Position numbers and translations under genes: made by a program
The notes under the pieces: model-generated
What the model saw: only the letters and a program-made list of their open reading frames with translations
Told to the model about the DNA's origin: nothing
The model's database searches: none
Part shown: positions 1 to 64,000 of the stretch, piece by piece
Layout of the letters: every line of letters starts with the position of its first letter
How positions within the stretch are numbered: the stretch's first letter is position 1
NCBI RefSeq assembly: GCF_003269275.1
Contig: NZ_QLTS01000003.1
Location: forward strand, 62,001-126,000
Length of the DNA: 64,000 bases
From: Phascolarctobacterium faecium DSM 14760
Lineage (GTDB): Bacteria; Bacillota; Negativicutes; Acidaminococcales; Acidaminococcaceae
Direction of reading: 5' to 3'

Positions 1-1041
1 GACACCGCACCCAGCCGCAGACTGCTCAATAACTTTCCTGACTGACTCTGACAACGGTACAGCAGCCACATGAAAATCATTCTCCTTTGTAATCACGATA
101 CCGCTTTTACTTGCCGTCCGCTCTAGTAAACTCATGATCTTTGCACGAACCTCTGCTAAAACCCTATCGTCAGCAGCCCTTGTTTCAATAGCAAGCTGCA
201 CTTTTCCAGGCACGATGTTCACAGCATTGGGAGTGACATTCAACTGACCCACGGTAGCTACAAACCTGTCATCAGCTTCAGCAAGCTCCTTAACTCCTAA
301 AATGACTTCCGCTGCAGCAGCCAAAGCATCTCTGCGGCGCCTCATGCTAGTAGTCCCGGCATGGTTAGCTTCTCCATGTAAAGTCAGGAATAATCTATCG
401 TAGCCTACAATAGCAGTCACCGCTCCGCAGGTCAGGCCACGTTCCTCCAAATCAGCGCCCTGTTCGATATGCAGTTCTACAAAAGCCGCCAGATCCTGAA
501 ACCCTACTGCGGCATCCTGCAACGCGCTATGCGGCAGTCCGGCTGCCTGCAGACATTCGGCCAGGGAGCCGCCTGTCAAATGCACGATAGACTCCGGCTG
601 CTGTTTTTTAAATTCGCCGCCGCGTACACGTACGCCAAAACAAGCCATACCAAAAGCCGTGCATTCTTCTTCGATCGTCGCAATTACCCGTACTGTTCGT
701 TTCGGGCGATAGCCCTCTTCCTGCCAGCTGCGCACACATTCCAGTGCTGCGACGATACCCAAAGCTCCGTCAAAATTTCCGCCTGCCGGTACGGTATCGA
801 GGTGTGAACCGCTCATGACGGCAGTCAGTTCAGGATTTCGTCCCACATAAGTCCCAATCAGATTCCCAATCGGGTCTACCTCTGCCAGCATGCCCGACTC
901 CAGCATTTCCCGCTGCAAAAAAGCCTGCGCCGCCAAATACTCTGCCGTATAGGAAAGACGCGTCGTCCCACCCTGCGGTAATGTTCCGTAAGCAGCCAAA
1001 GCAGCTATAGTTTTCTTAATCCGCTCATATTGTACCGCCAT
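1..1041 (-). CDS. M20-family N-carbamoyl-amino-acid / allantoate amidohydrolase (partial, C-terminus outside window)
   Basis: Open frame runs from an ATG at 1041 through the window edge, about 347 codons seen; the C-terminus is missing. The N-terminal part shows the metal-site motif SGSHLDTVPAGGNFDG (His80, Asp91) followed by an acidic ATIEEEC segment near residue 125, the pattern of di-metal M20 hydrolases acting on N-carbamoyl amino acids or ureido compounds such as allantoate. A later stretch (LHGEANHAGTTSMRRRRDA) matches the dimerisation/substrate region of this family. It lies 14 bp downstream of the NagD-like phosphatase gene on the same strand, so the two are probably co-transcribed. 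The family is clear; the substrate cannot be told from sequence. Confidence 0.85.
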   Translation of the reverse strand, partial: MAVQYERIKKTIAALAAYGTLPQGGTTRLSYTAEYLAAQAFLQREMLESGMLAEVDPIGNLIGTYVGRNPELTAVMSGSHLDTVPAGGNFDGALGIVAALECVRSWQEEGYRPKRTVRVIATIEEECTAFGMACFGVRVRGGEFKKQQPESIVHLTGGSLAECLQAAGLPHSALQDAAVGFQDLAAFVELHIEQGADLEERGLTCGAVTAIVGYDRLFLTLHGEANHAGTTSMRRRRDALAAAAEVILGVKELAEADDRFVATVGQLNVTPNAVNIVPGKVQLAIETRAADDRVLAEVRAKIMSLLERTASKSGIVITKENDFHVAAVPLSESVRKVIEQSAAGCGV

Positions 1042-1055
1042 AAAAATCTCTCACT

Positions 1056-1868
1056 TTAAAAATAGTCAGCCAGCTCTGAAGCGTGATTCAAAATAATATC
1101 AGGCTTGATGCTGCCATGCTCCACGTCAGCTAAAGTTGCCTCGCCGGTCAGAACCAGTATTGATAAAACACCGTTATTGAGCCCAAAAGCAATATCTGTC
1201 GATAAACGGTCGCCAACCATGGCAATTTCTTCCCGTTTATAGCCTGTCCTGGCTGTAATAACATCGATCATATAGTGATAGGGCTTGCCTAAAATCTGCT
1301 GCGGGGCCTTCCCTGTAGCAGTTTTAATCAGCTCGATCATGGCCCCGCAATCGGGAATAAATTCTCCGCCTTCGATCGGGCAGCGTACATCCGGGTGCGT
1401 TGCTACATAAGGCACGCCCCTGTCGATAAGTCTGCAGGCAATAGTCAGTGTTTCGTAATTCAAAGACATATCAAACCCAACCACAACGAAATCAGTACCT
1501 TCTTCCAGTGTCGTCGTTATGGTAAAGCCTGCCTCACGAATAGTTTTCTTCAGCTGTTCCGTCCCTAAAACAAATAATCTGGCCGCCGGCCGAAGCTGCT
1601 GCATATAATAAACAAAAGCATCCGAGGATATCAAAACATTATCACGAGTTACCTGTATCCCCATCCGCCCCATTTTTTCCACATAATGCTCGTGTCCTTT
1701 GGAGGAATTATTAGTTACCAGATAAAAATCACGTTCTGCGGCACGTAATTTCTGAAAAAATACATCCATCCCCGAGATTAATGTATTGCCTAAATTAATC
1801 GTACCATCCATATCAAACAAAAAACACTTGATATTTTTAAGTTTTGCACATTGTTTTTGATCAGTCAT
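1056..1868 (-). CDS. NagD/AraL-type HAD-IIA sugar phosphatase
   Basis: A 270-residue protein with the HAD motifs in order: motif I FLFDMDGTINLG (Asp19, Asp21), motif II LVTNNSSK near residue 52, and motif III MVGDRLSTDIAFGLNNG near residue 217. Between motifs II and III sits the large C2B-type cap typical of the NagD/AraL/p-nitrophenylphosphatase group, and the length is normal for it. These cytoplasmic enzymes dephosphorylate nucleotides or sugar phosphates with broad specificity. It is the first gene of a two-gene minus-strand unit with the M20 hydrolase. The gap to the divergent gene at 2032 is 163 bp and AT-rich, probably holding promoters in both directions. Confidence 0.85.
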   Translation of the reverse strand: MTDQKQCAKLKNIKCFLFDMDGTINLGNTLISGMDVFFQKLRAAERDFYLVTNNSSKGHEHYVEKMGRMGIQVTRDNVLISSDAFVYYMQQLRPAARLFVLGTEQLKKTIREAGFTITTTLEEGTDFVVVGFDMSLNYETLTIACRLIDRGVPYVATHPDVRCPIEGGEFIPDCGAMIELIKTATGKAPQQILGKPYHYMIDVITARTGYKREEIAMVGDRLSTDIAFGLNNGVLSILVLTGEATLADVEHGSIKPDIILNHASELADYF

Positions 1869-2031
1869 GCCAAGCTCCTATAATTCATAATCATATGTTT
1901 ATTATATAGTATTTTACTGTTGAGGTAAAATTTTTCCCGCTTTATTTAGACTTTATTTTTTAAAGTTACTTGTTTTTTTATTCTTTTAGTGTTAAACTAA
2001 AATAAGAACAGTAAAGGAGCGTGTTTAACTT

Positions 2032-3404
2032 ATGAAAAAATATGACGCATTGATCATCGGCTTTGGCAAAGGTGGAAAAACACTGGCAGCTGCCCTCGGC
2101 AAAAAAGGAATCAAAACAGCTGTTATTGAAAAATCTCCGCTGATGTACGGCGGTACCTGCATAAACATCGGCTGTATTCCTACAAAAAAACTCATCCATA
2201 CTGCAGCTGACGCTAAAAAAATCAGCAGGCAGATTATTCTGAAAAAAATAATTTTTATGCTGCTGCCATTCGTGAAAAAAATACTTTAACTGCGCTTTTG
2301 CGTCAGAAAAACTATGATAATGTCGCTGCAGCTGCAGATATTTATACCGGTGCCGCCCGTTTTCAGACTGACCATACGGTAGAAGTCCAGTTGCCGGACG
2401 GAAAAATATCTTTATACGGCGAAAAAATTTTTATAAATACCGGTTCTGAACCCGTCATTCCTCCGATCACAGGCTTACAGCTGAGCAAGCGTGTTTATAC
2501 CAGTACTACTTTAATGGAACTCAGCACCCTGCCACAAAGACTGGTTATCATCGGCGGTGGCTATATCGGTCTGGAATTTGCCGCCATGTATGCTAATTAT
2601 GGCTCCATGGTCACTGTTCTGGAATACGGCAATACCTTCATCCCGCGTGAAGACCGCGATATTGCCAATGTTATCCAAACACGTTTGGAAGAGCTGGGCG
2701 TTCGCTTTATCTTTAATGCACAGGTCGATGAAATAACCGACGAAAACGAATTGACTACTGTCAGCTATCTTGAGCGCAGCAGCGGTATGTCCGTTAAAAT
2801 TCCAGCTGACGCTGTATTGGTAGCCACAGGACGCAAAGCAAGCACAGCAAGCCTTAATCTTGAAGCCGCCGGCGTTGCCGTAAATGAACGCGGCGAAATC
2901 ATCGTCAATGAATTACTGCAGACAACCGTCCCTCATATCTGGGCGCTTGGTGACGTTAAAGGCGGACTGCAGTTCACTTACATCTCCCTGGATGACTTCC
3001 GCATTATTAAAGAGCAGCTTTTCGGTCAAAACGACCGTACAACAGCTAACCGGCCGCCTGTCGCCTATTCCGTTTTTCTAGACCCTACCTTTGCACGCGT
3101 CGGCCTCAGTGAAGCAGAAGCACTGCTGTCCGGCCATAAGATCAAAGTTGCCAAAATCGCAGAAGCAGCCAGTCCCAGGGCTCGCCTGTTTGGCAGCACT
3201 TCCGGTTACCTGAAGGCTATTGTTGATGCTGAAAGCAACAAAATCCTCGGTGCGGCATTTTTCTGCAGCGAAGCCTCGGAAATCATCAATATCGTCCAAC
3301 TGGCAATGAAGGCCAACCTGGATTATACCGTTCTGCGGGATAATATTTATACACATCCTTCTATGAGCGAATTTTTAAATGATTTGTTTTCAACTTTAGA
3401 TTAA
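2032..3404 (+). pseudogene. rclA: RclA-like pyridine nucleotide-disulfide oxidoreductase, interrupted by a frameshift
   Basis: Two adjoining frames together encode one flavoprotein of the RclA (YkgC) group. Codons from 2032 give [19 protein letters not shown] and the redox site [18 protein letters not shown]. The second frame (ATG at 2298) gives the NAD-binding region IIGGGYIGLEFAAMYANYGS and the C-terminal interface THPSMSEFLNDLFS. Between them the frame changes by -1 at a run of seven A at 2242-2248; an eighth A would restore a continuous protein through [20 protein letters not shown], which is readable in the second frame upstream of 2298. RclA enzymes are FAD-dependent reductases with a Cys-x4-Cys pair, linked to copper and reactive-chlorine resistance. 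The cause may be a real mutation, slippage or a sequencing error. It heads an operon with an HxlR regulator and a rhodanese. Confidence 0.8.
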
Positions 3405-3416
3405 AGGAGTATTTTT

Positions 3417-3872
3417 ATGAGTCAGCAATATCCCTTTCAATGTAATATCGCTCAAGCACTCAATATTATCGGCGACAAATGGTCTCTGCTCATTCTGCAT
3501 GGTATTATGAGCGGACACCAGACCTATAAAGAGATTTACAACAGCCTGGAAGGCCAGATTGCCAGCAATCTGCTTTCCAGCCGCCTGAAAGCGCTTGAAG
3601 CCGACGGACTGATCAGCAGCGATTTATACCAGAAGCATCCGCCCCGCTACCGTTATACACTTACACCTGCTGGCGAGGATTTGAATATCGTTTTTAACAG
3701 CCTGGTGCTTTGGGGTGAAAAACATCTTACTACCTGCTATAAACGCCTGATCCATAAAAGCTGTAATCATACTGTAGAAACACATTACTATTGTCCCCAT
3801 TGCCAGCAAACTGTTGCTGAAGATCAATTAGCAGTAGTTGCCGCCGAAGAAAAGGAGCATCAGCATGAGTAA
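3417..3872 (+). CDS. HxlR-family transcriptional regulator
   Basis: A 151-residue winged-helix protein with the HxlR signature: LNIIGDKWSLLILHGIMSG near residues 17-35, then SRLKALEADGLI and the wing RYRYTLTPAG. HxlR proteins are dimeric cytoplasmic regulators, many of them sensing electrophiles or oxidants through an N-terminal Cys; here the Cys is at residue 9 (FQCNIAQAL). The C-terminus adds a CPHC pair (YYCPHCQQT) that is not part of the usual core and could bind metal or act in redox sensing (inference). RBS AAAGGAG precedes the ATG. It starts 12 bp after the RclA-like gene and overlaps the rhodanese start by 8 bp, so it probably controls this redox operon. Confidence 0.85.
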   Translation: MSQQYPFQCNIAQALNIIGDKWSLLILHGIMSGHQTYKEIYNSLEGQIASNLLSSRLKALEADGLISSDLYQKHPPRYRYTLTPAGEDLNIVFNSLVLWGEKHLTTCYKRLIHKSCNHTVETHYYCPHCQQTVAEDQLAVVAAEEKEHQHE

Positions 3873-4293
3873 ATGGAGTATCTTCGCACTTTGCATCATT
3901 GCAGCAGTCGGGCTTTGGTTCTACAACAACGGCGCCTGTCCTTTACAGGCTATGAGCCCCAGCAGCGATACTGCTTCATCAGGAAGCTATCAGCAAATAA
4001 CTGCGTCTCAGGTCAAAGAACGTCTTGATAAAGGTGATAAGATTACTGTTATTGATGTTCGCACCCCTGACGAATATGCAGCCGGGCATATTCCCGGCAG
4101 TCTTTTGATTCCTTTTGATGAAATCAAAGTAAAATCCGATCAGTTGCCGCAGGATAAAAATACTGAAATAGTGGTATACTGCCGCAGCGGCAGACGCAGT
4201 GCAATCGCTGCAGATACCCTGATTTCATTAGGCTATGCAAAAATTTATGACTTAGGAGCAGTCAGCTCCTGGACCTATGGTTTGGAAAAATAA
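3865..4293 (+). CDS. Membrane-anchored rhodanese-domain protein
   Basis: The start is placed at 3865 because AAAGGAG lies 8 bp upstream and the protein then begins MSKWSIFALCIIAAVGLWFY, an N-terminal membrane anchor or uncleaved signal; an in-frame earlier start would only add residues inside the upstream gene. After a short linker comes a single rhodanese domain with VIDVRTPDEYAAGHIPG and the active-site loop VVYCRSGRRS carrying the catalytic Cys. Rhodaneses carry persulfide sulfur; this one should face the cell exterior or periplasm. It ends the operon with the HxlR regulator and the RclA-like reductase, a setting that suggests thiol or sulfane stress handling (inference). Confidence 0.85.
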   Translation: MSKWSIFALCIIAAVGLWFYNNGACPLQAMSPSSDTASSGSYQQITASQVKERLDKGDKITVIDVRTPDEYAAGHIPGSLLIPFDEIKVKSDQLPQDKNTEIVVYCRSGRRSAIAADTLISLGYAKIYDLGAVSSWTYGLEK

Positions 4294-4299
4294 GTAAAG

Positions 4300-4338
4300 T
4301 AAAAGGCGGGTTCATTAAGAACCCGCCTTTTATTTTAC
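4300..4338. terminator. Bidirectional intrinsic terminator
   Basis: A 12-bp perfect stem AAAGGCGGGTTC / GAACCCGCCTTT (4302-4313, 4319-4330) with a 5-nt loop, flanked by A-rich and T-rich sides. It separates the convergent rhodanese gene and the ABC importer operon and can serve both. Confidence 0.9.
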
Positions 4339-4343
4339 TTTAC

Positions 4344-5138
4344 TTAACTGAGCAGCAGTCTATCACTGTCCAGCATATCACCGCTGGCCTGCTCAAACAT
4401 CTTCAAAAGATCAGGAATCGTCAAACGCGACTTTTCTTCACCTTCGACATCAATAATTACCCGTCCGTTATGCAGCATGATCAGCCTGTTTCCGCAGCGC
4501 AAAGCGTCACGCATATTATGAGTAATCATCAGCGTCGTCAAATGATCCCTGTTAACGATCCGTTCCGTCAAAGCCAGAACTTTAGCAGCTGTTTTCGGAT
4601 CCAGGGCTGCCGTATGTTCATCTAACAAAAGCAGCTTTGGTTTGATCAGCGTTGCCATCAGCAGCGTTAACGCCTGCCTCTGGCCGCCGGAAAGCAGCCC
4701 GACTTTAGCAGTCATTCTGTTTTCCAGACCCAGATCCAGCTCCTGCAGCAATTCGCTGAACCAAGTCTGATTATCGCTGTCCAAGCCCCATTTTAATCCA
4801 GGCGTTTTACCCCGTCTGGCGGCAATAGCAAGATTTTCTTCGATCATCATCCCCGCAGCAGTACCCATCATCGGATCCTGGAAGACACGCCCAATATATT
4901 TGGCCCGTTTATGTTCCGGCGTTTTTGTAATATCATTACCGTCAATAATGATCTTTCCACTGTCGATTGGAAAAACTCCGGCAATAGAATTCATCAAAGT
5001 CGACTTACCGGCGCCATTACCGCCGATGACCGTTACAAAATCACCCGGTTTCAAATGCAGCGATAAACCCTGCAGAGCTTTTTTCTCATTGATTGTTCCT
5101 GCAAAAAATGTCTTACAGATATTTTCAACACGCAGCAT
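4344..5138 (-). CDS. ABC transporter ATP-binding protein (TrpXYZ-type importer)
   Basis: A 264-residue ATPase with Walker A VIGGNGAGKST (about residues 37-47), signature LLSGGQRQALTLLMA, Walker B KPKLLLLDEHTAALDP and switch His in MITHNMRD. It starts immediately after the permease stop codon (5139), and together with the upstream lipoprotein genes forms a three-component importer. The permease and binding-protein types (BPD_transp_2 fold and ABC_sub_bind fold) are those of the TrpXYZ family, reported for tryptophan/tyrosine-like or other small aromatic and amino-acid solutes. Substrate here is unknown. Last gene of the minus-strand unit, followed by the terminator at 4300. Confidence 0.9.
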   Translation of the reverse strand: MLRVENICKTFFAGTINEKKALQGLSLHLKPGDFVTVIGGNGAGKSTLMNSIAGVFPIDSGKIIIDGNDITKTPEHKRAKYIGRVFQDPMMGTAAGMMIEENLAIAARRGKTPGLKWGLDSDNQTWFSELLQELDLGLENRMTAKVGLLSGGQRQALTLLMATLIKPKLLLLDEHTAALDPKTAAKVLALTERIVNRDHLTTLMITHNMRDALRCGNRLIMLHNGRVIIDVEGEEKSRLTIPDLLKMFEQASGDMLDSDRLLLS

Positions 5139-6023
5139 TTATTTCACCGCCTTTCGCAGACCAAGCTTACTTTTAATAAGCGGCAGCGACAACGCAAACG
5201 CTACCAGAATAGCTGTAAACAGCTTCAGATCGTTTGGCGGCATTCCCATCTGCAGTACAGCGGCAATAACCAGACGATAAACGATAGAGCCCAGCACAAC
5301 GCTGATGATGCAGTTTTTAAAGCTGCGGGTACCAAACAGTACCTCACCGATAATGACTGAAGCCAGACCGATAACGATCGTGCCTGTACCCATGCCGACG
5401 TCGGCAAAACCATTATTCTGTGCTACTAAAGCACCGCTCAAAGCTACCAGGGCATTACTTATCAGCAGCCCGAGAATGATCGTAAAATTAGTATCCACGC
5501 CCTGCGCCCTGATCATCTGCGGGTTAAAGCCTGTAGCACGAATAGCCGCGCCTATTTCCGTACCAAAAAACCAATAAATCAAACCTCCGATCAAAAGTGA
5601 GCTGACGATACCCACACACAATACAGCCTGAGCATTACTGAAACCACCAATATCACGCATAATGGAAAATACTGTATCTACACGCAGCAGCGACAAGTTA
5701 GCCTTACCCATTACACGCAGATTGACAGAATATAAAGCGATCATCGTCAAAATGCCGGCCAGCAGAGCCGGTATTTTGAGCTTAGTATGTAAAAGTCCGG
5801 TCGCAACGCCAGCCAGCATACCAGCCAGCATCGCCGCACCAAAAGCCAGCCACGGAGAATATCCGCCAGCTAGTAAAGAAGCTGCTACAGCAGCTCCCAG
5901 CGGAAAACTTCCTTCCACCGTCAAATCAGCAATATCCAAAACTCTGTAAGTTATATATACGCCCAGTGCCATGATCGCCCATAAAAGTCCCTGTGCTATC
6001 GTTGGCATCAATAAGTCTATCAT
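5139..6023 (-). CDS. ABC transporter permease (TrpY-like, BPD_transp_2 fold)
   Basis: A 294-residue integral membrane protein, mostly hydrophobic, with eight or nine predicted spans. It begins MIDLLMPTIAQGLLWAIMALGV and contains the conserved ITYRVLDIADLTVEGSFPLG segment and a late GLASVIIGEVLFG coupling region, typical of the single-permease importers allied to branched-chain amino acid permeases. It sits between the substrate-binding gene (70 bp upstream) and the ATPase gene (adjacent). A terminator-like hairpin in the 70-bp gap should make it less expressed than the binding protein. Confidence 0.9.
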   Translation of the reverse strand: MIDLLMPTIAQGLLWAIMALGVYITYRVLDIADLTVEGSFPLGAAVAASLLAGGYSPWLAFGAAMLAGMLAGVATGLLHTKLKIPALLAGILTMIALYSVNLRVMGKANLSLLRVDTVFSIMRDIGGFSNAQAVLCVGIVSSLLIGGLIYWFFGTEIGAAIRATGFNPQMIRAQGVDTNFTIILGLLISNALVALSGALVAQNNGFADVGMGTGTIVIGLASVIIGEVLFGTRSFKNCIISVVLGSIVYRLVIAAVLQMGMPPNDLKLFTAILVAFALSLPLIKSKLGLRKAVK

Positions 6024-6050
6024 CTATCTTCCTCCTGTGATATATCCGTA

Positions 6051-6087
6051 AAAACGGGTCTCTCCTCTAAAACAAGGAGAAACCCGC
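6051..6087 (-). terminator. Intercistronic terminator/attenuator between binding protein and permease genes
   Basis: On the minus strand CGGGT and ACCCG arms (6082-6086 and 6055-6059), extended by CTCCTT/AGGAGA pairing, are followed directly by TTTT. Partial termination here would give excess binding protein over the membrane components. Confidence 0.65.
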
Positions 6088-6093
6088 GCTTGT

Positions 6094-7092
6094 TTATTTA
6101 GAGCTTTCTGCTGCCTTCAGCAGATCTTCGGGAATCTTGATGCCGATTTTTTCAGCATTTTCCTTGTTGATAATGACCTTAAAAGATTTCTGCAGCTGGA
6201 TAGGCATTGTCTGGGGTTTAGTCTTGCCGCTCAGAATATCGCCGGCCATTTCACCTGTTTGTTCGCCCAACTGATAATAATCGATCGCCAGAGTAGCTAC
6301 GCCTCCGGCCATGACCATCCCGCCCTCGCCGCAAACTACGGCCAGTTTAGCCGGCTCAGTTACCTGGGCCAGTGTCGGCATTGCCGAAGCCAGCACATTA
6401 TCTGTCGGCACGTAAACAGCATCTACTTTGCCGACCAGACTTTGAGCAGCCTGCTGGATATCATTGACATTAGATACAGTCGCTTCCTCTACCTGCACGC
6501 CCTTCTCTGCCGCATATTTTTTCAGCAGCTCTGCCTGCAGCTGTGAATTGACTTCACTGGAACAATAGATCGTACCAATAGTTTTAGCACCAGGCACTAA
6601 CTTAAGCAGCAGTTTCAGCTGCTCTTTAATCGGATTCATATCGCTGGTCCCTGTAACATTACCTTTAGGTTCACTGTTGGAAGCAACCAGCTTTGCTGCC
6701 TCATAATCTGTAACCGCTGTTGCTACGATAGGAATATCCTTGGTAGCATTGGCCATCGTCTGGGCCGCTGGAGTAGCGATAGCGCAGATCAAGTCTACTT
6801 TATTGCTGACAAAACGCTGTGCGATATTCTGCAGGTTAGACTGATCTGCCTGCGCATTCTGCCGATCATATTTTACATTTTCATTCTCTTTAAAGCCTTT
6901 AGCTGCCATTCCCGCTATAAAGCCTTTATTGGCGGCATCCAAAGCATCATGTTCAACTAGTTGGACAATACCTACATTTACTACTTTCTTACTGTTATCG
7001 GCAGCCTTTTTTTCGCCGCCGCAGCCCGCTAAAAGTCCTAAAGACAAAGTCAGGGCAATGCCTGCTGCTAAAGCACGCATTTTTTTGTTCAT
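6094..7092 (-). CDS. ABC substrate-binding lipoprotein, copy 1 (TrpX-like)
   Basis: The start at 7092 puts GGAAGG 9 bp upstream; an ATG at 7101 is too close to that site. The N-terminus MNKKMRALAAGIALTLSLGL followed by LAGCGG is a lipoprotein signal with lipobox Cys. The mature part has the ABC_sub_bind fold: NVGIVQLVEHDALDAANKGF, then AQRFVSNKVDLICAIATP and NVTGTSDMNPI. It binds the importer substrate outside the membrane. It lies directly upstream of the permease gene and is paralogous to the next gene upstream (7241-8239), from which it is separated by a terminator, so it probably has its own promoter. Confidence 0.88.
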   Translation of the reverse strand: MNKKMRALAAGIALTLSLGLLAGCGGEKKAADNSKKVVNVGIVQLVEHDALDAANKGFIAGMAAKGFKENENVKYDRQNAQADQSNLQNIAQRFVSNKVDLICAIATPAAQTMANATKDIPIVATAVTDYEAAKLVASNSEPKGNVTGTSDMNPIKEQLKLLLKLVPGAKTIGTIYCSSEVNSQLQAELLKKYAAEKGVQVEEATVSNVNDIQQAAQSLVGKVDAVYVPTDNVLASAMPTLAQVTEPAKLAVVCGEGGMVMAGGVATLAIDYYQLGEQTGEMAGDILSGKTKPQTMPIQLQKSFKVIINKENAEKIGIKIPEDLLKAAESSK

Positions 7093-7197
7093 AATAACCA
7101 TCCTTCCATTCTACAGTATCACTTTTGATCCTTGACGAACACATATAAGGATAGAATAATTCTATCATTTATTATCACAAAACACAAACAAAACAAT

Positions 7198-7235
7198 AAA
7201 AACAGGGCTGTTTCGTAACAAACCAGCCCTGTTTT
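7198..7235 (-). terminator. Intrinsic terminator after binding-protein copy 2
   Basis: Arms ACAGGGCTG and CAGCCCTGT (7202-7210, 7223-7231) enclose a 12-nt loop. On the minus strand the hairpin is followed by TTTTTATTGTTTT. It separates the two tandem binding-protein genes into distinct units. Confidence 0.85.
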
Positions 7236-7240
7236 GTATT

Positions 7241-8239
7241 TTATTTTACGATCTCAGCCTTAGCCAAAATATCCTGCGGAATCGTAATCCCATTGCGTTT
7301 GGCAGTAGTCTCGTTCACTACGACCTTAAACTCTTTCTGCATCTGGACAGGCATTGTCTGAGGTTTGCCCTTACCGCTCAGGATCTCAGCAGCCATCACG
7401 CCGGTCTGTTCACCAAGTTTATAATAATCAATACCTAAAGTAGCCAGACCTCCAGCCCGTACCGGATCACTTTCGCCGCAAATAACAGGCAGCCGGGCTT
7501 CATCTGTTACTGCTACCAAAGTCGGCATTGACGAAGCCATCACATTGTCGGTCGGAACATAAACCGCATCGACTTTACCAACCAGACTATGCGCAGCCTG
7601 CTGGATATCATTAACTGTAGAAACCGTAGCTTCGATAACATTGATGCCTTTATCACCTGCCAGCTTTTTCAAAACATCGACCTGCAGCTGTGAATTGACT
7701 TCGCTGGAACTGTACACGGTTCCAATATTTTTTGTCTGCGGCGCTATCTTCAAAAGCAGCTCCAACTGCTGGTCAATCGGATTCATATCACTGGTTCCCG
7801 TAACATTGCCTTTCGGCTCGTTATTAGAAGCAGCCAGCTTTGCTACCTCATAATCGGTAACCGCCGTCGCTACAATGGGTATATCTTTCGTAGCATTAGC
7901 CATCGTCTGAGCCGTCGGCGTAGCGATAGCACAAATCAGATCCACCTTATTACTGACAAAACGCTGTGCGATATTCTGCAGATTAGACTGATCAGCCTGT
8001 GCGTTCTGCCGGTCATATTTTACATTTTCATTTTCTTTAAAGCCTTTAGACGCCATACCTGCCACAAAGCCTTTATTGGCGGCATCCAATGCACCATGTT
8101 CTACCAGCTGGGCAATACCAACCGTTACCATTTTTTTACTGTCGTCAGCCTTCTTTTCGCCGCCGCAGCCAGCTAAAGCTCCTACTGCCATCAGCAGAGC
8201 TACACCTGCAGCTAAACTGCGTAAATTCTTTCTGTTCAT
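7241..8239 (-). CDS. ABC substrate-binding lipoprotein, copy 2 (TrpX-like)
   Basis: A 332-residue paralogue of the neighbouring binding protein, identical over long stretches (for example AQRFVSNKVDLICAIATP) and different mainly in the second half (APQTKNIGTVYSSSEVNSQ, CGESDPVRAGGLATLGIDYY). Lipoprotein signal with LAGCGG lipobox. The start at 8239 has GGAAGG 9 bp upstream. No second permease or ATPase accompanies it, so it most likely shares the downstream transporter and gives it a second ligand range (inference). Confidence 0.86.
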   Translation of the reverse strand: MNRKNLRSLAAGVALLMAVGALAGCGGEKKADDSKKMVTVGIAQLVEHGALDAANKGFVAGMASKGFKENENVKYDRQNAQADQSNLQNIAQRFVSNKVDLICAIATPTAQTMANATKDIPIVATAVTDYEVAKLAASNNEPKGNVTGTSDMNPIDQQLELLLKIAPQTKNIGTVYSSSEVNSQLQVDVLKKLAGDKGINVIEATVSTVNDIQQAAHSLVGKVDAVYVPTDNVMASSMPTLVAVTDEARLPVICGESDPVRAGGLATLGIDYYKLGEQTGVMAAEILSGKGKPQTMPVQMQKEFKVVVNETTAKRNGITIPQDILAKAEIVK

Positions 8240-8337
8240 TACTACCATCCTTCCATTCTACAAAATTCTACTTACAGCCTGGCAATTCCAAACTGAGATT
8301 ATCGTTATTCTAACATCAATTATCAGAAAAATCAAAC

Positions 8338-9453
8338 TTATAAGCTATTAGTTCTGCCGCTTTTTCTGCGCAGCAGCAGCCGGCGTTCAACCTTCCCTAT
8401 CAGCAGCTCGTGAAAAGGAAGCCGCGCCAGTATTTCCATACTCCCAAGACTCAATACCAGCATCAAAACGAACAGCAGCGGATAAAAAGTCAGCATCGAA
8501 GGCGTGATCTGCAGCAAAGGCAGCAGATACTCAGTACACAGATACATAAAAAAGATATGGATAAGAAAAATACCGAACGAATAATTGCCCAAATACAGCA
8601 CAAACCGCTTTTGCAGGGTATTTTTTCTATCAATATCCTCAGAATGATAAAACAGCATCGCTATCAAAATCGTATATAAAAACATATTGAGCGGAAAACA
8701 GATAAACTCCAAAATATAATAGGTCTTCCAATAGTACTTTTCCAACCAGCATACGGTAACTAAAGGAATAAAAATGATCAGCAGCCAAACCAAAAATTTC
8801 CGACTCCTGCCGATCCACTCTAAAAATTCTTTTTTATAATAGTAGGCCGCCATTCCCAGCGAAAAATAAACAAGATAACGCAGAAACATTGTCCCCATAA
8901 GCAGGTAGCTGATCCAAACAGTCTCAAACTGAATATTATTCAACACCTTCCAAGAGATCTGCAAAACAGCTGCCGCAGCAAAATAGTATTTCAGCCAGCC
9001 TGACTCACGGCATTTAGTAAAAATCCTGATTAAAAACGGATACACCAGATAGAACCCGATCAGCGCCCTGAAAAATCCCAAATGCACCGCAGCACTTCCC
9101 GTCAGCATATCAACGACTATTTCACCCAGCGTATATGTATGACCGTCAAAAACAAAAGCAGTTACTATATAGAGGGTAGAAAACAACAAATAAGGCGACA
9201 ATACCGACAGCAGCATCTTCTTAAAAAAAGCAGCGCTGTAAATGTAAGCGTGCTTATTACGTCCTGTAAACAAATAACCCGCTATCGCCATAAACAGCGG
9301 CACTGCAAACAATGACAGCACCTCCAGCAGCATTGAAGAAAGTGCTACCATATTTTCACTGCCGCCGCTGCTGAAAAACCAGCTTGTGTGCATCAAAATA
9401 ACACCTAAAACAACAAATCCCCGTAAAATCAAAACTGTATTGCTTTTCTGCAT
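8338..9453 (-). CDS. Acyltransferase-3 family membrane O-acyltransferase
   Basis: A 371-residue protein with about ten membrane spans. It opens with the family hallmark LRGFVVLGVILMHTSWFF, in which the Arg-Gly and the His of the first span are conserved catalytic-type residues. These enzymes move acetyl or similar acyl groups onto sugars of exopolysaccharide, lipopolysaccharide or peptidoglycan. It ends with a basic tail (RRLLLRRKSGR). No glycan genes lie next to it, so the target is unknown. Its last codons abut the 5' region of the binding-protein unit. Confidence 0.8.
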   Translation of the reverse strand: MQKSNTVLILRGFVVLGVILMHTSWFFSSGGSENMVALSSMLLEVLSLFAVPLFMAIAGYLFTGRNKHAYIYSAAFFKKMLLSVLSPYLLFSTLYIVTAFVFDGHTYTLGEIVVDMLTGSAAVHLGFFRALIGFYLVYPFLIRIFTKCRESGWLKYYFAAAAVLQISWKVLNNIQFETVWISYLLMGTMFLRYLVYFSLGMAAYYYKKEFLEWIGRSRKFLVWLLIIFIPLVTVCWLEKYYWKTYYILEFICFPLNMFLYTILIAMLFYHSEDIDRKNTLQKRFVLYLGNYSFGIFLIHIFFMYLCTEYLLPLLQITPSMLTFYPLLFVLMLVLSLGSMEILARLPFHELLIGKVERRLLLRRKSGRTNSL

Positions 9454-9557
9454 TTTCCTGCCAGCTTTCTTTACTGTTGTGATAATTATTCAAAAACAGT
9501 ATAAACTCAAAAACAAGATTTGTTAAGCCCCACAGCATTCTCGAACACAAAATGTTC

Positions 9558-9602
9558 AAAAATAATACGCCTGTCCGGTACAAAAGCGCCGGACAGGCGT
9601 AA
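9558..9602 (-). terminator. Intrinsic terminator of the SorC/DhaKL operon
   Basis: A 12-bp perfect stem ACGCCTGTCCGG / CCGGACAGGCGT (9567-9578, 9589-9600), followed on the minus strand by ATTATTTTT. It ends the operon whose last gene stops at 9614. Confidence 0.9.
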
Positions 9603-9613
9603 AAACATTTATA

Positions 9614-10531
9614 TCATTTCTCCAAAATTTTACGCGCAGTGCTTTCCGTTACCAGCAGATGCGTAAATAAACCTGTTTTCAGAGCTCCTGTTATGGCATT
9701 CGGCGCAGCACCAAGTGCTAAACCGATAATTTTGGGACAATGCCGCAAAGTTCCTAACGGAATCCTGACAGCAAAATCATTTTCGCCACTGATAAATTCG
9801 CCCCGCTCATTATAATAATAGGACAAAAAGCTGCCGACTGCCCGCTGACGTTTCAAACTGTCACCAAAACGTGTCGCCGTTGCTTCATCAGGAACACTGG
9901 GAAAATCTCTGATCTCAACAAGAGCAGCATCCAGTTTCTGCCACATAGCGTCAAGTTCCAAATAAGCTTCAGTCGTTTCAAACTGCTGCCGTTCTTCCAA
10001 ACTGTCCGGAAAAGCCGGTACAGCAAGACGATAAGCATGCCTGCCGCAAGCTGAGGCCAGCGTTTCTGCCAGTTCGTCCACACGGTAACCTTTATTGGGG
10101 ATATGTGCCTTGCCGATCAGCGGCAGCACAGCACCAGGCTGCCGACGGTTACATTGCTGCGTCAGCAGACTGATGCTTTCTCCCAACAGATACCCCCATC
10201 CCAATCCTAAATTACGTTCATACAAAAGCTCACCGGACAGATAATCCGCAGCCGCTTTAAGATTTTCTTCCATTGAGTCCTGTACCGGCAGAACCATACC
10301 TCCATGCAGGGCATACCTTGTTTGCAGTGCCTCTAACAAAGCAGCATCGCCTTCTGTCGAACTGCGGATCTCGATATGTACGATCCCTGCTTCGCGCGCA
10401 CGCGTCAACATCTTACTCACTAACGGCCTGGAAACTCCGATTCGCTTAGCGACCTGATCCTGCGTCAGCCCCTGTTCATAATAGAGCCGGGCCACGTTGA
10501 CAAGATCAGTTCGTTCTTTGCCGCTCAGCAA
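9614..10531 (-). CDS. SorC/LsrR-family sugar-responsive transcriptional regulator
   Basis: A 305-residue protein. Residues 1-55 form a sigma-like helix-turn-helix (YYEQGLTQDQVAKRIGVSRP, then SKMLTRAREAGI). The rest is the SorC sugar-binding domain with the NagB-like fold and a C-terminal IIGLALGAAPNAITGALKTG. Such regulators bind phosphorylated sugars or phospho-AI-2 and release their own operon. It is the last gene of the DhaL-DhaK-aldolase-small protein unit, 1 bp after the small gene, so it most likely represses that operon. Candidate operators lie at 13429-13472. Confidence 0.88.
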   Translation of the reverse strand: MLSGKERTDLVNVARLYYEQGLTQDQVAKRIGVSRPLVSKMLTRAREAGIVHIEIRSSTEGDAALLEALQTRYALHGGMVLPVQDSMEENLKAAADYLSGELLYERNLGLGWGYLLGESISLLTQQCNRRQPGAVLPLIGKAHIPNKGYRVDELAETLASACGRHAYRLAVPAFPDSLEERQQFETTEAYLELDAMWQKLDAALVEIRDFPSVPDEATATRFGDSLKRQRAVGSFLSYYYNERGEFISGENDFAVRIPLGTLRHCPKIIGLALGAAPNAITGALKTGLFTHLLVTESTARKILEK

Positions 10532-10532
10532 T

Positions 10533-10850
10533 TTATTTCACTTCCATCAATTCCATTAAAATACCGTCCTTCATAATAAAAGCAAGGCGGGTATTTTCAT
10601 CGGCAAACCAGGGCTCAACAACAACAGTATTTGCTTTTACCTGTTCATCCAGGTCGTCTACCTTATAAGCAACATGGACCATAGTCTGCAGTTCTTTCGG
10701 CAAAGGTGTATCTTTCTCAAAACGCAGGTATTCAATATTGAATTCATTAGTTTCAGGAGCTACGATATATGTCTTGATAGCTTCGGCATAAACAGCGTCT
10801 TCCATGATTTTATCAGTGGGTACTCCCACGTGCATAAACTGTTTCATCAT
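10533..10850 (-). CDS. Small VOC-like protein of the DhaKL/LsrF-like operon
   Basis: A 105-residue soluble protein with a beta-rich pattern (QFMHVGVPTDK, MVHVAYKVDDLDEQV, TRLAFIMKDGILMELMEV) that recalls vicinal-oxygen-chelate (glyoxalase-like) half modules with His and Glu positions available for a metal. Its start overlaps the aldolase stop in an ATGA arrangement, indicating coupled translation. By position it could replace LsrG, isomerising a phosphorylated intermediate before cleavage (inference). The fold call is tentative and no function is asserted. Confidence 0.6.
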   Translation of the reverse strand: MMKQFMHVGVPTDKIMEDAVYAEAIKTYIVAPETNEFNIEYLRFEKDTPLPKELQTMVHVAYKVDDLDEQVKANTVVVEPWFADENTRLAFIMKDGILMELMEVK

Positions 10851-11728
10851 TTCACGTCCTTCATCAATGTTTGATAAGCCTTATACGCAGCTTCAGGTTT
10901 GACATTTTCGTGCACAACCATACGAATCGCCTGCAGCATAGCACTCGGACATTCTGCCTGCAAAACATTGCGCCCCATATCAACACCGGCTGCGCCTTCA
11001 TTAACAGCACGGTAAGCCATATCCAAAGCTTCCGGTTCCGGAACCTTTTTACCACCGGCAATGACGATTGGGACCGGACAGGCAGCAGTGATCTGCTCAA
11101 AATTTTCACAGTAATAGGTCTTGATGATATGTGCTCCCTGTTCAGCCAAAAGCCTTGTCGCTAAAGCAAAATAACGCGTGGTACGTTCCATCTCTTTACC
11201 AACGGCGACGACACCCAATACGGGAATACCATAACGTTCACCTTTATTGATATAGTAAGAAAGATTGTGCAGGGAAGCAATTTCAGAAGCAGAACCGATA
11301 AAGCACTGTACGGCCATACAGGAAGCGTTCATGCGCAGAGCTTCCTCAATATCGGTACCAATGACACCCATACTCATATCGTCTTTCAAAACAGAGCTGT
11401 CTGCACTGCAGCGCAAAGCAATCGCCTTGCGGTTATCGGCTGGAATACAGGTTCTCAGCGCGCCACGAGTCGCCATCAGACAATCAGCATGATCCATCAG
11501 CGGCGGAATGACCAGATCCAGTCTTTCCAGACCAGCTGTACTGCCCATGATATAACCATGATCGAACGCCAGCATGATTGTGCGCCCGTCAGCCGCAAAA
11601 ATCTGTGACAGACGTGCCTTCATACCCCAGCCGGCATTCTCATGACCTTTTACATGAAAGTGCTGGGTGGGCGGCTTGATGCCGATACCATAATCTTTAG
11701 CAATAATATTACCGTCTTTATCTGCCAT
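10847..11728 (-). CDS. LsrF-like class I aldolase/thiolase
   Basis: A 293-residue DeoC/LacD-superfamily enzyme that resembles LsrF along its length: TIMLAFDHGYIMGSTAGLER, CLMATRGALRT, GAHIIKTYYCENFE (Schiff-base Lys candidate) and CPVPIVIAGGKKVPEPEALD, with GVDMGRNVLQ at the phosphate site. LsrF transfers an acetyl group to CoA from 3-hydroxy-2,4-pentanedione 5-phosphate in AI-2 degradation; relatives are ordinary aldolases. The N-terminal 35 residues (HFHVKGHENAGWGMKARLS) are also shared with the LsrF type. Operon context with DhaK/DhaL and a SorC regulator supports cleavage of a phosphorylated C4-C6 compound. The exact substrate is open. Confidence 0.85.
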   Translation of the reverse strand: MADKDGNIIAKDYGIGIKPPTQHFHVKGHENAGWGMKARLSQIFAADGRTIMLAFDHGYIMGSTAGLERLDLVIPPLMDHADCLMATRGALRTCIPADNRKAIALRCSADSSVLKDDMSMGVIGTDIEEALRMNASCMAVQCFIGSASEIASLHNLSYYINKGERYGIPVLGVVAVGKEMERTTRYFALATRLLAEQGAHIIKTYYCENFEQITAACPVPIVIAGGKKVPEPEALDMAYRAVNEGAAGVDMGRNVLQAECPSAMLQAIRMVVHENVKPEAAYKAYQTLMKDVK

Positions 11729-11752
11729 TTTTATCTCCTTAAAAATATTACT

Positions 11753-12745
11753 TTAGTTTTTATAATACGGGGTGCGGCAGGGTGCATTCCAATATTTGAG
11801 CAGTTCATCATCCATACGGGCAATAAAGAGCTGGAATCCGGCCATTTCCTGTACTGTCAGCACTTCACCAACAATATTGGCAACAACTTCAATACCCTTT
11901 TCTGCCAGATAATGACAGCATTTACGGAAAACGATCAGTTGTTCCATCAGCGTAGTAGCGCCAACGCCGTTAACGATAACCAAAAGTTTTTCACCTTTTT
12001 TGATATCCAAATCTCTCAGAAGGGCATCTATCATAATAGCTGCAGTTTCATCAGCAGTTTTCATTTCAGTCAAGCCACCGCCGCCTTCACCATGCTGCCC
12101 CATGCCGATTTCCATTTTACCTTCTTCGATCTGAGCAATGACCATATCCGTAGCCGGATGAGTAGCGCCTTTAGCTGCAACAGCGATCGTAGCCATATTG
12201 TCAGCAAATTTCTGTGCAACAGCGGCCACCTCTTCCAAAGACTTACCTGCAGCAGCTGCTGCGCCGGCAATTTTATACAACGGCACACAACCGACTAACC
12301 CGCGGCGATCGTCAGCATTACTGCGCGGAGCATTGGCTATATCTTCCTGCGTAACAACTTTTATTACGTTCAATCCCAGTTTTTTAACCTGTTTCATTGT
12401 CAGATTACCGGTCAGCATATCGCCGGCATGATTCAAAACAACAAACAAAACACCGTGGCCTTTATCTGCCATTTTGATTGCTTCTATACAGGCCTGCGGG
12501 CCAGGAGCGGCGAAAACATTACCAGCCACGGAAATATCTACCATACCTTCGCCGACAAAACCGCTGATAGCAGGCTCATGGCCGGTACCACCCAAAGTGA
12601 CGATCGTAACGCGGTCAGCATCTTTCAATTTATTATTTACAACCAGGTTGCCATCTTCAAGATGGATGATATCCTTATTGGCAAGAGCCAGACCTTCCAG
12701 TAATTCACTGGTCAGATTTTCGGGATCGTTAATAAATTTTTTCAT
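11753..12745 (-). CDS. dhaK: Dihydroxyacetone-kinase-type subunit DhaK
   Basis: The start is set at 12745, 10 bp after TTGGAGG; upstream in-frame codons lie in the gap. The 330-residue protein has the DhaK core: IVTLGGTGHEPAISGFVGEG, whose His is the residue that covalently binds the keto-sugar, and LFVVLNHAGDMLTGNLT. The C-terminal part contains MGQHGEGGGG and LVIVNGVGATTLMEQ. It works with DhaL to phosphorylate dihydroxyacetone or a related short ketose. No DhaM phosphotransferase gene is present in this operon, so the phosphoryl donor could be ATP or a distant PTS protein. The neighbouring LsrF-like enzyme suggests a substrate other than free dihydroxyacetone. Confidence 0.85.
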   Translation of the reverse strand: MKKFINDPENLTSELLEGLALANKDIIHLEDGNLVVNNKLKDADRVTIVTLGGTGHEPAISGFVGEGMVDISVAGNVFAAPGPQACIEAIKMADKGHGVLFVVLNHAGDMLTGNLTMKQVKKLGLNVIKVVTQEDIANAPRSNADDRRGLVGCVPLYKIAGAAAAAGKSLEEVAAVAQKFADNMATIAVAAKGATHPATDMVIAQIEEGKMEIGMGQHGEGGGGLTEMKTADETAAIMIDALLRDLDIKKGEKLLVIVNGVGATTLMEQLIVFRKCCHYLAEKGIEVVANIVGEVLTVQEMAGFQLFIARMDDELLKYWNAPCRTPYYKN

Positions 12746-12772
12746 GCTTTTCAACCTCCAAAATTTTATTTG

Positions 12773-12790
12773 TTTCCGCACCTGCGGAAA
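12773..12790 (-). other. Intercistronic hairpin between dhaL and dhaK
   Basis: Inverted repeat TTTCCGC / GCGGAAA with a 4-nt loop and no T-run. It may stabilise or process the mRNA rather than terminate it. Confidence 0.4.
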
Positions 12791-12800
12791 ATTAAGCCTT

Positions 12801-13415
12801 TTATAAGGCCTGCGCCATACCGTTGAATAAAATAGCTATGGATACAGCACCGGGATCTTTAGTACCGATACTGCGCTCACCCATATTTTTAGCGCGGCCG
12901 AATCTGGCAACCATAGTACTGGTCTGTTCCGCACCAGCGTCAGCAGCTGCAGCCGCAGCTGTCATGATTTCTTTTAAGCTTCCTTGTGTTTCAATAATGG
13001 CATCGATAGCCGGATACAGCGCATCGACCATAGTCTTATCACCGGGCTTTGCTTTGGAAATATCCATAAAATCTTCTTTGGCCTGCGTAAACATTTTCCG
13101 CAGCTCTAAATCAGTCAGTTCAGCCTGATCGTCTATTCCTTCGGCCATCCCTGTAAACACCGTACCCCAAAGCGGTCCGGCGCTGCCGCCGTTGATACCC
13201 ATAAAAGCGTCGCCCAGCTCATCCAGCAAGACCCTCATCGTATCAATAGTAGTATCTTCTGTTTTTTCTTTCATCACATCAGCCATTCTGCCAATAGTGA
13301 TTCCGTGATCACCGTCGCCAGCCACACTGTCAAGCTCACATAAATATTTACTGTTAGCTTTCAGCTCTGTACCAGCACGATTCAACATTTTTCTAAGTAA
13401 AGGCAAAGTCAGCAT
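12801..13415 (-). CDS. dhaL: Dihydroxyacetone-kinase-type subunit DhaL
   Basis: A 204-residue helical nucleotide-binding subunit. The Mg-ADP site motif ELDSVAGDGDHGITIGRMAD lies near residues 28-47, followed by GDAFMGINGGSAGPLWGTVF and a C-terminal SIGTKDPGAVSIAILF. DhaL carries the nucleotide and passes phosphate to the sugar held by DhaK. First gene of the operon; RBS GAGGTGAT is 6 bp before the ATG. Candidate SorC-type operators are directly upstream. Confidence 0.86.
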   Translation of the reverse strand: MLTLPLLRKMLNRAGTELKANSKYLCELDSVAGDGDHGITIGRMADVMKEKTEDTTIDTMRVLLDELGDAFMGINGGSAGPLWGTVFTGMAEGIDDQAELTDLELRKMFTQAKEDFMDISKAKPGDKTMVDALYPAIDAIIETQGSLKEIMTAAAAAADAGAEQTSTMVARFGRAKNMGERSIGTKDPGAVSIAILFNGMAQAL

Positions 13416-13428
13416 TTCCGATCACCTC

Positions 13429-13472
13429 ACAAATGTATTTACCGTAATTTTAACATTTGTCAGAACATTTGT
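13429..13472 (-). promoter_or_regulatory. Repeated ACATTTGT/ACAAATGT motif upstream of dhaL (candidate SorC operator)
   Basis: ACAAATGT at 13429-13436 and ACATTTGT at 13453-13460 and 13465-13472. Start-to-start spacings are 24 and 12 bp, close to two helical turns and one turn. It lies in the dhaL leader, where the operon's SorC regulator would be expected to bind. Confidence 0.45.
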
Positions 13473-13665
13473 AAATTAATTTTCAGACAATTTGCGACAT
13501 TTTCACATTATAACTTCTGGCAGAATTTGTAATTTTATAAAGCTTTTATCAGGCATTATTGTAAACGATTAAACAAGCAGTGTTAGCCGCACTATATACT
13601 TTAAAAGTATAAACTAAAATTATTATCATTTTTATTCCTGAAAATTTATGTAAGGGGACTTTTTT

Positions 13666-15099
13666 ATGTCCGTTGACTCTGTCAAACAAAAGAATATATC
13701 AAAGACATTGACGCTCTGGAATTTTTTTACAATCGGGTTCGGTGCGATCATCGGTACCGGCTGGATTTTTTTAGTCGGCGAATGGATCATCATCAGCGGA
13801 GGACCAATTCCGGCCATGCTGGCATTTTTACTGGGGGCGCTGCTTTTACTGCCTATCGGAGCTGTATTCGGAGAGCTTACAAGCGCTCTGCCTATTGACG
13901 GCGGGGTAATAGAATATGTTGACCGCACCTACGGTAAAACAGTATCTTTTATTACAGGCTGGCTGCTGCTGCTAAGTAATATTATCATGTGCCCATGGGA
14001 AACGATTGCTGTCTCCACCCTTTTTGGAACCCTGTTCGGAGATATGTTTCCCTGGCTGCGTTCAATCAGGCTCTACAGCATTTTAGGTGCCGATGTATAC
14101 CTTTTCCCAGTACTGATAGCGCTTTGCCTTTCAGGATTTATCATCAGACAAAATCTGCACGGCCCAAAAGCAGCAGCTAAAGCCCAGTCTTTCCTGACTA
14201 AAGCGCTGCTCGCAGGATTACTGCTGGCCATTATCAGTGCTTTTGACAAAGGCAGTCTTGCAAACTGGCAGCCGCTTTTTCTTCCGGTCAATGAGTCGAC
14301 AGCACATACTCAGGCCACCTCTCTCTGGACCGGTATTTTTGCCCTGCTTACAGTAACGCCTTTTTTCTATACCGGGTTTGACACTATCCCGCAGCAGGCA
14401 GAAGAAGCTGCTCAGGGCTTAGACTGGCACAAATTCGGCAGAATTATCAGCCTTGCACTTTTATCTGCAGCTACCTTTTACATTATCTGTATAGCAGCTT
14501 TCAGCAGTCTTATCCCCTGGACAAGTTTTGTCAAACAGCCTTTGGCCGCTCTTGCCTGTCTTAAGCACATCAATTTTAATTTATACTTTCTCATGCTCTG
14601 CATAACTGTTTTGGGAGCGTTGGGTCCTATGAACTCCTTTTATGCCTCATCCTCCAGGATTTTACTGGCTATGGCCCGAAAAAAACAACTGCCTGCAGCC
14701 TTCAGCCCCTCCGACCACTCTCAGGCTATTGCCAAATCTACACATATTCTGCTCAGCACAAGTATCGTTCTCGCCCCTTTCCTGGGAAGCAATATGCTGC
14801 TGCCTCTGACAAATGTTGCTGCCCTGACCTTCATGTTCTCCTGTATGATGGTCAGTCTGGCCTGTTATAAAATGCGCAGCAGCGAAGCAAATCTATACCG
14901 CCCCTACAAAGTCCCTGGCGGCAAAGCGGGTATCAGTGCTGCATGCTGCGTCAGTTTTCTCATTATTGCTGCCATGCTGCTGCCCGGCACCTCTGCTTCG
15001 CTGAGTAAAACTGAATACCTGGTGCTGACAGGATGGACTGCTTTGGGGCTGCTAGTTAAAAGCCTGCATCTTTATAAAAAAAATAAGGACTGCCGTTAA
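13666..15099 (+). CDS. APC-family amino-acid/amine permease, copy 1
   Basis: A 477-residue carrier with about 12 membrane spans. The first span carries the APC motif NFFTIGFGAIIGTGWIFLVG; the late loop has CYKMRSSEANLYRPYKVPGG, the conserved RPYKVPG signature before span 11. It imports amino acids or related organic cations/anions by symport or exchange. RBS AAGGGG lies upstream. It is convergent with the sensor kinase gene and strongly similar to the second permease at 17445, so the LytTR system between them may control one or both. Confidence 0.88.
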   Translation: MSVDSVKQKNISKTLTLWNFFTIGFGAIIGTGWIFLVGEWIIISGGPIPAMLAFLLGALLLLPIGAVFGELTSALPIDGGVIEYVDRTYGKTVSFITGWLLLLSNIIMCPWETIAVSTLFGTLFGDMFPWLRSIRLYSILGADVYLFPVLIALCLSGFIIRQNLHGPKAAAKAQSFLTKALLAGLLLAIISAFDKGSLANWQPLFLPVNESTAHTQATSLWTGIFALLTVTPFFYTGFDTIPQQAEEAAQGLDWHKFGRIISLALLSAATFYIICIAAFSSLIPWTSFVKQPLAALACLKHINFNLYFLMLCITVLGALGPMNSFYASSSRILLAMARKKQLPAAFSPSDHSQAIAKSTHILLSTSIVLAPFLGSNMLLPLTNVAALTFMFSCMMVSLACYKMRSSEANLYRPYKVPGGKAGISAACCVSFLIIAAMLLPGTSASLSKTEYLVLTGWTALGLLVKSLHLYKKNKDCR

Positions 15100-15117
15100 A
15101 ACGGCAGTCCTTATTTT
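15082..15117. terminator. Bidirectional terminator overlapping both coding ends
   Basis: A 15-bp perfect stem AATAAGGACTGCCGT / ACGGCAGTCCTTATT (15082-15096, 15101-15115), loop TAAA, followed by TTTTTT on the plus side. The left arm codes for the permease C-terminus, its stop codon is the loop, and the right arm includes the histidine kinase stop codon. Confidence 0.9.
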
Positions 15118-16445
15118 TTCCCCCAGAGTAATGACAACATAACCGAAACACTAAAAACATTATCAGAATGGCTGACTGAAAATTCACCATTATATTTTTC
15201 AACAATCTTTCTAATATTAAACAGGCCTATACCACAATAACGCTCATCAATCTTCACTGTTCTGTAAATATTATTCTGTTTTTTCACTTCACCAGTAAAC
15301 GAATTAGCGATATCAATGAACAGATAATCTTTTTTGATATTGACGTTAAGAACAATAAATTTTTTCCTGCCCGGTTCTACGATTCTTTCACATGCCTCCA
15401 CGGCATTATCAATCAAATTTCCAAAAAGAATACACAGATCCACGTCAGCGATATTTAACGAAGGCGGTATAATTATACTGCATTTTAAATTTATACCACG
15501 GTTTTCCAAATTAGCCAAACCATTACTGAGAATGGAATCAATAACTATATTCCCACTGTAAATAATGCCCTGCAAGCCTTTATTACAGGTATAAAGTTCC
15601 TTAATATATTCCTTAGCTTCTTTAGCATGACCACTGTCCAAAAGCGCATATAGACAGCTAATATGATTTTTGATATCATGCCGCAGACTCTGTAATTCGC
15701 GCTGTGATATATCCAATCGTTCATAGTGACGGCGCTGCAGTGACAGCAATTCTTCCATTACCGATGACTTTTCTCCGGACATATCCAAAAGAATATTTTT
15801 TTCCAGAAGGTAGAAAAGACTGATTGATGCAGAAAACAAAAGTACTGAAGTATAAATATAAAAGACCTGTATCCCAGCGGCAGATCCAAACCCAATATTT
15901 TTATGGGAAATAATGATTACTGAAATCATCACAGTCAGTGGAAACAGATATGAAATTACAGCATAAAGTAAATTTTGCTTATTCAGCCTCAACTCGCGAA
16001 TACAAATCGTACCCCATAAACTCAAAACAAACAGTATACATGCCATCATCTGCGACCAGGGATCCATAACAATGCGATAATTAATCAGCTCCCGCGGCAA
16101 AGTCTGTTCACCCCAGGCCAAGGCAATACCTGTCATAGCCGTTTTACATGCATAATTCATAATAACAAACAGTAAGGCAATCGTAATCTTATTCTGTAAA
16201 GAATCAGAAAAGAAAACAACAGCAATAATTGTAGCAAAGAAAAAATAATAAGCAGCCGTCGAAAACATGGGACTTTCATTTACATAAGAAAACATCTGGA
16301 AAGTAAAATAAAATATCACCCCCAGCCAATAATACCTCTGTCTTACTGAATTACGAGTCAAATAAGTATTGAAAAGACGATATCCGATCCACGTCTCAGC
16401 CGCAGATAAAATCACATAAGCGATCCATTTCAGCATAATATCCAT
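15111..16445 (-). CDS. AgrC/CitA-like membrane sensor histidine kinase (GHKL type)
   Basis: A 444-residue kinase. The first ~215 residues hold about six membrane spans with no large extracellular domain. A coiled region leads to the H-box SLRHDIKNHISCLYALLDSG (His near residue 259), followed by the ATP-binding N-box CILFGNLIDNAVEACERI and a G-box YCGIGLFNIRKIVEKYNG. This is the HPK10-type architecture of Agr-like kinases that partner LytTR regulators. It starts 1 bp after the response regulator gene stops, so the two are co-translated. The signal may be a solute handled by the flanking permeases (inference). Confidence 0.9.
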   Translation of the reverse strand: MDIMLKWIAYVILSAAETWIGYRLFNTYLTRNSVRQRYYWLGVIFYFTFQMFSYVNESPMFSTAAYYFFFATIIAVVFFSDSLQNKITIALLFVIMNYACKTAMTGIALAWGEQTLPRELINYRIVMDPWSQMMACILFVLSLWGTICIRELRLNKQNLLYAVISYLFPLTVMISVIIISHKNIGFGSAAGIQVFYIYTSVLLFSASISLFYLLEKNILLDMSGEKSSVMEELLSLQRRHYERLDISQRELQSLRHDIKNHISCLYALLDSGHAKEAKEYIKELYTCNKGLQGIIYSGNIVIDSILSNGLANLENRGINLKCSIIIPPSLNIADVDLCILFGNLIDNAVEACERIVEPGRKKFIVLNVNIKKDYLFIDIANSFTGEVKKQNNIYRTVKIDERYCGIGLFNIRKIVEKYNGEFSVSHSDNVFSVSVMLSLLWGKK

Positions 16446-16446
16446 A

Positions 16447-17160
16447 TCAAATATTTTCCTTCATATAGGATAGGAACTGCTGCCGCAATTCTTTGCTGCG
16501 ATGCCTGCTAAGCGGCAATTCCTCTCCATTTTCTAAAGTAACAGTATCTTTAAAAATATTACGTATATGTTTTAGATTAACAACATAACTTTTATGAATC
16601 CTGAAAAAACTCTGTTCACTCAGTGACTCCTCCACCTCACTGATTTTCCCCGTAAAAGTTGTTTTTCCCCCCAGATGGCGAACCGATAAAGTGCGCATAT
16701 TAGATTCGAAATAATAAATATCAGTAGTTTTTATTTTAAACAATCCTTTTTCATTGGTAAAACTGAAATATTTATTCTGTAACCTGGCTATTGATGTCAA
16801 AATAGTCCGTACTTCCTGTAAAAAATAAGCTTTATCTACTGGCTTCAAAATATAACGATAGGCATTTACCTGATAACCGTCCATCGCATATTCAACAGTT
16901 CCCGTTACGATTAAAATCGGCACTTCGCTGTCATATTTCCTGATCAGCCTTGCTGTTTCAATACCATTTAATGGCTTCATCAGCATGTCCAATATGATGA
17001 TATCAAATTTACGCCCCCGTTCATACTGATGTACCAGTTCCCGTCCGTTCAAAAAAGGCACACTTTCCAGCTGTAATCCCGATCTTTTGATCTCTGATAA
17101 ATAACCGGTCAATATTTCTACAGCCTGCCATTCATCATCGCACAAAGCAATATAAAACAT
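16447..17160 (-). CDS. LytTR-type response regulator
   Basis: A 237-residue regulator. Receiver domain 1-120 with the acidic pocket ALCDDE (residues 6-11), phospho-acceptor Asp in FDIIILDMLMKPLNG (about residue 58) and the Lys in YILKPVDKAYF. Residues 140-237 form the LytTR DNA-binding domain (IYYFESNMRTLSVR, FFRIHKSYVVNLKHI, LPLSRHRSKELRQQF). It receives phosphate from the kinase encoded immediately downstream and should act on promoters nearby, with the two APC permeases and the amidohydrolase gene as obvious candidates (inference from position). Confidence 0.92.
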   Translation of the reverse strand: MFYIALCDDEWQAVEILTGYLSEIKRSGLQLESVPFLNGRELVHQYERGRKFDIIILDMLMKPLNGIETARLIRKYDSEVPILIVTGTVEYAMDGYQVNAYRYILKPVDKAYFLQEVRTILTSIARLQNKYFSFTNEKGLFKIKTTDIYYFESNMRTLSVRHLGGKTTFTGKISEVEESLSEQSFFRIHKSYVVNLKHIRNIFKDTVTLENGEELPLSRHRSKELRQQFLSYMKENI

Positions 17161-17444
17161 CTTCTCACCTCCGTTCCTAACTGGTAATTATATTTTTATT
17201 ATAACATCTGCATCTTGAACTAATCGCTACGATTATGACACTGGAAGTGCCGATTTTGCTGCCATAAAATTTAACCCGTACCTGATATTACATCGAATAT
17301 ATCAATTATGAAATTTTTGTCGTAACACGATTTACTTTAAGCTATAGTAAAGCTGTACAAAGTTACTACCCTTCTCTAAATTATTCGAATATTTAGACAC
17401 CGTTTCATGTTTCTCATTATCTTCACTCAAAGGAGGGCTTTTAC
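17161..17444. promoter_or_regulatory. Divergent control region between the LytTR system and permease 2
   Basis: A 284-bp AT-rich gap with promoters expected in both directions. It contains an inverted repeat TTTACT-N9-AGTAAA at 17332-17352, about 100 bp before the permease start. The gap before permease 1 has a related palindrome, ATACTTTAAAAGTAT, near 13600. RBS AAAGGAGGG lies 9 bp before the permease ATG. I see no RNA gene here. Confidence 0.35.
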
Positions 17445-18911
17445 ATGTCAGCATCAAACCAAAAAGGCAGTATGCAAAAAACACTGTCACTCTGGAATTT
17501 TTTTACAATCGGTTTCGGAGCTATTATCGGAACCGGCTGGGTTTTGATGGTAGGCGACTGGATGATCATTGGTGGAGGTCCTGTAGCAGCTATGATCGCC
17601 TTTATTATTGGAGCTGTATTTCTACTGCCTATCGGAGCTGTATTCGGAGAACTTACTGCAGCAATCCCTATTTCCGGCGGCATCGTTGAATATGTAGACC
17701 GTACTTATGGAAATACCATGTCCTATATTACCGGCTGGTTCTTGGCTTTAGGCAATGCAATCCTCTGTCCATGGGAAGCAATTGCTATTTCAACGCTCGT
17801 TTCAGATATGTTCGGAGATTTATTTCCAATCCTCCGTTCAATTAAGCTCTATTCAATTATGGGCGCTGATGTCTACCTGCTTCCCACTGTTATTGCTCTG
17901 AGTTTTGCTGTTTATGTAATCATCCAAAATTTTCGTGGTGCTTCCGCAGCGGCAAGCCTACAGGCATTTCTTACTAAAGCCCTGCTCTGTGGAATGATTC
18001 TTGCTATGGGTATCTCACTTGTTAAAGGCGGCCCTGAGAACATCCAACCAATTTTTGCCAGTGTTGAAGGTGCGGCTTCATCAACTTCAGCTTCAACTAT
18101 GTTTGCCGGTATCATCTCGGTTCTTGTTATGACACCATTCTTTTACGCAGGTTTCGACACTATTCCTCAACAGGCAGAAGAAGCCGCTGAAGGTCTCGAC
18201 TGGAACAAATTTGGGCGTGTTATCAGTCTAGCACTGCTAGCCTCCGGCGGTTTTTATATGGTCTGCATCTATTCCTTTGGCAGTATCATACCCTGGACTG
18301 ATTTTGTAAAAAGTTCTGTTCCTGCTTTAGCTTGTTTGAAAACAATAAATATTTTTTTGTATATCGCAATGCTCTGCATTGCCACAATCGGGCCTATGGG
18401 TCCCATGAATTCTTTTTATGGTGCTACAAGCCGTATTATGCTTGCTATGGGACGTAAAGGCCAACTGCCCAGATCTTTTGCTGAAGTAGACCCTGTTTCA
18501 GGAACTCCCAAAACAGCTAATATTCTCTTAGCCGTTTTAACTGTTATCGGCCCATTTCTAGGAAAAAAGATGTTAGTACCACTGACTAATGTCTCAGCTC
18601 TGGCTTTTATTTTCGCCTGTACTATGGTCAGTTTCTCCTGTTACAAAATGCGCCTTACAGAACCTGATCTTCCCAGACCTTATAAAGTACCAGGCGGAAA
18701 ATTTGGCATCTCACTGGCCTGTCTTGCAGGATCACTGATCGTACTTCTGATGATAGTTCCCGGAAGCCCCGCTACACTAAATGCCGTAGAATGGAGTATC
18801 GTTTTGGGATGGCTGGCTATAGGCCTGATTATCAAAACTTTGCACCGAAATAAAACCTCTGGATCTACAACAATTTCGATATCCATAGATGACACACAGA
18901 TTCATAAATAA
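17445..18911 (+). CDS. APC-family amino-acid/amine permease, copy 2
   Basis: A 488-residue, roughly 12-span carrier closely related to the gene at 13666: both share NFFTIGFGAIIGTGW, the substrate-region FYAGFDTIPQQAEEAAEGLD and the late PRPYKVPGGK. It starts after a near-perfect RBS and is followed 49 bp later by the amidohydrolase, with no terminator between them. The pair probably imports a compound and hydrolyses it (inference). Confidence 0.88.
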   Translation: MSASNQKGSMQKTLSLWNFFTIGFGAIIGTGWVLMVGDWMIIGGGPVAAMIAFIIGAVFLLPIGAVFGELTAAIPISGGIVEYVDRTYGNTMSYITGWFLALGNAILCPWEAIAISTLVSDMFGDLFPILRSIKLYSIMGADVYLLPTVIALSFAVYVIIQNFRGASAAASLQAFLTKALLCGMILAMGISLVKGGPENIQPIFASVEGAASSTSASTMFAGIISVLVMTPFFYAGFDTIPQQAEEAAEGLDWNKFGRVISLALLASGGFYMVCIYSFGSIIPWTDFVKSSVPALACLKTINIFLYIAMLCIATIGPMGPMNSFYGATSRIMLAMGRKGQLPRSFAEVDPVSGTPKTANILLAVLTVIGPFLGKKMLVPLTNVSALAFIFACTMVSFSCYKMRLTEPDLPRPYKVPGGKFGISLACLAGSLIVLLMIVPGSPATLNAVEWSIVLGWLAIGLIIKTLHRNKTSGSTTISISIDDTQIHK

Positions 18912-18960
18912 CTTTAATTAAAAACCATATTCACAAAAAATAATCAAGGGGGTATTTATC

Positions 18961-20202
18961 ATGAAAAAAATCGCTTTAGTTGGAGGTTATCTCATTGATG
19001 GCACCGGTAGAGAACCACTTGTAAACTCATTAGTCTTGGTCGAAGGCAAAAAAATAACCTATGCCGGACCTGCCAAGCAAATCTCTCCTGAATATGAACA
19101 GATCGATATTAATGGCAAAACTATCATGCCAGGACTTATTGATACGCACTTGCACTTTTCCGGCAACTTGACCGATGACGATACCGAGTGGGTTTTAGAA
19201 GATCGCGTTCAAAAAACGGTAGTAGCTGTACAACAGGCCCACGAATGTTTGGAAAATGGTTTGACTACAGTCGGAGAAATCTCTTATTCAGGCCTTGCAA
19301 TCCGAAATATGGTAGAAAAAGGTGTTATGCAGGGACCACGTGTCGTCGGTACAGGATTAGGCTTCTGCCGTACCTGCGGCCACGGAGATTCTCATAAACT
19401 TCCTATTTGGTATAATGAACAATCTCATCCATGGGCTGAACGTGTAGACGGCCCCTGGGAACTGCGTAAAGCTGTCCGCAAAAGACTGCGTGAAAATCCT
19501 GACGCTATCAAAATATGGTCTACCGGCGGCGGCATTTGGCGCTGGGATCAAAAATTAGACCAGCATTATACCTTTGAAGAAATCAAGGCTGTCGTTGACG
19601 AATGCAATATGGTCGGTATCCCAGTCTGGTCTCACGCCGAAGGTTACGGTGGCGCCCTTGATTCTGCAAAAGCCGGAGTTCATCTGATTATCCATGGACA
19701 GACCTTAAATGATGAATGTCTTGATATCATGGCTGAAAAAGGGATTTACTTCTGCCCAACAATCCAATTCCTTAACGAATGGTTCAAAACATACGCGCCG
19801 CCATACATCCCAGAGGTACACGATCAGTATTCCGGAGCAACTGTTGCAGAAAAAGAACTGAACCGTGTTTACGCCAATCTGCGTAAAGCAAAATCCAAAG
19901 GCATAGGGTTAACCATTGGCTCTGATAGCTTCTGTTCCAGCCTTACACCTTACGGGACCACTGCTATCGGCGAAATGTATTCTTTCGTAGAAAAAGCCGG
20001 CATTTCAGAAATGGATACTATCGTTGCAGCAACAAAAGTAGGTGCTGAAATGCTGAAGGTCGATAAAATAACCGGCACTTTAGAAGTAGATAAGTTTGCT
20101 GATATCCTTGTCCTAGATGGCAATCCTTTAGAAAATATACGCGCTGTTGCAGTTAACAATATGAAAATTATCATGAAAGAAGGTACAATCATAAAACAAT
20201 AA
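18961..20202 (+). CDS. Metal-dependent amidohydrolase (imidazolonepropionase / Xaa-Pro dipeptidase-like group)
   Basis: A 413-residue amidohydrolase-superfamily enzyme. After the small N-terminal sandwich (LIDGTGREPLVNSLVLVEGK) come the metal ligands: PGLIDTHLHFSG (HxH near residue 62), a central Lys in AIKIWSTGGG, VWSHAEGYGG, LIIHGQ and the final Asp in TIGSDSFCSS. This is the binuclear or mononuclear zinc pattern of cyclic-amide and carboxypeptidase-like members. RBS AAGGGGG is 8 bp upstream. Following the APC permease, it likely opens a cyclic amide or cleaves an acylated amino acid brought in by that carrier. Substrate not determinable from sequence. Confidence 0.82.
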   Translation: MKKIALVGGYLIDGTGREPLVNSLVLVEGKKITYAGPAKQISPEYEQIDINGKTIMPGLIDTHLHFSGNLTDDDTEWVLEDRVQKTVVAVQQAHECLENGLTTVGEISYSGLAIRNMVEKGVMQGPRVVGTGLGFCRTCGHGDSHKLPIWYNEQSHPWAERVDGPWELRKAVRKRLRENPDAIKIWSTGGGIWRWDQKLDQHYTFEEIKAVVDECNMVGIPVWSHAEGYGGALDSAKAGVHLIIHGQTLNDECLDIMAEKGIYFCPTIQFLNEWFKTYAPPYIPEVHDQYSGATVAEKELNRVYANLRKAKSKGIGLTIGSDSFCSSLTPYGTTAIGEMYSFVEKAGISEMDTIVAATKVGAEMLKVDKITGTLEVDKFADILVLDGNPLENIRAVAVNNMKIIMKEGTIIKQ

Positions 20203-20253
20203 CCTTCTGCAGCTACTTGGGTAACATTATCATCCTCCTACATAAGTTTCTCA

Positions 20254-20290
20254 AGCAAACGGAAGGGAATTTCCCTTCCGTTTGCTGCTT
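20254..20290 (+). terminator. Terminator-like hairpin after the amidohydrolase gene
   Basis: A 15-bp perfect stem AGCAAACGGAAGGGA / TCCCTTCCGTTTGCT (20254-20268, 20272-20286) with a 3-nt loop. It is followed by a short T-stretch only. Confidence 0.7.
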
Positions 20291-20293
20291 TAC

Positions 20294-20327
20294 AGTAAAA
20301 AAGTCTGCCGCATAAGCGACAGACTTT
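20294..20327 (-). terminator. Intrinsic terminator of the DUF1847 gene
   Basis: On the minus strand AAAGTCTGTCGC-TTAT-GCGGCAGACTTT is followed by further T residues (T6 in all); the stem has one G-U pair. It ends the gene that stops at 20345. Confidence 0.85.
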
Positions 20328-20344
20328 CATAAAAAAATATTTTC

Positions 20345-20941
20345 TTATACAGTGCCTTCTTCCAAAATTCCCAGCTTACGGCGCCAGTAACGTGAATAAA
20401 CCGCCCCAGCAGGATTATTTGCTAAAACCCTGTCCTTAGTAATTATACTGGAAACCGGCACTTTGGATTCCATGGTAAAAAGCATATCGTGACCTACGCA
20501 AAGCCCTACGATAAAATTCAATTCTGTACCGCCTTCATTCAGCAGGCGGGCCTGCACTTTAGGATTACACATAGCTTCACGCTGTCCGGGTTTGATTTTT
20601 TCCAGTTCCAGCAGATCTTTATCAACGGAACAGACTTTGCAGCATACTGATTGAACATCCAGCCCTTCCTTCTTAAAATACTGGACACAAAAATGAGCTT
20701 CATTGGCTAAACCGATGCAAAAGGCTATCCCGACTTTCTTTACACCCATCTCTTTAGCGAAAAATACGCTTTCTTCCAAACGTGTCATTTTCAAATAATT
20801 GCGGCTCTCTGTCGCAGACGACGCTCGCATCATTTTTTTATCTTCGTCGGTATAATACTCGCTGATTTCTTCATGAGTCAGACGAGTACAGTTCTGACCG
20901 CTGGTATAACATTTGTGATGAGGGCAAAAAGCACAGTTCAT
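20345..20941 (-). CDS. DUF1847-type cysteine-rich metal-binding protein
   Basis: A 198-residue soluble protein with eleven Cys, beginning MNCAFCPHHKCYTSGQNCTR, a CxxC-x4-C-x5-C cluster. Further Cys occur in VGIAFCIGLANEAHFC and VCCKVCSVDKD. A conserved FIVGLCVGHDMLF segment is typical of DUF1847 proteins, which are common in strict anaerobes and presumed to bind a metal or Fe-S centre. Function unknown. It is monocistronic and divergent from the tetrapyrrole operon. Confidence 0.8.
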   Translation of the reverse strand: MNCAFCPHHKCYTSGQNCTRLTHEEISEYYTDEDKKMMRASSATESRNYLKMTRLEESVFFAKEMGVKKVGIAFCIGLANEAHFCVQYFKKEGLDVQSVCCKVCSVDKDLLELEKIKPGQREAMCNPKVQARLLNEGGTELNFIVGLCVGHDMLFTMESKVPVSSIITKDRVLANNPAGAVYSRYWRRKLGILEEGTV

Positions 20942-21158
20942 AAGTCATTCCTCCTATCATAGGCTGATGTTTATCTGTAAGTATTCGCCGCTCAAACAGC
21001 AAATCCTTTTTCTAATTTTAATATAGCAAGCAACAGCTCTGATTTCCTGCTCTGCAACACTCTTTTAACTGGAAATAAATCCTAATTTATGATATTATAG
21101 TTGTTGTATTTTTCAACATTTATCCTTACGTAAAATCTATTTTTATAAGCAGGTAAAC

Positions 21159-21818
21159 ATGCAGCAGAATTCTTTTTCTTATCCGGCCATGCTGGACTTA
21201 AAAAATAAAAAATGTGTCATTATCGGCGGTGGTAAAGTAGCCGTCCGTAAAGCGCTGCCATTGATCGAAGCAGGTGCGGACCTGACTGTAATCGCACCTG
21301 CGGCTGACCCGCAGCTGTTGACTTTAGCAAAGACCGGACTGCTGCAGCTGGAACTGCGCGCTTATGCAGACAACGATCTCATTGATGCTTTTGTAACGAT
21401 TGCAGCAACCGACGATTTTCATATCAACAGAAAAATCGCTGCTGCTGCACCCTGTCTCTGTAATGTTGTTACAGAACCGTCATTAGGTAACTTCAGTGTG
21501 CCTTCAACCGTAAAAAACGGGGCTTTGACATTTACTCTGTCTACCGGAGGTATGCCCGCTTTGACGCGGGTACTGTCACAGGACCTTAGGGCATATTATG
21601 GCTCTGATTTTGCCGAATTCAACGAATTCTTACAACAGCTTCGACGAGAACTGAAAACAATAGCTACTACACCTGAAAAGCGTACTGCTTTCTGGCGTCA
21701 GACTTTAAACCAATCCGTCATCGGCCTGCTTCATGCAGGTAAGCTTGACCAAGCAAAGGAGATCATTACTGATGCAGCTAATCGTTTTAGGCTTGAATCA
21801 CAAAACAGCCCCCGTTGA
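21159..21818 (+). CDS. Precorrin-2 dehydrogenase / sirohydrochlorin ferrochelatase (CysG N-domain/Met8-like)
   Basis: A 219-residue protein: a Rossmann NAD site CVIIGGGKVAVRKALPLIEAG (quoted in part; residues 17-36), then TIAATDDFHINRKIAAAAP and the central NVVTEPSLGNFSVPSTVKNG typical of the SirC/Met8 fold, with a C-terminal helical domain. It oxidises precorrin-2 to sirohydrochlorin using NAD. It heads the tetrapyrrole operon and overlaps hemA by 47 bp. With CbiK encoded about 17 kb downstream, it feeds siroheme and cobalamin synthesis. Confidence 0.88.
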   Translation: MQQNSFSYPAMLDLKNKKCVIIGGGKVAVRKALPLIEAGADLTVIAPAADPQLLTLAKTGLLQLELRAYADNDLIDAFVTIAATDDFHINRKIAAAAPCLCNVVTEPSLGNFSVPSTVKNGALTFTLSTGGMPALTRVLSQDLRAYYGSDFAEFNEFLQQLRRELKTIATTPEKRTAFWRQTLNQSVIGLLHAGKLDQAKEIITDAANRFRLESQNSPR

Positions 21819-23079
21819 GATCCGTGAACGTTTCAATTTTTCACAGGATAGAACGGTTCGTGTGCTGCGCCGGCTGCGCAATAACGACAACCTCAACGAA
21901 GCAGTTTTACTTTCAACCTGCAACCGTACTGAACTTTATATGGTGCTGGAAGATCCTGCTGCCGGATTACATTTTATCCGTACTTTGCTGCGCCATCTGG
22001 CAGGCGAACAATATAAACCCGACTATTTCTATAATCTGACCGGCATTAATTGCGTCCGTCATCTGTTTAAAGTCGCTTCCAGCCTTGACTCACTCATCAT
22101 CGGGGAAGGCCAGATCCTGAGCCAGATTAAAAATGCATATCATCTGTCCCGCAGCTGCGGTATGACAGACACTTTGTTCAACACCTTATTTAATCGTGCT
22201 ATCGCCGTCGGCAAGCGTGTACGTACAGAAACAAAGATCGCCTACAGTTCTGTTTCTGTTTCTTCCGCCGCGGTAGATCTGGCTATCGACGTTGTCGGCG
22301 ATCTGACTAAAGCCAATATTTTAGTATTGGGTGCCGGCAGAATGAGTGAACTGACCGCCCGCCATTTGATTGATAAAGGCGCTAAAACTATCTTTGTCAG
22401 TAACCGTAATCTGTCTCACGCTCAAGAACTGGCAGAAAAATTTAACGGTACTGCGATCCCGTATAACGAATTTATGCATCAGGCGATAACCTCTGATATC
22501 ATTATCACTTCTACAGGAGCGCCTCACTATGTGATAACAGAACAGGGTGTACGCGATATTATTCCTAAACGCAGCGGCAAACCGCTTATTTTAGTTGATA
22601 TTGCCGTTCCCCGTGACGTTGATCCTCTGGTTGGAGATATAGAAGGCGTTACCCTGTATAATATCGACGATCTGGAAGGCGTTGTCGATATGAATAAGAA
22701 TTTCCGATCTTCTGAAGCCAAGGTGGCTGAAGCAATTATTGACGAAGAAATAACGGCACTGAAAGAACGGCTGCGCTATCTGACGATGCGGCCTGTAATG
22801 GTGCAGCTGCATGAAAAAATGAATTTTCTGCGGCAGAAGGTTTTAAAACGGGCATTTGCCAAACTGCCAAATCTTACTGATAAAGAACGCCGTATCATCG
22901 ATATCATGACTCAGCGCCTGGAACACAAATTCCTGCGCGAACCAATGACAGCTATGAACAGTGCTGCCGGAACGGCAGATGAAGAACGTTACAGAGATAT
23001 GATCTGCGAGTTATTTTTACTCAACGATTCGGGAGAGGACTATATAGGTGATGAAAACAAATTTGATTATTGGGACTAG
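21772..23079 (+). CDS. hemA: Glutamyl-tRNA reductase
   Basis: The start at 21772 follows AAAGGAG by 8 bp inside the end of the previous gene and gives MQLIVLGLNHKTAPVEIRER, the invariant HemA N-terminus. The catalytic Cys is in LLSTCNRTELYMV (about residue 50), with SSLDSLIIGEGQILSQIKNA and the NADPH site ILVLGAGRMSELTARHL following. 435 residues, normal length. It reduces glutamyl-tRNA to glutamate-1-semialdehyde, the first committed step of the C5 pathway, and its product is used by HemL at the end of this operon. It overlaps hemC by 32 bp. Confidence 0.95.
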   Translation: MQLIVLGLNHKTAPVEIRERFNFSQDRTVRVLRRLRNNDNLNEAVLLSTCNRTELYMVLEDPAAGLHFIRTLLRHLAGEQYKPDYFYNLTGINCVRHLFKVASSLDSLIIGEGQILSQIKNAYHLSRSCGMTDTLFNTLFNRAIAVGKRVRTETKIAYSSVSVSSAAVDLAIDVVGDLTKANILVLGAGRMSELTARHLIDKGAKTIFVSNRNLSHAQELAEKFNGTAIPYNEFMHQAITSDIIITSTGAPHYVITEQGVRDIIPKRSGKPLILVDIAVPRDVDPLVGDIEGVTLYNIDDLEGVVDMNKNFRSSEAKVAEAIIDEEITALKERLRYLTMRPVMVQLHEKMNFLRQKVLKRAFAKLPNLTDKERRIIDIMTQRLEHKFLREPMTAMNSAAGTADEERYRDMICELFLLNDSGEDYIGDENKFDYWD

Positions 23080-23971
23080 ACAGAGCCTGCTGGCTCTGTG
23101 GCAAAGCAATCATATTGCCGACCTTCTGCGCAGGCAATATCCGGAATGTACTGTAACTTTAAAAAAAATCATTACCAAGGGAGACCGTATCCTTGATGTA
23201 CCGCTGGCCAAAATCGGCGGCAAGGGACTTTTTACCAAGGAACTGGAAACTGCTCTTCTAGAAGGTGAAATTGATCTTGCCGTCCACAGTCTGAAAGATA
23301 TGCCTACTGTTCTGCCGGAAGGCCTGTGCCTGACAGCGGTTACCAAGCGGGCTAATGCTGGCGACGCTTTTGTCAGCAATAAATATGCTTCTATCGAAAC
23401 ACTGCCGCAGGGAGCAGTTCTGGGTACTTCCAGTCTGCGCCGCAAAGCCCAGCTTTTGTCAGCACGCCCGGATCTGAAAATCGTAGATTTACGAGGCAAC
23501 GTCGATACGCGTCTGCGGAAGCTTGACGACGGCCAAATGGATGCTATAATCCTTGCTGCGGCAGGATTGACTCGTCTCGGATATACCGATCGGATCAGAG
23601 AAATAATCCCCCATAATTTCTGCTTACCCGCAGTTGGACAAGGCGCTTTGGCAATCGAATGCCGCACCGATAATACAGAAGTAAGAGCTATGCTTAATTT
23701 TTTAAATGACCAGCCTACCAAACAGGCTACTGATGCCGAACGTGCTTTTTTAGGGCTCATTGAGGGCGGCTGCCAGGTCCCTATTGGTGTACATGCTGTC
23801 ACTGAAGGAGATGCTGTATCTATTGAAGCAATCATCGCATCTCTGGACGGAAGCACTGTTTTACGCGATACGATCAGAGGCCAGGCTGTAAATGCTGCAG
23901 AACTTGGAAAAGAACTTGGCAATAAAATGTTAGATCAGGGCGGCCGTGCAATTCTCGCCGAGATCATGTAA
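23048..23971 (+). CDS. hemC: Porphobilinogen deaminase (hydroxymethylbilane synthase)
   Basis: A 307-residue enzyme. Signature stretches: IIGTRQSLLALWQSNHI, KGLFTKELETALLEGEIDLA, LGTSSLRRKAQLL and the dipyrromethane cofactor Cys in IEGGCQVPIGVHA near residue 240. It polymerises four porphobilinogens into hydroxymethylbilane. The GTG at 23048 or the ATG at 23051 can serve as start; GGGAGAGG lies upstream and both lie inside the hemA end, indicating coupled translation. Confidence 0.95.
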   Translation: MMKTNLIIGTRQSLLALWQSNHIADLLRRQYPECTVTLKKIITKGDRILDVPLAKIGGKGLFTKELETALLEGEIDLAVHSLKDMPTVLPEGLCLTAVTKRANAGDAFVSNKYASIETLPQGAVLGTSSLRRKAQLLSARPDLKIVDLRGNVDTRLRKLDDGQMDAIILAAAGLTRLGYTDRIREIIPHNFCLPAVGQGALAIECRTDNTEVRAMLNFLNDQPTKQATDAERAFLGLIEGGCQVPIGVHAVTEGDAVSIEAIIASLDGSTVLRDTIRGQAVNAAELGKELGNKMLDQGGRAILAEIM

Positions 23972-23983
23972 GGAGAGAAATTA

Positions 23984-25501
23984 ATGACAAAACAGGGAAA
24001 AGTTTACTTGATCGGTGCAGGCCCCGGTGATCCCGGTCTGCTTTCAATCAAAGCCATGGAATGCTTGCAAACAGCCGACGCTGTCGTTTACGACCGTTTG
24101 GCAGATCCGAGAATTTTAGCTTATGCTAAAGACGACGCAGAAATGGTCTATGTCGGTAAAGCTTCTGCCAACCATACAATGCGTCAGCCAGATATCAATA
24201 AACTGCTGGTAAAGCTGGCAGCCGAAGGTAAGACTGTTGCCCGCCTCAAAGGCGGTGATCCTTTTGTTTTCGGACGCGGCGGTGAAGAAGCTATTGAACT
24301 TTTAGAAGCCGGACTGCCATTTGAATTCGTTCCCGGCGTAACTTCTGCCATCGCAGTTGCCGAATACGCAGGCATTCCTGTCACCCATCGTCACGTAGCC
24401 ACTTCCTTTGCAGTCATTACCGGCCACGAAGACCCTACCAAAGGCGAATCAACTATTAACTGGAGCGGTCTTGCTACCGCTGTTGATACTTTAGTTTTCC
24501 TGATGGGTGTCGAAAATCTTACTAATATTACAAAAAATCTCATCGCCAACGGGCGCAGCGCCGATACTCCGGCAGCAGTCATTCGCTGGGGCACCAAACC
24601 GGAACAGCGCACTCTGATCACTACTGTCGGTACTGCTGCTGCCGACGTTGCCGCGGCAAATCTGAAACCGCCGGCAATTTTTATCGTCGGTAATGTTGTC
24701 AAACTGCGCGAGCAGCTGCAGTGGTTCGATAACAAACCTCTCTTTGGCAAAACAATCGTAGTAACCAGAGCCCGCGCGCAGGCCAGTGCTTTGACCAGAC
24801 AGCTGGAAGCCGCTGGTGCTCGTGTAATCGAGGCGCCGGCAATCAAAATCATACCCCCGGAAGATTATACCCCGCTGGATAAAGCAATCGAAAACATCAA
24901 AACCTACAAATGGCTGATCCTGACCAGTGCTAACGGCGTTACCGCTTTCTTCAATCGCCTTGATAATGCCGGATTAGATTCCCGTTCCCTGTCTGACATC
25001 AAAATAGCCGCTATCGGCAGTGAAACGGCGAAAGCTTTAAAAAACTATGGCATCTCCGCCGATTTAGTGCCCCCAGCCTTCAAGGCTGAAGAACTGGCCG
25101 AAACCCTGTCAACAGAAGTGCAAGTTGGTGATAAAATCCTGCTGGCACGCGCTAAAGTAGCCCGTGAAGTATTACCGGAAAGCCTGCGTGCTTTAGGAGC
25201 CAGCGTTGATGTTGTAACTGCCTATGAAACTGTTACCGCTCTGGATAACAAAGAAGAATTGCTGACTGCTCTGCAAAACGGAGAAGTTGATCTTGTTACT
25301 TTTACCAGTTCCTCAACTGTTACTAATCTTTTGGCATCCTTAGGCGATCAAAGAGAACTTATCAATAATATTCCAGCAGCGGCTATTGGCCCTGTTACCG
25401 CCGAAACCTGCCGCCAAAATAATCTTGAACCTGACATCATAGCTGAAACATTTACTATTGCAGGTTTGACAGACGCTATTCAAAGATATTATAAGGAGTG
25501 A
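23984..25501 (+). CDS. cobA-hemD: Fused uroporphyrinogen-III C-methyltransferase and uroporphyrinogen-III synthase (CobA-HemD)
   Basis: A 505-residue fusion. Residues 1-245 are the SAM-dependent SUMT domain ([63 protein letters not shown]). After a short linker ([20 protein letters not shown]) residues ~253-505 are the HemD synthase ([29 protein letters not shown]). One polypeptide thus closes the tetrapyrrole ring and methylates it to precorrin-2, directing flux to siroheme and cobalamin. Such fusions are common in anaerobic Firmicutes. It ends in AAGGAGTGA, so its stop overlaps the hemB RBS. Confidence 0.95.
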
Positions 25502-25506
25502 TCAGT

Positions 25507-26487
25507 ATGGGCTTTCCTATTTACCGTCCCCGCCGCCTGCGCGCTACAGAAAACCTGCGCAGCATGATCCGAGAGACTGAACTTTCCGTTAAAGACCTCA
25601 TTTATCCGTTATTCGTCGTCCCGGGCACCGGTGTAAAAAATGAAATTGAATCGCTGCCGGGCAATTACCATTGGTCCTTAGACCGTTTACCGGAAGTTTT
25701 ACAGGAAATCAGCGAACTTGGAATTCCTGCCGTTATACTGTTTGGTATCCCCTCTTATAAAAATGCTGTCGGCAGTAGCGCCTGGGATGCAGAAGAACCT
25801 GTACAGCAGGCCTGCCGCCTGATCAAAAACACTTATCCCGAACTGGTAGTCGTCACCGATGCCTGCCTGTGTGAATATACAGAACATGGCCATTGCGGCG
25901 TTCTGGAAAACGGCTGTACTGTCAACAATGATGAAACGTTGCCGCTTTTAGCTAAAATCGCAGTTTCCCACGCTCAAGCTGGCGCTGATGTCATTGCGCC
26001 ATCCAATATGATGGACGGTTATGTCAAAGTTATGCGTGAAGCCTTAGACGAAGCAGGTTTCAGCAATGTGTCCCTGATGGCTTATTCAGCTAAATACGCT
26101 TCAGCCTATTATGGTCCTTTCCGCGCTGCAGCCGATTCCACTCCCTCTGCAGGCGACCGCAAAGGCTATCAGATGGATCCCGGCAACAGTGACGAAGCTC
26201 TGCGTGAAGTGGCTCTTGATATCGAGGAAGGCGCAGATATCGTTATGGTAAAACCCGCTTTGGCTTTTATGGATATCATCAGCCGTGTCAAAGAAACATT
26301 TAACCGCCCTTTATGCGTTTATAATGTCAGCGGTGAATACGCTATGGTCAAAGCAGCAGCAGCAAAAGGCTGGATCGATGAACAGCGTATCGTTATGGAA
26401 ACGATGCTCGGTTTTAAACGTGCCGGCGCCAAAATGATCATCACCTATCATGCTCTCGACGTAGCCAAATGGCTGCTGGGCAAATAA
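25507..26487 (+). CDS. hemB: Delta-aminolevulinic acid dehydratase (porphobilinogen synthase)
   Basis: The start at 25507 has AAGGAG 8 bp upstream. 326 residues with the zinc-site Cys cluster [14 protein letters not shown] (around residue 120), the active-site Lys region [17 protein letters not shown] and the Schiff-base Lys in [14 protein letters not shown]. This is the zinc-dependent type. It condenses two aminolevulinates to porphobilinogen. It sits between the cobA-hemD fusion and hemL. Confidence 0.95.
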
Positions 26488-26498
26488 GGAGGCCGCAT

Positions 26499-27797
26499 AT
26501 GGATCACAGCAAATCTCAGGCAGCTTTTACCGAAGCCAAACAATACATTCCCGGCGGCGTCAACAGCCCCGTTCGTTCCTTCCGCAGTGTTGGCGGTGTT
26601 CCGCCTGTCATTGCCAAAGGCAGCGGCAGCAAACTCACCGACATCGACGGCAACGAATATATCGATTATGTACTTTCTTACGGTCCTTTACTTTTAGGGC
26701 ATGCACACCCGCAGGTCACCGAAGCCATCCAAACTGCAGCCGCCAAAGGCTCATCCTATGGCGCGCCGACCCTGGCTGAAACAGAGCTTGCCAAACTTCT
26801 CTGCACACTTGTCCCTTCTATGGAAATGGTACGTATGGTCAACAGCGGAACAGAAGCTACCATGAGTGCTCTGCGTTTAGCACGCGCTTATACAGGACGT
26901 GAAAGCATCGTTAAATTTATAGGCTGTTATCATGGCCATCACGACAGCCTGCTGGTCAAAGCCGGCAGCGGCGCAGCTACTTTAGGCGTTCCTGACAGCC
27001 CCGGTGTTCCTAAAGGCGTTGCCGCCAATACCATCACTGTTCCTTTTAACGACCGGGCTGCCCTGGAAGCTGCTTTTGCTGCTAAAGGCAGCGATATTGC
27101 CGCCGTTATCATGGAGCCAACTCCCGGCAACATGGGACTGGTATTACCGCAGGACGGCTATCTGGAATTCATTCGCTCCATCACAAAAAAATATGGAACA
27201 CTGCTTATCTGTGATGAAGTCATGTCTGGCTTCCGCAGCAGTGAAAAATCTTCTCAGGGCCTCTACGGCATTGATCCTGATATCACCTGTCTGGGCAAAG
27301 TTATCGGCGGCGGGCTGCCGGTAGCCGCTTACGGCGGTAAACGCCAGATCATGGAACAGGTTGCTCCTGTTGGCCCCATGTATCAGGCCGGCACTTTGAG
27401 CGGCAACCCTCTGGCTATGGCAGCCGGTATCGTCAACCTTACCTACATGCGCGGACACAATGTCTGCAGCCAGCTGGAAAGCATGACAGCCATCCTGACC
27501 GGAGGCCTTGCTAAAGCCGCTGCCAAGGCAGGAGTGCCTGTACAGGTGCACCGTCTTGGTTCTATGTTTACTGTTTTCTTTACTGATCAGGAAGTTTATG
27601 ACTATGACAGCGCCTGCACAAGCGATTTAGATGCGTTCCGCATTTATTTCCATAGCATGCTGGAACAGGGCATTTATCTTCCTCCATCTCAATTTGAGAC
27701 CAATTTCTTATCTCTGGCCCATACGCCTGAAGATATCGAAAAAACATTACAGGCAGCTGAAATAGCTTTTAGCGCAGTTGCTGCTGCGAAAAAATAA
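26499..27797 (+). CDS. hemL: Glutamate-1-semialdehyde 2,1-aminomutase
   Basis: The start at 26499 follows AAGGAGG by 7 bp. 432 residues; class III PLP aminotransferase fold with [37 protein letters not shown] and the PLP Lys in [18 protein letters not shown]. It converts glutamate-1-semialdehyde to aminolevulinate. Last gene of the operon, followed by a strong terminator. No late haem genes (hemE onward) occur in the window, so the operon supplies uroporphyrinogen III and precorrin-2. Confidence 0.95.
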
Positions 27798-27805
27798 AGT
27801 GAAAA

Positions 27806-27847
27806 ACAAAAACGTCATAACCTTTAGGTTATGACGTTTTATTTTTG
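27806..27847. terminator. Terminator of the tetrapyrrole operon (bidirectional)
   Basis: Stem AAAACGTCATAACC / GGTTATGACGTTTT with loop TTTA, followed by T-rich sequence on the plus side. On the minus side it reads into A-rich sequence that becomes a T-run, so it also serves the convergent gene at 27849. Confidence 0.9.
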
Positions 27848-27848
27848 A

Positions 27849-28277
27849 TTATTTTTGTTCTTGTTTTTGAACTTCTACCGGAGCAAAAATAAACTCCGTC
27901 AGCTTGCCCTCTTTATTAAAGCCATAAATCACACGTACCAGCTGCTGTTTACTGTAGCTTCCCAGATAAGTCAACCGGTCACCCTGATCAAAACGCTCAT
28001 AAGCAACAAATTTCATTTCCTTCATTGTCCCTAAAGTATCTTTGACCTGCTTTTGCAAAGCAGCAAAAGCTTTTACATCCATTTTTTGCTTCAGTTCGGG
28101 GCTAAAACCCGCTGCAGCACCTGCATAACCGCTGTCGTCCGCAACAGTCAATGCCGCTACAAACTTATCAACTATTTTCTGCTGTTTATTTAAATCATTA
28201 CCGTCTCCGGCAGCAAAACATACCGCGGCCATTGCCACTGTTAAAACTACAGTTACCAGCATTACTAATTTTTTCAT
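27849..28277 (-). CDS. Secreted small protein with DUF3887-like domain
   Basis: The start at 28277 follows GAGAGGATG and gives MKKLVMLVTVVLTVAMAAVC, a signal peptide with likely cleavage at CFAAG. The ~120-residue mature part (KIVDKFVAALTVADDSGYAG, TMKEMKFVAYERFDQGDRLT, LTEFIFAPVEVQ) has the cystatin/NTF2-like pattern of DUF3887 proteins: a helix with FVxALxxxD followed by a beta sheet. Role unknown. Apparently monocistronic. Confidence 0.65.
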   Translation of the reverse strand: MKKLVMLVTVVLTVAMAAVCFAAGDGNDLNKQQKIVDKFVAALTVADDSGYAGAAAGFSPELKQKMDVKAFAALQKQVKDTLGTMKEMKFVAYERFDQGDRLTYLGSYSKQQLVRVIYGFNKEGKLTEFIFAPVEVQKQEQK

Positions 28278-28375
28278 ATAAGTCATCCTCTCATCACTGC
28301 AGGTCTTTATCAAAATTTGCCTGCTTACTATATCTTAATTATAACCGATTCAATGTTATCGTCAATGTTTTTATC

Positions 28376-29371
28376 TTACTGAGCATTCAGCCATTGCTGG
28401 ATAATAACGCTTTTCTGACCCGCAGTCCAGCTAAGGTCATCAACCGCCAGTTCTAAATCACCGATCATCATTTTCCGCCCGTCATCATGGGCATAATCAC
28501 TGACACGCCACAAAAGCGGATAACCCTTAGAGGCCAGTAAATCTTTTGAATGTTCTGACAGCAAATAGTCCATAAAAGACTGTGCTTCTGCTAAATTTGC
28601 CCCTTGGAGAATAGCAGCACCGGTAATACAGTTTTTATTACCGTCTTTGACTAAAGTTGCGAATAGATCGCGATTTTGCCTTTCCAGCTGCAATGCTGTG
28701 GAAAGTGAAACTACCGCGATCGTTTTTCTGCCGCTGCGAACCGCTTCAATAGCCTCCCATTCACTGGCCGTATATAAAGGCAGCTGGCTGTTAAAAGAAG
28801 CCGCATACTCCATAGCTTTAGCTTCGCCGCGCAGCTGCCAGATAGAAGTTATCATGCCATAACTCCGACCGCCGTTTTTAAAATCAGCCAGCGCTGTTTC
28901 TTCCCAAAGCTCCGGTTTCAGCAATTCATCCCATGTCTCAGGAGCATAAAGCCCCAACTCGCGCAGTCGGTCACGATTAGTCAAAAATCCTATATAATCG
29001 ACATAAAGACCTGTCCAGCGCCACTGATTCTCACGCATTTCAGCAGGTACTTTATAGGCCTCCCTCGGCCTGTAGCTGCGCAGCATTTTCTGCTCTCCTG
29101 CCAGATAATATTCTTCAGGCGTACCGCCAAGCCAGACATCGAATTTTCCCTCTCTCAGAAAATTAAGCCGTTCATCCAAATTCCCTGCCGGCAAATGTCT
29201 GACTTCAACTTTCACATTCTGCTGTTTGGCAAAATCTTCCGCTAAAATATCTGTCATTGTTTCATTCAGGCTGCTGCAGATCTTGATACTTTTCTGTTCT
29301 TCTTTGATGTTACTGCTGCAACCGCTGCAGAGAAACACAATTGACAGCACTGTTACCAGAATTACTTTCAT
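28376..29371 (-). CDS. Extracellular solute-binding lipoprotein, family 1 (FbpA-like, iron-type)
   Basis: The start at 29371 (MKVILVTVLSIVFLCSGCSS) follows AAAGGCGG and gives a lipoprotein signal with Cys at residue 18 or so. The mature protein has the Fbp-type fold: IKICSSLNETMTDILAEDFA, DVWLGGTPEEYYLAGEQKML, GLYVDYIGFLTNRDRLRELG and a late ILQGANLAEAQSFMDYLLS. Relatives bind ferric iron or other anions. No permease gene is adjacent; the iron-type transporter genes at 31677-35592 are the nearest partners. Its promoter region carries a 15-bp repeated, partly palindromic element. Confidence 0.78.
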   Translation of the reverse strand: MKVILVTVLSIVFLCSGCSSNIKEEQKSIKICSSLNETMTDILAEDFAKQQNVKVEVRHLPAGNLDERLNFLREGKFDVWLGGTPEEYYLAGEQKMLRSYRPREAYKVPAEMRENQWRWTGLYVDYIGFLTNRDRLRELGLYAPETWDELLKPELWEETALADFKNGGRSYGMITSIWQLRGEAKAMEYAASFNSQLPLYTASEWEAIEAVRSGRKTIAVVSLSTALQLERQNRDLFATLVKDGNKNCITGAAILQGANLAEAQSFMDYLLSEHSKDLLASKGYPLLWRVSDYAHDDGRKMMIGDLELAVDDLSWTAGQKSVIIQQWLNAQ

Positions 29372-29404
29372 AGTTCGACCGCCTTTTATGGTAATAAATT
29401 CATT

Positions 29405-29479
29405 ATACCACAAGGGTACGTATTCTCACTAGGCTCGAAAATACCTCGCCAAGTTTTCATACAGTACCACAAGGGTACG
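29405..29479 (-). promoter_or_regulatory. Duplicated TACCACAAGGGTACG operator-like element at the FbpA-like gene promoter
   Basis: The 15-mer occurs exactly at 29406-29420 and 29465-29479, 59 bp apart. The second copy is a clean GTACC-N5-GGTAC inverted repeat. The first touches a minus-strand TATAAT at about 29401-29406 that would serve the gene starting at 29371. A dimeric repressor binding here would block the promoter (inference). Confidence 0.5.
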
Positions 29480-29545
29480 CATTACCGCGAAAAATCACTA
29501 TCATTGATCAAAATTCCCGTACAGCTGCTAATTTGAACTTAATTA

Positions 29546-29574
29546 TTGACATCAGTGCTTTTTTTAAGTATAAT
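29546..29574 (+). promoter_or_regulatory. Consensus sigma-70 promoter
   Basis: TTGACA at 29546-29551 and TATAAT at 29569-29574 with a 17-bp spacer, a full consensus match. The predicted start point falls at about 29581, on the first base of the 16-bp palindrome. Confidence 0.85.
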
Positions 29575-29580
29575 TTATAC

Positions 29581-29596
29581 GTTAGCTTAAGCTAAC
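29581..29596. promoter_or_regulatory. 16-bp palindrome GTTAGCTTAAGCTAAC (operator-like), copy 1
   Basis: Perfect palindrome at the predicted transcription start. The CTTAAG-centred form resembles operators of DtxR/MntR-type metal repressors, and a DtxR-family gene lies at 37724. A repressor bound here would block the small RNA promoter. Confidence 0.55.
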
Positions 29597-29687
29597 TGTT
29601 TGGGGTTGCCCGCTTCCAAACTTTTACACTTATCAACTTAACGCTCACTCGATACTGTGCTTAACAGCTCTCACGCACAGTTTTTTA
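29581..29687 (+). ncRNA. Candidate small RNA of about 105 nt
   Basis: The transcript from the consensus promoter would begin with GTTAGCTTAAGCTAAC and continue through a GTTTGG...CCAAAC hairpin (29598-29603 with 29615-29620). It would end at an intrinsic terminator: ACTGTGC (29654-29660) pairs with GCACAGT (29675-29681), followed by T6. There is no ATG in the interval and no ribosome binding site, and the exporter gene starts 200 bp further on. The C/U-rich loop and tail (TTGCCCGCTTCC) would be free to pair with G-rich ribosome sites. An alternative is an attenuated leader of the exporter gene. Confidence 0.6.
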
Positions 29688-29697
29688 TTTTTCTCGA

Positions 29698-29713
29698 GTT
29701 AGCTTAAGCTAAC
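29698..29713. promoter_or_regulatory. 16-bp palindrome GTTAGCTTAAGCTAAC, copy 2
   Basis: Identical to the copy at 29581 and followed by T6, so it could also fold as a short terminator. It lies 175 bp before the ABC exporter start. The rest of the gap to 29888 is AT-rich; a TATAAT-like element near 29795 may be the exporter promoter. Confidence 0.5.
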
Positions 29714-29887
29714 TTTTTTCCAATACACTTAAAATCACATTAACAAATTACTTTACAAATACTCAAAATAACCTCTGCTCTTATAGTTCAATGTGTTATA
29801 ATTGATTATAGTTGATTTTTATTCGTCATTTTTATATTTCTACCGGCTGCAGCAGCAGTAGGTACATTTATCTGCGAGGTCTGCCAT

Positions 29888-31615
29888 ATGCCAGAACGTT
29901 TATTAAAATACTACCGCCCTTACCGAAAAACATTGTTTTTTGCTTTGCTCGGATCCGTTATCACATCCGCCCTTGATTTATGTTTTCCGCTCTTTATGCG
30001 CTATATCCTGGGCGATGTACTGCCCGAAGGCAATCTTTTCCTCTTAGGGCAGGCTACGATCATCTTGCTTTTTTTATACCTGCTTAATTTTATAATCAGT
30101 TATCAAGTCTCAAGACACGGCCGCCTAATGGGTGCAAAAATAGAACAGGATATGCGCAGTGACCTTTTTCAGCATGTCCAATCAATGTCTTTCCGTTATT
30201 TTGACAACATCCGTATCGGCCAGCTGATTTCCCGTATTGTCAGCGATATTGCCGAGATCCGTGAGCTTGTTTTTCTTGGTCCTAATTACCTGCTGGTCTG
30301 TACTATAACCATGCTTGGTACTCTGGGAATACTTATTTATCTTAACTGGCCTTTAGCGTTACTGGTCAATCTGCTGCTGTTAGGAAAAGCTTATGAATCA
30401 GTTGCTACCAATCATGCACTGAAACAATCAGGGCGTATGATCCGCGAACAGGTCGGTAATCTTACAGCACAGACAAATGAAAGTCTGAATGCCATACGCC
30501 TAGTTAAATCCTTCAACAATGAAGAATGGGAAGAAAAACGCCTTGATAAAAACGGACAAGCTCTTTTACAGGCACGTAAAACATCGTTCGACCTTTTATC
30601 ACGCCTGAACAGCAACGCTGTATTGTTTTCCAATGTCACTAATCTTGTTATCATTGTCGTAGGCGGCGCCATGATCGCATATGGTAAAATGCAGATCAGC
30701 GATCTGGTCGCCTTTTTACTGTATGTATCAATCTTTATCCGCCCCATCCTGCGCCTGACCGCATTAGCAGAATCCTATCAGAAAGGTATGGCCGGTTACC
30801 AGCGCTTTTGCCAGCTGATGGATACCCCTTCTGAAAATATAGATCTGCCCGGCGCAGTCGACTGTGGTACTTTAAAAGGCTCTATTTCCTTTAAAAATGT
30901 CAGCTTTGGCTACGATCCCGGCAAACCTGTTATTCAAAATTTTGATCTTGATATCGCTGCCGGTGAAGTTATCGCTTTTGTCGGCACTACAGGTGTTGGT
31001 AAAAGCACGATCTGCAATCTGCTGCCGCGTTTCTATGAACTTCAGCAGGGCGTTATAACCATTGACGGAATGGATATCCGCAATGTGACCTTAAAATCAC
31101 TGCGCCGTAATATCGGCATAGTTCAGCAGGATATCTTCCTTTTCTCTGACTCTGTACGTGAAAATATCGCTTACGGCAACCCTCATGCCAGTATGGAAGA
31201 AATCATCACCGCTGCCAGATTGGCCGAAGCTGATGCTTTTATCAATCAGCTGCCGGATGGTTATGACAGCCAGCTTGGTGAACGCGGTGTTAAATTGTCC
31301 GGAGGCCAAAAACAGAGGATTGCCATTGCCCGTGTTTTTCTCAAAAATCCGCCCATCCTGATTTTAGACGAAGCGACTTCTTCCCTGGATAATGAAACGG
31401 AAAACCTTATCCAGGAATCACTGATGCAGCTGTCACGTAACCGCACGACCCTGATCGTAGCCCATCGCCTGGCAACGATCCGTCATGCCGACCGTATCGT
31501 TGTCCTCACCCCCAACGGTATCAGCGAACATGGTTCTCATGACGATCTGATGGCTTTGCAGGGAGAATATTACAAGCTTTATATGGCACAGTTCAGTAAA
31601 AGCCCGCTAAATTAA
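29888..31615 (+). CDS. ABC-type multidrug/lipid exporter half-transporter (MsbA/MdlB-like)
   Basis: A 575-residue protein fusing a six-span exporter domain (about residues 1-310, starting ERLLKYYRPYRKTLFFALLG) to an ATPase: Walker A AFVGTTGVGKSTICNLLPRF, Q-loop IVQQDIFLFSDSVRENIAYG, signature VKLSGGQKQRIAIARVF, Walker B PPILILDEATSSLDNETE and H-loop VAHRLATI. It works as a dimer that exports lipids, drugs or peptides. Monocistronic, ended by the terminator at 31621. The upstream palindromes suggest metal-linked control (inference). Confidence 0.92.
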   Translation: MPERLLKYYRPYRKTLFFALLGSVITSALDLCFPLFMRYILGDVLPEGNLFLLGQATIILLFLYLLNFIISYQVSRHGRLMGAKIEQDMRSDLFQHVQSMSFRYFDNIRIGQLISRIVSDIAEIRELVFLGPNYLLVCTITMLGTLGILIYLNWPLALLVNLLLLGKAYESVATNHALKQSGRMIREQVGNLTAQTNESLNAIRLVKSFNNEEWEEKRLDKNGQALLQARKTSFDLLSRLNSNAVLFSNVTNLVIIVVGGAMIAYGKMQISDLVAFLLYVSIFIRPILRLTALAESYQKGMAGYQRFCQLMDTPSENIDLPGAVDCGTLKGSISFKNVSFGYDPGKPVIQNFDLDIAAGEVIAFVGTTGVGKSTICNLLPRFYELQQGVITIDGMDIRNVTLKSLRRNIGIVQQDIFLFSDSVRENIAYGNPHASMEEIITAARLAEADAFINQLPDGYDSQLGERGVKLSGGQKQRIAIARVFLKNPPILILDEATSSLDNETENLIQESLMQLSRNRTTLIVAHRLATIRHADRIVVLTPNGISEHGSHDDLMALQGEYYKLYMAQFSKSPLN

Positions 31616-31618
31616 AAA

Positions 31619-31657
31619 TAAAACCCTCGGATGAAAACATCCGAGGGTTTCTTTTTT
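31619..31657 (+). terminator. Intrinsic terminator of the ABC exporter gene
   Basis: A 13-bp stem AAACCCTCGGATG / CATCCGAGGGTTT with loop AAAA (31621-31650), followed by CTTTTTTC. Confidence 0.93.
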
Positions 31658-31676
31658 CATATAAACAGCTTTTTAA

Positions 31677-32723
31677 TTATTCGCGGTCAAAGATCATTAC
31701 TTTTTCAAAATCAAGATATACCTTTTCTCCGTCGGCAAATTCTTTCAAGTCTGCCCCTTTGACGATAACGCGTACATCATGATCACCGACGGTAACACGG
31801 TAATCAACAGCATCACCTAAATAGAAGCGATGCGTCAATGTCCCTTCAAGCATACCACCGCCGCGGCTCATCGTAATATTCTCAGGACGTACAGCGATGG
31901 TAGCACTGCCGGAAACACCCGAAGTATTGGGGAAAGAAGCTGTAGTACCTTGCAGGTATACTCTGTCATCCGATACTTCACCCTGCATAAAATTGACCAA
32001 CCCGATAAAATCAGCAACCATTTTGTTGGCAGGATTGGTATAAATTTCATGCGGAGCACCGATCTGCTGCACTACGCCTTTACTCATAACAACTACGCGG
32101 TCGCTCATTGCCATGGCTTCACCCTGATCATGGGTTACATAAACAACGGTAATACCAAGTGCTTTTTGAATCGACAGGATCTCAAAACGCATGCTTTCAC
32201 GCAGTTTAGCATCCAGATTGGATAACGGTTCGTCTAACAGCAGCAAACCTGGCTGCGCAACCAAAGCACGAGCCAAAGCGACACGCTGCTGCTGACCGCC
32301 GGACAGCTGATGCGGATAACGGTGGCCATATTCGCCTAAATGCACGAGCTCCAGCATTTCATTTACTCTTTTCAAACGTTCCTCTTTGGGAACCTTTTGG
32401 ATCTTCAACGGATAAGCCACATTTTCAACAACCGTCATATGCGGCCAAACTGCATATGACTGGAATACCATACCGATATCGCGATTTTCCGGAGGAACAA
32501 ATTTATTCTGCGACGAAGAACTGACGCAGTGGTCACCGATATAGATCTCGCCTTCTGTAGCTTTTTCAAAGCCTGCGATCATTCTCAGGGAAGTTGTTTT
32601 ACCACAGCCGGAAGGACCGAGGATAGAAACGAATTCGCCGTCTTCAACCGTCAGGTTGAAATCATTAACAGCCGTTACAGGCCCGAAACGTTTAAATACA
32701 TGTTCAATACGTACTTGTGCCAA
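31677..32723 (-). CDS. ABC transporter ATP-binding protein, FbpC/PotA-type
   Basis: A 348-residue ATPase with Walker A ILGPSGCGKTTSLRMIAGFE, signature QLSGGQQQRVALARALVAQP, Walker B LLLLDEPLSNLDAKLRES and H-loop VYVTHDQGEAMAMSDRV, then a C-terminal TOBE domain (IAVRPENITMSRGG). It powers the two-domain permease encoded upstream. The cluster order binding protein, permease, ATPase and the fused permease identify an iron/2-aminoethylphosphonate/thiamine-type importer; ferric iron is the usual assignment but is not proved here. Confidence 0.9.
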   Translation of the reverse strand: MAQVRIEHVFKRFGPVTAVNDFNLTVEDGEFVSILGPSGCGKTTSLRMIAGFEKATEGEIYIGDHCVSSSSQNKFVPPENRDIGMVFQSYAVWPHMTVVENVAYPLKIQKVPKEERLKRVNEMLELVHLGEYGHRYPHQLSGGQQQRVALARALVAQPGLLLLDEPLSNLDAKLRESMRFEILSIQKALGITVVYVTHDQGEAMAMSDRVVVMSKGVVQQIGAPHEIYTNPANKMVADFIGLVNFMQGEVSDDRVYLQGTTASFPNTSGVSGSATIAVRPENITMSRGGGMLEGTLTHRFYLGDAVDYRVTVGDHDVRVIVKGADLKEFADGEKVYLDFEKVMIFDRE

Positions 32724-32740
32724 TTTATTCCACTCCTTCT

Positions 32741-34477
32741 TTAAATTCCCACATTGCCTTTGGTCAGTTTGTTAAGGATCAGGTTACCAACCAAAACGAT
32801 AGTCAAAATGATTACTGATAATACAGAAGCATTTTGTGTATCTGCATAAGTTTGCAGCTCGTACAGCAAAACACCGATAGTTTTAGTTTCTGCACCGTAC
32901 AGAAGGAGCGACATCGTCAGCTCGTAGAAAGACGGCATAAAGATCAGGAACCAACCGGCGATGATGGACGGAGCGATCAACGGCATAATAATATCTTTAC
33001 AGGTTCTGATCCAGCTGGCACCTGAATTTAATGCTGCTTCTTCAAGAGAAACGTGCACCTGACTCAGGGAAGCCGCTATTGTCCGCACAGACATGGTCAT
33101 ATATTTGACCAGATAGCTGACGACCAGAATCCACATCGACGAATAAAGATTGAGACCGAAATTACCGGAGAAGGTGATAACCAGAGCCAGGGCGATAACG
33201 ATACTCGGAGTAGAACCGCCGATAACGGTCAGCAGATCCGGGAAGCTACGTCCTTTGACTTTTGTTTTAACGGCCAGATAAGCAATGAACACTGAAAGTA
33301 TCGTACCAATAGTGGCGGCGATTACGCCATACACGACCGAATTCCAGATACTCTCCATATACTGACTGCTGGTAATAACAGGCTCCCATGCATCAAAGCC
33401 GATATTCGACCAGGTAACTCCGCGCGACATACTCTTTAAAAGTGATGTCAGCAATATAGAACCTAATGGTAAAATTACTGCAATAAACGCATATAGACCT
33501 ACACCACAGAAAGCAGGCCATTTCCATTTGCCAAGCTCTACGATATTAGGACGGGTACTCTTACCACTGATCGTTGTATAATCCTTGCGGCCCAGCATCC
33601 AGGTCATAAAGAACAGTAAGAAGTTGGCAATGAACATCAAAGATGCTGCTAAAGCCGTGGCATCACGGATACCCTCATCATTACCCATGTAAATATAGGT
33701 GACGATACGGGTAGTCATAACCTCGATATTACCAGGCATACCAACAATGGCAGGAATACCGAAGCAGGAACCGGCAGCAATGAAAACCAACAGACCGCCT
33801 GCTAAAATACTTGGTGCCATCAAAGGCAAAGTAACATCGACCAGGGTACGCAGAGGGGAAGCTCCGGAAACACGTGCCGCTTCTTCGAGCGTCGGATCCA
33901 TTTTTTCCATTGCCCGGGAAATGGTAATAAAAGCAAAAGGCGAATAAAACAGGGTCAATACCCAAGCCAGACCGCCCATAGTATAAATATCAAATGGAGA
34001 TTGCTGCAGTTGCAGAATCCACTTAAAAATCGAATTCAAATAACCGACGCTGGGATTTAAAAGCTGTACCCAGGCAATCGCGCCAACATAAGGAGGGATC
34101 ATATAGCTGGCAACCAGTAAAGTCCGGTATGTTTTTTTACCGGGCATATCGGTGCGGCCAACAAGCCAGGCCAGCGGGAACGTAATAATAACACTGGCTA
34201 CCATAACTAAAAGCGATAGCTGCACAGTATTGGACAAAGCACGCCAGTTAACATCTTGACTGTAAACATCAGCATAATTGCCGAAATTGATGGCTCCATT
34301 AACCATAATACTGTCATAAAGCAGTATTCCCATCGGGAAAACCACAAAATATAATAATAAAATAACGGAAACAGCAATAACTATGAATTTACTATTAAAT
34401 CTAGGTAAAGACCCCACTATGGCTCCTTTCCCCGGCTTTGAGACCGGTGAAAAATCATTTACAGGATTTTCCTGCAA
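32741..34477 (-). CDS. ABC transporter permease with two fused transmembrane domains, FbpB-type
   Basis: A 578-residue membrane protein with about 12 spans. Each half has a permease EAA loop: MDPTLEEAARVSGASPLRTL in the first and VHVSLEEAALNSGASWIRTC in the second, the internal duplication typical of FbpB/ThiP-type permeases. The first residues (MQENPVNDFSPVSKPGKG) are a cytoplasmic tail. It lies 77 bp after the binding-protein gene, with a terminator-like hairpin in the gap. Confidence 0.9.
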   Translation of the reverse strand: MQENPVNDFSPVSKPGKGAIVGSLPRFNSKFIVIAVSVILLLYFVVFPMGILLYDSIMVNGAINFGNYADVYSQDVNWRALSNTVQLSLLVMVASVIITFPLAWLVGRTDMPGKKTYRTLLVASYMIPPYVGAIAWVQLLNPSVGYLNSIFKWILQLQQSPFDIYTMGGLAWVLTLFYSPFAFITISRAMEKMDPTLEEAARVSGASPLRTLVDVTLPLMAPSILAGGLLVFIAAGSCFGIPAIVGMPGNIEVMTTRIVTYIYMGNDEGIRDATALAASLMFIANFLLFFMTWMLGRKDYTTISGKSTRPNIVELGKWKWPAFCGVGLYAFIAVILPLGSILLTSLLKSMSRGVTWSNIGFDAWEPVITSSQYMESIWNSVVYGVIAATIGTILSVFIAYLAVKTKVKGRSFPDLLTVIGGSTPSIVIALALVITFSGNFGLNLYSSMWILVVSYLVKYMTMSVRTIAASLSQVHVSLEEAALNSGASWIRTCKDIIMPLIAPSIIAGWFLIFMPSFYELTMSLLLYGAETKTIGVLLYELQTYADTQNASVLSVIILTIVLVGNLILNKLTKGNVGI

Positions 34478-34484
34478 AGAAATT

Positions 34485-34521
34485 GGAAAACAGGGATCGT
34501 CAAAAACGACCCCTGATCCCT
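34485..34521 (-). terminator. Intercistronic terminator/attenuator in the iron-type ABC operon
   Basis: On the minus strand AGGGATC (34521-34515) pairs with GATCCCT (34498-34492), with further internal GTC/GAC pairing around a T-rich loop, and is followed by GTTTTCC. It lies between the binding-protein stop and the permease start, as in the other importer operon of this window. Confidence 0.6.
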
Positions 34522-34554
34522 TAAAAATTGTTACTCAACAAATTTTAATAAGAA

Positions 34555-35592
34555 CTATTCCATAACTCTTACGCGGAAAGCCTCTTTGATTTGAGCATTT
34601 TCTTTGGAAAGTTTTTCCCAGTTTACTTTAATAGCTTTATCAGAGAAAGTTTTCAGAGCAGGAGCGCCTTTAGGCGGCTCTACGTCACCGCGTACAGAGT
34701 GCATCCAGCCTTGAACAACTGCCTGCTGACCATCTTTAGACAACCACCAGTCAACCAGAGCTTTAGCACCTTCGGGGTTTTTGGTTGCTTTAAAAATAGC
34801 GATCGGAGACGGGATGATGATAACGCCGTCTTCAGGATAGGAAACTTTCAAAGGCTCATTTTTAGTATTAGCCAATTTGAGGACGTTTTCTTCCAAAATC
34901 ATTGCAGCAGCATATTCGCCGGTCAGCAATTTGTTCTGAATAGCAGAGTTGCCTTCTTCAACGCGAATATCATTAGCTTTCAATTGGTCGAAATATTCCC
35001 AGCCATATTTATCGGCCAAAGCGCCAACCGCTACATAAGCAGTACCGGAAAGCATTGGGTTCGGCATAGCGATTTTGCCTTTCCATTTCGGATCGGTCAG
35101 ATCTTTCCAGGATTTCGGAGCATCTTCGGGTTTCAGTTTATCAGAGTTATAAGCAATGATCATGTTGCAGACACGAACAGAGGACCAAGCACCGTTCTTG
35201 TCTTTATCAGTGATGACATCTTTCAGGTTCGGGGAAACATAATCAAGCAGCAAACCTTGATCCTGCAAAGTCAGGTAGTAGGAAGGATCAGCAACCATCA
35301 GAACGTCAGTACCGATTTTGTTGGCTTTGATCTCGCCGGTAATTTTAGTGATTACTTTTTCAGTACCGCCCTGGAACCAGGTAACTTTCATATCAGGGAA
35401 TGCTTTAGCTACATTAGGTTTACACATTTTATCGATGATATCAGGATAAATAGAGGTATAAACCATAACGTCGCCTTTAGGACCGCCTTTAGAATCTGCA
35501 GCTTTCTTATCGTCGCTGCCGCCGCAGCCGGCAACTGCTACTGATAATGCCAGAACTGCTGCTGCAGTGCACAACCATTTTGCTTTTTTCAT
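34555..35592 (-). CDS. Extracellular solute-binding lipoprotein, FbpA-type
   Basis: The start at 35592 (MKKAKWLCTAAAVLALSVAV then AGCGG) gives a normal lipoprotein signal, with AAGGAG 11 bp upstream. The mature protein has the family opening DVMVYTSIYPDIIDKMCKP, then GTDVLMVADPSYYLTLQDQG, WSSVRVCNMIIAYNSDKL and a C-terminal domain with NPEGAKALVDWWLSKDGQQA. It captures the ligand for the FbpBC-type transporter encoded downstream. A minus-strand GTGACA-17-TAAAAC near 35670-35700 is a plausible promoter. Confidence 0.88.
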   Translation of the reverse strand: MKKAKWLCTAAAVLALSVAVAGCGGSDDKKAADSKGGPKGDVMVYTSIYPDIIDKMCKPNVAKAFPDMKVTWFQGGTEKVITKITGEIKANKIGTDVLMVADPSYYLTLQDQGLLLDYVSPNLKDVITDKDKNGAWSSVRVCNMIIAYNSDKLKPEDAPKSWKDLTDPKWKGKIAMPNPMLSGTAYVAVGALADKYGWEYFDQLKANDIRVEEGNSAIQNKLLTGEYAAAMILEENVLKLANTKNEPLKVSYPEDGVIIIPSPIAIFKATKNPEGAKALVDWWLSKDGQQAVVQGWMHSVRGDVEPPKGAPALKTFSDKAIKVNWEKLSKENAQIKEAFRVRVME

Positions 35593-35721
35593 TAAACATC
35601 CACTCCTTTGTGTTGTCATACTACCCTTAAAGTTCGCCCGGCTTTGTAAAATTCCTGCTTACATTAGAAAAAAGTTTTACAAAAAATTAAAATTTATGTC
35701 ACATTTACGCCTTATTTAAAA

Positions 35722-35750
35722 AACATTCCATTGTCAATCGACAATACGAC
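35722..35750 (-). terminator. Weak hairpin downstream of the FkbM methyltransferase gene
   Basis: ATTGTC-AATC-GACAAT (35730-35745). Read on the minus strand it is followed by GGAATGTTTTTT. The stem is short (6 bp). Confidence 0.35.
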
Positions 35751-35785
35751 ACTTTTGACCCTATGGGATTTTTTGTGTCCCGCGA

Positions 35786-36859
35786 TTATACGACTGCTAA
35801 AAAATTTAATTCCCACGCCGGCACATACGGATGTTTACGCAGATAAACCTTATATTCAGGCACTAACTGCCACATAAACAATGGCAGCAGGAAAATATCC
35901 GCATCGTGATGATAAGCGGCAATAAATAATTTAGGTTTATTACGTTTTATCTGCTCCTTTCCCCCTTTCAAAGCCTCCATCTCAGCGCCTTCCACATCCA
36001 TTTTGATGTAAGTTACACGCTCATCTTCAAGCAGTGTATCAATATCGACAGCCTGCACTATGTGACGCTGGCCTGTCAGCAACGTTGACTGACGGCCGCC
36101 GCTGTCAGAAAAAGACAGTTCTGCCGTTTCTTTCCAAATGGCTCTTTCAAAAATTTTGATATCAGACAAACCACTTGCCTCTAAATAAGCAGATAATTTT
36201 TTATAATTACGCCTATCCGGCTCTGCCGCAAAAATCCGATTATATTTATTATTAGTCAGCTGTAAAAATTCCCTGATCGTATCACCATTATAGGCACCTA
36301 GATCAGCATACGTTTCTTCTTCGCTCCAACTGAAAATACTCTGCAGATCTTTTAGCCGCTCCGTCTCACTTTGCCATAAATAATGCAGTTTACCGCTCAG
36401 CTTATAATTCAGTGATGCTGCAAACACGTCTCGGGACCAATCATCAGCCAAATTGTCATATACCTGCTGCAATTCCTGCTGATGCTGCTGCAGCCAGTCA
36501 AACGAAACTGTTTCATCTCCGGGAAACAGCAGCAAATGCGGCGCTACTGTTTCATGCATTGTGCTCAGCTCCTGAAAGCGGTTTAAAACTGCAGGCGACT
36601 CTGAGGCAAAGGCAATAACAATCAGAAAATCACCCAGCCGATCTTTAACTGCGGTATAAGTCTCGACCATATGACCACGAAAAACCTGCCCGCGAACAAA
36701 TTCATCACTGGCAAAAATACCGGCGACCTTTATTTGCATCCTGTCACACAAGTCAATAATCTGGTCGGCACCGTTACCCATTCCATATAAAACAACAGGC
36801 TTGTCAGTCAGCTGCAAAATCTGCCAAACGTCCTGTTTTTCCTTAATAAAATCCAACAT
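35786..36859 (-). CDS. FkbM-family SAM-dependent methyltransferase with N-terminal Rossmann-like domain
   Basis: A 357-residue protein. Residues 1-105 form a nucleotide- or sugar-binding-like alpha/beta domain (KPVVLYGMGNGADQIIDLCD). Residues ~170-330 are an FkbM methyltransferase: EETYADLGAYNGDTIREFLQ (SAM site), IFAAEPDRRNYKKLSAYLEA and TYIKMDVEGAEMEALKGGKE. FkbM enzymes O-methylate polyketides, glycans and other small molecules. The gene is monocistronic with no biosynthetic neighbours, so the acceptor is unknown. Confidence 0.82.
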   Translation of the reverse strand: MLDFIKEKQDVWQILQLTDKPVVLYGMGNGADQIIDLCDRMQIKVAGIFASDEFVRGQVFRGHMVETYTAVKDRLGDFLIVIAFASESPAVLNRFQELSTMHETVAPHLLLFPGDETVSFDWLQQHQQELQQVYDNLADDWSRDVFAASLNYKLSGKLHYLWQSETERLKDLQSIFSWSEEETYADLGAYNGDTIREFLQLTNNKYNRIFAAEPDRRNYKKLSAYLEASGLSDIKIFERAIWKETAELSFSDSGGRQSTLLTGQRHIVQAVDIDTLLEDERVTYIKMDVEGAEMEALKGGKEQIKRNKPKLFIAAYHHDADIFLLPLFMWQLVPEYKVYLRKHPYVPAWELNFLAVV

Positions 36860-36949
36860 TTACGCCGCTCCCTTCTCTACAACTTTATTGTACACGAAAC
36901 TTTACCTGCCGTCATACTTTTATTGCGTTAACTTTTACCATTCTTATGG

Positions 36950-37005
36950 TTGACATACCACCATCAAGTTTTATATACTATTATCGTAAACTTAATTTCA
37001 GTTTA
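36950..37005 (+). promoter_or_regulatory. Promoter and downstream inverted repeat for the ECF-like gene
   Basis: TTGACA at 36950-36955 and TATACT at 36974-36979 (18-bp spacer), then TAAACT-N7-AGTTTA at 36987-37005. The repeat lies at about +1 to +20, where a repressor would act. The leader to the start at 37033 is short. Confidence 0.6.
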
Positions 37006-37032
37006 TAGTTAACCATAATTAAGGTGATCTTT

Positions 37033-37524
37033 ATGTCTACTTTTAAAATTCGTGAAATCAGTGAAATTGCCTTATTAGCAGCATTTATCGCCGTCAGCGG
37101 GGCTTTTAAGCTTCCCAGCTTTATTCCAGGAAGTGAATTTCAACTCTCCGCTCCTATTGCTGTAGCGATCTGCGGTGTTTTTGGCATCAAAAAATATCTG
37201 CTTGCAGGTATTCTGGCCTCTGCCGGCGGTTTACTCCTGGGTACGCAAACTATTTTCAACGTCCTTATTGCAATGCTTTTTCGAATAGTCGTTGCCTTAT
37301 TATATGCAGTTTTAGGAAAAACCAAAATCTTCTACCTGTTATCAGGAGCTGTCGCTTCCTCCGCAGCACGTCTTGCACTCAGTCTTTTTATTGGTAAGGC
37401 AGTCTACCCTCTGTTGGCAGCAGCTCTTCCTGGAATGATTTTCACAGCATTAACATCCGGGTTATTTGCTTCTGTTTTAGAGAAAACATTAACCCTGACA
37501 AAACGCGTTTACGAACGTTCTTGA
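37033..37524 (+). CDS. Small integral membrane protein, probable ECF-transporter substrate-binding (S) component
   Basis: The start at 37033 (MSTFKIREISEIALLAAFIA) follows AAGGTGAT. The 163-residue protein is almost wholly hydrophobic, with five or six spans; it opens with the ALLAAFIAVSGAFKLP pattern common to ECF S components (an alanine-rich first helix). A later GTQTIFNVLIAMLFRIVVAL helix fits the same fold. S components bind vitamins or metals and borrow a shared energising module encoded elsewhere. The proposed ligand would be a guess. The gene is monocistronic with a strong terminator. Confidence 0.6.
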   Translation: MSTFKIREISEIALLAAFIAVSGAFKLPSFIPGSEFQLSAPIAVAICGVFGIKKYLLAGILASAGGLLLGTQTIFNVLIAMLFRIVVALLYAVLGKTKIFYLLSGAVASSAARLALSLFIGKAVYPLLAAALPGMIFTALTSGLFASVLEKTLTLTKRVYERS

Positions 37525-37540
37525 CCGCTACTTTTTCTAT

Positions 37541-37572
37541 GCCTGAAGTCAAAACTTCAGGCGTTTTTTATC
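37541..37572 (+). terminator. Intrinsic terminator after the ECF-like gene
   Basis: GCCTGAAGT (37541-37549) pairs with ACTTCAGGC around a CAAA-type loop and is followed by GTTTTTT. Confidence 0.9.
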
Positions 37573-37723
37573 CTGCTCTAACTATACTTGCCCAGACCTT
37601 TTTATAATGTTAAAATAGTACTGATAATATTTGCCGGAATATTCTTACTGCTCACTAATTTTCACCGGCTGTGTTTTATTACACGATCAATCAAACGGCA
37701 CTATTGCCAACGGAGGACTTGTT

Positions 37724-38092
37724 ATGATTTTGCAAGAATCTGGAGAAAACTATTTGGAAACCATTCTGATGCTGCAGCAGCAAAACGGCAGTGTCCGTTC
37801 TATCGACATTGCAACGCATATGAATTTTACCAAAGCCAGCGTCAGCAGGGCTATGAGTATTTTAAAACGCGAAAATTACATTCTGATGGAAGCGGACGGC
37901 AACATCATTCTGACTGAAACAGGGCTCGCTAAAGCAAACGCTGTTTTGGAAAGACATCTGCTGTTGACGCGCTTTTTACGCGAAAATCTTGGCGTATCCG
38001 AAGAAACAGCTGAAAAAGATGCCTGCCGGATCGAACATGTTATCAGCCCCGAAACCTTTACCGGGATAAAAAAACTGATCAAAAACTCTTAA
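37724..38092 (+). CDS. DtxR/MntR-family metal-dependent transcriptional regulator (short form)
   Basis: The start at 37724 follows GGAGG by 8 bp. The 122-residue protein has the DtxR winged helix (SGENYLETILMLQQQNGSVR, IDIATHMNFTKASVSRAMSI, LKRENYILMEADGNIILTET) and the dimerisation/metal domain (VLERHLLLTRFLRENLGVSE, DACRIEHVISPETF), where the Glu, Cys/Asp and His residues of the metal sites lie. It lacks the C-terminal SH3-like domain, like MntR. Likely senses Fe or Mn. Candidate targets are the CTTAAG-centred palindromes at 29581 and 29698 (inference). Confidence 0.88.
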   Translation: MILQESGENYLETILMLQQQNGSVRSIDIATHMNFTKASVSRAMSILKRENYILMEADGNIILTETGLAKANAVLERHLLLTRFLRENLGVSEETAEKDACRIEHVISPETFTGIKKLIKNS

Positions 38093-38116
38093 CAATTCAA
38101 AGGAGCTGTTTTAACA

Positions 38117-38821
38117 ATGATGAAAAAATTACTTCTTTTGCTTACTGTTGCCATCGCAATGCTGGCATTGCCGCTGGCCGCTCATGCAGACAAAACGAAA
38201 TGGACGAATCCCAATTACGATTTTAATAAACTTCACCGCATCAATTTGGTTTCCATAAGTGTAGTCGATCCTGTCGGCAGCAATTTTACTGTTGACGATA
38301 TGGCGACCGAAAAAATAATAAGTGCTTTACAAAAAGCTTTAACTAAAAAAGATTATGTTTTTGATACAAGCATCGAATCAAATCTTTCAATTACCAAAGA
38401 AGATGCTTCCCAACTGACCAAAGATGCTTTAAGCGGCACTTATACAGATATATCGACCAAAATAGCGCCTGCTCCAACTGCTGATCTGAAAATAATCGCC
38501 CATAAATTTGGTTACAACAGACGGGTCATCCCCGCTCACGAAGAACCGCGTACCAGATATTACAAAGAAAAGGTCAAAGACAATAAAGGAAACTGGATCG
38601 AACGGGATGCAGAACGAACTGTTTATGAATATGTTCCGGCCAGCACTGTATATGACGGCTACGTTGATGTAGCTTTTCATCTTTTTGACCCTGCTACAGG
38701 AAAAATAATTTTCAGTCTGCGCGATACACGCAGCCGTACAGCAGACAGTGATACAACAAATATGTGGCAGCGCATGGCCAATGCTTTCGTTCAGGATCTT
38801 GATAAAGCTGCAAAAAAATAA
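38117..38821 (+). CDS. Secreted protein of unknown function
   Basis: A 234-residue protein with a clear signal peptide (MMKKLLLLLTVAIAMLALPL, cleavage near AHADK). The mature part contains NRINLVSISVVDP-like beta strands, ADLKIIAHKFGYNRRV, a charged middle (RYYKEKVKDNKGNWIERDAE) and a late FHLFDPATGKIIFSLRDTRS, a pattern seen in lipoprotein/DUF4136-like outer-envelope proteins. It lies 24 bp after the DtxR-like gene with its own RBS AAAGGAG, so the two are probably one operon and the protein may be metal-related. I do not recognise a defined function. Confidence 0.6.
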   Translation: MMKKLLLLLTVAIAMLALPLAAHADKTKWTNPNYDFNKLHRINLVSISVVDPVGSNFTVDDMATEKIISALQKALTKKDYVFDTSIESNLSITKEDASQLTKDALSGTYTDISTKIAPAPTADLKIIAHKFGYNRRVIPAHEEPRTRYYKEKVKDNKGNWIERDAERTVYEYVPASTVYDGYVDVAFHLFDPATGKIIFSLRDTRSRTADSDTTNMWQRMANAFVQDLDKAAKK

Positions 38822-38835
38822 CTCTGCAAATTTCT

Positions 38836-38866
38836 AAACACCCTTTAAATAATTAAAGGGTGTTTA
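38836..38866 (+). terminator. Intrinsic terminator after the DtxR operon
   Basis: Stem AACACCCTTTAA / TTAAAGGGTGTT with loop ATAA, followed by TATTCTTG. Confidence 0.8.
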
Positions 38867-38962
38867 TTCTTGTATACCTCTGTATCTTAATGATATTTTT
38901 TCCTAATTTGCTTGACACTCTATTCAAAGATGTTATAATTTAGTATATCAAACTGAATACGG

Positions 38963-39113
38963 TAATGCAGGTTCCGTCAGGAATAACAGAGAAGACCGGT
39001 TAAAAGCCGGCGCGGTCCCGCCGCTGTAAGATGGAGCAACGCCTATAGAACCACTGGAATATTCCGGGAAGGAAGGCCGAGCCATGAAGTCAAGCCAGAA
39101 GAACTACCTGCAT
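38963..39113 (+). promoter_or_regulatory. Adenosylcobalamin riboswitch aptamer
   Basis: The P1 strands ATGCAGGTT (start) and AACTACCTGCAT (end) enclose the conserved core GCCGGCGCGGTCCCGCCGCT followed by GTAAG, and the B12 box GTCAAGCCAGAAGAAC at 39089-39104. The order, spacing and length match the cobalamin riboswitch. It precedes a terminator and then the exported CbiK gene, so high cobalamin should shut the gene off. Confidence 0.93.
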
Positions 39114-39170
39114 CGCGATCTTAGTGACCTGCGAAGGACGGGGAAAGATCATGGGTCTAACCATGTTTTA

Positions 39171-39204
39171 TCACCATCCCTAATATTTATGGATGGTTTT
39201 TTTA
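39171..39204 (+). terminator. Riboswitch expression-platform terminator
   Basis: ACCATCC (39173-39179) pairs with GGATGGT (39191-39197), followed by T6. Between aptamer and terminator lie GATCTT/AAGATC and CATGG/CCATG pairings that could form the alternative structure. Confidence 0.85.
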
Positions 39205-39245
39205 TTACCTATTCAGAAAATAATCAGAGGAAAGAGGAATAATTT

Positions 39246-40145
39246 ATGAAAAAACTGCTTTCAATGTTAGTTATGGCTTCAATGATGGTTTTTGCACTGG
39301 GAACTATGGGCACTTCTGCCGCTGCTAAAGCACCGAAAAACGACAAGGCTGTCGTAGTAGTCAGCTTCGGTTCGACCTTCGACGACACCCGTACGAAAGA
39401 TATCGGCGGGATCGAAGAAGCTGTTGCCAAAGCTTTCCCGAACCGTGATTTTAAACGTGCTTTTACTTCCTACATCATCATGGAACGATTGGAAAAAAAT
39501 AAAGGCATCAAAGTCAACGATTTGCCTGCAACCTTAAAAGAACTGAAAAAAGCCGGTTATAAAGACATTCTCGTACAACCGACTCATTTGCTGCACGGCG
39601 AAGAATATGAGCATAAAGTCCTGACCACCGTTGATAAATTCAAAGGTGATTTTGACCGCATCGTTGTCAGCGATCCTCTGATGGTAGGTAAAAACGATTT
39701 CGCTATCGCTGCTTCCGCTGTTGCGACTCAATTCCCGACTCTTGGCAAAGGTGAAGGCGTTGTCTTGATGGGTCACGGTTCTCCCCGTGATAACAACCAA
39801 TCCTTTGGCAACACCTACAAAATGCTGCAGGAAACCTTTGATAAAATGGGTTTACCGGTAGTAGTTGGCACTGTTGAAGAAGTGGATACTCCTAACGTGG
39901 ACGAAGTTCTGGAACAAATCAAAGCACGCGGTTACAAAACTGTGCATATGTTCCCCCTGATGATCGTTGCAGGCGACCATGCCAACAACGATATGTACGG
40001 AGATGAAGAAGATTCCTGGAAATCCATGATCGAAAAAATGGGCGTTAAAACTGTAGGTCACCTGCAGGGTATCGGCCGCAATGCCGCAGTACAGGCTATT
40101 TATGTACAGCATGCAGTTGCTGCTGAAGCCGGTGTTCAAAGATAA
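39246..40145 (+). CDS. cbiK: Exported sirohydrochlorin cobaltochelatase CbiK-type
   Basis: A 299-residue protein with an N-terminal signal peptide (MKKLLSMLVMASMMVFALGT, cleavage near SAAAKA). The chelatase begins at AVVVVSFGSTFDDTRTKDIG. The metal ligands are likely the His in VVLMGHGSPRDNN and in LMIVAGDHANNDM, with VGTVEEVDTPNVDEVL completing the class II chelatase pattern. Cytoplasmic CbiK inserts cobalt into sirohydrochlorin in anaerobic B12 synthesis; exported versions are known in sulfate reducers (CbiKP). Here export plus B12 riboswitch control suggests a role in cobalt or tetrapyrrole acquisition outside the membrane (inference). Confidence 0.88.
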   Translation: MKKLLSMLVMASMMVFALGTMGTSAAAKAPKNDKAVVVVSFGSTFDDTRTKDIGGIEEAVAKAFPNRDFKRAFTSYIIMERLEKNKGIKVNDLPATLKELKKAGYKDILVQPTHLLHGEEYEHKVLTTVDKFKGDFDRIVVSDPLMVGKNDFAIAASAVATQFPTLGKGEGVVLMGHGSPRDNNQSFGNTYKMLQETFDKMGLPVVVGTVEEVDTPNVDEVLEQIKARGYKTVHMFPLMIVAGDHANNDMYGDEEDSWKSMIEKMGVKTVGHLQGIGRNAAVQAIYVQHAVAAEAGVQR

Positions 40146-40160
40146 ATAATTACTGTTAGT

Positions 40161-40198
40161 CCAAAGGACGTTCTTCTAAGGAAGAACGTCCTTTTATG
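40161..40198 (+). terminator. Intrinsic terminator of cbiK
   Basis: Stem AAAGGACGTTCTTC / GAAGAACGTCCTTT with loop TAAG, continuing into T residues. Confidence 0.92.
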
Positions 40199-40283
40199 TT
40201 CTGGAAATCAGTACAAAAATATTACAGCGTTTTTATTTTAATAAAATTTTCTGTAAATTTGTTACCCTTTGTTGCTGCTGCTC

Positions 40284-40313
40284 TTGCTTTATGAGATATT
40301 AGAATGCTATACT
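40284..40313 (+). promoter_or_regulatory. Promoter of the dcuC-like gene
   Basis: TTGCTT at 40284-40289 and TATACT at 40308-40313 with an 18-bp spacer, 45 bp before the start codon. Confidence 0.55.
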
Positions 40314-40358
40314 TTAGTCATTGAAAGACATTATATATGAAGAAAGGGTGTTGCACCA

Positions 40359-41732
40359 ATGGGTTTAGTAATCTCTGCTCTTGTTACTTTTTGGGTCGGC
40401 TTTCTGATCTACAAAAAGTACAAACCTCAACCGGTCTTATTCTTAGGCGGTATGATCTTAATGTATATTGCCGCCATTTTCGGTTACGGTACTATCTTAC
40501 CGGCCAAAGCCGCTACAGGCTCTACTTTCTTTGATGCTTTTGAATTTATTCGCGCTACCATGAGTTCTAATGCCGGCAAGCTCGGTATGAACATTATGGC
40601 AGTTGGCGCTTTTGCCCGCTATATGGACAAAATCGGCGCTTCCCGTTCTTTAGTTCGTCTGACTATCCGTCCTTTACTGGCTTTAAAATCACCTTATATC
40701 GTTTTATCCGGCACCTGGGTTGTCGGTATGCTGATCGGTCTGTGCATCAACAGTGCATCTGGTCTGGCCATGCTGCTGATGGTCACCATGTTCCCGATCC
40801 TGATCGGACTTGGTGTCAGCCGTCTGTCTGCTACGGCTGCTGTTGCTACTACGCTCTGCTTCGACTGGAGCCCCAGTGATACCGGCACCATCCTTTCTGC
40901 TGAAACCGCCGGCTTGAACCCGGTAGTTTACTGGACTGACTACCAGGTACCGATCGTTTTGGTTGCTTTCGTTGTTGTCGGCACACTGCACTATTTCACT
41001 CAAAAATATATGGATAAACGTGACGGACATGTCGTCCAGCCGATGGAAGTTGAAAAACCTGCTGAAGATGATCCGGCTGACAGCGCGCCGCTCTGGTATG
41101 CGGTCCTGCCGGTTATTCCGCTGGCTTTGATCCTCTCCTTCAGCCCGCTGTGGATCACCTCAATCAAAATGAACATCGTTATGGCTATGTTCATTGGACT
41201 TTTTATTGGCGCCTGCTGCGAATACATGCGCTGGCATGACGGCAAAAAAGTTCTCGGCGACATCCAGACCTTCTTTGACGGTTTAGGAATGCAGATGGCT
41301 AACGTTATCACCTTGATCGTAGCCGGTCAGACTTTTGCTCAGGGCCTTCTGTCCATGGGTACTATCAATGCGCTGATCTCCGGCAGTCAGGGCTTTGGCT
41401 TTGGCCCGATGGCTATGATGCTCGTTATGGTCGCTATCATCACCTTCTCGGCTATCGTTATGGGCAGCGGCAACGCTCCGTTCTTTGCCTTTGCGGCTCT
41501 GACACCTGCTGTTGCAGCCCATACAGGACTGCATCCGGTACTGATGCTTCTGCCGATGCATTTTGCGGCTTCTATTGCCCGTAACTGTTCGCCGATCACA
41601 GCAGTTATCGTTGTATCCTCCGGCATGGGCGGCGTTTCTCCGTTCGACCTGGTAAAACGTACCGCTATACCAATGGCCGGCGCAATGCTTGTTAATATCG
41701 GTATGACCTTCTTCTACTATTACAGAGGGTAA
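40359..41732 (+). CDS. DcuC-family C4-dicarboxylate (or peptide-related) carrier
   Basis: A 457-residue membrane carrier with 11-12 spans, of the DcuC/YfcC superfamily. Typical stretches are MLIGLCINSASGLAMLLMVT, ATTLCFDWSPSDTGTILSAE and MGSGNAPFFAFAALTPAVAA with an Asn-Ala-Pro loop. DcuC proteins exchange or export succinate and other C4-dicarboxylates in anaerobes; family members also move other anions. It is followed by an M19 dipeptidase gene after a weak terminator, so a peptide-linked substrate is equally possible. Confidence 0.78.
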   Translation: MGLVISALVTFWVGFLIYKKYKPQPVLFLGGMILMYIAAIFGYGTILPAKAATGSTFFDAFEFIRATMSSNAGKLGMNIMAVGAFARYMDKIGASRSLVRLTIRPLLALKSPYIVLSGTWVVGMLIGLCINSASGLAMLLMVTMFPILIGLGVSRLSATAAVATTLCFDWSPSDTGTILSAETAGLNPVVYWTDYQVPIVLVAFVVVGTLHYFTQKYMDKRDGHVVQPMEVEKPAEDDPADSAPLWYAVLPVIPLALILSFSPLWITSIKMNIVMAMFIGLFIGACCEYMRWHDGKKVLGDIQTFFDGLGMQMANVITLIVAGQTFAQGLLSMGTINALISGSQGFGFGPMAMMLVMVAIITFSAIVMGSGNAPFFAFAALTPAVAAHTGLHPVLMLLPMHFAASIARNCSPITAVIVVSSGMGGVSPFDLVKRTAIPMAGAMLVNIGMTFFYYYRG

Positions 41733-41751
41733 TTGAAATTTTGATAAAACA

Positions 41752-41785
41752 GAATAGCTGCCTGCGGGCGGCTATTCTTATTTTA
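41752..41785 (+). terminator. Intercistronic hairpin between the carrier and dipeptidase genes
   Basis: An 11-bp stem GAATAGCTGCC / GGCGGCTATTC (one G-T pair), followed by TTATTTTAG. Probably a partial terminator. Confidence 0.6.
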
Positions 41786-41802
41786 GAAAGGATGTGTAAA
41801 TC

Positions 41803-42753
41803 ATGTTCATCTGCGACTGTCACTGCGACACACTTACCGAGCTTTACAAAAAAGGCACTTCCCTGTATGACAACGATCAGCACTTCGACATTAAACGTCA
41901 GATAGAGCTGGGCGGCGGTCTGCAGTTTTGCGCTATTTTTGTCCCGACCCACGAATTCCGTTACTACGGCGGACTGCGTTATACGCTTTCCCTCCTCGAC
42001 AAATATAAGCAGGAGCTTAAAACACTGCAGGAGAAAGGCATCGACGTGCTTCCCGTTTTAACTAAAGCCGATGCTGCCGACGTGCTCAACCACAAAGCAG
42101 CAACTCTGCTGGCTATCGAAGAAGGCGGCGCTATCGACGGCAGTCTGGAAGCTCTGCGCATGCTCTATGAGCTTGGCGTGCGCGCTATCACCCTTACCTG
42201 GAGCAACCGCAACGACATTGCCGACGGCGTCAACGAAGAATGCAGCGGCGGCGGTCTGACCACCTTTGGCCGTCAGGTAGTTGCAGAAATGAACCGTCTG
42301 GGCATGCTGGTAGATGTTTCCCATATTGCTACAGCGGGCTTCTGGGATGTTATCGAAACTTCTACCAAACCGATCATTGCTACCCATTCCAATGCCAAAA
42401 CACTTTGCAGTCATCCCCGTAATCTCAATGACGACCAGATCAAAGCCATCAATGCCAATGACGGTCTGATCGGTATCACCTTTGCCGGACAGTTCCTGGA
42501 AGAAGATTATAACAATGCCTGCATCGACAGTGTATACCGCCATATCGACTATATGCTGAACCTTTTGGGCAATGACGACCACGTCGGTTTCGGCAGCGAC
42601 TTCGACGGCATCAGTCACCCGCCTTATAATATCCACGGCGTACAGGATTACAAACCGCTGGTAGAATACCTGCAAAGCAAAAACTACAGCGACAGTACCA
42701 TTGAAAAAATCACCCACAAAAACGTGCTGAACCTGCTCGGCAAAGTATTATAA
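41803..42753 (+). CDS. Membrane (renal) dipeptidase, peptidase family M19
   Basis: A 316-residue amidohydrolase-fold peptidase. Metal ligands appear in order: FICDCHCDTL (HxD, residues 7-9), the bridging Glu in TLLAIEEGGAIDGS, the His in LVDVSHIATAG and the His in PIIATHSNAKTL, with the final Asp in VGFGSDFDGI. M19 enzymes cleave dipeptides, including those with D-residues at the C-terminus, using two zinc ions. It has no signal peptide, so acts in the cytoplasm on imported dipeptides. RBS GAAAGGATG is upstream. Confidence 0.92.
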   Translation: MFICDCHCDTLTELYKKGTSLYDNDQHFDIKRQIELGGGLQFCAIFVPTHEFRYYGGLRYTLSLLDKYKQELKTLQEKGIDVLPVLTKADAADVLNHKAATLLAIEEGGAIDGSLEALRMLYELGVRAITLTWSNRNDIADGVNEECSGGGLTTFGRQVVAEMNRLGMLVDVSHIATAGFWDVIETSTKPIIATHSNAKTLCSHPRNLNDDQIKAINANDGLIGITFAGQFLEEDYNNACIDSVYRHIDYMLNLLGNDDHVGFGSDFDGISHPPYNIHGVQDYKPLVEYLQSKNYSDSTIEKITHKNVLNLLGKVL

Positions 42754-42811
42754 ATAATGATAGCAAACTAAAATGAACCGCTATGACCTTGATATGCCAC
42801 AAGTAAGCCCC

Positions 42812-42851
42812 ATAAAGAAAAGACCCATCTTTTGATGGGTCTTTTCTTTAT
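42812..42851. terminator. Bidirectional terminator
   Basis: Stem ATAAAGAAAAGACCCATC / GATGGGTCTTTTCTTTAT with loop TTTT. It lies between the convergent M19 and NYN-domain genes. Confidence 0.93.
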
Positions 42852-42916
42852 GGTAATTTCAATATCGCCAAAAGTCTAACACAGATCAATAATGTACACA
42901 AATACCTCTGTATTTA

Positions 42917-43690
42917 TTACTTACATCTATAGGCGATAATGGTAACTTTACCTTTTCCGGGATACTTTTTTATTTCATATTTTCTGGGGAATGCTTCTAT
43001 TAGCTTCGGCAATTTAATAAACCCGAAAGTTCGCACATCAAAATCCGGTTTTACTCTTTTTATAAATTGTCCGGCTGAACTAACATTTACATAGCCTTCA
43101 TCATCCTGGTACTTGTCAGATGCTATTTTTAATAAATTATGTATTACACTTATATCTTCTTTCGTAGAATCGACTGCAGCAGTTTCCAAGCATTCCTCTT
43201 CTATCTCTATTGCTTTTTCACTGCTTTCAGTTTTAGACTTTGCTGCTTTTATATTTTCGCCAAGGTTCTCCAGAAAAATAAATTCATCACAACTGTTTCT
43301 AAAAGCTTCCGGTGTTTTCTTTTCACCAACACCCATCACATATACTCCGGATTCATGCAAATTTATTGCCAAGGGAGTATAATCACTGTCGCTGGCAACG
43401 ATAACAAATGCATCATAAATCCCTTTATGCAGCAAATTCATTGTATCGATTACCAACGCCATATCAGTTGTATTTTTACCAGAAACATAGTCAAACTGCT
43501 GCTCCGCTTTTATCGCTAAACGTTTCAGCTCATTTTCCCAGTTTTTTAATGTATCTTTTCTCCAATTACCATACGCTCTTTTTACAACGATACGGCCATG
43601 TGTAGATATTTCCTGTATAACATCCTCCAACTTTGCCAACTGAGTGTTATCTGCATCAATTAAAAGCGCGATTCTTTGCAAATTCTCCAT
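42917..43690 (-). CDS. NYN-domain (PIN-like) putative RNase with C-terminal LOTUS/OST-HTH domain
   Basis: A 257-residue protein. The NYN nuclease domain (residues 1-145) shows the acidic residues of the PIN-like site: ALLIDADNTQ (Asp13, Asp15), TTDMALVIDTMNLL and VIVASDSDYTPLA. Residues ~185-257 fit an OST-HTH/LOTUS winged helix (ISVIHNLLKIASDKYQDDEG, FDVRTFGFIKLPKLIEAFPR). This LabA/Limkain-like architecture is thought to cleave or bind RNA. It sits just outside the guaA island and would follow guaA if the island were absent. Function in bacteria is not established. Confidence 0.85.
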   Translation of the reverse strand: MENLQRIALLIDADNTQLAKLEDVIQEISTHGRIVVKRAYGNWRKDTLKNWENELKRLAIKAEQQFDYVSGKNTTDMALVIDTMNLLHKGIYDAFVIVASDSDYTPLAINLHESGVYVMGVGEKKTPEAFRNSCDEFIFLENLGENIKAAKSKTESSEKAIEIEEECLETAAVDSTKEDISVIHNLLKIASDKYQDDEGYVNVSSAGQFIKRVKPDFDVRTFGFIKLPKLIEAFPRKYEIKKYPGKGKVTIIAYRCK

Positions 43691-43748
43691 AAACCCCTCC
43701 TTAACATTCTCAATATTCTTATAAGTAAATAACCATAAATCAGCTACT

Positions 43749-43760
43749 TATTCCCACTCG
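43749..43760. repeat. Putative attachment-site repeat (distal copy)
   Basis: TATTCCCACTCG, identical to the 3' end of guaA at 48426-48437. The gap 43691-43910 otherwise shows no gene. Confidence 0.6.
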
Positions 43761-43910
43761 CTCCTGTTAGATGTTTTCTAAACAGATTTGCTTATGAAAT
43801 TTAATTCAGAGTATTGGTATTCTTTTCATTATTCAGATAGTAGAGGCTATCTGATTTTTTGTTGCCATAGTGTTGCCAATCACATGTTATAAAAAATAAC
43901 CCGTGTAGAA

Positions 43911-44771
43911 TCACGGCATTCCTCTTTCTTCACGCAATTGAATTACCAAATCTCTTAGCTCTTCAAGACTTTTTTCAAAATAATCGTAGCTATCCCCATA
44001 TTCAATTAATGATACATTATATGTATTTTTCCAGTGTTTGATTAGCAGAGAGCTATTTCCAGATTTACTCACAAGATAATGTGGACATGATGTATTAGCA
44101 GTATTATGCAAAAATTGTAACATCAAATTAATATCCGGATCCTGCAAACTATATCCTAGAAACACAATAGTATGAGTGAGAAATAGAGACGACAACAATC
44201 GATAAAATTCGGTATATTTTTCCTGTGCTCTATAGTACTGCTGTGCGGTAAATACTATTTTTTCTGTATCATCAATGCTGCCATGCGCTTTAATAATAAT
44301 ACTTTCAGGGGATTTTATGCACCCAACTATTGATTTAGTTTGTGTATAATCAAATGTCATACATCCCTGCAAATCGGAACAAACATTTTCATACAACTTA
44401 TCGAAATTTGTTGTTATCACAATTTTACTATCAAGATCTTTAATAAGCTTATGTACATTTGAAGGTGTATAACCTTTACGCAAATACATCTCCTTCAAAT
44501 AATTGCTATATTCACCAGGATCGCATAAATCGTAGATGGTTTGCAATGCTAACAAATAATTATTTTCAGCCAACATTTTTTCTACAAACTCTTTGTCTTG
44601 AGCAGATGGATGCTTCATTAGGCTTTTAATATTATTAAGAAACACAGACCATGTTTCCGGCGATTGTCCTTCACCATTTTTAGCTGTTGCAGAAACTCCA
44701 GATCCTATGAATATCACACATCTTCTATATGACAGTTATTCGATTAAATTAGCAGGCCAAATTTCACTCAC
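43911..44771 (-). pseudogene. SIR2-domain protein (putative NAD-consuming effector) with a premature stop at codon 12
   Basis: From a GTG at 44771, 3 bp after the ATPase gene stops, the frame reads MSEIWPANLIE, then TAA at 44736-44738, then continues LSYRRCVIFIGSGVSATAKN. The rest is a SIR2 fold: GSGVS nucleotide loop, KIVITTNFDKLYENV, IIKAHGSIDD (catalytic-type His) and IVFLGYSLQDPDINLML. One base change (GAA to TAA) explains the stop. A GTG at 44717 could restart translation 19 bp later and give a 268-residue protein trimmed only before the nucleotide loop. SIR2 proteins of this class act in several phage-defence systems by depleting NAD. Confidence 0.75.
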
Positions 44772-44774
44772 CGT

Positions 44775-45812
44775 TTATTCCCCCACATTTCTCATGAAAT
44801 TCTCTGCAACAGTATCCAAATATTTTTTATAGGTTTCAACACTGCTACCTTGATTTCCGCGTACACCTGTTGAATAATCTAATTCAAAAATAGGTGTATT
44901 TGATGTTTGAGACAGTGGAACAACACTATAAATATAGGGAATATCTCCTAATTTTAGTTCATCTGATCTTATGCCACTTTTGGCAAATCCATAGAGGAAT
45001 TCCACGATCTTGTCGTGAAATCCACCTATAACTTTTTCATAAGCTCGAGTCGGTCTTTCTCCAGCCTTAAATTTTCTTTTTGAATACTGCTGAATTGAAT
45101 ATCCTATATACCGTGTCATTTCTTCTGGGGTTGTATTTATCAAGTATTTATGAAAAAATTGATTTGCTACTGCTTCCCCATTTGTTTCAATAAAAGTTGC
45201 AAGAGCAGACTTATACAATCTAACCCATCTTTCCATCCATTCAGCTATATTAGATATTCCTAAGAGGCTAAAAATATCTGAAGCCATAGGCGTTAAGAAG
45301 TAATCTGAATTCATTAATGCGCTTCTATTTAATGCACCTAAAGAAGGTCCCATATCTATCAAGATGTAATCATACTCATTATTTTTTTGTTTGAGTTGAT
45401 TTAACCAATTAAGTTTTCTTAAGGCACCTTTATCCCCAGACATTGTTTCAGCCCAGCTCTTACTCATTGTATCATCTATTATTGAAAGTTTAGGATGACC
45501 TGGAATCAATGCAATCTTAAAATTATTTTGTAAACTTGTTACTGGAATCTCGATATTGACAAACTCAGAATCTCCATCTTCAATTTTGCTAAAGCAGTCA
45601 TAAATCGTTTTCCTTGTTTCAGTATTCTCTGGATCATAAAATTCCATCCACATATCCTCAGGTAATATAGCCTGTGTTGCATTAGATTGTGGATCTAAAT
45701 CCACTAACAATATTTTTTTCTCTTTCGCAATTGACAAATAACTCGCCAAATTAACAATGGTAGTCGTTTTGCCGACCCCGCCTTTATTATTGAAGAATGT
45801 AATCACTTTCAT
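44775..45812 (-). CDS. ParA/MinD-like P-loop ATPase associated with the SIR2 and methyltransferase genes
   Basis: The start at 45812 follows GGAGGAG, which lies in the last codons of the methyltransferase gene. 345 residues beginning MKVITFFNNKGGVGKTTTIV, a deviant Walker A with the signature Lys, then ILLVDLDPQSNATQAILPED and IDMGPSLGALNRSALMNSDY. The region beyond residue 200 is longer than in plasmid ParA (RKFKAGERPTRAYEKVIGGF, YIYSVVPLSQTSNTPIFEL). No ParB or centromere repeats are near, so a partition role is unlikely. Lying between a methyltransferase gene and a SIR2 gene, it is probably a regulator or sensor in a defence module (inference). Confidence 0.8.
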   Translation of the reverse strand: MKVITFFNNKGGVGKTTTIVNLASYLSIAKEKKILLVDLDPQSNATQAILPEDMWMEFYDPENTETRKTIYDCFSKIEDGDSEFVNIEIPVTSLQNNFKIALIPGHPKLSIIDDTMSKSWAETMSGDKGALRKLNWLNQLKQKNNEYDYILIDMGPSLGALNRSALMNSDYFLTPMASDIFSLLGISNIAEWMERWVRLYKSALATFIETNGEAVANQFFHKYLINTTPEEMTRYIGYSIQQYSKRKFKAGERPTRAYEKVIGGFHDKIVEFLYGFAKSGIRSDELKLGDIPYIYSVVPLSQTSNTPIFELDYSTGVRGNQGSSVETYKKYLDTVAENFMRNVGE

Positions 45813-45817
45813 ATCGC

Positions 45818-46999
45818 TTACTCCTCCGATAACCAAAACCCGTTCTTTCTACGAATCTTTTTACTTTCTTCTGTGAATAGATGGTTTTTTTCTTGATAAA
45901 TCCTGTCCAATTGTGCCTTATCCTTTTCAGGATTGAGAAGCCTTTGCTTAATAATTTCGCAGTTTCCAAGTTCGCTACCAATCCATCTACGTTTTAACAA
46001 TTGTGCCACAGCAAATGTAGTGCCACTACCGCCAAACGGATCAAAAACCACATCACTTTCATTTGTTGACATACAGATAATTCGGTCTAGCAGTTTTACG
46101 GACAATTCATTGTATTCTCTATTTTTGCTGCTTTTATGTCGAACCGGATATATATCACTCCAAACATCTGATACATTAATTCCATTTGGATTCATTTTAG
46201 ATTTATACCCACCATAATCTTTAATTTCTCCGCCACAATGTCTACATATCTGCATAGAAATTCGCTGGTTGTTAAATGTAGTTGCTTTAACTCCTTTTAT
46301 ATAAGAAACCAAAGCATAATGTGCTGGATATAATCTGTTCTGAATTGGTAGACTGAACTTCATATCAACGGCAATCCAATCCCAAAAAGTTAACTGCTCT
46401 CCAAGGTAGGCTGCGATATAAGTACACCATTTGGGAATATTATAAATAAAGATTCTTCCTCCTGGTTTTAGTATTCTAATACACTGATCTAACCATTCGT
46501 ATGTCCAATTAATATATTTTGACATTGTCATATTATCATCAATGCCTGGATCATATGTTTTCCCTAGGTTAAACGGGGGATCAGCAAACACCAAATCAAC
46601 ACAACTATTGGGTATTCCCTTCATAATCTCAATGCAGTCGCCATTATATAGTTTACCGATATCTGTCTCGAAAAAAGGTTTGATCTCTCTTAATACATTA
46701 TCGTCAGTAGATTTTTGCAAAAGCATAGCTATATGCGAAATATTATCGTAATATGACTTCCGGTATTCTGCAGGAATATGTCCCATAGCTAGTTCAATTT
46801 CAAGTTCACTCATCCCCAAAAAGTCTGTAACAGCATTTTTGAATGCAGGCTTATCTGGGAGAAAAGATGTTTGCTGTAAACTAATAAGAGTTGCTTTGGA
46901 AATTTTTCGAGCACTGAAAAAAGAAAACATATCATCGTTTGTCATATTTTTATCTTTGCTTCTGCTAACAATTAAATCATAAACTGAAAAAAAACGCAT
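45818..46999 (-). CDS. BamHI-type DNA methyltransferase (beta-class amino-methyltransferase)
   Basis: A 393-residue methyltransferase. The catalytic motif LVFADPPFNLGKTYDPG lies at residues 136-152 and the SAM motif VFDPFGGSGTTFAVAQLL near residue 318, so motif IV precedes motif I (beta class). The N-terminal ~110 residues (FFSVYDLIVSRSKDKNMTND, FSARKISKATLISLQQ) are helical and precede the catalytic core. An internal CxxC (ICRHCGGEIKDYGG) may bind metal. It is divergent from a C-protein gene and a BamHI-like nuclease gene, the bamHIM-C-R arrangement, so it should protect GGATCC sites. Confidence 0.88.
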   Translation of the reverse strand: MRFFSVYDLIVSRSKDKNMTNDDMFSFFSARKISKATLISLQQTSFLPDKPAFKNAVTDFLGMSELEIELAMGHIPAEYRKSYYDNISHIAMLLQKSTDDNVLREIKPFFETDIGKLYNGDCIEIMKGIPNSCVDLVFADPPFNLGKTYDPGIDDNMTMSKYINWTYEWLDQCIRILKPGGRIFIYNIPKWCTYIAAYLGEQLTFWDWIAVDMKFSLPIQNRLYPAHYALVSYIKGVKATTFNNQRISMQICRHCGGEIKDYGGYKSKMNPNGINVSDVWSDIYPVRHKSSKNREYNELSVKLLDRIICMSTNESDVVFDPFGGSGTTFAVAQLLKRRWIGSELGNCEIIKQRLLNPEKDKAQLDRIYQEKNHLFTEESKKIRRKNGFWLSEE

Positions 47000-47020
47000 A
47001 GCAACCTTGTCCCCTCATGT

Positions 47021-47046
47021 AACTCATCGTCTGTAGACTCATAGTC
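47021..47046 (+). promoter_or_regulatory. C-box pair for the restriction-modification controller
   Basis: GACTCATAGTC (47036-47046) is a perfect GACT-N3-AGTC C-box. A second copy AACTCATCGTC (47021-47031) matches at 9 of 11 positions, 15 bp upstream. Located between the methyltransferase and controller starts, the expected place for autoregulation by C protein. Confidence 0.75.
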
Positions 47047-47101
47047 TGCTTTCATTGTACCATATAAGAAAAATCTAGTCAACAGAAGGGAGAAAATGTA
47101 T

Positions 47102-47350
47102 ATGCCAAATCGACAACAAAAAGCATTGCGGCAGATTATGGCGGAAAACCTTCGAGTTTTAAGATTGGCAGCACATATTTCTCAAGAAGAATTAGCGGAA
47201 CTATGTGGGCTACACCGCACTTACATATCGGATATAGAGCGTTGTAACAGAAATGTTTCTATTGACAATATTGAAAAAATTGCAAAGGCTTTACATATAA
47301 CTGCCTCTGATCTGCTAAAGGAAATGGAGAAGATAAATGAAAATAGCTAA
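47102..47350 (+). CDS. XRE-family controller (C) protein of the BamHI-type system
   Basis: The ATG at 47102 has GAAGGGAG 9 bp upstream; an ATG at 47096 is too close to it. The 82-residue protein is a single XRE helix-turn-helix: ENLRVLRLAAHISQEELAEL, CGLHRTYISDIERCNRNVSI, then NIEKIAKALHITASDLLKEM. C proteins dimerise on C-boxes, first activating and then repressing their own operon, which delays nuclease synthesis until methylation is established. It overlaps the nuclease gene by 14 bp. Confidence 0.88.
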   Translation: MPNRQQKALRQIMAENLRVLRLAAHISQEELAELCGLHRTYISDIERCNRNVSIDNIEKIAKALHITASDLLKEMEKINENS

Positions 47351-47963
47351 GCAATATATTTCTACGGCAGCAGACCATTTAATTAAAACAAATGCGTTGG
47401 CAGCACAAGCATTTGAAGAAGTCTACTCATCCATATTAAATAATGTCACGACCGGCTCTGATCACTTTATCCTTAATTGTACATGCAAAAACTGTAATGG
47501 CGTAGTTCCCGTTAAAGAAAGGTGTTATCAAATTCTAGAAGAAGAATTTGGGTGGTATAGAGAAAAGCCGCTTACATACTTTCATAAAGATGCCCAAAAA
47601 GGCGGGCCTATAGATGTTTATAAGGAATTTATCACAGGACACTCCTTTTTCAGATCAGGGTTAGAATTTGAAACAGGCAACATTTCATCTGCACATCGTT
47701 CTATGAACAAATTATGTGTAGGCATAAAGAAAGGAGAATTGGATCTAGCTATGCTTATGATGCCTACTAAAAACATGTCTTTCTATTTGACTGATAGAGT
47801 TTCAAACTACGAAGAATTAGAACCATATTTCCTTTTGCTTGACGAAGTACCGTTTGTCGTATTTGGATTTGATGCGGAAGAGTATAGTGTAGATGCTCCG
47901 CTTCTTCCAAAAGGTAAAGATGGTATGTCTCCCCGTACAATTCGGAAGTGGCAGTATAAATAA
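47337..47963 (+). CDS. BamHI-like type II restriction endonuclease
   Basis: A 208-residue protein that matches BamHI (as I recall its sequence) along most of its length: KNCNGVVPVKERCYQILEE, WYREKPL, KGGPIDVYKEFITG, LEFETGNISSAHRSMNKL, YLTDRVSNYEELEPYF and PKGKDGMS. The catalytic residues are in place with a one-residue offset: Glu76, Asp93, Glu110 and Glu112 (BamHI Glu77, Asp94, Glu111, Glu113). The DNA-reading residues Asn115, Ser117, Arg121, Asp153 and Arg154 are also kept, so GGATCC is the predicted target. RBS GGAGAAG lies within the C gene, coupling the two. Confidence 0.92.
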   Translation: MKIAKQYISTAADHLIKTNALAAQAFEEVYSSILNNVTTGSDHFILNCTCKNCNGVVPVKERCYQILEEEFGWYREKPLTYFHKDAQKGGPIDVYKEFITGHSFFRSGLEFETGNISSAHRSMNKLCVGIKKGELDLAMLMMPTKNMSFYLTDRVSNYEELEPYFLLLDEVPFVVFGFDAEEYSVDAPLLPKGKDGMSPRTIRKWQYK

Positions 47964-48030
47964 ACGATATAAAATACATTTATTTTTCTTTGAAAAAATC
48001 ATAGCTATCAGTCGTTTGCAAATGAGGTAA

Positions 48031-48060
48031 GCATGCGAGTGTCAATACACACTCGCATTT
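48031..48060 (+). terminator. Hairpin after the restriction gene
   Basis: ATGCGAGTGT (48033-48042) pairs with ACACTCGCAT (48048-48057) and is followed by TTT. It probably ends the C-R transcript. Confidence 0.7.
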
Positions 48061-48296
48061 CCTGCCGTCTGCTTGTTGAGGGCAGCGCCCCAAGCCCATT
48101 TCTAACACAGGATTTCATTCTGTGGCTGCGCGTTCTGCGAACACTAGGAGATAGAACAAATCGTTCCACCCTTATGACTTTGAGGGCTGCCGTGAAACAT
48201 GGTAACCCTTGGTGGATGAGTGAACTGGATTTCTTTTGAATATATCACTTGTAGGCCACGGGAGAAGCCGTTTGTTGCACAAAATAATAATAAGAA
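48058..48296. other. Degenerate, non-coding-looking segment of the island (mobile-element remnant?)
   Basis: GC is higher here than in the rest of the island, and a short open frame (48033-48239, plus) has no ribosome site and overlaps the hairpin. The GAGGGCAGCGCCCCAAGCCC stretch and the lack of any intact gene suggest a remnant of an integrative element. I cannot assign it to a family. Confidence 0.35.
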
Positions 48297-48344
48297 TAAA
48301 AAGAGAGCTAACTGACTAATCAAAATCAGTTAGCTCTCTTTTTA
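48297..48344. terminator. Bidirectional terminator downstream of guaA
   Basis: A 15-bp stem AAGAGAGCTAACTGA / TCAGTTAGCTCTCTT (48301-48315, 48326-48340) flanked by A- and T-runs. On the minus strand it ends the guaA transcript. Confidence 0.92.
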
Positions 48345-48424
48345 TGAATAATGATAAATGTTGCCACGGAAGGCATCAAACCTTAGAAAACCCAATTATT
48401 ACGGACTTTTCCGAGCCTCTGACA

Positions 48425-49726
48425 CTATTCCCACTCGATAGTGGCGTTCGGTTTGGGCGACAAATCATAGCAGACGCGGTTGACGTTTTTGACTTCAGCC
48501 AAGATCCTGTTGGTGATTTTGTGCAGGATCGGCCAGTCCAGTTCTTCGATAGTTGCAGTCATAGCGTCAACGGTATTGATCGCACGGATGATCACCGGAT
48601 ACTCGAAGGTTCTGGTGTTATCGCGTACACCGACGGATTTAAAATCAGGTACAACGGTAAAATACTGCCATACTTTTTTATCTAATCCGGCATTGGCGAA
48701 TTCTTCACGCAAAATAGCGTCAGCTTCACGCACTGCTTCCAGACGCTCTTTAGTTATAGCGCCCAGGCATCTTACGCCAAGTCCCGGTCCGGGGAACGGC
48801 TGACGGTAAACCATACTGTGCGGCAAACCCAGTTCGATACCGCAGGCACGTACCTCGTCTTTAAAAAGCTGATACAACGGTTCAACCAGCTTGAACTGCA
48901 GATCTTCAGGCAGTCCTCCGACATTATGATGGCTTTTAACGCTCTTGGCTGTTTTAGTGCCGGATTCTACTACGTCAGGATAAATAGTGCCCTGTCCCAG
49001 GAATTCGATACCGTCCAGTTTACGCGCTTCTTCTTCAAAAACACGGATAAATTCGGCGCCGATGATTTTTCTTTTCGCTTCCGGATCAGCTACGCCAGCC
49101 AGTTTAGAGAGGAAACGTTCGCTGGCATCAACATAGACAAGATTAGCTTTCAGTTCGTCTCTGAAGACTCTGACGACGCTTTCAGACTCATCCTTACGCA
49201 TCAGGCCATGGTTAACATGCACGCAGGTCAGCTGCGAGCCGATAGCTTTGATCAAAAGCGCTGCTACAACAGAAGAATCGACACCGCCGGACAAAGCCAG
49301 CAGAACTTTTTTATCGCCGACCTGTTTTTTGATCAGTTCGATCTGATCATTGATGAAATTTTTCATATTCCAGTTGGCTGTGGCATGACACTCATCAAAA
49401 ACAAATTTTTTGAGCACTTCCAGCATAGCTGTATGTTCCGGCCAGGCAGGCAGATTTTCTACTTTAGCCAAAGTATGGCCGACAGACATTACCGGCGCGC
49501 CAAACTGATAAACGGCTGCTTCCACGTCGATCGGCTGACCGTCGATAATATTGTTTTCTCCCCCGTTGATGATGATACCTTTAACATTAGGCAGCTCTTT
49601 CAGTTCTGCTGCTGTGATATCATGGGGTTTGATCTCGCTGTAAACACCCAGTTCCCTTACGGCACGAGCCACCATTGTGTTTTCGTGGCTGCCCAAATCT
49701 AAAATTACGATCATATCCTGCTGCAT
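48425..49726 (-). CDS. guaA: GMP synthase with a reduced, catalytically dead-looking glutaminase domain
   Basis: The start at 49726 fits AGGAG 7 bp upstream. Residues ~115-433 are a normal ATP-pyrophosphatase and dimerisation unit: LLALSGGVDSSVVAALLIKA, THPV-free HVNHGLMRKDESESVV, YRQPFPGPGLGVRCLGAITK and the C-terminal LSPKPNATIEWE. The N-terminal class I glutaminase region is only about 110 residues instead of ~190. It begins normally (MIVILDLGSHENTMVARAVR), but where GICYGMQ should be it reads VMSVGHTLAKV, without Cys, and the region with the His-x-Glu pair is absent. The enzyme would need free ammonia or a separate amidotransferase. Its 3' end is the island integration site. Confidence 0.9.
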   Translation of the reverse strand: MQQDMIVILDLGSHENTMVARAVRELGVYSEIKPHDITAAELKELPNVKGIIINGGENNIIDGQPIDVEAAVYQFGAPVMSVGHTLAKVENLPAWPEHTAMLEVLKKFVFDECHATANWNMKNFINDQIELIKKQVGDKKVLLALSGGVDSSVVAALLIKAIGSQLTCVHVNHGLMRKDESESVVRVFRDELKANLVYVDASERFLSKLAGVADPEAKRKIIGAEFIRVFEEEARKLDGIEFLGQGTIYPDVVESGTKTAKSVKSHHNVGGLPEDLQFKLVEPLYQLFKDEVRACGIELGLPHSMVYRQPFPGPGLGVRCLGAITKERLEAVREADAILREEFANAGLDKKVWQYFTVVPDFKSVGVRDNTRTFEYPVIIRAINTVDAMTATIEELDWPILHKITNRILAEVKNVNRVCYDLSPKPNATIEWE

Positions 49727-49854
49727 ATCCATTCTCCTATCTGCAATAAAATTTTACACCAGCTTAGATATATTAATTGTAACATATTTAACGCCTGCTT
49801 CTCCACTAAATTATTGCAGAAAACTTAACTAAATTCATCTTGTGTCTGCATAAA

Positions 49855-49895
49855 ATAAAACCGTACTGTTTTGGATCACAGGTACGGTTTTATTT
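49855..49895 (-). terminator. Intrinsic terminator of the thioesterase gene
   Basis: AAAACCGTAC / GTACGGTTTT arms (49857-49866, 49882-49891), followed by a T-rich stretch on the minus strand. It ends the PaaI-like gene that stops at 49920. Confidence 0.85.
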
Positions 49896-49919
49896 GTTAT
49901 CTAATATTTCATACCCTCA

Positions 49920-50357
49920 TTACCATTCTCTGGGTATTTCATTAAAATGTCCGGCGATAAACATAGTCGTCGTAATAGCAGCCAGTAGATTATTCTGTTC
50001 GTCTGTCATTTCCGCCATAATGACCATAGTTGTCTGCCCATGGTGTTTGACCTGGCTTTTAACGATCGCCGTCCCCGTACCTGGCAGATTGCTGATAAAA
50101 TTGATATTGAAGCTCAGTGTCTGCACAACCTCGCCGACACTGGCTCCGGTAATGCCCATAACTGCATCAGCTAATGCCGCCAAAGCACCGCCGTGCACAC
50201 CCAGCCAGTGATTGGTATGGATGTCAAAATCTATCGGCATCTTTACCGTTGCACCGCCGCAGTGGATCTCATCGATCTCTACCTTCAGCAAATTCATAAA
50301 CGCGCTGCTGCTCCAGATCTGTTTGATATGGGCAGCTACATCTGTTACTGTGTTCAT
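49920..50357 (-). CDS. PaaI-type hotdog-fold acyl-CoA thioesterase
   Basis: A 145-residue hotdog protein with the catalytic loop NHWLGVHGGALAALADAVMG (HGG and the following Asp), an SFNINFISNLPGTGTAIVKS strand pair and a C-terminal LLAAITTTMFI. Such enzymes hydrolyse small acyl-CoAs such as phenylacetyl-, hydroxybenzoyl- or short-chain CoA. It lies 15 bp after the AEC permease gene on the same strand, at the end of the malonate locus, though a terminator at 51361 separates the pair from the mad operon. Confidence 0.82.
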   Translation of the reverse strand: MNTVTDVAAHIKQIWSSSAFMNLLKVEIDEIHCGGATVKMPIDFDIHTNHWLGVHGGALAALADAVMGITGASVGEVVQTLSFNINFISNLPGTGTAIVKSQVKHHGQTTMVIMAEMTDEQNNLLAAITTTMFIAGHFNEIPREW

Positions 50358-50372
50358 TCAATCACCTCTTAC

Positions 50373-51332
50373 TTATATATACATATTAACCAGCATCATA
50401 TACAACGGTACGACAACAATACCTAAAAGCACCGTTAAAAAACTTAACGTCGCCGCATAAGCAGAATCCGCGCCATAAGTTTTAGCTACAATAGCCATCT
50501 GTGTCATCGCCGGCATGGTCGCCTGCATAGTGAAAACCTGTGCTGACAGCGGCATTACCGGCAGAAACGGTATCAGAACCAAAACACATACTGGACAAAC
50601 CAGAAAACGTCCGGCAACGCCTAGCAGCAGATCTTTATCGAAACCGATTTCTCCCAACGGGATCTTACTCATCTCAATGCCAATAAAAACCAACGATAAA
50701 GGCGTCGTCAAATTACCTATATATTGGAAGCTGTTCATCAAAAAAGACGGCAGCCTGCAGTCCAGCAAGACTAAAATGATACCGACAATGAAGCCGGCCA
50801 GTGGCGGAGAAAAAATTTTCTTCAGTGCTGCCGGAGAAAAAAACGCTGGTTTATTCTTTGTATCACTCAGGGTATCCTGCACAATATTATGTACACCAAG
50901 TGTCCAGAAAAAGGTTGTATTGACCATATAATAAAGCATTACTGCCGGGATACTTTTTTCACCAAACAGAGCCAGGTTGACCGGCAGACCAATAAACATG
51001 GTATTAGCAATAAAAAAATTAGTACAGAAAATGCCGCGCCGTTCTTTTTTGATTTTAAAAACGTGAGCAGCTATTTTACCGACACCAAAAGCCAGCAGCA
51101 TGGAACAGATCGGCAGCAGCAGATCAGGCGCCATGGCGACCAGTTTATTATGATCAAAATTTTTACTGATACTGACGATCATATAAAGAGGCAATGACAC
51201 AGCAGTTACCAGCCTGGCGATCAATGCGCTGCTGTACTCGTCAAACCAGCCGCGTCTGCTTAATACAAAACCGATACCAATAATAAAAACTATACTGAAA
51301 ATACCTTCCAGTGCTTTCAAAACAAATTCCAT
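50373..51332 (-). CDS. AEC-family (auxin efflux carrier-type) permease, possible malonate carrier
   Basis: The start at 51332 follows AGAGGTG. 319 residues, about ten spans, two repeats: FIIGIGFVLSRRGWFDEYSS in the first and MPAMTQMAIVAKTYGADSAY in the last region. MdcF, the malonate carrier of biotin-independent malonate decarboxylase clusters, belongs to this family, and this gene flanks the mad operon. The operon already contains madL and madM, so this would be a second malonate or related carboxylate carrier (inference). Confidence 0.75.
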   Translation of the reverse strand: MEFVLKALEGIFSIVFIIGIGFVLSRRGWFDEYSSALIARLVTAVSLPLYMIVSISKNFDHNKLVAMAPDLLLPICSMLLAFGVGKIAAHVFKIKKERRGIFCTNFFIANTMFIGLPVNLALFGEKSIPAVMLYYMVNTTFFWTLGVHNIVQDTLSDTKNKPAFFSPAALKKIFSPPLAGFIVGIILVLLDCRLPSFLMNSFQYIGNLTTPLSLVFIGIEMSKIPLGEIGFDKDLLLGVAGRFLVCPVCVLVLIPFLPVMPLSAQVFTMQATMPAMTQMAIVAKTYGADSAYAATLSFLTVLLGIVVVPLYMMLVNMYI

Positions 51333-51357
51333 ACCGCACCTCTTTTCTGGTTGTAAC

Positions 51358-51393
51358 AGCAAAATAAGGCCCTTTTAGCGGGCCTTATTTTGC
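51358..51393. terminator. Terminator of the mad operon
   Basis: AAAATAAGGCCC / GGGCCTTATTTT stem (51361-51372, 51380-51391). On the minus strand it ends transcription from the mad genes. Confidence 0.88.
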
Positions 51394-51472
51394 TTGATGG
51401 AGGAATGGCATAATCACACCTTCTATGCCGGAAGCAGTAAACATCTATCTAATCTTTCCCCTGCGACCTGTC

Positions 51473-52426
51473 CTAAATAATCGCAACGGGGAATTCCTTG
51501 TTTTCAACTAAATATAACGCAGCCGTAACAGACAACAGATCGGCACTGCCGCCGGGACTGATCCGTTCATTCCTGAAAAGTTCTTCACTTTCTGCCAGCA
51601 ACCGGCGTCCAGAATCAGTAAAAATACTTCCCTGCGCCAAAATATCTCTGGCACGCTGCTGTACAAACGGCAGCTTCGCATAACCGCCGCGCCAGATGAC
51701 ATTAGAATCCTGCACAACCGTCATTAAATGAACCAAAGCATGAACCAAAGCATCGTTCAGTCCAGCGCCTTTGGCAAACGCTTCCTTTAAGCCGGGCAAC
51801 CCGTTCTGTCGTACACTGGGAAATCCTGCTTCCACTTCGCCGCGGATACCCGTGATACCATAAGCCTGATATAATCTTTCTCCTGCCGTCAAAGGCCGGT
51901 CTGCCTGCAGTCCAGCCAGCTCATTCTCTGTCAGCCCCTGCGTCATTTCTGCCACGATAGAGCACAGTGCTTTACTGTCCAGACCTTTATTCATGGCAGC
52001 CCCTGCGGCAGCAGCCAATAGCCCACCGGCAAATAAAATGCCTCTTTGGGTATTGACTCCTTTCGTCACGCGCAGCAGCTCCTGCTCCGCACTGACGCCG
52101 TAACGTCTTACCTTTCCAAATAACTCCTGATAATTTCCATTATGCTTCATCCCTAAAATCTGTAAATCACTGAAAGCTTTTGCCAAAACCGCAGAACCGG
52201 CAGCAAAAGTCAAAATACTCATATCTGTATGAGCACCGCCGCCATGACGGGTGACTAAGCCTGGTTTTGGATGGACGCAAACCTCCATAAAAACCGCCTG
52301 CGTCAAAAACATACTCATTTGCCGTAAAGTTTCAGATTTAGCAGAAAGCTGGCGGGCTGATATCTCGACTACTATTTCTTTAAACGTACCTTGCTCATTT
52401 AATTTTTTAGCTTGGTGATCATACAT
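51473..52426 (-). CDS. mdcB: Triphosphoribosyl-dephospho-CoA synthase (MdcB/CitG/MadG type)
   Basis: A 317-residue CitG-family enzyme with VCVHPKPGLVTRHGGGAHTD, TKGVNTQRGILFAGGLL and the terminal RISPGGSADLLSVTAALYLV. It makes the precursor of the phosphoribosyl-dephospho-CoA prosthetic group carried by the malonate decarboxylase acyl carrier protein. Last gene of the operon. Its partner transferase is encoded at 54148-54834. Confidence 0.9.
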   Translation of the reverse strand: MYDHQAKKLNEQGTFKEIVVEISARQLSAKSETLRQMSMFLTQAVFMEVCVHPKPGLVTRHGGGAHTDMSILTFAAGSAVLAKAFSDLQILGMKHNGNYQELFGKVRRYGVSAEQELLRVTKGVNTQRGILFAGGLLAAAAGAAMNKGLDSKALCSIVAEMTQGLTENELAGLQADRPLTAGERLYQAYGITGIRGEVEAGFPSVRQNGLPGLKEAFAKGAGLNDALVHALVHLMTVVQDSNVIWRGGYAKLPFVQQRARDILAQGSIFTDSGRRLLAESEELFRNERISPGGSADLLSVTAALYLVENKEFPVAII

Positions 52427-52457
52427 CGCTGCACCTGCTTTCTGCCGGGATCATTAC

Positions 52458-53225
52458 TTAACCAAAAATAGCTTTTGTTGCAAAATACAGAATTGACGGA
52501 AATACCAGACAACCGGAACCGGTATAGAATGTAGCTGTCATTGCCGCATACGGAACCAGTTTGGGATCGACTGCGGCCATACCGGCAGCCGTACCGGAAG
52601 TAGTACCCATCAAGCCGCCATAGATCATGGCGGACTGAGGATTATCAAGTCCGACAAATTTAGCAACAAATGGAGTCAGAATCATAACCAGAACAGATTT
52701 AACAACGCCGGCTGCGATGCTGATGGCTATAACCTCAGAAGACGCGCCCAGTGAAGCCCCTGTTACAGGTCCTACAACAAAGGTTGCCACACCGGCGCCG
52801 ATGGTTACCAGACTTACAGAATCAGTATAGCCCATGGCATAAGCCGCACCCACACCTGCTACCCAGGAAGTCAATAAGCCAAAAATAAGCGAAAGTACAC
52901 CTACAAGACCAACTTTTTTGATTTCACGCAGGTCAGCGCCAAAAGCAGTGGAAACGATGGCAAAATCACGGAACATAGCTCCGCCCATAACACCAACGCC
53001 GGCAAACATCGGAATGCTCGCCAAACCTTTATGACCGCCGCCGACTACACCGCCGATATATGCCAGAATCAGACCGAAGAAGATCGCAATTGCGGAGCCA
53101 TGGATACGTCCCTTGGTCAAACCGCCGATTTTATAGGCAATCCAGGTAGTGATACCGATGATAATAAAAGCCGCAACTAATCCGTTTTTAGTAATAAGTT
53201 TAATGAACATTGCTGCGAAATCCAT
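52458..53225 (-). CDS. madM: Malonate transporter subunit MadM
   Basis: A 255-residue membrane protein with seven or eight spans, Gly-rich throughout (GGVVGGGHKGLASIPMFAGV, VGPVTGASLGASSEVIAISI, MIYGGLMGTTSGTAAGMAAV). MadM and MadL form the sodium-dependent malonate carrier of Malonomonas-type operons. It directly follows madL, as in that operon. Confidence 0.88.
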   Translation of the reverse strand: MDFAAMFIKLITKNGLVAAFIIIGITTWIAYKIGGLTKGRIHGSAIAIFFGLILAYIGGVVGGGHKGLASIPMFAGVGVMGGAMFRDFAIVSTAFGADLREIKKVGLVGVLSLIFGLLTSWVAGVGAAYAMGYTDSVSLVTIGAGVATFVVGPVTGASLGASSEVIAISIAAGVVKSVLVMILTPFVAKFVGLDNPQSAMIYGGLMGTTSGTAAGMAAVDPKLVPYAAMTATFYTGSGCLVFPSILYFATKAIFG

Positions 53226-53252
53226 ATAAAACGCCTCCCATTCTTTTTATGA

Positions 53253-53606
53253 CTATGCACCAAATTTTCTTAAAATAGGAATAAAGACAAAGCCGAGGGC
53301 TACGCCCAGTACTCCGCCCAATACAGCGATCGTTCCGCCGGATAAAGCGGCGACAACGTCCTGAATGGAACTCATAGCCACAACGATGGGAATATACATG
53401 GCACTCCAGAACGCGATACCCTCCTGACCCTTTTTATCAAGCCAGCCTGCATCTATACCTTTATTGGTAAGAATAATCAGCAGCAGCATAGCAAAACCAA
53501 CCCCGCCGACATTAGCTTTAACACCCAGAAGCGCGCCTAAAATATCGCCAATGTAATTACCTGTTAAAAAACAAAATGCTAATAACGCAACACCATAAAT
53601 AATCAT
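53253..53606 (-). CDS. madL: Malonate transporter subunit MadL
   Basis: A 117-residue protein with four spans (IIYGVALLAFCFLTGNYIGD, VGFAMLLLIILTNKGIDAGW, GVLGVALGFVFIPILRKFGA). Size, position upstream of madM and the TNKGIDAGWLDKKGQEGIAF loop fit MadL. Confidence 0.88.
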   Translation of the reverse strand: MIIYGVALLAFCFLTGNYIGDILGALLGVKANVGGVGFAMLLLIILTNKGIDAGWLDKKGQEGIAFWSAMYIPIVVAMSSIQDVVAALSGGTIAVLGGVLGVALGFVFIPILRKFGA

Positions 53607-53638
53607 GAGATTACACCACCTTAGTACAATTTTTTATT

Positions 53639-53663
53639 ATCGCTCCCCACTCAAGGGGAGCGA
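53639..53663 (-). other. GC-rich intercistronic hairpin between madF and madL
   Basis: TCGCTCCCC-N6-GGGGAGCGA, 9-bp stem without a following T-run on the minus strand. A likely processing or stabilising element that sets different levels for carrier and transporter genes. Confidence 0.45.
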
Positions 53664-53692
53664 AACAACTAAAGGCAACGGTAAAAATTTAC

Positions 53693-53902
53693 TTATTCAA
53701 CTACGGCAATAACCTGACCGGCACTTACGCGGTCGCCGGGCTGCACTTTATATTCTTTGACTACTCCGGCTACCGGGGAAGGTACCAGCTGTTTCATTTT
53801 CATTGCTTCCATTACTATCAGTACGTCTTTTACTTCAACGCTGTCGCCTACTTGTTTTTCAAAGCGAACTATTTTACCGGGTACGCGGGATTTAATTTCC
53901 AT
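53693..53902 (-). CDS. madF: Biotin carboxyl carrier protein MadF, copy 1
   Basis: A 69-residue protein that is only the biotinyl domain: MEIKSRVPGKIVRFEKQVGD, then the biotin site VMEAMKMKQLVPSPVAG with Lys35, ending GDRVSAGQVIAVVE. It carries CO2 from the carboxyltransferase (MadCD) to the membrane decarboxylase MadB. It differs from copy 2 by one residue (Val18 against Ile18). Confidence 0.93.
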   Translation of the reverse strand: MEIKSRVPGKIVRFEKQVGDSVEVKDVLIVMEAMKMKQLVPSPVAGVVKEYKVQPGDRVSAGQVIAVVE

Positions 53903-53934
53903 GATTCGACATCTCCTTAAATTTTAGTCTGCTC

Positions 53935-54144
53935 TTATTCGACTACGGCAATGACCTGACCGGCACTTACGCGGTCGCCGGGCTGCACTTTATATTCTTT
54001 GACTACTCCGGCTACCGGGGAAGGTACCAGCTGTTTCATTTTCATTGCTTCCATTACTATCAGTACGTCTTTTACTTCAACGCTGTCGCCTATTTGTTTT
54101 TCAAAGCGAACGATTTTACCGGGTACGCGAGATTTAATTTCCAT
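53935..54144 (-). CDS. madF: Biotin carboxyl carrier protein MadF, copy 2
   Basis: A 69-residue biotinyl domain, AMKM site at Lys35, nearly identical to the neighbouring copy (5 base differences in 210 by my count, one amino-acid change). It begins 4 bp after the holo-ACP synthase gene stops, with its own AGGAGG-type site. It is the copy in the ancestral operon position, so copy 1 likely arose by tandem duplication. Confidence 0.93.
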   Translation of the reverse strand: MEIKSRVPGKIVRFEKQIGDSVEVKDVLIVMEAMKMKQLVPSPVAGVVKEYKVQPGDRVSAGQVIAVVE

Positions 54145-54147
54145 GAT

Positions 54148-54834
54148 TTATGCCTCCTGTGACAGTATTTCCACAACTGTCTTTTTCTTTAATATTTGTA
54201 CATCCTGTAAACTCTTGCCTAAAACTGTCTGTGTCGGCTGAAATAATTCAGCCGCCTTAATACCATAGCCATTAATAAGCTCCGTTTCCAGATCAATGTC
54301 TACCTGAAACTTCTTTCCAATGGCCTGCAGTTCTGTATATACCTCCTGCAGCTGCTGCAAAGACAATCCCGTTATCAACAGATCAAGATCAGATTCGCTG
54401 TTGGTAAAAGGTAAACCGGTAGCTATTTCCAACCCGGCCGAACCTAAAATTCCCAGTTTCAGCCGCCTCTCTGCCGCATAGCTGCATGCCGCCTGCGCCG
54501 CTGCCAGACAATTCGTAGATACTTTAAATTCAGCTGCCGCAAGCTCATAAGGCCGTTTCAATTTAACTGCTTCGCCTACCTCCAGCTCTGCTGTCAGGCG
54601 TAACCGCCGTCCCTCACATAGCTGCGGATGCACAAAGCCCAACGGTATCACGTCTGCCGAAAGTACTTCCGCACGTCTGACTATTCCGGGAATAACGCTG
54701 TCAGCGCGGAAAATATCCGCCGCTAAAAATGCCTTTTCCCCTGTCAGCTCGTTTAAAAACACTTGTTTCAGCCTTGCCCTGCCGATACTGCTCGGATAAA
54801 CCAGGTCATGCCTTTTTAACTGCGTTTTGTCCAT
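54148..54834 (-). CDS. mdcG: Malonate decarboxylase holo-ACP synthase (phosphoribosyl-dephospho-CoA transferase, MdcG/MadK type)
   Basis: A 228-residue nucleotidyltransferase-fold protein. The core GILGSAGLEIATGLPFTNSE is followed by SDLDLLITG, giving the GS...DxD metal site, and DIDLETELINGYGIKAAEL completes the third acidic position. It transfers the phosphoribosyl-dephospho-CoA group onto the Ser of the acyl carrier protein MadE. It overlaps the ligase gene by 19 bp, which indicates coupled translation. Confidence 0.88.
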   Translation of the reverse strand: MDKTQLKRHDLVYPSSIGRARLKQVFLNELTGEKAFLAADIFRADSVIPGIVRRAEVLSADVIPLGFVHPQLCEGRRLRLTAELEVGEAVKLKRPYELAAAEFKVSTNCLAAAQAACSYAAERRLKLGILGSAGLEIATGLPFTNSESDLDLLITGLSLQQLQEVYTELQAIGKKFQVDIDLETELINGYGIKAAELFQPTQTVLGKSLQDVQILKKKTVVEILSQEA

Positions 54835-55919
54835 ACGGGATCCGCCTTACTGTTCTGCTGATAATCAAGCTGCGCCTGTACCATAGTGTCGAAAAATTCC
54901 GTCTGTACAGGCCCGGTGATTGTAACAGAAGGTATTTCAATTCCTGATATAGGATCGCCCCGCAGTTCCAATATTGTTTGTTCGGCATTGACCTGTACTT
55001 CAGGACTGACCTTGACGATCCGGCCTTTAATCCTCAAAATACTGCGGGCCACCCTGTTTAAGGTAACGGCTGAGGCCAGAGTAGTAGCTTTTACGATCAC
55101 TTCATACTCCGGATAAGTCCGTTCCCGGCGGTAAGTAATGATCTTACCGGCCTTATTACAGACATGTCCCGACTCTGAACACGGAAAACTGTCACCCATC
55201 GGCAGGCCGCCTGCTATCAGCTCATAATATTGCTGTCCGCCCCTGATGGCCGCCGGTGTCAGTTCGATATCGTCCCTGACAGGGATACCGTCCATAGCCA
55301 GCCAGCCTATTTCCTGGCAGCCGTATAAATCATGTACTTCCGCCTGCAGAAGTTCCTGCGCCACCGGCAGCAACTCCAGATCCAGAGGCGTACCAGCAGT
55401 CAACAGCTTTACTCCTTTAGGCAGATCTTCAGCAACGCCCATATTTTTAGCATCTGTCAGTGCCGCCCGTAAAAACGCAGACTCACCCACCACAGCTGCA
55501 GGCCTCTCTTTATACAGCGCTGCCAGAAAGGCATCACGGCTGGAGCGCACTAAAAACGACCATTTCAAACCAAAATCTTTTAAAGCCTGCCCTGAAAAAA
55601 CATTTACCAGCGGCGGATAAGTAACAAGCAGCTTATCGCCGCGCTTTAGTCCAGCGCGCTCTAAGATCCTGACCGAAGCTCTGATGCGTGCCGGCAATTC
55701 AGCATAGGTAACTCCGACGATATTTTGAAAAGCCGATGTTCCCGTTGTAAAGGTAAGATAAGCAAGATTCAAAGGCGTATGAACATCTTCAATAACATGA
55801 GCCGCCGTCGGCCCGGCAATGCCTTTATCCGCCAAAGTACGCTTCGGCATCTCCTCCAGTTTGGGAGCAGAACCGAAATCTTCGACCAGCAGGCTTATTT
55901 CCTGAAGCAAGCTGTTCAT
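54816..55919 (-). CDS. madH: Acetate:ACP ligase MadH (adenylate-forming enzyme)
   Basis: The ATG at 55919 has AAGGAG 7 bp upstream. 367 residues resembling phenylacetate-CoA-ligase-type adenylating enzymes: LAYLTFTTGTSAFQNIVGVT (P-loop-like), VKLLTAGTPLDLELL and VHDLYGCQEIGWLAMDGIPV. It primes malonate decarboxylase by acetylating the thiol of holo-MadE with acetate and ATP. Position after madD fits the Malonomonas order A-E-C-D-H. The C-terminal domain is short. Confidence 0.85.
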   Translation of the reverse strand: MNSLLQEISLLVEDFGSAPKLEEMPKRTLADKGIAGPTAAHVIEDVHTPLNLAYLTFTTGTSAFQNIVGVTYAELPARIRASVRILERAGLKRGDKLLVTYPPLVNVFSGQALKDFGLKWSFLVRSSRDAFLAALYKERPAAVVGESAFLRAALTDAKNMGVAEDLPKGVKLLTAGTPLDLELLPVAQELLQAEVHDLYGCQEIGWLAMDGIPVRDDIELTPAAIRGGQQYYELIAGGLPMGDSFPCSESGHVCNKAGKIITYRRERTYPEYEVIVKATTLASAVTLNRVARSILRIKGRIVKVSPEVQVNAEQTILELRGDPISGIEIPSVTITGPVQTEFFDTMVQAQLDYQQNSKADPVWTKRS

Positions 55920-55930
55920 CTGCAATCTCC

Positions 55931-56827
55931 TTACGCGTTGATATATTTATCGGCAACTGCAGCAAATTCTGCATTGACCTTGGCAATAGCTTCCATTCTA
56001 TGTGTCCGTCCGCCCCGCTCATTGCCTAGAATACCTCTGCCCCAGGGACCGAGCAGTTCGCCTTTCCCTTCAGCCTTTAATTTAGCAACCTCATCGATAT
56101 GCCGGATAATTACTTCCCGCATATCTTCTACTTGATTGACAATTTCCTGTACGCCGCCCAGTTTGTAGAAGAAATCTACACCGGCTGCAAAAACAGGATT
56201 GCTGGTAGAAAGCTCTTCCAACCGTTCGATATCCATTTTCGTGATCCTGGCAATGGAGGTCAGCGGCATAACATGGATCATGGTGCCGAAATCTTTGGAA
56301 AGGGCCAGAATATGGTCGGCCTGCAAACCATGGCACAGAAAAGCTCCGGAAATTGCGCGGCCAATGACCATGGCCACGATTGGATGTCCTGCTTTGCGTG
56401 CTTCGGCTAAAGCCAGCTGATAACCGCCTGTGGATTTATTCATACCGGCGATTTCTTCCATTTTGCCGGGACCGTTACCAGGAGTATCAACTATCAAAAC
56501 GATAGCGCGTTTCTCAGGCAGCGGTTTATCCTTATCGGCTTCCATAGTCCGATAAACTGCCGTTGCCATCTTATAACCTTCCTCAAGTCCGATGACACCG
56601 CCGAAAACAACAGGAAATCTGTCGTTAAACGCCATCGCATCATTAGCGATGATCGTAGTCGGTTTGCCGTTCAGCTTAGCAGTACCGACAACAGACCCGG
56701 GGCCATAATCAGGATCGAAGCTGTAACCGTCAATGATATTTTCCTGGAAGGAATCTTTATCGATGATCATATCAATAGCATCGCGTCCGCGACCTATCAT
56801 AGTGTTGTCCAATTCTTCCATGTTCAT
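55931..56827 (-). CDS. madD: Malonyl-S-ACP:biotin carboxyltransferase gamma subunit MadD
   Basis: A 298-residue crotonase-like carboxyltransferase subunit (MdcE type): TIIANDAMAFNDRFPVVFGG, IVLIVDTPGNGPGKMEEIAG and MVIGRAISGAFLCHGLQADH, with an oxyanion-type GRAISGA segment. With MadC it moves the carboxyl of malonyl-ACP to biotin on MadF. A second ATG at 56821 fits AGGAGG spacing slightly better than 56827. Confidence 0.9.
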   Translation of the reverse strand: MNMEELDNTMIGRGRDAIDMIIDKDSFQENIIDGYSFDPDYGPGSVVGTAKLNGKPTTIIANDAMAFNDRFPVVFGGVIGLEEGYKMATAVYRTMEADKDKPLPEKRAIVLIVDTPGNGPGKMEEIAGMNKSTGGYQLALAEARKAGHPIVAMVIGRAISGAFLCHGLQADHILALSKDFGTMIHVMPLTSIARITKMDIERLEELSTSNPVFAAGVDFFYKLGGVQEIVNQVEDMREVIIRHIDEVAKLKAEGKGELLGPWGRGILGNERGGRTHRMEAIAKVNAEFAAVADKYINA

Positions 56828-56841
56828 ATTCCTCCTTTTCC

Positions 56842-57801
56842 TTAACTGCGTACTCTGCGTTTTACTACTTTAAGGAATTCCGCTGTCGTCATCTCAGGCA
56901 AAGCTGCCGGATCTTCATTACCGAAATATTTCCACAGATCCATCGAATCCTTCGGCTGCATATCTCCAACAAGCTTCACCAGCTCCTGCTGTTCCTGTAC
57001 CAGCTTCAGAGAACCGATACGGCGCATTTTTTCGATCTCAGCCATTGGTATCTCAGCCACTTCAGCCAGAGTTTTATGGAACTCACCGATTTTATCTTCA
57101 ACAAGATAGTTACAATCCTGAATGATATATTTATGTTTAGCGCCGGTTGTCCGGTAAACCAAAGCCTTGTTGGAAGCGTCAAATTCGTCTTTGCCCATTT
57201 CCTGTTCGATTACTTCCGGACCAGTCAGGCCGATACGCCCTTCTTCATTCATCACAATGACGTCGGTAGCTGCAGCTACAAAGCCCATACCGCCAAAGCA
57301 GCCGACTTTACTGCCAACTACCGCTACTACCGGAACGATACCGCGGCAGTCCTGGAAGGCATCCATTACTTCGGCATGGGCCAGAAGTCCGGCATTGGCT
57401 TCGTGCAGACGTACGCCGCCGGTTTCAAAAGAAACCGCGACCAGCGGACGTCTTGCAGCATATTCTTCAGGATATTTAGCTTTAATGTCAGCAGCCGCCT
57501 TCAATGCCAGGCGAATAGTTGCGACCATTTTACCGCCATTGACCTCGCCAATAGCGCCGCCAATAAATTTCCCTTCCATTGATACTACAAAAACAGGATG
57601 CTTGCCCAGCAAACCAACGCCGCAGACAGTACCGTCATCAAATTCCACAGCAGTCCCAAGTACCGGCAGATGCGGGCTGCAATAACGATCCAGCGGATTT
57701 AAAAACTCCGTAAAGGTCCCTTTGTCAACCATGCCCAAAGCACGTTCACGGGCATTAGCGTCAAAGAAGCTGCTGTTTTCAAGTTCAGTCCAGTTTTTCA
57801 T
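56842..57801 (-). CDS. madC: Malonyl-S-ACP:biotin carboxyltransferase beta subunit MadC
   Basis: A 319-residue carboxyltransferase (MdcD type): ARERALGMVDKGTFTEFLNP, VSFETGGVRLHEANAGLLAH, VPVVAVVGSKVGCFGGMGFV and RIGLTGPEVIEQEMGKDEFD. It forms the acyl-ACP site of the enzyme with MadD. It begins 2 bp after the madE stop codon. Confidence 0.92.
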   Translation of the reverse strand: MKNWTELENSSFFDANARERALGMVDKGTFTEFLNPLDRYCSPHLPVLGTAVEFDDGTVCGVGLLGKHPVFVVSMEGKFIGGAIGEVNGGKMVATIRLALKAAADIKAKYPEEYAARRPLVAVSFETGGVRLHEANAGLLAHAEVMDAFQDCRGIVPVVAVVGSKVGCFGGMGFVAAATDVIVMNEEGRIGLTGPEVIEQEMGKDEFDASNKALVYRTTGAKHKYIIQDCNYLVEDKIGEFHKTLAEVAEIPMAEIEKMRRIGSLKLVQEQQELVKLVGDMQPKDSMDLWKYFGNEDPAALPEMTTAEFLKVVKRRVRS

Positions 57802-57803
57802 AA

Positions 57804-58130
57804 TTATTCAGCCTCCTTTGCAGTAGCTTCTGCCAGTGCCTGGCGTAATCTCATATAAACAACGATCGGGGTGGCGTTATCATCGTTGATCTCGATACTT
57901 ACATTGCCAACACCTGTATCAGTTACAAATTTTCCGAGCATTTTTTCCCAAACCGCATCAAAGCCTTTAACAGGAGTAACTACTTTGGCTTTAACGCCGC
58001 CGTTCAAAGCTTTCTTTTCCATAAGTACTTCCAAATCGCCGGAACCGGTTACACCAAGATGCGACCATTCCTTAGCGATTTCCTGTGTTGCAGCAGATTT
58101 AAATTCAAATTCCAAAACCTGTAATGCCAC
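57804..58130 (-). CDS. madE: Malonate decarboxylase acyl carrier protein MadE
   Basis: A 108-residue carrier with the prosthetic-group region LGVTGSGDLEVLMEKK, in which the Ser of GSGDLEV carries phosphoribosyl-dephospho-CoA, and the KVVTPVKGFDAVWEKMLGKF strand region typical of MdcC/MadE. It carries the acetyl/malonyl thioester between MadA and MadCD. Confidence 0.92.
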   Translation of the reverse strand: MALQVLEFEFKSAATQEIAKEWSHLGVTGSGDLEVLMEKKALNGGVKAKVVTPVKGFDAVWEKMLGKFVTDTGVGNVSIEINDDNATPIVVYMRLRQALAEATAKEAE

Positions 58131-58145
58131 GTTAATCTCCTCCTC

Positions 58146-59819
58146 TTACCAGTTTCTGAATTTAGCAGGCGGATTATACAGACCTTTAGACCAAACGACC
58201 AGGTCATGTACGTTTTTAGCCGCCAGCATGGAACGGTTAGCTCTGCTCATATCAATACCAAGATCATCGGCAGTCTTGATAACGCCAAGATCACGCAGAC
58301 GCAGGGTCTCTTTCGGATCAGCCTTCATACCGACTTCGGTAAAGCCTGCGATACCACGGATAGCGGCAGTACGTTCTTCCATATTTCTGCATTTATGCAG
58401 GTATGCGATACCTTCCTCGGTAATGATATGAGTCAGGTCATCGCCGTAGATCATAACCGGTTCAATCGGCAGATTAGCGTTTTTAGCCAAAGCAAAAGCA
58501 TCCAGTTCCTCTACGAAGCCAGGCGCCAGTTTTTCACGGAAGGTTTCGGCCAATTGTACGACCAGGCGTTTGCCGCGGTGTACAGGTCCCCACATTGCTT
58601 CTTTAACGCCATATTCTTCACCGCATTTAAGCCATGCTTCGGAAGAATGACGACGGCCTTTCGGGTCGCAGCCCATATTTGGAGCGCCGCCGAAGCCTGC
58701 CACACGGTTAGCCGTAGCTGTAGAACTGTTGCCATAAGGATCGATCTGCAATGTGCCGCCGATAAACATATCAATAGCATAATGTCCTGCCGTCTGAGAA
58801 AAAGCACGGTTTGAACGCATCGAACCATCCGGCCCGACAAAGAAAATATCACTGCGGGCAGCTACATACTCATCCATTCCCAATTCACCGCCGAAGCAGT
58901 GGATCGATTCGACCCAACCGCTTTCAATAGCCGGGATCATCGAAGGATGCGGATTCAAAATAAAATTGGTGCAGATCTTGCCTTTCAATCCCAGCTCCTC
59001 ACCATAAGTCGGTAACAGCAGCTCGATTGCAGCCGTATCAAAACCGATACCATGGTTCAGGCTTTTAATACCATACTCGCCATAGATACCTTTGATCGCC
59101 ATCATGCCCTTTAAAACCTGAGCATCAGTAATCAGTGCCGGATCACGTGTAAAGAGCGGTTCGATGTAAAACGGTTTCGGAGATTGAATAACATAATCGA
59201 CCCAATCACCGGGGATATCAACGCGCGGCAGCTCGTCTACGATCTCGTTGACCTGCGCAATAACGATACCCTGACGGAATTTAGTCGCTTCTACGATCGC
59301 CGGAGTATCCTCAGTGCTGAAACCGGTAAACAGATTGCCATGGCGATCAGCCTTCGTTGCCGCAATCAATGCGACACGCGGAGTCAAATCAACAAAATAA
59401 CGTCCATACAGTTCCAAATAAGTATGGATAGCTCCCAGCTCCAATTTGCCTTCTTTTAAAAATTCGGCAATTCGGCCTGCCTGCGGGCCGGAAAAGGACA
59501 TATCCAGCTTTTTAGCGATACCTTTTTCAAAAACATCTAGATGTTCAGGCAAGGTCAAAACAGACTGTACCATGTGCAGATCATGCACCTTACCAGGATC
59601 TACCTGGCAGAGTGTTTTCGCCAGAAAATCGGCCTGTTTCTGGTTGTTGCCCTCGATGTTGACCTTATCACCGGGTTTAATAACAGCCTCCAGTAAAGCG
59701 ACTGCATCTTTGGCATCAACGATTTTTCCTTCTTTGACGTAAGGGGCAGCTGAGGCAGCTCTTGCCGCAGCATCTTTCTTTAAAGAGTCCCACTCACGCG
59801 TAATACCTTTAAGCTCCAT
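58146..59819 (-). CDS. madA: Acetyl-S-ACP:malonate ACP transferase MadA
   Basis: The start at 59819 follows AAAGGAGAG; longer in-frame readings upstream would run through a terminator. 557 residues, a CoA-transferase-type protein of the MdcA family: VNIEGNNQKQADFLAKTLCQ, GVALIAATKADRHGN-like core (LTPRVALIAATKADRHGNLF), YGIKSLNHGIGFDTAAIELL and MRSNRAFSQTAGHYAIDMFI. It swaps malonate for acetate on the carrier protein. It is the first gene after the internal terminator at 59873. Confidence 0.93.
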   Translation of the reverse strand: MELKGITREWDSLKKDAAARAASAAPYVKEGKIVDAKDAVALLEAVIKPGDKVNIEGNNQKQADFLAKTLCQVDPGKVHDLHMVQSVLTLPEHLDVFEKGIAKKLDMSFSGPQAGRIAEFLKEGKLELGAIHTYLELYGRYFVDLTPRVALIAATKADRHGNLFTGFSTEDTPAIVEATKFRQGIVIAQVNEIVDELPRVDIPGDWVDYVIQSPKPFYIEPLFTRDPALITDAQVLKGMMAIKGIYGEYGIKSLNHGIGFDTAAIELLLPTYGEELGLKGKICTNFILNPHPSMIPAIESGWVESIHCFGGELGMDEYVAARSDIFFVGPDGSMRSNRAFSQTAGHYAIDMFIGGTLQIDPYGNSSTATANRVAGFGGAPNMGCDPKGRRHSSEAWLKCGEEYGVKEAMWGPVHRGKRLVVQLAETFREKLAPGFVEELDAFALAKNANLPIEPVMIYGDDLTHIITEEGIAYLHKCRNMEERTAAIRGIAGFTEVGMKADPKETLRLRDLGVIKTADDLGIDMSRANRSMLAAKNVHDLVVWSKGLYNPPAKFRNW

Positions 59820-59870
59820 TACATTCTCTCCTTTCTTATTACAAAACTGCTTCATATATACCGAACCCGG

Positions 59871-59932
59871 ATAAAAAAAGAGAGAACAAAGCACAGCTGC
59901 AAACTGCGCCTTCATTCTCTCATTCACCACTA
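59871..59932 (-). terminator. Internal terminator with HutP-like recognition element (site C), upstream of madA
   Basis: On the minus strand TAGTGGTGAA (59932-59923) leads into GAGAGAATGAAG, which pairs with CTTTGTTCTCTC (stem 59921-59880, extended by CGCAG/CTGTG) and ends in T7. The AGTGGTGA element and NAG triplets match sites A and B upstream of the operon. It lies between the second HutP-like gene and madA. Confidence 0.8.
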
Positions 59933-59949
59933 TTTACTTTCACCCGGAT

Positions 59950-60387
59950 CTATATATGCATAACTCCCAAACCGGCCCGTTCATGATTAGTCATATAATG
60001 CAGTGCCGATTTACCGAACAATGCCACCGCCAGCCAGCCATCATCACGTACAACCGCTATTTTCAGCGCCAGACTGGCGCTGGAAGAAACGCTGACTAAA
60101 ATACCTTTTTTAGCTTCCTCCGTAGCGTGAATCAAAGCGTGAATATCATTAGCCGTCTTTTCAATGATTCCAGAATTGAGACTGGCCCCAATTACGGCCC
60201 TGTTCACCTTTTCGTGAAAATCATCATAAGAAGTTTTTCCGCCGACCTCTGTCACTACAAATTTATGACCAACTTCAGTCAGCGCTCTTTTAGCCGTTTC
60301 CTCGTCCTTCAGCGTACGTGTTAGCGCCAGCAGCATTGCCGCTACGCCTACGCTTTTAACACTTTCACCCTGTAAAAACGCTTCCAT
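59950..60387 (-). CDS. HutP-like RNA-binding antiterminator, copy 1 (within mad operon)
   Basis: A 145-residue HutP-family protein. The ligand/metal residues of HutP are kept: DIHALIHATEEA (His83, His87) and the C-terminal GLGVMHI (His144), with DDGWLAVALFGKSALHYMTN matching the HutP core. HutP hexamers bind NAG-triplet RNA with L-histidine and Mg and melt a terminator. Here the gene lies inside the malonate operon, just upstream of terminator C, so it probably controls madA and the genes after it. No hut genes are in the window. Confidence 0.88.
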   Translation of the reverse strand: MEAFLQGESVKSVGVAAMLLALTRTLKDEETAKRALTEVGHKFVVTEVGGKTSYDDFHEKVNRAVIGASLNSGIIEKTANDIHALIHATEEAKKGILVSVSSSASLALKIAVVRDDGWLAVALFGKSALHYMTNHERAGLGVMHI

Positions 60388-60414
60388 CTCTCAGTCCCTC
60401 CCTTTACTGCAACC

Positions 60415-61185
60415 TCAGCAGCTACGGATGCTTATTTCACCAAAATCGAAGCTTTCGATTTTTCCCGCAGCATTTCGTACAAGCAAACTCCCATAATCAT
60501 CCATGTCTTCCGCCACTCCGGAATAAATCTCTGTATCATTATCCCTTACTGTAACCTTATGACCCAGTGTACAGCTGTAGTCCAGCCAGTCCTGCCTGAT
60601 CAAAGCAAAACCGCAGCAGTGCCAGTGAGAGTAAAGCAGATCGAATTCATCCAGAAACGCCTTGAGGACCTGTTCATGCTCGTATTCGATGCCCGTTGCC
60701 AGATAAAGAGAAGTGGCTGTAGCTTCTAGCTGGGCTCCGAAATCTTCAGAAGACATATTTATGTTGATACCAATGCCAACAACGGCGTACTCGATACTGC
60801 CATCAGCAGTCAGTGCCATTTCTGCTAAAATACCACAGACTTTTTTACCGTCCAGCATGATATCGTTGGGCCATTTTATAGAAAATTTTTTATCAGTTAG
60901 CACCTGCAAAGCTTTCACCGCAGCAACGGCTGTCAGCAGCGTTATTTGGGCACAGTATTCGGCAGCTATCGTTGGTCTGAGGATCATGGAAAACCACAAT
61001 CCCTTCCCCTCCGGTGATTCCCATTTCCGCCGCATTCGTCCTCGTCCGGCAGTCTGCCTTGCGGCAATAACAATTGTACCTTCTGCTGCCCCCTGCTTTG
61101 CAAGCTCCAGCGCTTTCAGATTAGTAGAATCCAACTGCTCATAATAATATATTTTATTGTGCAGTATCTTCTTTATTTCTACCAT
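60415..61185 (-). CDS. birA: Biotin-protein ligase (BirA catalytic type, no DNA-binding domain)
   Basis: A 256-residue ligase with the biotinyl-AMP site AARQTAGRGRMRRKWESPEG (about residues 42-61), LWFSMILRP, SIKWPNDIMLDGKKVCGILA and a C-terminal SH3-like domain (GSLLVRNAAGKIESFDFGEI). It lacks the N-terminal helix-turn-helix of bifunctional BirA. Lying inside the mad operon it should biotinylate Lys35 of the MadF proteins. Confidence 0.93.
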   Translation of the reverse strand: MVEIKKILHNKIYYYEQLDSTNLKALELAKQGAAEGTIVIAARQTAGRGRMRRKWESPEGKGLWFSMILRPTIAAEYCAQITLLTAVAAVKALQVLTDKKFSIKWPNDIMLDGKKVCGILAEMALTADGSIEYAVVGIGININMSSEDFGAQLEATATSLYLATGIEYEHEQVLKAFLDEFDLLYSHWHCCGFALIRQDWLDYSCTLGHKVTVRDNDTEIYSGVAEDMDDYGSLLVRNAAGKIESFDFGEISIRSC

Positions 61186-61207
61186 CTTTATTGCCCCGTC
61201 TCAAATT

Positions 61208-62419
61208 TTACTTAACCAGGTGGATCGTCGAAATGAAGACGCCGCAGGCAATTGCCGAGACGATAACGCCGCCGATATTAGCCCCCATTGCCACCGGCAT
61301 TATTACGGCGAACGGATCTTCATCTTCAGCTATATGCTGAGCGATTTTAGCAGTAGTCGGCACACAGGAAATACCGGCAATACCAACAACAGGATTGAAA
61401 TTTCCTTTTTTGAATTTGTAAACTATCCAGCCGCCTAAAACACCAACAGCACCTGATACTGCCAAAGCTACCACACCAAGAATGATCAGCGGTGCAACTT
61501 TGGGATTAAGCAGGGTAGAGGCTTCGCATAAAGTGCCAAGCAAAAGACCCAGCATCAAAGTAGCAGCATAAAGGATAACGTTTTCCAGCAGATCCTGATA
61601 CGGAACGATTTCAGCTTCTTTGATCGTCATACCCAGGAAGAAGGACATGATCAACGGCGCCGCCATCGGCAATAAAATACATAACAAAGCACAGCATACT
61701 AAAATAAAAATAAATTTTTTGGTTTTCGGAATTTCAGGAGCATCAAAAATGATATCGATACCACGATATTTTTTAGGCACCAGCATTTTTACTAATGTCG
61801 GATAGCCTGCATAAGTCAGGCTTAAATAAAGATAAGCAATAACGGAAATCGGGACGAACAGTTCCGGAGCCAGCATCAAGGAAGTAAACAGAACCATCGG
61901 TCCATCAGCACCGCCGATCGAAGCTACAGCAGCAGCTTCCGGTGGAGTCAATCCAAGATTCACACCCAGAATAAGCGTAACAAAGGTACCTGCTTCGGCA
62001 AAAATAGCAATAATGATGGAAGTCCACGGATTAGCCAAAATAAAACCAATTTCACACATAGCCCCAATGCCCATAAAAACCAGACAGGCTACCAGACTGT
62101 TGCTGAAGGTCAAATTATAGATCGGCTGCAAAAAATTGATCTGCATGATATTCATCAATGCGCCCGGTTCTGAAACGAGCGGATCCAAAAACAAAGTGCC
62201 AAGCTTACCGCCGTCTAAAAAAAGTACGCCGCAGTTGATACAAATCATACCAACACCCATCGGTACCATGATCAAAGGCTCTAAGGTTCTCTTAAAGCCC
62301 AGATAAGCCAGAATAAAACCGAAAATTATCATAAAAATACGCGCACAGGCGATTACAGGATCTTGCACAAATAAACTGGCAATACCAGGAAACAATGTTG
62401 CGACCAGACTCATTTCCAT
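61208..62419 (-). CDS. madB: Sodium-pumping carboxybiotin decarboxylase MadB (OadB family)
   Basis: A 403-residue membrane protein with about nine or more spans. Conserved OadB-type segments are present: AAAVASIGGADGPMVLFTSL (the Asp of the sodium site), NPVVGIAGISCVPTTAKIAQ and PVAMGANIGGVIVSAIACGV. It decarboxylates carboxybiotin on MadF and exports sodium, conserving the energy of malonate decarboxylation. It begins 2 bp after the stop of the 43-residue gene. Confidence 0.93.
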   Translation of the reverse strand: MEMSLVATLFPGIASLFVQDPVIACARIFMIIFGFILAYLGFKRTLEPLIMVPMGVGMICINCGVLFLDGGKLGTLFLDPLVSEPGALMNIMQINFLQPIYNLTFSNSLVACLVFMGIGAMCEIGFILANPWTSIIIAIFAEAGTFVTLILGVNLGLTPPEAAAVASIGGADGPMVLFTSLMLAPELFVPISVIAYLYLSLTYAGYPTLVKMLVPKKYRGIDIIFDAPEIPKTKKFIFILVCCALLCILLPMAAPLIMSFFLGMTIKEAEIVPYQDLLENVILYAATLMLGLLLGTLCEASTLLNPKVAPLIILGVVALAVSGAVGVLGGWIVYKFKKGNFNPVVGIAGISCVPTTAKIAQHIAEDEDPFAVIMPVAMGANIGGVIVSAIACGVFISTIHLVK

Positions 62420-62421
62420 CG

Positions 62422-62553
62422 TTATTCCATCCCTTCTCCATTAGAATTATTATTGCCCATCAATTTATTGAGCAATACCACTACGCCAATCATAAACAAC
62501 GAAATAGCCGCAGTGAACAAGTAAGAAAATCCTGCATACGCATAAACATTCAT
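62422..62553 (-). CDS. Small single-span OadG-like subunit of the decarboxylase pump
   Basis: A 43-residue protein: MNVYAYAGFSYLFTAAISLF, then MIGVVVLLNKLMGNNNSNGE and GME. One membrane helix near the N-terminus and a short polar tail give the topology of the gamma (OadG/MmdD) subunits that anchor and stabilise sodium-pumping decarboxylases. It has an AAAGGGG ribosome site, and its stop is 2 bp before madB, so the two are co-translated. It is easily missed because of its size. Confidence 0.75.
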   Translation of the reverse strand: MNVYAYAGFSYLFTAAISLFMIGVVVLLNKLMGNNNSNGEGME

Positions 62554-62625
62554 TGCTTCAAACCCCTTTCAAACTTTTCTTTCCTGGCGTATCAACTGTC
62601 GGTTTCCGGATAACCAAATTATGGT

Positions 62626-62672
62626 AAAAAAAATAGAGAAACAGAATCATCTCCATCTCTCTTTCACCACTT
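62626..62672 (-). terminator. Leader terminator with HutP-like recognition element (site A)
   Basis: On the minus strand AAGTGGTGAA (62672-62663) is followed by AGAGAGATGGAG-ATGA-TTCTGTTTCTCT, a 12-bp stem (62662-62635) that includes G-U pairs, and then A-T8. It lies about 70 bp before the small OadG-like gene and madB. Confidence 0.8.
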
Positions 62673-62779
62673 TGCAATTGCCAATCAGGAAAATTAATGC
62701 CAAACACTCGCACACTCACAAGACTTTATCCTAACCGGTTTTTACCGGTGCCTTGTCCGTCATTGAAACATGCTTAAAA

Positions 62780-62824
62780 ATAAAAAGACGAAGTAATAGA
62801 ATCACTATCACTCCGTCACCACTA
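62780..62824 (-). terminator. Leader terminator with HutP-like recognition element (site B)
   Basis: On the minus strand TAGTGGTGAC (62824-62815) runs into GACGGAGTGATAG, pairing with CTATTACTTCGTC (13 bp, two or three G-U pairs, stem 62817-62787) and followed by T5ATTTTT. It is the first terminator of the mad leader. Confidence 0.85.
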
Positions 62825-62890
62825 TGCAGTTGTAATAAACTATTTTGAAAACTCTCAAATACTCTCTTGGTAAAGCTCTCATATTCTCTA
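62825..62890 (-). promoter_or_regulatory. NAG-rich mad operon leader (GAGAG repeats)
   Basis: The leader just upstream of site B contains TAGAGA (62890-62885) and three GAGAG blocks (62880-62876, 62866-62862, 62856-62852). NAG triplets are the known recognition unit of HutP. Confidence 0.45.
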
Positions 62891-62897
62891 CGCTTTT

Positions 62898-62925
62898 ATA
62901 ATAACACAAAAAATCGATTTGTCAA
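62898..62925 (-). promoter_or_regulatory. Promoter of the mad operon leader
   Basis: TTGACA (62925-62920) and TATTAT (62903-62898) with a 16-bp spacer on the minus strand, between the first hutP-like gene and the leader terminators. The leader from here to the first gene is about 340 nt. Confidence 0.6.
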
Positions 62926-62952
62926 TTATTTGTTAAATATTTTCAAACTTTT

Positions 62953-63393
62953 CTATATATGCATAATGCCAAAACCCATGCGTTTATGATTAGTGATATA
63001 ATGCGCCGCTGAATCTCCATAAAAAGTTACGGCAATCCATCCATTTCCTCTTACAATCGCAACCTTACACGAAATATTGGCCTGAAGCAGGTTCTGGGAA
63101 TAACCAGATTTTGCATCAGCTGCTGCATGTAATACCGCATGTATCTCCTGCGCAGTTTTTGAAATAACACTACAGTTGAGACAGGCTCCAATAATTGACC
63201 GTGTCATTTTTTCTCTAAATTCGCTTTTAGATGCATCGCCGCCAAGTTCCGTAACAGCAAATTTGTAACCTTGTTTCTGTAACAGCTCTTTTAAAGCATT
63301 TTCATCGGCCAGTGATGTCGTCATTGCTAACAAAATTGATGCAGCCTCGGTACAATTCAGCATACCCGTCAAAATATCATGTTGCTCCTTCAT
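62953..63393 (-). CDS. HutP-like RNA-binding antiterminator, copy 2 (upstream of mad operon)
   Basis: A 146-residue paralogue of the HutP-like protein at 59950. The key positions are again present: EIHAVLHAAADA (His85, His89) and GFGIMHI (His145), with NGWIAVTFYGDSAAHYITNH in the core. It is transcribed in the same direction as the operon, ending about 30 bp before the leader promoter. It is the best candidate to act on leader terminators A and B. RBS AGAGGG lies upstream of the ATG. Confidence 0.88.
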   Translation of the reverse strand: MKEQHDILTGMLNCTEAASILLAMTTSLADENALKELLQKQGYKFAVTELGGDASKSEFREKMTRSIIGACLNCSVISKTAQEIHAVLHAAADAKSGYSQNLLQANISCKVAIVRGNGWIAVTFYGDSAAHYITNHKRMGFGIMHI

Positions 63394-63479
63394 CTCTGCA
63401 CCCTCTCTTTCTACTTTTCAAGTACGATTATTATAACATGTACCCCCCCACATCACAAATTTCTGTTCCAAAAAAACAA

Positions 63480-63524
63480 AGAACTTTGCGTTTACACCAA
63501 TTTTAAGCATAAACGCAAAGTTTT
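63480..63524 (-). terminator. Intrinsic terminator of the asparaginase gene
   Basis: A 13-bp perfect stem AACTTTGCGTTTA / TAAACGCAAAGTT (63482-63494, 63510-63522). On the minus strand it is followed by CTTTGTTTTTTT. Confidence 0.9.
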
Positions 63525-63566
63525 TTAATTATTAGTTATCGTTTTCCATTTAACTGCAAATTCCGC

Positions 63567-64000
63567 TCAGTTATCAAAAAATCTGCGCAGTTCCTCATTT
63601 TCCTTCGTCAGTCCCAAAGCCAGCATCAGCTTTATTCTGGCTTTCTGTCCTGTTAATTCCCCGCCCAGAATGATCTTACTTGCTTCCATTGACCTGGCAC
63701 TGCCAAAATAACTGTACGCCGGAACTACACGCCCCGTATGAACACGTGAAGCCAAAACTACAGGAATATCCCTGCTCCGCACATATTCGATACCTTCCTT
63801 AACTGCCGGCGGCACATTCCCGCAGCCTAAAGCTTCAACTACCAATCCCTGTACCGGCTTTTCCGCCAGCATTTTAAATAAATACGCATCCATCCCCGCA
63901 TAGGTTTTCAGCAAACAGACATCTTCTGCCAGCACTGCCGGACAGATTTTTTCAAGATTCAGCGGCTGACGTCGAAAAACCACTCTGTCAAAATAAATAT
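63567..64000 (-). CDS. L-asparaginase family protein (partial, N-terminus outside window)
   Basis: The frame is open to the window edge; about 144 C-terminal codons are seen, beginning IYFDRVVFRRQPLN. Typical C-terminal stretches of type I/II asparaginases follow: VCLLKTYAGMDAYLFKMLAE, GLVVEALGCGNVPPAVKEGI, IPVVLASRVHTGRVVPAYSY and LTGQKARIKLMLALGLTK. The catalytic Thr/Lys region is beyond the edge. The enzyme hydrolyses asparagine to aspartate and ammonia. It ends in a strong terminator, so is separate from the mad locus. Confidence 0.88.
   Translation of the reverse strand, partial: IYFDRVVFRRQPLNLEKICPAVLAEDVCLLKTYAGMDAYLFKMLAEKPVQGLVVEALGCGNVPPAVKEGIEYVRSRDIPVVLASRVHTGRVVPAYSYFGSARSMEASKIILGGELTGQKARIKLMLALGLTKENEELRRFFDN

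Follow-up and report, generated by a model that had tools for sequence, protein, structure and literature searches.

A predicted iron-responsive small RNA gene under a DtxR-type operator in Phascolarctobacterium faecium

The promoter, the palindromes and the predicted transcript

Within the 64-kb window of the Phascolarctobacterium faecium genome analysed here, a sigma-70-type promoter, a palindrome, an intrinsic terminator and a second copy of the palindrome follow one another over 29546-29713 (Table 1). The promoter matches the consensus at 12 of 12 positions (TTGACA at 29546-29551 and TATAAT at 29569-29574) and is the only site in the 64 kb with at most one mismatch. Because 0.72 matches are expected at that stringency, the promoter by itself is not beyond chance; its combination with the palindrome and the terminator is. 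Exact copies of the 16-bp palindrome GTTAGCTTAAGCTAAC occur at these two positions and nowhere else in the genome. Transcription is predicted to begin 7 nt after the -10 element, on the first base of the first copy, so this palindrome would act both as an operator and, once transcribed, as the RNA's 5′ hairpin. From there the transcript is predicted to run about 101 nt to the end of the terminator stem (ACTGTGC/GCACAGT, 29654-29681, -8.1 kcal/mol) and about 112 nt overall, ending near 29692. The terminator hairpin is modest, and a consensus scanner missed it because its unusually long loop exceeds 8 nt. The architecture outlined in the initial annotation, a full-consensus promoter opening onto a 16-bp palindrome, a 7-bp-stem terminator, no ATG between them (zero in 29581-29692) and an identical palindrome just beyond, was thus recovered in every particular.

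Table 1. Features of the window discussed in the text, in window positions.
Feature	Position	Strand	Description
Repeated promoter-embedded element	29406..29424 and 29465..29483		TATTATACCACAAGGGTACGTATTCTCAC..GGCTCGAAA
AT-rich stretch upstream of the -35	29487..29516		ATCACTATCATTGATCAAAA; loose, candidate-level resemblance to a Fur-type site
Sigma-70-type promoter	29546..29574	+	TTGACA-17-TATAAT; perfect consensus
Operator 1	29581..29596	+	GTTAGC-TTAA-GCTAAC; on the predicted start point
Predicted non-coding transcript	29581..29692	+	start placed from the -10, end from the U tract
Second hairpin (predicted fold)	29598..29621	+	GUUUGG.../...CCAAAC, C-rich loop (GUUGCCCGC)
Linker between second hairpin and terminator	29622..29653	+	predicted unpaired in the fold, G-poor
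Intrinsic terminator	29654..29692	+	7-bp stem, 14-nt loop, then TTTTTATTTTT
Operator 2	29698..29713	+	identical to operator 1
Possible extended -10 of the exporter	29794..29802		TGTTATAAT
MsbA-like ABC exporter	29888..31615	+	next gene downstream
DtxR/MntR-family metal-dependent repressor	37721..38092	+	best candidate for operator binding, from sequence
Cobalamin riboswitch	38952..39125		upstream of a CbiK-like cobaltochelatase gene

The predicted transcript is 62% pyrimidine and folds into three hairpins, namely the operator, the GUUUGG/CCAAAC stem and the terminator, with a stability only moderately better than that of shuffled sequences (z about -2.3). The C-rich loop of the second hairpin is a possible pairing region. 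Two TTG codons and one GTG are the only other starts in 29581-29692; they open reading frames of 11-16 codons, none with a convincing ribosome site. Translation of a very short peptide (11-13 codons from the TTG at 29600 or 29606) is highly improbable: GGGG does precede the TTG at 29606, but ATG codons and a properly spaced ribosome site are absent and the start lies inside a hairpin. By sequence, then, the locus is an independent short transcription unit with its own promoter and terminator and no open reading frame.

The exporter gene lies on the same strand, 196 nt after the terminator, with operator 2 in between, an arrangement that could make the transcript its regulated 5′ leader, in which the terminator attenuates, read-through is conditional and operator 2 serves as a roadblock. 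The modest hairpin and its 14-nt loop would suit such a leader. We nevertheless consider this reading unlikely, since neither an anti-terminator structure nor a leader reading frame was seen, the exporter has a possible extended -10 promoter and a possible ribosome site of its own, and its orthologues in related genera (67-68% identity) have other neighbours and lack both operator and leader. For the same reason, the exporter was rejected as a syntenic route to the RNA in relatives. The suggestion that the locus sits among iron-type transport genes drew weak support: flanking ABC components match 2-aminoethylphosphonate- and ferric-type families at scores under the cut-offs, and an MsbA-like gene comes next.

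No promoter-like site was found adjoining operator 2. Its offset from operator 1 is 117 bp, or about 11 helical turns, and this spacing makes looping or a roadblock possible; several other members of the regulon described below also carry two or three operators. Upstream, the repeated TATTATACCACAAGGGTACGTATTCTCAC..GGCTCGAAA element recurs in five further loci. Its other strand ends in TATAAT, it precedes at least six unrelated genes, and in two loci it occurs twice, 59 bp apart in both; it is perhaps a regulator site or a special promoter class.

The operator regulon and its candidate repressor

The arms of the palindrome define a genome-wide element. GTTAGC-N4-GCTAAC occurs at 12 exact sites in the 2.3-Mb genome and at none in the reversed control, and 21 places match the palindrome with at most three mismatches against 2 in that control. 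Likewise, the operator arm occurs four times in one 0.8-Mb contig, where the average for 179 alternative arms composed of the same letters is 0.06 occurrences. Across the family, 91 exact sites lie in 28 of 59 genomes, against 2 in the control. By its distribution in these sequences the palindrome is a real, genome-wide operator.

Genes neighbouring the operators were read and then matched to Pfam, and most exact operators proved to adjoin iron genes. These include feoA-feoB (three sites, two of them weaker) and genes for a FeoB-associated Cys-rich protein, TonB receptors, a ChaN-type haem protein, siderophore/haem ABC components and Peripla_BP_2/FecCD-type transporters, together with Fe/Mn superoxide dismutase, a ferritin-like Dps protein and AhpC. 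Two flavodoxin loci and an exbB-exbD-tonB-type cluster have one-mismatch operators upstream. At most sites, 3-10 bp separate the -10 of a good promoter from the operator that follows it; at 29581 the distance is 6 bp, and the promoter of the RNA carries the operator shared by the iron-uptake regulon. The proposals of a repressor operator on the start point and of metal or iron responsiveness are both strongly borne out, the latter at the level of the promoter, by this regulon and its conservation in the family. Two apparently orphan operators in relatives were set aside, as both lie between feoA and feoB. An unexpected regulon member is a ribosomal protein S4-like gene with the operator in its promoter (L024, 2073-2690), and an S4-like gene in another genus also has the operator. 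At a further locus under the operator (L021, 2843-8977), ABC genes of siderophore/haem type are flanked by genes resembling NifH and nitrogenase component 1; together they may form a nitrogenase-like system for a tetrapyrrole or a metallophore.

The best candidate for binding these sites is encoded within the window, about 8 kb from the RNA locus. The 37721-38092 product belongs to the DtxR family by its domains (Fe_dep_repress, 37.8 bits against a cut-off of 26; Fe_dep_repr_C, 60.1 bits against 27), and in four other genera (g3, g4, g7 and g14) its orthologue shares one locus with feoAB and the operator. IdeR recognises CCTAA repeats, with a half-site of two repeats and a 4-bp spacer, and its box overlaps the start site or the -10 in repressed genes (PMC10317159). 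The operator here has the same layout, two GCTAA pentamers with a 4-bp spacer at +1, differing in that the pentamer opens with G, not C. Gln43 of IdeR makes contact with the repeat's first base; the aligned position is Arg in the 37721-38092 protein and in every orthologue read, a substitution that plausibly matches the C-to-G change in the operator, with the same Arg also present in genera that have few or no exact operators. Three genera (g6, g10 and g17) encode a DtxR-family regulator about 70-75% identical, with the same recognition helix and no exact operators; judging from these sequences, their regulon may now rely on weaker sites or no longer exist.

Manganese might instead be the effector of the same small RNA, through an MntR-like repressor, or a Fur-family protein might read the operator. 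MntR models rank first for the repressor in NCBIfam, all below cut-off, three Fur-family proteins are encoded in the genome, and Sod and Dps belong to the regulon. Against this, phmmer places IdeR/DtxR chains slightly above MntR, the half-site layout resembles that of DtxR/IdeR rather than a Fur box, dtxR adjoins feoAB and the operator in those four genera, and the regulon comprises iron uptake and iron-sparing flavodoxins. We regard this alternative as unlikely. The repressor is more likely of DtxR type than Fur, to judge from sequence comparison, and the regulon content favours iron over manganese even with MntR models ranked first. Together, these comparisons point to an iron regulon in Acidaminococcaceae controlled by a DtxR/MntR-type repressor through GTTAGC-N4-GCTAAC, with small RNAs inside it.

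Homologues, targets and an unrelated RNA in a sister genus

The homology search in relatives that had been proposed for the RNA returned none. DNA searches of 60 relatives, 300 genomes of the class and plasmids found no homologue of the RNA body, the compared genomes including no second species of the genus, and a pattern from its 5′ end matched nothing but itself among viral contigs. Rfam covariance models gave nothing credible at gathering or relaxed thresholds, with no match to RyhB, FsrA, PrrF or other curated families.

Scanning relatives' operators for sites without a gene uncovered another RNA, in the sister genus g13. There, tandem GTTAGC-N4-GCTAAC operators 34 bp apart and a TTGACA-17-TAAAAT-type promoter precede a region with no open reading frame and a terminator near +195, giving a predicted RNA of about 200 nt. 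An alignment of nine g13 sequences contains an invariant UGAUGAUUCCUCUUC block, and its long hairpin and terminator show compensatory changes, with nine pairs changed on both sides; the covariation score of 0.235 exceeds the values from shuffling (0.170 ± 0.012) and from sliding (0.112 at most). With a covariance model built from these nine species (R1), the RNA is detected in 10 of 14 g13 genomes, and confident matches occur nowhere else; the tenth genome lies outside the model's own sequences and has both promoter and operators. The RNA carries UUCCUCUUC, complementary to ribosome sites, and has no match in Rfam. A tRNA cluster lies upstream in three of three loci scanned. On this covariation, the g13 RNA is a candidate new RNA family.

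Like the RNA in the window, the g13 RNA belongs to the same bacterial family and has the operator at +1, a consensus-like promoter, an intrinsic terminator and no open reading frame; it differs in its tandem operators, its length and its invariant block, and the two cannot be aligned beyond the operator. Against the window and other loci of the same genome, R1 gave only chance-level matches elsewhere and none at the RNA locus, so the two RNAs are not homologous by covariance-model test. The g13 RNA nonetheless indicates that the regulon does contain small RNAs. The earlier designation of the locus as a small RNA is supported by its anatomy and by this unrelated RNA under the same operator; for its own body, the genomes searched yielded no homologue.

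Target prediction, also proposed at the outset, gave no signal: over 726 start regions, drawn from one contig, the window and some loci and amounting to about a third of the genome, duplexes with the loop, the linker and the terminator loop showed no excess over shuffled segments, and predicted targets were not enriched in proteins with Fe-S motifs. The unconserved RNA body and the lack of predicted targets would both fit a transcript with no function in trans, either a decoy titrating the repressor or tolerated spurious transcription from a strong promoter. We find this quite improbable, as a perfect promoter, a precisely placed operator, hairpin-capped ends and a terminator would be costly to keep by chance, and two sites would titrate little of a regulator with at least 12.

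Iron-responsive RNAs and a proposed role

Iron-repressed small RNAs are a known kind of regulator. IsrR of Staphylococcus is an iron-repressed RNA with a promoter and terminator of its own, a pair of repressor boxes and C-rich single-stranded regions; FsrA of Bacillus subtilis is a small iron-repressed RNA whose C-rich motif blocks ribosome sites; and MrsI of Mycobacterium tuberculosis is an iron-limitation RNA for which repression by the DtxR-family protein IdeR has been predicted (PMC9410917). In its control logic, MrsI is the closest precedent for what is proposed here, although it comes from a different phylum, where no sequence relation is expected, and the operator here is of GCTAA type, with a shorter MntR/DtxR-like regulator. 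The RNA in the window shares with IsrR its own promoter and terminator, two boxes and C-rich regions, all read from sequence, whereas IsrR is Fur-controlled, 174 nt long, folded into three stem-loops and conserved across its genus, with no detectable homology. FsrA is likewise Fur-controlled and acts with the FbpABC chaperones. RyhB and PrrF of Proteobacteria are small iron-repressed RNAs too, and Hfq is encoded in the Phascolarctobacterium genome, but theirs is a Fur box and a different sequence. The initial comparison with RyhB and FsrA therefore holds as an analogy and not as membership, given the lack of any Rfam match and an operator of DtxR/IdeR rather than Fur type. By analogy with IsrR, FsrA, RyhB and MrsI (PMC9410917), the role of the RNA is likely iron sparing.

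We therefore favour, as the probable reading, an autonomous gene for a small RNA of about 110 nt, repressed by a DtxR/MntR-type protein and acting in trans to spare iron. While metal, most likely Fe2+, is plentiful, the 37721-38092 repressor would bind the palindrome at +1, blocking the promoter, and would also bind the second copy 117 bp on. A fall in iron would relieve repression of the RNA at the same time as that of feoAB, the TonB receptors and the remaining genes with operators, letting the RNA build up with a hairpin capping each end. It would most likely base-pair through the C-rich loop, the unpaired linker or both, with the help of Hfq, at the ribosome sites of iron-using proteins, thereby sparing iron.

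Neither a DtxR iron regulon nor an iron-responsive small RNA for Acidaminococcaceae was found in the literature searched, and this kind of regulator appears to be undescribed in the family. More tentatively, but as a possibility we take seriously, unrelated small RNAs may have come under the same DtxR-type operator in at least two genera of the family, at 29581 here and in g13. A non-Fur repressor of diderm Negativicutes would then have recruited iron-sparing RNAs in parallel, and the duplicate operator downstream would serve in looping or as a roadblock. The g13 RNA offers a ready-made, covariation-supported candidate for a new RNA family. It is under Fur that iron-sparing RNAs are best known; a clear DtxR-type case in gut diderm Firmicutes, if true, would mean that the repressor and the RNA are interchangeable parts.
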